A stretch of DNA of 26,645 nt from Funneliformis mosseae (lineage: Eukaryota; Glomeromycota; Glomeromycetes; Glomerales; Glomeraceae): positions 1 through 26,645 of the forward strand of contig CAJVPP010000757.1 in the NCBI GenBank assembly GCA_910592005.1, given 5' to 3'. The notes below the pieces were generated by a model, which saw only the letters and a list, made by a program, of their open reading frames with translations, searched no databases and was not told the origin of the DNA. Made by a program: the position numbers and the translations under genes. Positions 1-26,645 of this stretch are shown here, piece by piece (the stretch's first letter is position 1; each line of letters starts with the position of its first letter).

Positions 1-79
<79 letters not shown>

Positions 80-446
80 AAAAAAAATCAAAAAAAATCA
101 AAAAAAATATATATAAATACACCATAAAAATCCTTTCTTTTTTCCCCCTCCCTCCTATCTTCAACTTTTTTTTTCCTTACATTAATCGTTAGTTTTTGTT
201 CTATAGGTCACATTGGTAATTCTGTTATGATTATAATCACAACAAAAAAAAATGTATATATTTACGTAAGATGAAACATTCATAATATAAAAGGAGAGTT
301 CAAAAGGTCGGGAAAATGACAAAATATGTATGAATATCATTTCCTGATCATATGGTCTTATCAAATGATGTAAGACCTGCTCAAACCCAAAAGTTTTTTG
401 TTATCAATAATATTATTTATTTACCAAAACAGTTATCAAAAATTAA
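1..446. repeat. A-tract and AT-rich gene-free left edge
   Basis: The window opens with about 76 consecutive A residues followed by three short units of the form A(6-8)-TCA, then T- and C-rich low-complexity DNA. Nothing in 120-446 reads as a convincing exon; two short open frames there have no coding character. The A-tract could be a microsatellite or the A-tail of a retroelement lying outside the window. Confidence 0.6.
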
Positions 447-2611
447 TTATTCTGTTCGAAATGGTGTTGTTATATATACCCATGAAGATACCAAAAGTGA
501 ACGTTTCTCAACATCAGGTCCATGTGGATGAGAATTCAGAACAGAATCATCATTCATTACAAGCGATGCGCTGGAATGATCCGTTGACATGTTCGACTTT
601 GGTAGAGAAAGCGAAGAAGTTCTAAAATTCGGTGATGATCGACGACGTAAACTTATTTCAGATTGAGCTTGACTTCGTCTCGGTCTTGAATCATTTCCTT
701 CTTGACTTTCTTCTTCAGGTGGTGAAATGATATTAATCTTGCTGGATGACATTACTGGTAGACTCCTTCGGTTCTCCTTCAAATATTTTGAAGATTCCGC
801 ATTGCCAATACCCAACGATTCCTGAAGTTCGTATAAAAGGATCATCCTCGGGGAAGGTTGTGGTGAATCGCTACCGCTAATCGAACCATGAGTCACATGT
901 TTTGAATGAGTCACATGCTTTGAATGATCATTTTGAGATGGTAGAAGCAAACCAAGACCTTTACGTTCCGAATTATTTGGAGTGTAAGGCGTGTTATTAT
1001 TTACATTATTATTGTCTTTTTTTTCTAGGGATAAAAGTTCGGTAACTACTGTGCGAGCACGTTCTAGGTTTGCCTGCAATTTTTTATTGTTTTCTTCAAC
1101 AGGTTCAGCCAAAGGAAAATTGGATGATTGAACCGTTGTTGAATGTTTATTGTCTTTTTCGGTTGTAGGTTTTATCTTTGGATTATTTACTGATGTTTGT
1201 TTATTAATTTCACTCAAACTTGATCTTATTTCATTAGCTGTTATGGTACCATCATTACTTTTCTCTGCTGAATGATATGTGTGGATTTTTAAGTTTTTAG
1301 AGGAGTTTAATAAAACATTATCTGATATTTTACTGGATTGTTTATTATCGGAGTCTAGTGAGAAATAAGAGAGATACTCTTGATTAGAATAATGAAATGT
1401 AAATGTAAAAACGATTTAAAAAATTTAATTATAACAAACCTAATTGAGCACTTGACAAAACTCTGCTGCCTCCAATCTTCGTAGTATAATTAAGAGCATC
1501 ATTTGCATCTTGGATTAATTCATCAATCACCATACATATTCGACGGAATCGAACGTCATTATCTTTATCGATTTCTGCCAAATCGTTCTTATCAAAAGAT
1601 AATTTTTATATTATGAATAAATTCTGATGTTTTTCTTTGAAAGAAATCAGTTAACTCGTAATAACAAACATACCTCTGATAAAGAAGTCAATACTTCATC
1701 ATCAGCATCATCAACATCATCATCATCATCGGATCCATATATCGACATGAATGAGTTATTACTGAAAGTTTTATTAAAAGATATTTACAAATAAATTCTA
1801 AAAGATTCTCTCATAATAAATACATAACCAACATACATATGAAGTTTTCTTTTCAATGCTTGAATTTCTGCAGCTTGCTTTTTATTAGAAGCTTCCAATT
1901 CTACATTGAATTTCATCAATGACTTTATTGATATTTCCAAATCTTCAATCTAAACGCGATGAATTACAATGAAAAAAAAAAAATAAATTTATTAGCGTAA
2001 CCATTCGCAAGAGGAACAATTTACTTGACCTGCTGATTAAATTATTAATTTACCATATTTTGGACTAATCAGTAGGTCAAATTCAATAAATTATGTGCGC
2101 AAAAAAAAAAAAAAAAAAAAGGCAAGCATCGCATCACTTATCATAATCTATTCACCTTTCTGTTCTTCCTTGCTTCTCCTGCTTGCCTATCAGCTCGAAA
2201 AGTGTCATCAACATGGTCGACCTTTGATTTATCCGACGATGAGTTATCCGACAAGGTTCCGAGAGAAGATTTTGGACGTACTTTTGCGACGACATCCGAC
2301 TTGATTGAAGAGGTTTTGGTAAGATAACTTTTAACGCTACGTACGCTTAAGTTCGAATTTGCAGATTGACTACTGTCTTTATCGGAATCGGAGTGAAAAC
2401 CGTCGTCAGATCTAGATTTCTCGTTATCTTGTAATCCTAGAGAATTAGCACGAGGAACGCGAGGATAAGTTGTGTGATTGACAGGCAAAGTGTTACTGCG
2501 CACAAGTGGAGGTGCCTGTTTTGGAATATCGAGCCTAGCGCTACTAGCACTTGTCTTAACTCGTGGCTTACGAACGTTGGCAGAGTTTGAACCACGATCA
2601 CGTTTCATCAT
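447..2611 (-). CDS. Ser-rich coiled-coil fungal protein, function unknown (5 exons)
   Basis: Exons on the minus strand: 2611-2156, 1949-1837, 1761-1674, 1587-1440, 1378-447. All four introns have GT..AG ends and the phases agree, giving 578 residues. The basic, Ser-rich N-terminal part (1-152) is followed by a coiled coil (about 153-189), an acidic run of Asp residues (201-212), a short conserved-looking helical block (about 232-263, ending GGSRVL) and a long Ser/Asn-rich disordered tail. The coiled coil, acidic patch and GG-R-VL block recall a family of uncharacterised conserved ascomycete proteins; this is from memory and not confirmed. The start at 2611 is the first in-frame ATG of the open frame; an upstream first exon cannot be excluded. 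No catalytic motif was recognised. Confidence 0.72.
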
Positions 2612-4512
2612 CAGTTTCTCTTCTTTTAAAACTTTTGTTCGGTGGTTAGCTATATCGTACCGTTGGACTTTCACCAAAGGTACTTGTAATATATACACGT
2701 ATGAGCACTATTATTTATAACGAATTGCGGTTTTATCAAAGTTAAAGATTTGGAGCTAACAAGGGGGTAAGTTAGTTTTTTTTTTAGCACCTAAATAAAT
2801 AGGGGGGTAAACAATTAAGCAATATTTTGAACACGTTCAAGGAGAGATACAAGTTTTTGAGGGGAGGTTAGTATGATGAATCTTGACGATTATTTTTATG
2901 CCTTGCGAATATAAAGGAAAAGGTAAAGACTTGTCTAGTGAGGGAAAGAAAAAAAAGGATTACTTTGTCGTCGTATTGGATTTGAGGGGGGGTGAAAATT
3001 CGATATATAAGTTTAATATATAGGTGTAACGATAAGGTGTAAACAAAGGTAACACAATCGACATAAAGTTTATTTCATTTTTCACCTTGTTTTCACCGAT
3101 AATAGCCGTCATAATTCTGGGCAAACGATTTAAATTTACCTTGTTTGATAAGCTGCAAGCTAATAAAGTAACCCACTTTTATGACGAATTGAATTTCATT
3201 CACACCAACATTTGTATTCCCTTCCTTCTGCGCTGCAATGTACTTGACGAATAGGTGAATAGTACGATACAATCATTATCTATAACGGAAAGTGATGTAG
3301 CGAACAAATATTCTTATGTTCCTCTTTTCGCCTCACCTGTTTTGTGACCTGTCACACATTTAAACAGATGCTGCTGCGGAACGTGGTGGACTGTTCATTT
3401 TGCATATGAAAGCTTCTATTATATCCCGCGTCATTATTTCAAAGCCCATATTTTTACATGTGCCAAGATTCCTATGGTCAGGTTTTTTCCGGTGTTTATC
3501 ATAAGCCTTAACCTGATTAGCGTCCCGTATTAAAAATTTGTGATAAGTTATATTCATCATATGATGTATGTGTTGTGTAAAGTATTGTTGTAATGTCAGA
3601 ATTGAATGATTGACCATAATTTTTTTGGACGGTCATCATTGTTATTAACAGATTTCTTATTATTTTATATTTGATATGCATTAAATCAGCTACCGAACCA
3701 TTCATTCTTAAAGTAACACGAAGACATCAAAAGAAAAGTATGATTCGGTATGAAGACCTAATTTGGACGATTCTCCCATAATGTAATAATGTTTGTTCTT
3801 TATATTTTCGTTGACGTATTTTGATAATTTGCCCGACAATGATTTCGTGATATTCAGGTACGTGATCTGCAATGTTGTAAGTTCCCGCAGCTTGTGGGTG
3901 AATGTAATTCTAATTCATCATAATTTTCATTCTTTTTATTAGTTAACTCTTTATTAAAGTTCTGTATATTTTTGGGTTATTCTTTGAAGAGATCCGTTTC
4001 GGGTTTTTGGGTTTACAAAAAGAAAGAAAGACGAGAATTTAGCTTAAGGGAATAATTGAAATCTTAAAATTATTCGAGTTAGACCCATTATTTTCATTTT
4101 CATATATTTTTAATTTTTCCTATTTAAAATTTGAAAATAAAAAAAATATATTTAGTATATGATTTATTGGATTTATTAGGTAAATTATTTATGTCATATG
4201 ATGAATAAGCCGAAATCAAGTGATGGTTCAGTGGTACTATGCTTTGCACAATTTAATAATTTATGAAAATTCAGATGCAGACATTATGAAATAAAAACTA
4301 ACGGCAAAAACACGTTATATTTGAATTTAGAGTATGCTAATTTTCCCAAGTAGTTTTCAAACCTGTGAAGAGCAAGAGAGAGACGTTGTCTTGAACTCGT
4401 GTTCAGAATAGCGATTTGGAGTATAGAAAGGTTTAAGAGTTTTTGAGAAGCTATAAAAACGAGTTTAATATTAGTATTTTACCGAGAATTTATTACAAAA
4501 GTACAAATAATA
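2612..4512. other. Intergenic region between divergent genes
   Basis: About 1.9 kb between the divergent starts of the coiled-coil gene and XRN1. Short minus-strand open frames near 3360-3705 overlap each other and lack splice support or recognisable motifs. The stretch 3170-3560 is somewhat less AT-rich and could hold a 5' non-coding exon. No RNA gene or repeat was recognised. Confidence 0.5.
4452..4458 (+). promoter_or_regulatory. TATA-like box upstream of XRN1
   Basis: A TATAAAA sequence lies about 55 bp upstream of the XRN1 start codon. Position and sequence fit a core promoter element, but in AT-rich DNA this is weak evidence. Confidence 0.3.
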
Positions 4513-7500
4513 ATGGGGATTCCAAAGTTCTTTCGATGGATGAGGTAACCATTTACAGCTTTGTACTTTTCCTTAAATAAAATTTAATGTTTTCATTCGA
4601 ATTGCTCTGTCGCATCTTTTAAAATACTCTGCAATTATTCCGGTCTTTAGTGAAAGATATCCGTTGTGTAGTCAACTAATTACGGAGAACAGGTAAGAAT
4701 TTGAATGCTAACTAGAATTGTCATTTCAAATAACTTTTTTTGTTCCATAATTGTTTATCATTTTTTGCATTCTTTCGTAAAACTCCGTTTTTTAGGATTC
4801 CGGAATTTGGTACCTTTATTTTTTTTTTGTTTTTTTTTTTTTTTTTATAATTTATTTTACATTTCATATTATTCAATCATTACATAAATTGTTGACACCC
4901 TTTTTCCACGTTGTAGATAATTTATACCTTGACATGAATGGCATTATTCATCACTGTTCCCATCCAAATGATACGGATGCACATTTTCGTGTTTCCGAAG
5001 ACAAAATTTTCCTTGATATATTTAACTATATCGATCATTTATTTACCAAAATAAAACCGAAAAAACTATTTTTTATGGCCATCGATGGTATTTATTGAAC
5101 TGTTTGTCATGCGTTTACAATTATTGTAATTAAATTGTGAATCGAATTGGAAATTCGTACAGGCGTTGCTCCAAGGGCCAAAATGAATCAACAACGTGCT
5201 AGACGTTTCAGAACCGCTAAAGAATCCGCAGAAGCTGTCAAAAAAGCCGAATCTAAGGGTGAATCGTTGCCTAAAGAGGCGCCTTTTGATAGCAATTGTA
5301 TTACACCAGGTTAGATTCATTTTATGTTAAACCTTTCTTTTGAATTAAATTTGATTGGATTCTCAAATAAAGAAAGTTTTTTATTGATACGTTTGATCAT
5401 TTAGGCACATTATTTATGGAAAAACTTTCACGCCAGCTCAAATATTTTGTAAATAAGAAAGTAACAGAAGACTCGAATTGGAGAAACATTGAAATAGTAC
5501 TTTCTGGTCACGAAGTACCGGGTGAGGGAGAACATAAAATTATGGAATATATTCGTAACACGAAAGCCCAAGAGAATTACAATCCCAATGTTAGACATTG
5601 CCTTTATGGATTGGATGCTGATTTAATTATGCTTGGACTTTTAAGTCATGATCCACATTTTGCTTTACTCAGAGAAGAGGTCACTTATGGACCAAGTAGC
5701 AGAAAGAAAAAAACAGGGTACGTTGAAAAAATATATTAAATGACTCTTACGTTGCAATGTTTTCCTAAACTTTAATTTCTTAATCATTTCAAAATATCAG
5801 ACGGGTTGAATCTCAAAATTTCTACCTCATGCATTTATCATTAATGCGTGAATATTTGGATCTTGAGTTCGGAGTACTTAGGGATAATCTTCCTTTTGAA
5901 TATGATCTCGAAAGAATAATAGACGATTTTGTCTTGTTAGCATTATTTGTCGGCAACGATTTTTTACCACATTTGCCCAATCTTCATATAGCTGAAGGGG
6001 CACTTGGTTTGATGTTTCACGTGTATAAATCAGTTTTACCGGATGCCGGTAAGTTACCATAAAAAATATTTAGGTTTGCATCTTCTTCCTAAATTTTAAT
6101 CTAGTTAATATTATTCAAAGGTGGTTATATTAATGATGGAGGGAAATTAGAATTGAGCAGACTTGAGATGATATTTAAAGTATTATCTAATTTTGAAAGA
6201 AATATTTATGAAGGTAATATGGAAGATTTAAAATGGTTTAAAGGAAAGAGGAAATTTCCGGATATGTTGGAGAAAGATAAAAAAAAGAAATTAAGTATGT
6301 ATCATCTGTACGTCAATTTATGCGTGCCTAAACTTAAATCATTGAGAAAATTTTTTCAATTTAATTAGTACTAACGCCAAAACAAAGAGAAATCTATGAT
6401 CAGGTCAAAAAATTAGTAGTATCACGTTCTTCGGAATCAATTCACTTTCCTGTTGATTATCCCGCAAGAGATCGTAATTTTATACAGAATCTTGCTAAAG
6501 ACTTTGGTATCAAATGTTTATCTGGATACGATGAAGTTGCGGAAGAAAAACATTTATACGTTGAATATGGTTCAGAAGATGGGTCAGACAATGAAATGAG
6601 ACATAAGACTTTTAAGAAATATGAAGAGGCAAATATTGTTGATGATGGTGATGTCGAAGCATCTGAAGAAAGAGAAAGACAGAATGAAGAAGATAAATTT
6701 ATTAAGTGGAAGAGAGATTATTATGGAAATAAACCAAAGATTGATTATGACGATCCAGAACAGTTGGATAGAATTGTCGGTTCATATATCGAAGGATTAC
6801 AATGGGTTTTGCATTATTACTACAGGGGTGTGGCATCTTGGGGATGGTTCTATCCATACCACTACTCGCCAAAGATTTCAGATTTACATGATTTGGAGAG
6901 ATTCAATATTAATTTTGAAATTGGAAGGCCATTCAAGCCGTTTGAACAATTAATGGGTGTATTGCCCGAAGGAAGTAAAAATCTTATACCCATTCCATAT
7001 CAGGTATTATGATGTTTAATTGATTTCTTATTTATACTACTTAAGAACCAAACAGCGTACTTATTGTTGCCTTTATCCTCTTTTTATATTATTTATATTT
7101 TTTTATTTATAATATCGACAGGATTTGTTGACTAATCCTAACTCTCCAATAATAGATTTTTATCCCCAAGAATTCGAACTTGATATGAATGGTAAAAAGC
7201 AGGATTGGGAAGCGGTAGTTAATATACCATTCATTGATCAAAAAAGATTAGTCGCTGCTTTGAACGGTGAGGTTATGAAATACAAAAAAATTTCCTATTT
7301 AACTTATATATTTAAAGCGATAAAATTTTTTTTGGGGGGTATTAGACAAGGAAGACGAATTGTCCGAAGAAGAAAAGCAAAGGAATAGTTTTGGTGACAG
7401 CCTTTTGTTTACATATGATCCAAGTCTGGACGAAAATTACCCTTCTTCATTACCAGGTTTTTTTCAAAGTATATATCTTCGTTAAATAAATTTTGCATAT

Positions 7501-10311
7501 ATTTCATGTTATCATACGTATTATTACAATCATAACAACAATTGTAACTTGCTATATTCAGACATTGAACATTGTAATTGTCGTACTGAACCTTATCATC
7601 TCCCAACTTTGGATGGTCTGAAGCTTTTAAAAGGGCTTTGTAACGGAGCTCGATTGGGGGTTGAAGCAATGGCTGGTTTCCCATCATTGCAAACACTTCG
7701 ATATGATGCGAAACTTGCACAACATGGAGTTAATGTTTTTAATTCAGAGAGCAAGCATGTTTTAAATTTTTTAAATACTCTCTTTTTTGAATCTATTTCA
7801 TATCAGCAAATAACAATCACGTCATTCAAACGTTATATAGAAACGAAACTATGGTTATTACATTAATTAATCAATTTGCAGATATGTCAACTGATGATTT
7901 GGCTCGTGAAAAACTTGGCAAGAGGATATTTGTTGGTATGTTATACTATGAATTTAATACAAATCTTTCATTTAATTTTAATCATTCTTGTTTATTGTCA
8001 TTAGGTTGGCCTTTTCTTCAAGAGGGAACATTACAAGCTATATCTGATGAAACCTTTAAATACGTGTGGTACACACCACCCAATGGGCAATCTTATGTTG
8101 ACAAATATCCCCATAAACAAGAAGATTGGCGACGGAAGGCCGATAAATGCGAACAAGTGTATAGTAAAAGATATGGGACAGTAACTGGAACAGTGGATGT
8201 TATTGCTCATGTTTCGGTGCTTAAAGGTATATAATAATTAATTATTTGATAATTATGATTATATATACTAATGTATATTCCAAAATTAAAAGGTATGAAA
8301 AGATTGCAAAGTGGCGCTTTAGTTAAAGAATATGCTAACGCTGGGGAGGAGATCGATTATGCAATGCAAACGACAGTGGATGGTGTTGAATGTGAGGATC
8401 CTAGATATAAAGAAAAACCTGCTATTTCATTAGCCGAGGAGTTTCCAATTGAAACTCGACTATTTTATTTGGGTAGTCCTTATTATGGAAGTCCTGGAAT
8501 CATAATTCAACATACTGATAAGTTCCTGTCCGTAAAGATGGTAAGTACTTGTGAGTTCTTTAAATATCTTTAATATCTTTAAATATTCGTGGTTTTTTCT
8601 TTAATTTTAAAGTTTTCTTTAGATTGTTGATAAAAATTATCAAAAAGAACCAGATTTCGGTCCAGAAATTGCAAGAAAATTTTCTAGTCGGACCAAATAC
8701 CTTCCTTCATATGCCGTTGCTAAAAAATTGGGTATGACTGGTTTAACTTTAAGCAAATTGACTGCCAGTTTGCATGTTAGTTGTAAATCAACCGATCAGC
8801 GTATCAATCTTGGCCTTAATTTAAAATTTGAGGCAAAGAAACAAAAGGTATTGGGATATACCAGGAAGACCAAAGATTCTTGGGAGTATAGCGAAAGAGC
8901 AATGCGCATTTTGGCAGAATATAAGGTTCGTCATCAACAATGAACATTTTTTGTTTGCTAAATTTTTATGCTTGTTTGAATCACTAAATTAATTAATCAT
9001 TGATTACTATTTCCTAAATCTTATAGGATAAATTCCCAGAATTTATTCAAGCTTTAGAACATAAGCATAAAGATGGTAATTATACATATTATTCCAATAA
9101 CTTGCGTAAAGTATTCTTTTGATTCTAACATGTATTTGCATAGAAATATATACTGCAGAAGACTTTTATCCCAAAGAAGAAGCCGTGTCCAAAATCCATG
9201 CTATCAAGGATTGGCTTAGAACCGTTGAAGTAAGGGATTTTGAAAAGGTATCATTGGATGCAGAGCAATTAGATAAGGTAAAGAAAGTTACTCTCCGTGC
9301 TATATCTTAATTTTTTTTTCTAGTGGTTGTATTGTACGAGTCTAAAATGATTTATTAATATAGGAAGCGATAAAAGATATAGAAAAAGCAGCTGATGAGT
9401 TTCTTGAACAACGTAAACTCACTAAAATTGAAGTTAAAAAATTATTGCGACATGTAAATAAATTATTTTTATTTTTATTATCTATTCCATGATCTAATAA
9501 ACTTAATTAACAACTTTTCCCCCTCCTCTTTTTTTTTTTTTTAAAAAAAAAAATCAAATAAAGCAATTATTAAAACCATCTCATGCATCAACGATATTGC
9601 AAAACCAAAATTTCAACCTCGGTGATCGAGTCGTTTTTGTTAAAGACACCGGAAGTGTACCCATCGCATCAAAAGGTACAATCGTTGGAATTGAAAAAAC
9701 CAATATCGATGTGGTCTTTGATACCACGTTTATGAGTGGGTCCACGTTAAGCGATAGGTTAGTTATTTATTCTTTATTATTACTTGAATCGAAACAAATT
9801 GTAATATGATTTAATTTTCCATAGATGTTCAAATTATCGAGGAATGACCGTTCCTTCTAACTCTTTACTTAACTTGTCAAGGCCACAATTCCTTGATCGT
9901 CATCCAAATAATGGAAATGGTGGTGGATCAAGACATGGATCAAGTTCTTATTATCAATCGACAGTTCAAAATGGACATAATATGTTTCATAATTCATACC
10001 CTCATTATAATTCCTACTCGAATCGTGGAAGTGGTAGAGGCGTTGTGCATTCTTCGAATAATCACCCTACGAATGGTTCATATCATCGTCCTCGTGGATC
10101 GAATGGTTACATATCAACGCATCAAAATCGATCACGTTCAGCTGGTTCACAATCTTCTACAAAATATATAGGAGGAGCCGTTGTTTATCGTGGCTTTAAT
10201 GGTAATTCAAGAGGTTCAAATGGGAACGGTTCTTTATTTAGAGGTCGTGGAGGACATTTTGGTAATGGTTTACCATCACGAGGGCGTGGAAGAGGTGATG
10301 GGAAAACATAA
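4513..10311 (+). CDS. XRN1: 5'-3' exoribonuclease XRN1/Kem1 (21 exons, complete)
   Basis: Degrades decapped 5'-monophosphate mRNA in the cytoplasm, the main 5'-3' mRNA decay route. Exons: 4513-4544, 4651-4692, 4796-4809, 4917-5087, 5163-5309, 5405-5717, 5801-6048, 6121-6294, 6369-7003, 7122-7266, 7346-7456, 7562-7750, 7807-7935, 8005-8226, 8293-8540, 8623-8925, 9027-9075, 9144-9277, 9364-9453, 9564-9757, 9825-10311. Phases agree throughout, giving 1,358 residues, close to S. pombe Exo2 and shorter than budding yeast Xrn1. It begins [15 protein letters not shown]. Catalytic acids are D35 (YLDMNG), D86, E176 and E178 (GEGEH), D206 and D208 (LDADL) and D293 (GNDFLP). A charged linker lies within the residue 381-592 exon, PAZ/Tudor-like and SH3-like regions follow (for example [11 protein letters not shown] near 1197), and the tail is Gly/Ser/Asn-rich with RGRG motifs. 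Oddities are a 14-nt exon 3 and an apparent GC-AG intron after exon 12. Confidence 0.96.
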
Positions 10312-10915
10312 AAAGAGAGAATCAGACAATAGAATATCATATTAAAATCAAATTTTTTATTATTATAAAAAAATACACTGGTTGCCTTTGATCACAAATT
10401 ATTGGTTATCAAAATCTTCGCACTTGTTCTTAATTTGCTTTATATATGAAAATTGATATCATATCATCATTCTTGATCTCTGTTTGTTGGTATAGAAATC
10501 ATAAAAAATTAGCTTAGTATTACTTTATTATGAAAATTTATTAACTTAAATTATCCATTGGATCAATTTATTATAATTTTTGACAAATTTTATTCAAATA
10601 AAATATTTTAAACGAAATTTTTTAATCTACCATATAATAAAATTCGGAATAGTTGATGGTTATCGAAATCAATAAAACAACAGTACCACAAAAAATTTCC
10701 TTTCGTTACTATATTGTATTTGAAGGTAAATGCGACATGATAATTTTTTCGTGTTTATACTTCGGAAGTTAATTTTTTTACGGGCCTTGTTTTACCTTTT
10801 TTTCTCAAAGGATTTTGTAACAATGGCATTCTTTTATACATTTTACATTACGCTTATTCGCTTTTAATGTTTTACATTGCGTTCGTTCGATCATCATCCA
10901 TCACTCCGTTCGATT

Positions 10916-11011
10916 ACAATTCATTCATTCAATTCAACTCAATTCAATTCATTCATTCATTACGTTTACATTCTTTACATTTCCTATTTTCATTCTCTTA
11001 CATTCATTCAT
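10916..11011. repeat. Degenerate ATTCA simple-sequence repeat
   Basis: The stretch is built from irregular ATTCA, TTCAATTC and CATT units. It keeps two forward frames open and so produces spurious Ser/Phe/Ile-rich open frames. It is probably non-coding. Confidence 0.6.
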
Positions 11012-11039
11012 TTAATTGTCGCTCATTCGCAAGAAAAAC

Positions 11040-11367
11040 TTATCTTGAAAAAAAAAACCCCTCACGTACATGTCTTGAAGACGAACACTGAAGATTTAGA
11101 TTTTTTAAAGCGCGTGAAGATCAACTAAAACCTTTCGTTCTTTTTCAATATATTTTGTATAATCAACATTCATGTTGCTTACTAATATCTGCAAAAAGAA
11201 CGTATTAGTTTAAGGTGAACACTTCTGGGATTGAAAAGGAGCTCGGATCTAGATTTATTTTATTGACGAAAGCGATCAACCTTCTGGAAGATCCAATGAT
11301 TACCTTTCATCAAATTAAGATTATTTTTCGCAAGTATTGCAAATACTATATCTCCCAGAATCTTTGA
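11040..11367 (+). CDS. Possible small two-exon gene, function unknown
   Basis: Two coding-like segments join in frame. The first ends with TNTEDLDFLKR at 11113. The second, 11215-11367, encodes 50 residues from VNTSGIEKELGSRF to a TGA stop. The 101-bp gap has GT and AG ends and contains a TACTAAT branch-point-like sequence near 11180. No ATG is visible upstream in the first segment, whose frame runs back into the ATTCA repeat, so the start is unknown and this may be a gene fragment or chance. No family was recognised. Confidence 0.25.
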
Positions 11368-11555
11368 AAAAAAGACGAAGTTGTAAATGTAAATTAAAGT
11401 AAATGATATATATATGCATTATGAAAATGAATATCTTATTTGATTGTATTTATTATATTTGAAATGAATTTTTTTTTTTTTTTTTGTCATGAGGAATACA
11501 ATACTCGTAGTGTAATGCTACTTTCTTATCCATTATCACCTCTTTTCAATTATGT

Positions 11556-11565
11556 ATCACGTGAT
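11556..11565. promoter_or_regulatory. ATCACGTGAT palindrome (copy 1)
   Basis: A perfect 10-bp palindrome with an E-box core (CACGTG), about 350 bp upstream of the SRPBCC gene start. Exact copies occur at 19067 and 25751, also upstream of genes. A binding site for a bHLH-type regulator is possible; this is inference. Confidence 0.4.
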
Positions 11566-11913
11566 AAGCAAAACTTGAAATAAAGTTTCAAATTCCACAA
11601 TCGGAAACTACTGACCGCGTAACCATAATTTCATGCATAGAAGTTCCCATGAATGACAGATGCAGCTTGAATGAGATGAGTCTTTTATTGACGTATTGAC
11701 ATTGAAATATAGGTTCACATTTTCTCTTTTTTTTTATTTTTTTTTTTAACCCCTAAGTTCAAGATTTTTCTTGACAACTACAAACTTTCTCCTAAATACT
11801 CTTTTCTTTTCTCAGTGTTTATCAATTAACAAAAAATCCTTTTAAAAAAAATAGACCAATATATTATCGCGCGTCATTTTTACATTTTTTTCTTATAGTT
11901 TACACGTAATAAA

Positions 11914-12680
11914 ATGTTTCCAATGTCAGATCTTCCATCCACTTTAGACTTCATTTCACACCGTCTTTCTACTCTCTTGTCTTCCTTATCTCCTTCCTCA
12001 GTAATACATACTCTCTTGTTGCTTGTTGTAGTACCTGTCCTTGTAATGATAGGTAATTTCTTAATACCCAAAGACCACGTGTGCAGCCGAACTGCAGAAT
12101 ATGCTCAACCAAACAGTAAACTTTGGAATGCTATAGTGGAGTTTGGAGCTTACCCACGATGGAGGTCCAATATAACAAGAGTTGAAACCAACCCACCGGG
12201 ACATATCCCACCTGACGGATTTGAGTGGTTTAGGGAATTCTCACCACGCGGCGACATGAACATGAAATTCCGCGTAATAGAACGTTTGGAAGGCAAATTA
12301 TTAAAAAGAGAGGTATTCTTTTTTATTAGAAAGGTATCAATTTTATAAGATAATATTTATCTCTCTTTTTTTTTTATGATTAGATTGTACGTGAAGGAGG
12401 AGTTCATTTCAGTGGTAGTTGGACCATTGAACTTGAATCGACAGGCGAAAACTCTACAAGGGTGACCATCACCGAAAAGGCTAGGGTTCATAAAGCTTTA
12501 TATAAAGTCATGGGATTGATTATTGGATATAATAAGATAATTGATCTATTTCTAATGGATCTTGGTGCAAAATTTGATCAGCAAGTAATAATCACGGATT
12601 CAATGAAAGTCCAAGCTTCTGGTGAAAAGATCAGAGAAAAATCGAGGAAATCAAGTAATAAAATGGTTCTCGAAGAATGA
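11914..12680 (+). CDS. Membrane-anchored SRPBCC/START-like protein (2 exons)
   Basis: Exons 11914-12312 and 12384-12680 join in phase 0 (donor GTATTC, acceptor TAG), giving 231 residues. A hydrophobic segment at about 30-51 (IHTLLLLVVVPVLVMIGNFL) looks like a signal anchor. The rest matches the polyketide-cyclase/SRPBCC pattern: a helix after SKLWNAIVEFGAYPRWRSN, a W-R-E-like strand (GFEWFREF), a strand pair around GGVHFSGSWTIELES, and a final long helix ending with ALYKVMGLIIGY and a Leu-Asp-Leu motif. Such domains form a hydrophobic cavity that binds lipids or other small hydrophobic ligands; the ligand here is unknown. The C-terminus is Lys/Ser/Glu-rich. The only other in-frame ATG nearby, at residue 4, would remove just three residues. 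Confidence 0.82.
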
Positions 12681-13290
12681 TTCAAACTGAATTTTTAATT
12701 TTAAAAAAATTTAAACAAGTTTTTCATACAGCACATGATTTTTTTTAATATATCTATTTGTCTTTTTTTTTTAAAAAAAAAAAAGAAAAAGCAATCCTTT
12801 TTTATTTTTTATTTTTAAATTTAAAAAAAAAATGAAATGAAGAATAGCTAATTAATATATCAGGGGATTTCTCTCACCCCAAAAATTTTAATATATTGTG
12901 TATACCCGTTTTTTTTTTTTTTTTTATTATTATTATTTATGGCAAAAATAATTGACAATCCGATTAAGAATTTTTATTGGACATTTAGTGTTGAAAATAA
13001 AGGGTAATAATAATAGAATTTACAAATGAGTTGATAAAAAAGAAAATAAAAGAACTTGAATAGATTGGTTAAAGAACTAAATAACATCACAATCATGAAG
13101 AAAATCATGCATATGAACTAAACAAACTAAAAGGTTGTGATAACATTACACATAAACATTACACAACACATGGAAAAACGTGATATCTCGTTAAAGATTT
13201 GTGATAAAATAATCAAGATGGATCATCAACATGATCATTATAAATAAGTAGTAAATTTTTATCAACAAAAAAAAAAAAAATTCTCATGTC
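12681..13290. other. Intergenic region, A/T tracts
   Basis: About 600 bp between the SRPBCC and amidohydrolase genes. It consists largely of T-tracts, A-tracts and AT-rich unique DNA. No ORF, RNA gene or clear regulatory element was recognised; an A-tract directly precedes the next start codon. Confidence 0.5.
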
Positions 13291-16200
13291 ATGGCGAGTA
13301 AAAAAAAAATGACAAAGATTGATGATCATATTCAATCCTTTGACAATCATCAACGTGATAAAAGAATAAAAAAGTATTTAAACCTTTTTTTAGCGTTAGT
13401 AATTTCGAGTTCATTATACATTGCATATATAATTCGATATACAAACGCTTCAAATAAAATCACGCAATACTCGAGTGGTATATCTTATGAAACATATCAT
13501 TATGGTTTATTAAAATGTGAAGAGATAAAAAGGATTAAACCTGATAATAATCAAATCCAAGATAGGAGGAGAAATCCTAGATTTGTCCCTGGCACTAAAG
13601 ATATTTTATTCAAAAATGCCAGAATATTGGATGGTATTGGACATGATTTTCTTGGTGATATATTGTTAAAGAATGGTATTATTAGCGAGATTACTAATAT
13701 TGATGAAAATGACATTAAAAAGAATGATATTAACGTAACTGATGACACCGTTATGATTGATTTAAAGAAAAAATTTGTTACCCCCGGATTAATCGATATG
13801 CATAGGTATTTTTAGAATAAACATTAAAAACTTAATAAAATTGAAGATGATTTTAAAGATAATTAACGTATATATGTATATATATATATATATTATGTTT
13901 TAGCCATGCAGGACTTCTTTCATGGCCATTTTTAAGAGCCACTAACGATGTTAATGAAGAAACGGATCCTCTTACACCATTTGTTAGTATAATTATACAC
14001 TTCTTTTAAGATTATATACCTATATATATATACATATATATTTGTTCATCATTTCATCATTTTTTTTTTTTTAGGTACGAGTTAAAGATGCGTTAAATCC
14101 AAGTGATCCTGGTTGGTTGTCCAAAAAATAATAAAAATAAAAATAATAATAATAATAATAATTTTATTTTATTTTATTTTTTATTCTTTAAATTAATAGA
14201 TTTATTGTTTTACATGTTTTATAGCGATTAGAATAATATCATCAGGTGGAGTAACCACATCATTAATAATACCAGGTAGCGGAAATTTGATGGGAGGAGA
14301 AGGACATGTAATAAAGATGCGAAATGTTTCAACATTATCTGTAGTTGATATGGGAATAAATTATGGTATAGATCCATCAGAGGAAAAGGAATGGAGATGG
14401 TTAAAGATGGCATGTGGTGAAAATCCAAAAGAAGTTTATAGGCTTCAAGATCGGATACCAACAACTCGTCTAGGTGAAGGTTGGTTATTTAGGAAGAAAT
14501 TTCAAGAAGCCAGAGATCATTTTAAAAGGCAAAATGATTGGTGTGATTCGGCCAGTAAATTATCTTCTAATAATAACGTACAGTTAGATAGTCCTTTTCC
14601 TGAAGATTTACAATATGATAGTTTAATGGCTTTATTTAGAGGCGACGCAAAATTAAATATTCACTGTTATGAGGTAAATTCAAAATTTTTATTATATATA
14701 TATATATATTTATTTTATAATAATAATAATAATTATATTATTATTAAGGTTCCTCCCTCCTTTTTTTTTTTTTTTAGACAAATGATTTGGAAGCCATAAT
14801 AAATCATTCATTAGAATTTAATTTTACAATTACGGCATTACATCATGCATTAGATGCATATCGTATCCCGGATATAATCAAAAGGGCAAATTCTCAAATT
14901 ACTATAGCAACGTTCTCGGACAATTGGGGGTATAAAAAAGAAGCATTTCAAGCAAGTACGAGATCTCCAAAAATATTGGCAGATGCTGGCATACCAGTAG
15001 CTTTAAAGTCGGATCATCCGGCAATAAACGCACAACATTTAGCATTTGAAGCAGCCAAAGCGCATCATTATGGACTTGATGAGAAATTATCTATAGCATC
15101 AATCACTTCCGTACCAGCAAAGGCACTCGGGTTAAATCATCGTATCGGACAAATTTCAATCGGTTACGATGCTGACCTTGTTGTTTGGGATTCTCATCCG
15201 CTTAGTTTAGGTGCTACTCCATTAGAAGTTTATATTGATGGAATTCCTCAATTTGGTACCCCCAATTCTGTCCTTTCTGGAAAATCCAAATGCTCTAAAG
15301 GGTCATCCGCTCAAAATGAACCTGTCAAGGAGAAGGGAAATGAAAGAACCGCATCTTCGGTCGTTATAAATAATATTGGAAAAATCTTTGTGGATAAAGA
15401 TACAATTCTTGAACCTAATAATAATTCATCGGTTAAAGACGAAAATATTAGTATGATAATTAAAGATGGGTTGGTAGAATGTATTGGCAATTGTGCCATT
15501 TCAAATCATAATTCCTCCGAAATGATTGATTTAAATGGAGGATATGTACTACCAGGTATAGTCGCTATCGGGGCATCATTAGGTTTAATTGAGATTGATC
15601 TAGAACCATCAACAACGGATGGATTTGTGCCAATTATAAATCATCCAGATAGTGTAGATCAAGTAATGAAAGCTATAGATGGATTAAAATTTGGTGGGAA
15701 ACATTTAGATGCTGCTTATAAAGCCGGTGTACTTAGTTCAATCACATCCCCATTATCATTTGGTTTAATCAAAGGTATTTCTGTCGCTTTTAAAACTGGT
15801 TCTCATACCGTTCTTGATGAAGAATCAATAATTGAATCAGAAACTGCTCTTCACGTACAAATCGGTACTCTGTTTAAAAATGGTGAGCTATTGATCATCT
15901 TAAATTATACTTTTGTTCGAACTTTTTTTTAACCGATCACTTTGCTTCCTCTTTAGCATATATACCATCGGTATCAAGTCAGATTGGATTGTTGCGAAGA
16001 ACATTATTAAAGGCTGTATTTAAACCAACCAAAAGAAATATATATAGCAAAGTGGCAAATGGGTTGGTTCCATTAGCGGCTCATACTGATTCTAAAGACG
16101 AAATTGCATCACTCATCAGACTTAAACAACTTGTTAAACGTCATGGAGGTGATTTACGATTAGTTATAATAGGAGGAGCGGAAGCTCATTTGATTGCCGA

Positions 16201-16639
16201 CCAAATATCAAAAAATAATGTTTCGGTCGTATTATCACCTTCAAGGCCTGTGCCTCGTTTATGGACCGCTAAAAACGTTTTAACAGGTTCTCCCATCACA
16301 AACACTACTGGTATAGAAATACTTGTAAAACATAAAGTTAAAGTTGCTATTGGTGTTTATAATTCTGCTTGGACAAGAAATTTAGTTTGGGATGCTGGTT
16401 GGGCTGTTACTAATTCAAAAGGTCTTTTAGACGAAAAAGACGCTGTAGCTTTAATTTCTTGGAATTTAGAAGAAATTTTCAATTTAAATAGAAAGAAATT
16501 AAACAATCAAGGCTTGAATAAGGGGAATATTGCTAATTTTGTTGCTTACGATGGTAACCCTTTTGATCTACATACCAAGGTTAAACTAGTTGCCGGTGGT
16601 GGTAGGAAAGATATACTTATTGATCCAATTCAAGATTAA
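13291..16639 (+). CDS. Membrane-anchored amidohydrolase, imidazolonepropionase-like (6 exons)
   Basis: Exons: 13291-13805, 13904-13982, 14075-14111, 14225-14673, 14778-15882, 15957-16639; phases agree, giving 955 residues. A short basic cytosolic tail precedes a signal-anchor helix (about 30-48). The first half is a metal-dependent amidohydrolase: a beta-rich start (ILFKNARILDGIG), the H-x-H metal motif at H171/H173 in GLIDMHSHAG, H357 (NIHCYE), H382/H383 (ALHHALDAYRI) and D439 (LKSDHPA), closed by GYDADLVVWDSHPL. The second half (from about 560) repeats the composite start (GGYVLPGIVAIGASLG) but lacks the H-x-H pair and the other ligands, so it looks non-catalytic. This tandem layout is, from memory, shared by large fungal homologues. 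The anchor suggests action in the secretory pathway or at the cell surface. The substrate is unknown; members hydrolyse C-N bonds in cyclic amides or peptides. Confidence 0.88.
13865..13897. repeat. (TA)n microsatellite in intron 1
   Basis: An alternating TA/GTATA run inside the first amidohydrolase intron. Similar TA runs lie in the second intron near 14020-14042 and in the fourth near 14693-14710. They are likely length-variable. Confidence 0.6.
14128..14180. repeat. AATAAT / ATTTT microsatellite in intron 3
   Basis: Adjacent ATAA-type units and TTTTA units form a compound microsatellite inside the third amidohydrolase intron. It lies between exons that keep frame, so it does not affect the protein. 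Confidence 0.55.
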
Positions 16640-16864
16640 CAATAGATATTATTTAGGTCGTTCGATTTTTTCAATTATTTATTTTTTTTCTCTCATTTTA
16701 AATGGCAATAAATCATTAATATATATACATATATACACAATTATGTGTGTATGTGAAAATATTTTGGCTAAAAGAAAAATAATATTATAAGGATAAATGA
16801 TGACACGGACAACATAAGTCTATAATGATGTACTTTAATTACAAATATAAAAAAAAGGATATCT

Positions 16865-18964
16865 TCATTTTTTATTAGATGATGATCTGTTATTTCCATA
16901 TAATGTACATCCATGCACCAATAACTTTGATGGTAACGGTGTTACTTTCCCAGATGGCTGTGCATTCAGCACCTGAACAAATTCCTTAAACAGATGCTTG
17001 TGATCCTTAAAGAAAAGAAAATTTTGAAATTTTGAAATTATGATTGATTTTCCTACCTAATTAACAAAAGTTTTAAATTTTACCTCATTAATGAATGTGA
17101 TGGCCCATCCGGAAGAATTTCCAGAATTTCCACTTCCTGAAGCTCTTCCAACCTGATGTACATACTCATCAACAGAAACTGCCATATCAAAATTTATTAC
17201 CATTTCAACATCAGGTAAATTTAATCCTCTACTTAGCACTCCTGTTGATACTATGACATCATAGTCTCCATTAAGAAATGATTGTAAAATCATCATTCTT
17301 TCTCCCTGTGATTTATCTCCATGCATACTTACACTTCTCACATTACATTTCTTTTCAATTGCTTGTGATAATAAATCTGCTCCCATCTTAGATTCTACAA
17401 ATATTACTATCGGTGGATTATAGTACTTTGGATCATTTAAAATTGAAAATAATTGTTTCTTTTTAGATTTATTTTCTATCCAAAGAATAGTTTGTTTAAC
17501 AGGAATACATGGTATAAAATTCAATCGGGAGTTTTCCGGATCTTTGTTATTGTCTAGCTGAGCACCGACAATGATTCTAATATGATCCTTAAGTAAAGAA
17601 TTGGCGAGTTTTTCAATAATTTTCGGGAAAGTAGCTGAAATCATTAAAGTTTGTCGTCGTGCGCTTGTAATTGGTAAAGGTAACTTATCTATAATCTCTC
17701 TAACTTGCTTTTCAAATCCCATTTTGAACATCATGTCAACTTCATCCAATACAAACATATGAATATTGTTCATTGATAATTCTTCGTTAGATTGATTTAA
17801 AATATCTATAAGTCTTCCTGGTGTTGCAATGGCGATTTGAGTTCCTTGTTTTAATCGATGAACTTGATTTGGGATGGGTAATCCCCCAACCAAAAGTGAT
17901 GTTTTCATATTCGTTAACCCTCTTATTAATCCTTTTGTCAGATTCTCAATTTGTGAACAAAGTTCTCTTGTTGGCGCCAATATAATTGCATAAGGTCCAT
18001 TTTTCCCTTCATAACATTGTGACAATGACCAACAATGCGAAATTATTGGAATTAAAAAGCTTGCGGTTTTTCCTGTTCCCGTTTGTCCACTTGCTAATAT
18101 ATCACGTCCGATTAACGCTGTCGGAACGATTTGCATTTGAATTGACGTTGGTTGTGTATACCCTTCTGTTTGTAGATTTTCCATCATTCTTGTCGGTAAT
18201 TTACATTGTGAAAAACTTAGTATAGGAGGAGGAATATTTTTTCCTTGGACATTAATTTTATTCCTTTTCAAAATATTTTGTATTTGAACTCCTGTTAAAG
18301 AACTAATATCTGTAGGTAATGTATAGCCTGTAAGTTGTACATGAAATAACCCTGATATTGGTGTTTCTACTTCAATTTTCGTTTGAGTCTCTTTTAAAGA
18401 GAATCGTTGAATTTTTCCCCCATTTTTGACACGTTCAATATCCACTTTCTTGCATTCCAAGCTACAAACATCATGATCCGTCTCATCACAAATATATTCG
18501 CCATATTTTCCGCATATTACACAAATTGGTTCCCCGGCAACAGCTGTACGTTGTTGGTTACTATACTCTTTTACTGCTTCCTCGTGTTCATCGATTACTA
18601 CAATTTCTTGATCTTGTGAATTTGGAACTTGTCCGTTCACTATAATTCTCGGAGAATATTTATCAAGTTCTTGTTGATCAACTGTATTAGGTTCAACTAT
18701 CATATGTTCAACCTCTAACGATATTTGCTGATCCGTAAGTTGTGTTATCTCTCTTATCTGTTTTACACTTGTTGTCTCGTCCTTTTCATCGAGATTTATG
18801 CTTTCAGTTTGAGTTACATTCTTTTGCTTATCTTGAACAACGAGGTCCAAATTTTCAGCAGTCGATTCTTTAGAAATTTCTGAATCATAAATTATCGTCT
18901 TTGGTTTTTTATTATGTATCTTTGAAACTGGTCCGGTTCTTTTTACAGCTCGGGGAACGAACAT
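16865..18964 (-). CDS. DDX59-like DEAD-box RNA helicase with HIT zinc finger (2 exons)
   Basis: Exons 18964-17084 and 17005-16865 on the minus strand join in phase 0 and give 673 residues; human DDX59 is about 619. After a charged N-terminus, a zf-HIT-type finger lies at about 148-171 (C148, C151, C159, H164, C167, C171). The helicase core has the Q motif (QPTSIQMQ, about 271-278), Walker A (SGQTGTGKT, 292-300), PTREL (331-335), TPGR (381-384), motif II as DEVD (407-410), SAT (443-445), motif IV (IVIFVES) and motif V (STGVLSRGLNLP). Motif VI reads HQVGRASGSG, so the last Arg of the usual H-R-x-G-R-x-x-R is missing and a Gly/Ser/Asn run follows. The finger plus helicase order is diagnostic for DDX59, an ATP-dependent RNA helicase linked to RNA processing in animals; its fungal role is unknown. 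It is convergent with the amidohydrolase gene, 225 bp apart. Confidence 0.92.
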
Positions 18965-19066
18965 GATTTATTTTTTTGTAAAGTACAGTATTTAAAAAAA
19001 AAAATTTTCGAGGTATTTATTAAGAAATTCGTGTTACCGCAGTAAATCAAAATTACTAAGTGTTCG

Positions 19067-19076
19067 ATCACGTGAT
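19067..19076. promoter_or_regulatory. ATCACGTGAT palindrome (copy 2)
   Basis: A perfect 10-bp palindrome with a CACGTG core, about 103 bp upstream of the helicase start on the minus strand. It is identical to the copies at 11556 and 25751. Confidence 0.4.
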
Positions 19077-19175
19077 TAATCAAAAAAAAAAATTTCTGCA
19101 AAAAATCATTATTTCTATAAGCGCCGGACAGATCATTTTCATATTAAAAAAATTTGTGTAACTATAATTGAGTTA

Positions 19176-19184
19176 CTTTACTCT
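19176..19184. repeat. Left 9-bp target-site duplication of outer transposon
   Basis: CTTTACTCT lies directly outside the left inverted repeat. The same nine bases lie directly outside the right inverted repeat at 24763-24771. Confidence 0.88.
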
Positions 19185-19198
19185 AGCATAGCGAACTT
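19185..19198 (+). repeat. Left terminal inverted repeat of outer transposon
   Basis: Fourteen bases, AGCATAGCGAACTT, perfectly inverted relative to 24749-24762. Similarity resumes a few bases further in and extends the imperfect repeat to roughly 37 bp. Confidence 0.88.
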
Positions 19199-21646
19199 TC
19201 ATTATGATTGGTCAATTTTCGCAGATCATTTTTTATTATGCTAAAATTCTATTGGCTGATAAAGTCACATGATTCATTAATTATTAAATCGAAAAAAGTG
19301 TTAATTAATAAAAAGAATTAATTTTTTTTATCCATTTATAAAAATATTATTAAATTATTGTATTATTTATATTTTATTAATGTTTTTCAGCTACACTTCA
19401 TATGATATATAATAACATTTTCTTTAATTATGCATTTGTCAAAGCATTTACAGCTCTTTCAAAAAGAGAATCTATATTATTATCTAAAGAAAAATCTTCA
19501 ATTCCAATATTAGTATTATCATTAGGTTCAATAATATCCAATTCATTTATATTCTCATCTGTAACTATCCCACTAAAGAATCCAAAGTTTTTTGAAAGGC
19601 TTTACAATTATTTTCAATTCTGCTTATAAGATAATCAGCACAATATTGACATTTACTATCTAATTTAAATAAAAAACATTCAAAATAATAACAATGATCA
19701 CAAATTAAAATACAACCTACTTCACATGAATTTTCACAATCTTTCAAATCACAATATCTATCTTTTTAAGAAGAATATGCTGTATTCCAAGCCATTGGCA
19801 AAATCTTAACATCAATTTTAGTATCTAATGTTATAAGTTCATATAATTTAGAAGAAATAGCCTTGGATTTGTTAAGATTATGATATATATCTGTAAATAA
19901 ATTTAATAAAAAAAAGAGCACTGCTTTTTTAAAGATATTCTAACTGTTTTGCTGAATATCTAATATTATGATCTTCAGAAAACATATTAGTAAAAGAGTT
20001 GTCACAATGCATTTAATTAATTATTCACGCTTGTTGAATAATCTGTTTCACAGTGTTTGATTTTTATATTTATTAATAGAGAGAACTGTGAAAATTTTCT
20101 ACATAGTAATCATTAAAATGTAAAGAGAATCCTAAAGAACTTGTGAAATAGGATGATTAGTATTGTTTCAATAAAAAAACATCACTTAAAAATGCTAATG
20201 GTAACTTATTATAATATCTACGCTGATATTGATAAAAAATAACTCACACACAGAACATGGCTTCTTTATATGCTAACCAATTTTCACTATAAAATATAAT
20301 AGGATAAAAATCTAAAACTAATGATACAATATTATTCAGCAAATTGATAAAATATCTGACTTCTGGATTCTTAAACTGCTCAAATTTTTGTAGAATTATT
20401 GAATGCATTCGCATCTAACTTTGAAATACTAATTCTAAAAGTAGATTAATTTTGTAAGTTTTTAGCTTTTTCGCCAATACCTTTTGATATCCAAATATTG
20501 TATGAAAAAACTTGTCAAAAAATTGATAATTTAAAAGAAACAAAATTTTACGACTATTTAAAGATATATGTAAAGGTCTGATTATTAAAACAATATATAG
20601 AACTTATACTGATATTCCAGAAGGATCTCTAACTTTAATATGATAGGTAATAGCATGACGTACATTTAGTTATCCAGAATAATCCATAGGCGTCACTAAT
20701 ATTTGTGTTTTTATATAAGTTTTTACTTCAGAAATATTTAACAGATGTTTAATTGCATTTACAAAATCTTTAGTTGAATGTAGTGAACCTTTTTTTAGAT
20801 TAACCAGTTTCGTATTTTTCATATTTTGATTGATATGACGTTGTTAAATCCTATCATTATAACTATGAACCAAAAGACGCTCAATTCTTTTATTATAAAT
20901 TTCCAATATAGACATTAAATTAGCAACGTTCACTTTCATCTTGTGTAACTAAGCCATAGAAAAAAAAATGTATGAGCATTTTGTATAATAATGGTTGCAT
21001 CAATGCCTTTTCATTGTGAATACTCTTTTTTTGATTAGGATTATAAAATGGGATAGATGCTATTTCTAGCAAAACTTTTAAGAGTATCGTAATGAAATGT
21101 TAAACATCATACATAGTTGTTATGTTACTGTGACAGTACTCATGAATATTGTGAAAATCATCCACATTAAGAACAATCAAGTTTTCATTCTGTTTAAAAG
21201 ATAATTAGTTAATTTAATTAGATTAATTATGAATATAACACTCATATAAATAAATATTTTTATACATATATTATCTATTAAAAACCTTTCTACTGTTATT
21301 GTATGTGCTTCTAAATGCTGTGCGTTTTGTCTTGCAATTGTCATTTGTCTTACCATCAAACCCGCATCAGCTAATGTCTCTATTGCTGATGAAGATGTTT
21401 CAGATGCGTCTAACATAGACCCAATCTCTGCTTTAATCTCATTAATAAACTTATTATTGAGTTCCGCTAAAAAATAGCAAAAAGAAACCAGTCTCTTCTA
21501 TTTTTTTTGTTAGTTATATTATTTTTAGTTTGTGAATTTGTTCTGACTACTAACTGATCAAAAAATCCCTTCAATGACGATTCAGCCTTCTTAAGCATTT
21601 ACTTGAATTCATTCAGATCTAGAATAGGTCATTCGTTATACATATT

Positions 21647-22452
21647 TTAAAGCTTTGAATAGTTCAATTCAGTCCAGATTAGATGCTAATTCATATCTGA
21701 ACTGAAAATTTCAGTTCAATTCAGTTCAGATTATTAATCTTAAAAATGCCAATCTAAATCTGAACTGAACCGCAGACTGGTAAAAATCTGAACTGAACTG
21801 AAATTTTCAGATTAATCTGAAATTACAGTTTGATTATATAAGAAATTCACAATTTATATGCGAAACTTTAGGAAAATCACAAAAAATCGCTAATTTCTCT
21901 TCGAGGTTTGCAAAATTTAAAGAGAAATCATAATTTTTTGCAACTATCTAAAAATTTCACAATATTTTTTGCAAAATATTAAGAAAAATCGCAAAAATTG
22001 CGATTCTCTAAGGATTTTACAATTTTTTTGTAAAATTCGAAAAGAAAATCACAATTTTTTGTGACTCTCCAAGAGTTTCGCAATAATTTTGCGAAATTCT
22101 AAGAGAAATTGCAATTCTTTAAGGTTTTCGCAATTTTTTTGCGAAATTCGAAAAAAAACTACAAAAAATTGTGATTCTCTAAGAGTTTCACTAAATTTTT
22201 GCGATTCTCTTAAAAAATTTGCAAATTTTGCAATCCTTTAAGAGTTTTACATATAATTGAACTGACCTTTTAGATTAATCTAAAATTATCAGTTCAGTTC
22301 AGATTTTTTTCAGTTCAGATTAGAATTATAATCTGAAAAAAATTTGAACTAAACTGAAAATTTTTAGATTGATTTTTATGCAATCTGAAACCAATCTGAA
22401 CTGATTTGATCTGAAAAATCTTCAGATTAATCTGAACTGTTCAGAGCTTTAA
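21647..22452. mobile_element. Foldback-like non-autonomous element with hairpin satellite core
   Basis: The ends form an imperfect inverted repeat: TTAAAGCTTTGAATAGTTCA at the left and, inverted, TTAAAGCTCTGAACAGTTCA at the right (18 of 20 identical, both differences transitions). Each arm of about 190 bp is packed with TCTGAACTGAA and its complement plus the palindrome TTCAGATTAATCTGAA. The core, about 21840-22250, is a degenerate tandem array with a unit of about 60 bp, each unit self-complementary around GCGAAATTC and TCTAAGAGTTTCGC. There is no coding capacity. It lies inside a predicted intron (22586-21619) of the decayed transposon gene. No certain target-site duplication was found, so the exact ends are approximate. 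Confidence 0.7.
21840..22250. repeat. ~60-bp palindromic tandem repeat array
   Basis: About six degenerate units alternate GCGAAATTCTAAGAGAAATC-like and TTGCGATTCTCTAAGAG-like halves. Neighbouring halves are complementary, so single strands could form serial hairpins. This is the core of the foldback-like element. Confidence 0.7.
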
Positions 22453-22900
22453 CACACGTTATCTTATATATAACGTCTCTGCCATTAGTTTAATCTTTTT
22501 GCTAAGAGGAATTAATTCTAAAATATATTAATTATATAAGAAGCAGTCTAGAAATAATTACATACAAAATGTATTTAGTTACTTACCTAACTTTATTTCA
22601 TTAAGTTCTGAACATACATCATTATATTCAGCTTTCAGTTCCTGAAATTTGGTTTCAGAATAAATAATATCGCTACACAAAATATATGACCAACCCTTAA
22701 ATTGTCTTAAATTCTCTTTCGTAATCCTCTCATTTACTAGTAAATAATTGGATATATTTTGATATTCTGGATCCTTATCAGTTCTATATAAACAGTGGTG
22801 ACACATATTTGCCTCTGATAGAAGATCAAAAAATTTAATTAATCGTTCTAGTGCCTTCTTTAATTTCTTCTCCTCTTTACTGTTTCTGACTGTAGATATA

Positions 22901-24211
22901 CAGTGCCTGGCAACAAATCACCGGTCACATGACATTGATCAATTTTAATGCAAATTTTTAAATTCAAATTATTCGATCATTGCCACACCAAATTTAATAA
23001 AATTTTTTTTATTTGCATAATAAAAAACTTCAGCTATTTATTAATACTTTGTTAGATGACCTTTACTTTTTATAACAGCAGCAACTTAATGAGACATGCT
23101 ATCAACAAGATTTTGATATTTATTAATATCAAGATTTGATCACTCCTCTTGAAATATTTCCCATAAATCTTCCCTATTTTTTGGTAATGAAGTGTGTGCC
23201 CGCACCTGCCTTTCTAATTCATCCCATAAATTTTCTATCAGATTAAGATCTGAACTCTGTACAGGTCAGGGAATATTATTCACTTTATGTTTCACTTTCC
23301 ATCTTTTAATAATATTTGCAATGTGTATGGGAGCGTTATCCTCTTGAAAAAAATAATTATCCTGATTATCTAAACCCTTTAAAAATATAATTAAATTATT
23401 TTTTAACACTTTCTTATATACCGTAGCTGTTACCCTCCCTTCTAATTTTACTAATGGACTAAGATTATGTTTTACAAAACATTCCCACACCATTACTCCT
23501 TGTTGATCCGACTTTACTGTAGGAATTAAACACTCTACATTATACTTTTTATGAAGCTGCCTCCAAACTTACCTTCTACCATTTCCTCCAAATATTTCAA
23601 ACTTGGATTCATCACTCCAAATGATACTTTCCTATTCATTTATCCACTCTTTTCTTTCTTTAGCCCAGGCAAGTCTTTTTTGTTTATTTTTTTCACTTAT
23701 GAAAGGTTTTCTTACACCAATTCGACCATAGAAACCTTGTTCATGAAGGTAAGTGCTTAAAGTTTTCTTACTAACTTTTGTTGAAGTGGAATTGATAAAT
23801 TCTTCATGTAATTCCTGAAGATTCATTTTTCTATTTTCTTTAAGAATTCTCATCAAATGATGATCATCTCTTTCAGTTATTATAGGCGGTCTACCAGTTC
23901 TAGGAGCAAGTGTTTCGTCTCCACAATTTTATAAGCAGAAATAACATCATGAATAGTACTTTAGGGATGGTTTAAAGCTTCGCCAATCTTTCTTTCGCTT
24001 ATTTCACATTTCCAAGTACCAATGACTTCACCATGTTCAAAAATGAAAAGTTCTTTTCTTTTAAAAGCCATGTTTAAATAAGAAAGATTTTAGTAATACG
24101 TGGCAAAAAATTAGAGATGTATTAATAAGAAAATGGCTGAGATAACAGATTTTAAAGATAAACAAATAATAATCAACAATCACGTAACTGGTGACTTCTT
24201 GCTAAGCACTG
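22901..24211 (-). mobile_element. Decayed Tc1/mariner element (DD34E), 1,311 bp
   Basis: The ends are inverted repeats beginning CAGTGCCTGGCAA on the left and, inverted, CAGTGCTTAGCAA on the right. Similarity continues for at least 30 bp with mostly transition differences. TA dinucleotides flank both ends (22899-22900 and 24212-24213), as expected for this superfamily. The length of 1.3 kb and the single transposase gene fit a full-length but inactive Tc1-like copy. It is inserted in coding sequence of the outer transposon gene: the coding block ending HPKYN continues with LQSET on the far side. Confidence 0.95.
23041..24071 (-). pseudogene. Tc1/mariner transposase pseudogene
   Basis: The minus-strand frame starts MAFKRKELFIFEHGEVIG at 24071 and ends at 23041, about 343 codons, the usual Tc1 length. 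A helix-turn-helix DNA-binding region comes first (KIGEALNHP; then TGRPPIITERDDHHL), followed by the DDE domain. The first Asp is in IIWSDESKF, the second in FFQEDNAPIH, and the Glu in NLIENLWDELE, with 34 residues between the last two (DD34E). In-frame stops end at 23961, 23632, 23569, 23266, 23140 and 23086, and one base is missing near 23930, so it is inactive. One stop replaces the Trp of the usual WP-x-Q-S motif, consistent with a G-to-A change. Confidence 0.95.
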
Positions 24212-24748
24212 TATATAAATTGTATTTTGGATGAGAACATAGGTTAGGTTTTGGCTTTTTTACATTTACTATCAATTTATTATAGTGCTTTCAGCATAAA
24301 GCCTTGCTAACCAAGTTCAGATGTTGACTTGAACTTGGTATTGTTACTTGCTCAGATATAATAGATGCTCCATGCTTTTCATAATCGCAGGCAACATCAT
24401 CCTGACCCTTTAAATCACAATATTGAGCCTTTCTTTTTCCCTTTTTTTCATTTGTGATAGTTATTTCTTTATGAACTTTCTGTATAGATATTTTGCATGT
24501 ATTTTTTTAATAAAATCGTCTATTATAATAAAATAGAAAAAAACTCTTATTAGCTAACTTCTGAATTACCAAACTTCTTCTCAAATTATTTTATTATGCA
24601 ATAAATCAAGATATATACTTTAGACAATTTTTTATTATAACCTTAACGAATTCCTCCTGTAGCTGCGAATCCATTTAAAGTTAGATGATCATTTTTTTAT
24701 ATGAATTTAATATGTGACAATCATTTTGAAAATCAACCAATCAGGTTT

Positions 24749-24762
24749 AAGTTCGCTATGCT
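24749..24762 (-). repeat. Right terminal inverted repeat of outer transposon
   Basis: The inverted copy of AGCATAGCGAACTT forms the right end of the outer element. Reading inward, the TGATTGGT block follows five bases later. Confidence 0.88.
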
Positions 24763-24771
24763 CTTTACTCT
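24763..24771. repeat. Right 9-bp target-site duplication of outer transposon
   Basis: CTTTACTCT, an exact copy of 19176-19184, immediately outside the right inverted repeat. Confidence 0.88.
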
Positions 24772-25652
24772 ATAGTTAACTATCACAATATGTTACAATT
24801 ACCACTCAATCAATTTTAACCATTGATTTTCCTTTTAGACAATTAACTTTTTTTTTTTACATTTATGCAAAATTTCACTTTAAAATAAGTTTTTAAAGAT
24901 CTTCTTACAAGTGGATACAAATTTACAACTTTAACAACAAAAATATATGTAATTTTATGTGAGGAAGAAGATTCTCTTAAGTTGCAAAGTGTGTTTTTCA
25001 GTTGGATTTTATGTAATATACAAAAAATCGATTTTTTAAATAAAAAAAAAAATTTTTAAAAATAATAAATTTTATGGTGACAAGCTCTTAATAAATGCTT
25101 TGAATTTAAATACAATTTGGCGGAAATAATAACCTTATTAAAGTAAGTAATTTATCTTTCCTTGAATGACTCCATTTTAGCTAAATAGACAATGTTATTA
25201 AAAAAACAATAAAAAATATATAGAAGTTTAAGAACAATTATTAAATAATAAGATATATTTAACTAATTTAAAATTATATATTATAGGAGATATTGAAAAA
25301 AATTTAATATTTCTATATTAATATTCTATTCTAATAAAATATAAAATATATGTAAAAAAAAAAAAATTTTTCATTTAGTATTATTTTTTTTTTAATTAAT
25401 AAAAAAAGTTTTTAAAATCAAAAAATATCATTAAAATTAAATACCTCTCGTTAATACAACATATTTTTCATTTTAAAATTGTTTATACTACTTTCACATA
25501 TTAAAACCGGCATATAATAGACAACCGAACCGTTTAACTTTTAGAACTTACAAAAATGTTTTTGAGAAGTGAGCGAACAAAAACGTTAGTAATGTCACAC
25601 AGTTGGCTTATACGCAAAGTCAAAAAAGTGCGAAAAAAGCATATAAAATTTT

Positions 25653-25701
25653 GTCGATCAAATGATCGACATCTAAATAAATGTCATTTGCTATGATCGA
25701 C
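25653..25701. promoter_or_regulatory. GTCGATCA/TGATCGAC palindrome cluster
   Basis: GTCGATCA and TGATCGAC are perfect inverted arms separated by two bases (25653-25670). A third copy of TGATCGAC follows at 25694-25701, directly next to ACATGCGACATGT. The arrangement resembles a dimeric protein-binding site or an element terminus. No function is established. Confidence 0.3.
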
Positions 25702-25750
25702 ATGCGACATGTCCGGCGTATGTAATTAAGTCCGAAGCGTACAAATCCGT

Positions 25751-25760
25751 ATCACGTGAT
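25751..25760. promoter_or_regulatory. ATCACGTGAT palindrome (copy 3)
   Basis: The third exact copy of the 10-bp palindrome, about 186 bp upstream of the likely start codon of the coiled-coil gene. It is followed directly by a (TA)n run. Confidence 0.4.
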
Positions 25761-25780
25761 TATATATATATATATATATT
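25761..25780. repeat. (TA)n microsatellite
   Basis: About nine uninterrupted TA units between the palindrome and the coiled-coil gene. Confidence 0.75.
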
Positions 25781-25855
25781 AAAAGGAAATTCATGCAACA
25801 TATTTTATGCAATTTCTATTGGTGTTTTGATTTTCTCACGTTTTTTTTTCTCACG

Positions 25856-25957
25856 TTTTTTCTCACGAATTTTTTTTTTATAATGGGCCGTATTCATTTT
25901 TTCTCACGTTTTTTTTCTCACGATTTTTTTTTTATAATGGGCCGTATTCATCGACGA
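25856..25957 (+). repeat. 54-bp in-frame tandem duplication around the start codon
   Basis: The sequence CTCACG, a T-run, then TAATGGGCCGTATTCAT occurs twice, with start codons at 25883 and 25937 exactly 54 bp apart. The flanks contain further CTCACG plus T-run units. Because 54 is a multiple of three, both ATGs share a frame. Confidence 0.8.
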
Positions 25958-26368
25958 AGATTTTTTTGTGGTGCCTCAACAAAACTTGCCCAAAGACAAA
26001 GAGAGCATATTCGAAACTTAGAATCTGAAGTTGCAGACCAAAAGGATGAAGCTCAAAAACTTAGAAAACAATTGTCTACTGCCGTTTCTTTAATTGTTGA
26101 GTCAGGAAATGAAATTCAGTTTTTAGTTGAGGATTTGGAAAGACTTTCCGGTCTTCCTTCAGAGTTAAATAAATGGTATGAAAAATATAATACTGTTCGA
26201 AATAAGTTAGAGACTTCCAATAAGAATTTAGAAGGATATAAAAGCCAAAACAAAAACTTGGCTCATCGTTTAGAACAGGTTCAGGTATCATGGCGAGCCT
26301 TAGACAATTTACTTAAGCAGAAAAGTATTAAATTTAATTTTCCTTATATTAGTTCTGGTTTTCACTAA
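25937..26368 (+). CDS. Small coiled-coil protein, function unknown
   Basis: From the ATG at 25937 the frame gives 143 residues, MGRIHRRRFFCGASTKLAQR onward. Almost all the rest is heptad-like coiled coil (about 15-125), rich in Leu at regular spacing, Lys, Glu and Asn, ending KSIKFNFPYISSGFH. Two in-frame ATGs lie upstream. The one at 25883 arises from a 54-bp duplication and would add an odd Phe-rich stretch; the one at 25793 would add more hydrophobic sequence and give 191 residues. I chose 25937 because the protein there starts with a plausible basic N-terminus. No known family was recognised; similar coiled-coil proteins act as scaffolds, but no function can be claimed. The last exon segment is duplicated downstream, so alternative C-termini are possible. 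Confidence 0.6.
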   Translation: MGRIHRRRFFCGASTKLAQRQREHIRNLESEVADQKDEAQKLRKQLSTAVSLIVESGNEIQFLVEDLERLSGLPSELNKWYEKYNTVRNKLETSNKNLEGYKSQNKNLAHRLEQVQVSWRALDNLLKQKSIKFNFPYISSGFH

Positions 26369-26427
26369 CTTTTATTTGAGAACTGGCGTATTGTTTATCT
26401 GGCCTTGGGGCTACGGCTTGTCCGTAT
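26279..26427 (+). repeat. Terminal-exon duplication, copy 1
   Basis: This segment holds the last 29 codons of the coiled-coil gene plus about 60 bp of 3' flank, and is repeated 216-218 bp downstream. The 3' flank part (GGCGTATTGTTTATCTGGCC onward) is identical in both copies, while the coding part differs at scattered bases. Confidence 0.85.
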
Positions 26428-26494
26428 TGATTTTTCTGTCTCTTGTGTCTACGCTCTCTCTTTTTTTTTTTTTTTTAAATCATCTTATAAACAG

Positions 26495-26645
26495 GTTCAT
26501 ATATCGTGGCGGGCCTTAGAAAATTTACTTAAGCGGAAAAGTATTAAATTTAATTTCCCTTATCTTATTTCTGATTTTTCACTAACTTTTTATTTGAGAA
26601 CTGGCGTATTGTTTATCTGGCCTTGGGGCTACGGCTTGTCCGTAT
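26495..26645 (+). repeat. Terminal-exon duplication, copy 2, possible alternative last exon (runs off window)
   Basis: The copy is preceded by a long T-tract and a clean acceptor (TTATAAACAG). In phase 0 it reads VHISWRALENLLKRKSIKF and, because of two extra T residues, stays open to the window end instead of stopping as copy 1 does. It could be an alternative terminal exon joined from a donor at 26279 or 26285, or a remnant. The window cuts it, so any further copies are unseen. Confidence 0.6.

Follow-up and report, generated by a model that had tools for sequence, protein, structure and literature searches.

A decayed gene from a multi-copy family lies between short inverted repeats at positions 19176-24771 of the 26,645-nucleotide stretch of DNA analysed here (the window), which raises the question of whether this gene is the transposase of a mobile element, the cargo of one, or a neighbour of ends that match by chance. 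We put a probability of roughly 87% on the reading that 19185-24762 is a decayed autonomous cut-and-paste DNA transposon whose gene encodes a putative transposase. A sequence-only reading had proposed 14-bp inverted ends and a perfect 9-bp target site duplication (TSD) at this place, and both were borne out by the sequence: AGCATAGCGAACTT forms the 14-bp inverted ends at 19185-19198 (plus strand) and 24749-24762 (minus strand), the window held no other match when as many as two mismatches were allowed, and shuffled versions of the window contained a mean of 0.12 matches to the 14-mer, with two matches in none of 100 shuffles. The element spans 5,578 bp, and among the TSD lengths of 4-12 bp that were tried its flanks fitted at 9 bp alone. 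Its borders are the following.

19176..19184, no strand: left copy of the TSD CTTTACTCT, identical at 9 of 9 positions to 24763-24771
19185..19211, plus strand: tail-side terminal inverted repeat, with the conserved subterminal TGATTGG
24732..24762, minus strand: head-side terminal inverted repeat, with the conserved TGATTGGTTGAT
24763..24771, no strand: right copy of the TSD CTTTACTCT, identical to 19176-19184

Searches of the 82-Mb assembly revealed that gene and ends belong together as a transposon family. The exact 14-mer occurred eight times, against none for a reversed-pattern control, and seven of the eight lay at the ends of gene copies, the remaining one (C370) lying elsewhere. A 112-aa piece of the gene matched 38 places, which were merged to 30 copies, eight of these having given two rows each, in keeping with the multi-copy family that had been supposed; a second piece (73 aa) matched 94 genomic places, and a distant copy's core gave at least 105 genomic matches, of which some are fragments of a single copy (94 of 395 candidates scored). 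Head-type ends numbered 41 in the genome (control, 0) and tail-type ends 32 (control, 2). A check proposed with the sequence-only reading, that other gene copies should carry these ends, gave at least one correctly oriented end near 23 of the 30 copies: both ends at nine, the head alone at 11, the tail alone at three and none in range at seven. Of the copies with one end, at least four (C1236, C3875, C3741 and C2820) are situated at a contig end. Five further pairs of ends lie only 588-708 bp apart (C461, C481, C2605, C3902 and C60) and, judged by length, look gene-less, as the gene would not fit between them.

The companion check, for 9-bp duplications around other copies, was run on the 11 elements with both ends located, comparing lengths from 4 to 12 bp, and turned up many duplications of differing sequence, in a distant clade as well. 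The TSD was perfect (9/9) in five elements (the window copy, L044, L053, L054 and L062, the last with ACATGTACT), matched at eight of nine positions in three (L045, L049 and L058) and was absent in three (L048, L050 and L057), and no other length reached 80% in the 11 elements. Within the window clade, where the ends were set by end sequence, six of eight elements had the duplication, or five of seven without the window copy. The L058 duplication is not independent, because a duplication was a condition of the search in which this element first appeared. A further element, L059, has an 8/9 TSD and TTATAGGAAGACTTTC-type ends; it came from a duplication-requiring search whose control also gave one match, and it is counted as support only because its ends resemble those of its clade.

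That clade, made up of L057, L058, L059 and L062, is distant from the window copy and its closer relatives, the window-clade rows being 29-37% identical to L057 at the protein level. Its ends (TCATAGGA...) start with TCATA, or with TTATA or TTATG in L059, and CATAG together with a subterminal TGATT is common to most distant-clade ends and the window clade. The distant-clade elements are compact (2.9-3.1 kb) and consist chiefly of the gene, which in L062 accounts for about 2.56 kb out of 3.07 kb; the open reading frame lists of these compact elements showed no further gene. A third group (L060 and L061) also has the gene, and a de novo search for ends at L061 gave two matches against one in the control, not clearly above it.

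The window copy itself is a composite. It had been described as one long decayed gene in about 5.5 kb, and of this description the decay stands while the single gene does not, as a Tc1/mariner element and an AT-rich repeat of about 806 bp are nested in the interval. The gene segments and the two inserts, from the head side to the tail side, are these.

24212..24494 (far limit approximate), minus strand: coding segment for the N-terminus and its Cys cluster, recognized by its homology with the reading frame of L041
22899..24213, minus strand: Tc1/mariner element in a TA target, with an HTH_Tnp_Tc3_2 match, inverted ends and an insert-free site in sister copies
22582..22898, minus strand: upstream coding segment of the putative transposase gene, interrupted by the Tc1 element
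about 21647..22452, no strand: AT-rich repeat of about 806 bp, without a listed open reading frame of 80 aa, missing here from sister copies
19899..21497, minus strand: decayed core of the putative transposase gene, with the D2, PLH and E motifs in frame
19574..19912, minus strand: C-terminal part of the putative transposase gene, a tblastn piece in a frame different from that of the core

The Tc1 insert carries transposase fragments at 23632-23928 and 23266-23568, with an HTH_Tnp_Tc3_2 match at 1e-17, and has 37-bp arms that are 81% alike; the insert-free site is present in sister copies L043 and L047. We rejected this element as the owner of the outer ends, since it is nested and has its own TA site. 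The repeat of about 806 bp ends in TTAAAGC...GCTTTAA and is high-copy, at least 30 other places matching most of its length at 75-88% (40 of 672 candidates scored), and the sister sites align untidily at its position. Subtracting both inserts leaves about 3.46 kb, a unit size within the 3.4-3.7 kb range of six out of seven further window-clade elements; the seventh, L053, measures 4.65 kb. The window copy acquired the Tc1 element and the second repeat after its own insertion.

Decay is evident throughout. A single frame through the window core meets 19 stop codons, some of them perhaps intronic; part of the core is frameshifted, and the D1 region is shifted out of the core's frame. Stops or frameshifts were found in each gene copy whose frames were inspected. 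Comparison of the window copy with its relatives gave 5,171 transitions and 2,017 transversions, and family copies have decayed since insertion chiefly through transitions. The observed/expected CpG ratio is 0.63 in the window element versus 1.01 over the window's first 19 kb; of nine other elements, however, four had less CpG than their own flanks, four had more and one had the same, and CpG loss is therefore no constant feature of the family. Methylation of transposon DNA is reported in Rhizophagus irregularis (PMC8647823) and would fit the excess of transitions if the host is a relative of that fungus.

The gene predicts a protein of about 840 aa. It is best followed in L057, where it occupies a single frame of 838 codons interrupted by four stops. 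Near the N-terminus lies a cluster of the form C21-x4-C26-x34-C61-x2-C64, and near the C-terminus C733-x4-C738-x16-C755-x-H757-x2-H760-x2-C763-x7-C771-x2-C774, the spacing of which is RING-H2-like; the window clade apparently has a different N-terminal cluster and also introns. Candidate catalytic motifs in L057 are LNIDDYHSIH (D249), which closes an apparent strand, ADWPGQ (D399), followed by a conserved PLHxSLN, LHVSLN (H437) and VEIF (E595), with about 150 residues between the first two aspartates (D1 and D2). The secondary structure was estimated roughly, and the estimate carries too little weight to count in the argument. Residues were counted in 23 of 28 matching loci, five having been dropped for short coverage. 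D249 is D in 15, N in six and V in one of 22 rows; D399 is D in 18 and N in four of 22; H437 is H in 18 and Y in three of 23; and E595 is E in five and K in three of the eight alignment rows covering the position. Most of these changes are those expected of C-to-T and G-to-A decay. Since D192 (22 of 23) and D524 (22 of 22) are also conserved and could be catalytic, D249, D399 and E595 are offered as a candidate triad.

Profile searches with 13 aligned members of the family, of which several are partial, returned no match to a Pfam transposase profile; weak RING-type matches and scattered single-member matches were all that Pfam gave, and no PHD or other known zinc finger was assigned, the weak RING matches being the only ones to a finger. 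NCBIfam gave single-member matches alone, none to a transposase, and PDB sequences contained no relative at E values up to 10. Four single-member matches were taken as chance: Kinesin (0.0014), zf-H3C2 (0.01), KaiC (0.00036) and a DnaQ exonuclease model (0.093). The fold predicted for the window's read-through piece, computed without an alignment, had a mean pLDDT of 36, too low to be meaningful. No relative was confirmed when viral and prokaryotic contigs were scanned, and a literature search by feature and by end sequence found no recognizable account of the family among the papers listed.

Taken as a whole, the anatomy of the elements, namely the ends, the 9-bp TSDs, the family-wide link between gene and ends and the short end pairs, strongly supports the view, raised in the sequence-only reading, that the family is a transposase. 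A single minus-strand gene would encode the protein of about 840 aa, and the zinc-knuckle-like cluster near its N-terminus, of the form C-x4-C-x34-C-x2-C in the distant clade, is probably what binds the ends. Its central part may be a nuclease of the DDE/RNase H type using D249, D399 and E595, a fold and an activity that we infer from the motifs, and a RING-H2-like finger would close the protein at its C-terminus. The protein would cut at two asymmetric ends (AGCATAG...TGATTGG), which it would attach to target strands staggered by 9 bp, with repair producing the 9-bp duplication, and shorter copies that share the ends without room for the gene were presumably moved in trans.

Three other accounts have to be set beside this one. 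That the ends and the 9-bp match come from chance or segmental duplication, with no transposition at all, draws on the AT-rich composition of the sequence, in which short matches are common, and on the three elements that lack a TSD; the duplicated 9-mers, however, vary from element to element, and a match of at least eight of nine positions has a probability of about 6e-4 in each at an assumed 25% G+C, which leaves this account extremely improbable. Another account makes the gene a passenger of a transposon from a known superfamily, with the transposase located elsewhere. The protein matches no known transposase profile, and a TET/JBP gene is described beside the transposase in fungal DNA transposons of several superfamilies (PMC12730594), but in the compact distant-clade elements the gene is the sole one seen, and it has been kept together with the 9-bp TSD over two clades with different ends. 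We consider the passenger account very unlikely.

The remaining account concerns ancestry only and is compatible with the decayed autonomous transposon that we favour: the element may be a very divergent Mutator-like one, of the MULE or Rehavkus type, whose protein has moved beyond profile recognition. A TSD of 9 bp is typical of both, MULE TSDs measuring 8-11 bp and those of Rehavkus, which has a PHD finger as well as a minisatellite ahead of the 3' end, 9 bp (PMC6446971). L062 and L044 carry short AT-rich tandem arrays with a period of 12-14 and three to five copies, lying about 85-200 bp inward of the tail end, whereas the window copy has no tandem array near its tail end; its arrays are one 27-bp array at 21202 and others within the nested inserts. 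The MULE profile matched 119 places elsewhere in the genome (115 above the cut-off), yet none of the 13 members, and the list of its matches, read by eye, contained none on the 29 contigs that hold the 30 gene copies. Because the comparison was made through sequence profiles alone, such a distant origin is possible, and we give it somewhat less than even odds.

In published surveys, between roughly a quarter and a third of the R. irregularis genome consists of unclassified repeats (PMC8647823, PMC11075540). A family with defined ends, a fixed TSD length and at least 105 core matches offers annotators a concrete model, and the same ends and TSD allow empty sites to be tested from strain to strain. 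If genes now held to be lineage-specific and of unknown function are this same family, they would be reassigned to transposases.

Among the known superfamilies, the Mutator-like elements and Merlin had both been regarded with doubt in the sequence-only reading, and profile searches found neither in the family. The family resembles MULE and Rehavkus elements in its 9-bp TSD, its inverted ends and its one transposase-like gene with zinc fingers. It differs from them in its short ends (about 14-30 bp) and in having a C-terminal RING-like finger, the spacing of which is RING-H2-like with weak RING matches; the 13 members also have no match to the MULE, FLYWCH or SWIM profiles. The D1-D2 spacing of the family is long for MULE and weighs against membership. 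Merlin (IS1595-like) elements have 8- or 9-bp TSDs (PMC8101967). They carry terminal GG and DDE_Tnp_IS1595, whereas the family ends begin with AG, AA, TC or TT (mostly AG or TC) and the protein is of about 840 aa; DDE_Tnp_IS1595 was found neither in the 13 members nor in the genome, in a genome scan whose control was detected in one of 14 cases. With the Kyakuja-Dileera-Zisupton (KDZ) group the family shares its occurrence in fungi and a large protein, and KDZ proteins carry Cys clusters; the KDZ transposase domain had no match in the 13 members. The conserved D2 followed by an xxHxxLN-like motif is found in hAT transposases as in the family, and the order D2, conserved H and E recalls both MULE and hAT cores. 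The hAT dimerization domain matched at least 150 places elsewhere in the genome and none of the 13 members, some of which stop short of the C-terminus. The TSD is 8 bp in Zisupton and usually 8 bp in hAT (PMC12730594), and the family differs from hAT in having 9 bp. KDZ, MULE, Merlin and hAT were rejected by sequence profile. A more tentative proposal, possible rather than probable, is a new superfamily of eukaryotic cut-and-paste transposons with this family as its founder. It would be marked by asymmetric CATAG-type ends, a 9-bp TSD, a putative transposase of about 840 aa (Cys residues clustered near the N-terminus, a long D1-D2 spacing, a RING-H2-like finger near the C-terminus), at least two clades and short gene-less derivatives; such a superfamily would so far have been hidden among the unclassified repeats of mycorrhizal fungi. 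The best reading of the comparison is a cut-and-paste transposon with terminal inverted repeats, its superfamily not assigned by sequence profiles, that has a 9-bp TSD and inverted ends in common with the Mutator-like elements.

Inside and near the decayed transposon at 19185-24762 lie the following features (window coordinates):

4796-8943, exons encoding an XRN1-like 5'-3' exonuclease (domains XRN_N, XRN_M and XRN1_D1)
17057-18967, minus strand, open reading frame encoding a DEAD-box helicase that carries a HIT zinc finger
21647-22452, AT-rich repeat of approximately 806 bp containing many inverted repeats
22899-24213, decayed Tc1/mariner element nested within the transposon, with a TA target

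The Tc1/mariner insertion site was seen without the insert in two sister copies of the transposon. The approximately 806-bp repeat, the termini of which read TTAAAGCTYTGAA, was matched over most of its length at 75–88% by at least 30 further genomic sites when 40 of 672 candidates were scored, and its interior held no frame of 80 amino acids among the open reading frames listed; it looks like a non-autonomous element, with TTAA perhaps its target. Because approximately 220 bp separate the upstream end of the helicase frame from the transposon start (19185), the transposon may affect the helicase promoter. Adjoining the transposon, 25760-26645 contains two occurrences of the short coding stretch SWRALxNLLKxKSIKFNFPY, and the longer of the frames there gave a TMF-like match (4.9e-5, under the curated cut-off).

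Elsewhere in the assembly, five pairs of head and tail ends spanning 588–708 bp (contigs C461, C481, C2605, C3902 and C60), all sharing the tail variant TTTTTCTGTGATTGG, probably represent a gene-less subfamily. Two gene-bearing copies, L062 (distant clade) and L044 (window clade), carry short AT-rich tandem arrays of period 12–14 just inside the tail end (locus coordinates):

L062, 295-405, tandem array
L044, 5058-5126, tandem array

These arrays recall the minisatellite of Rehavkus, a Mutator-like group in which it precedes the 3' end.
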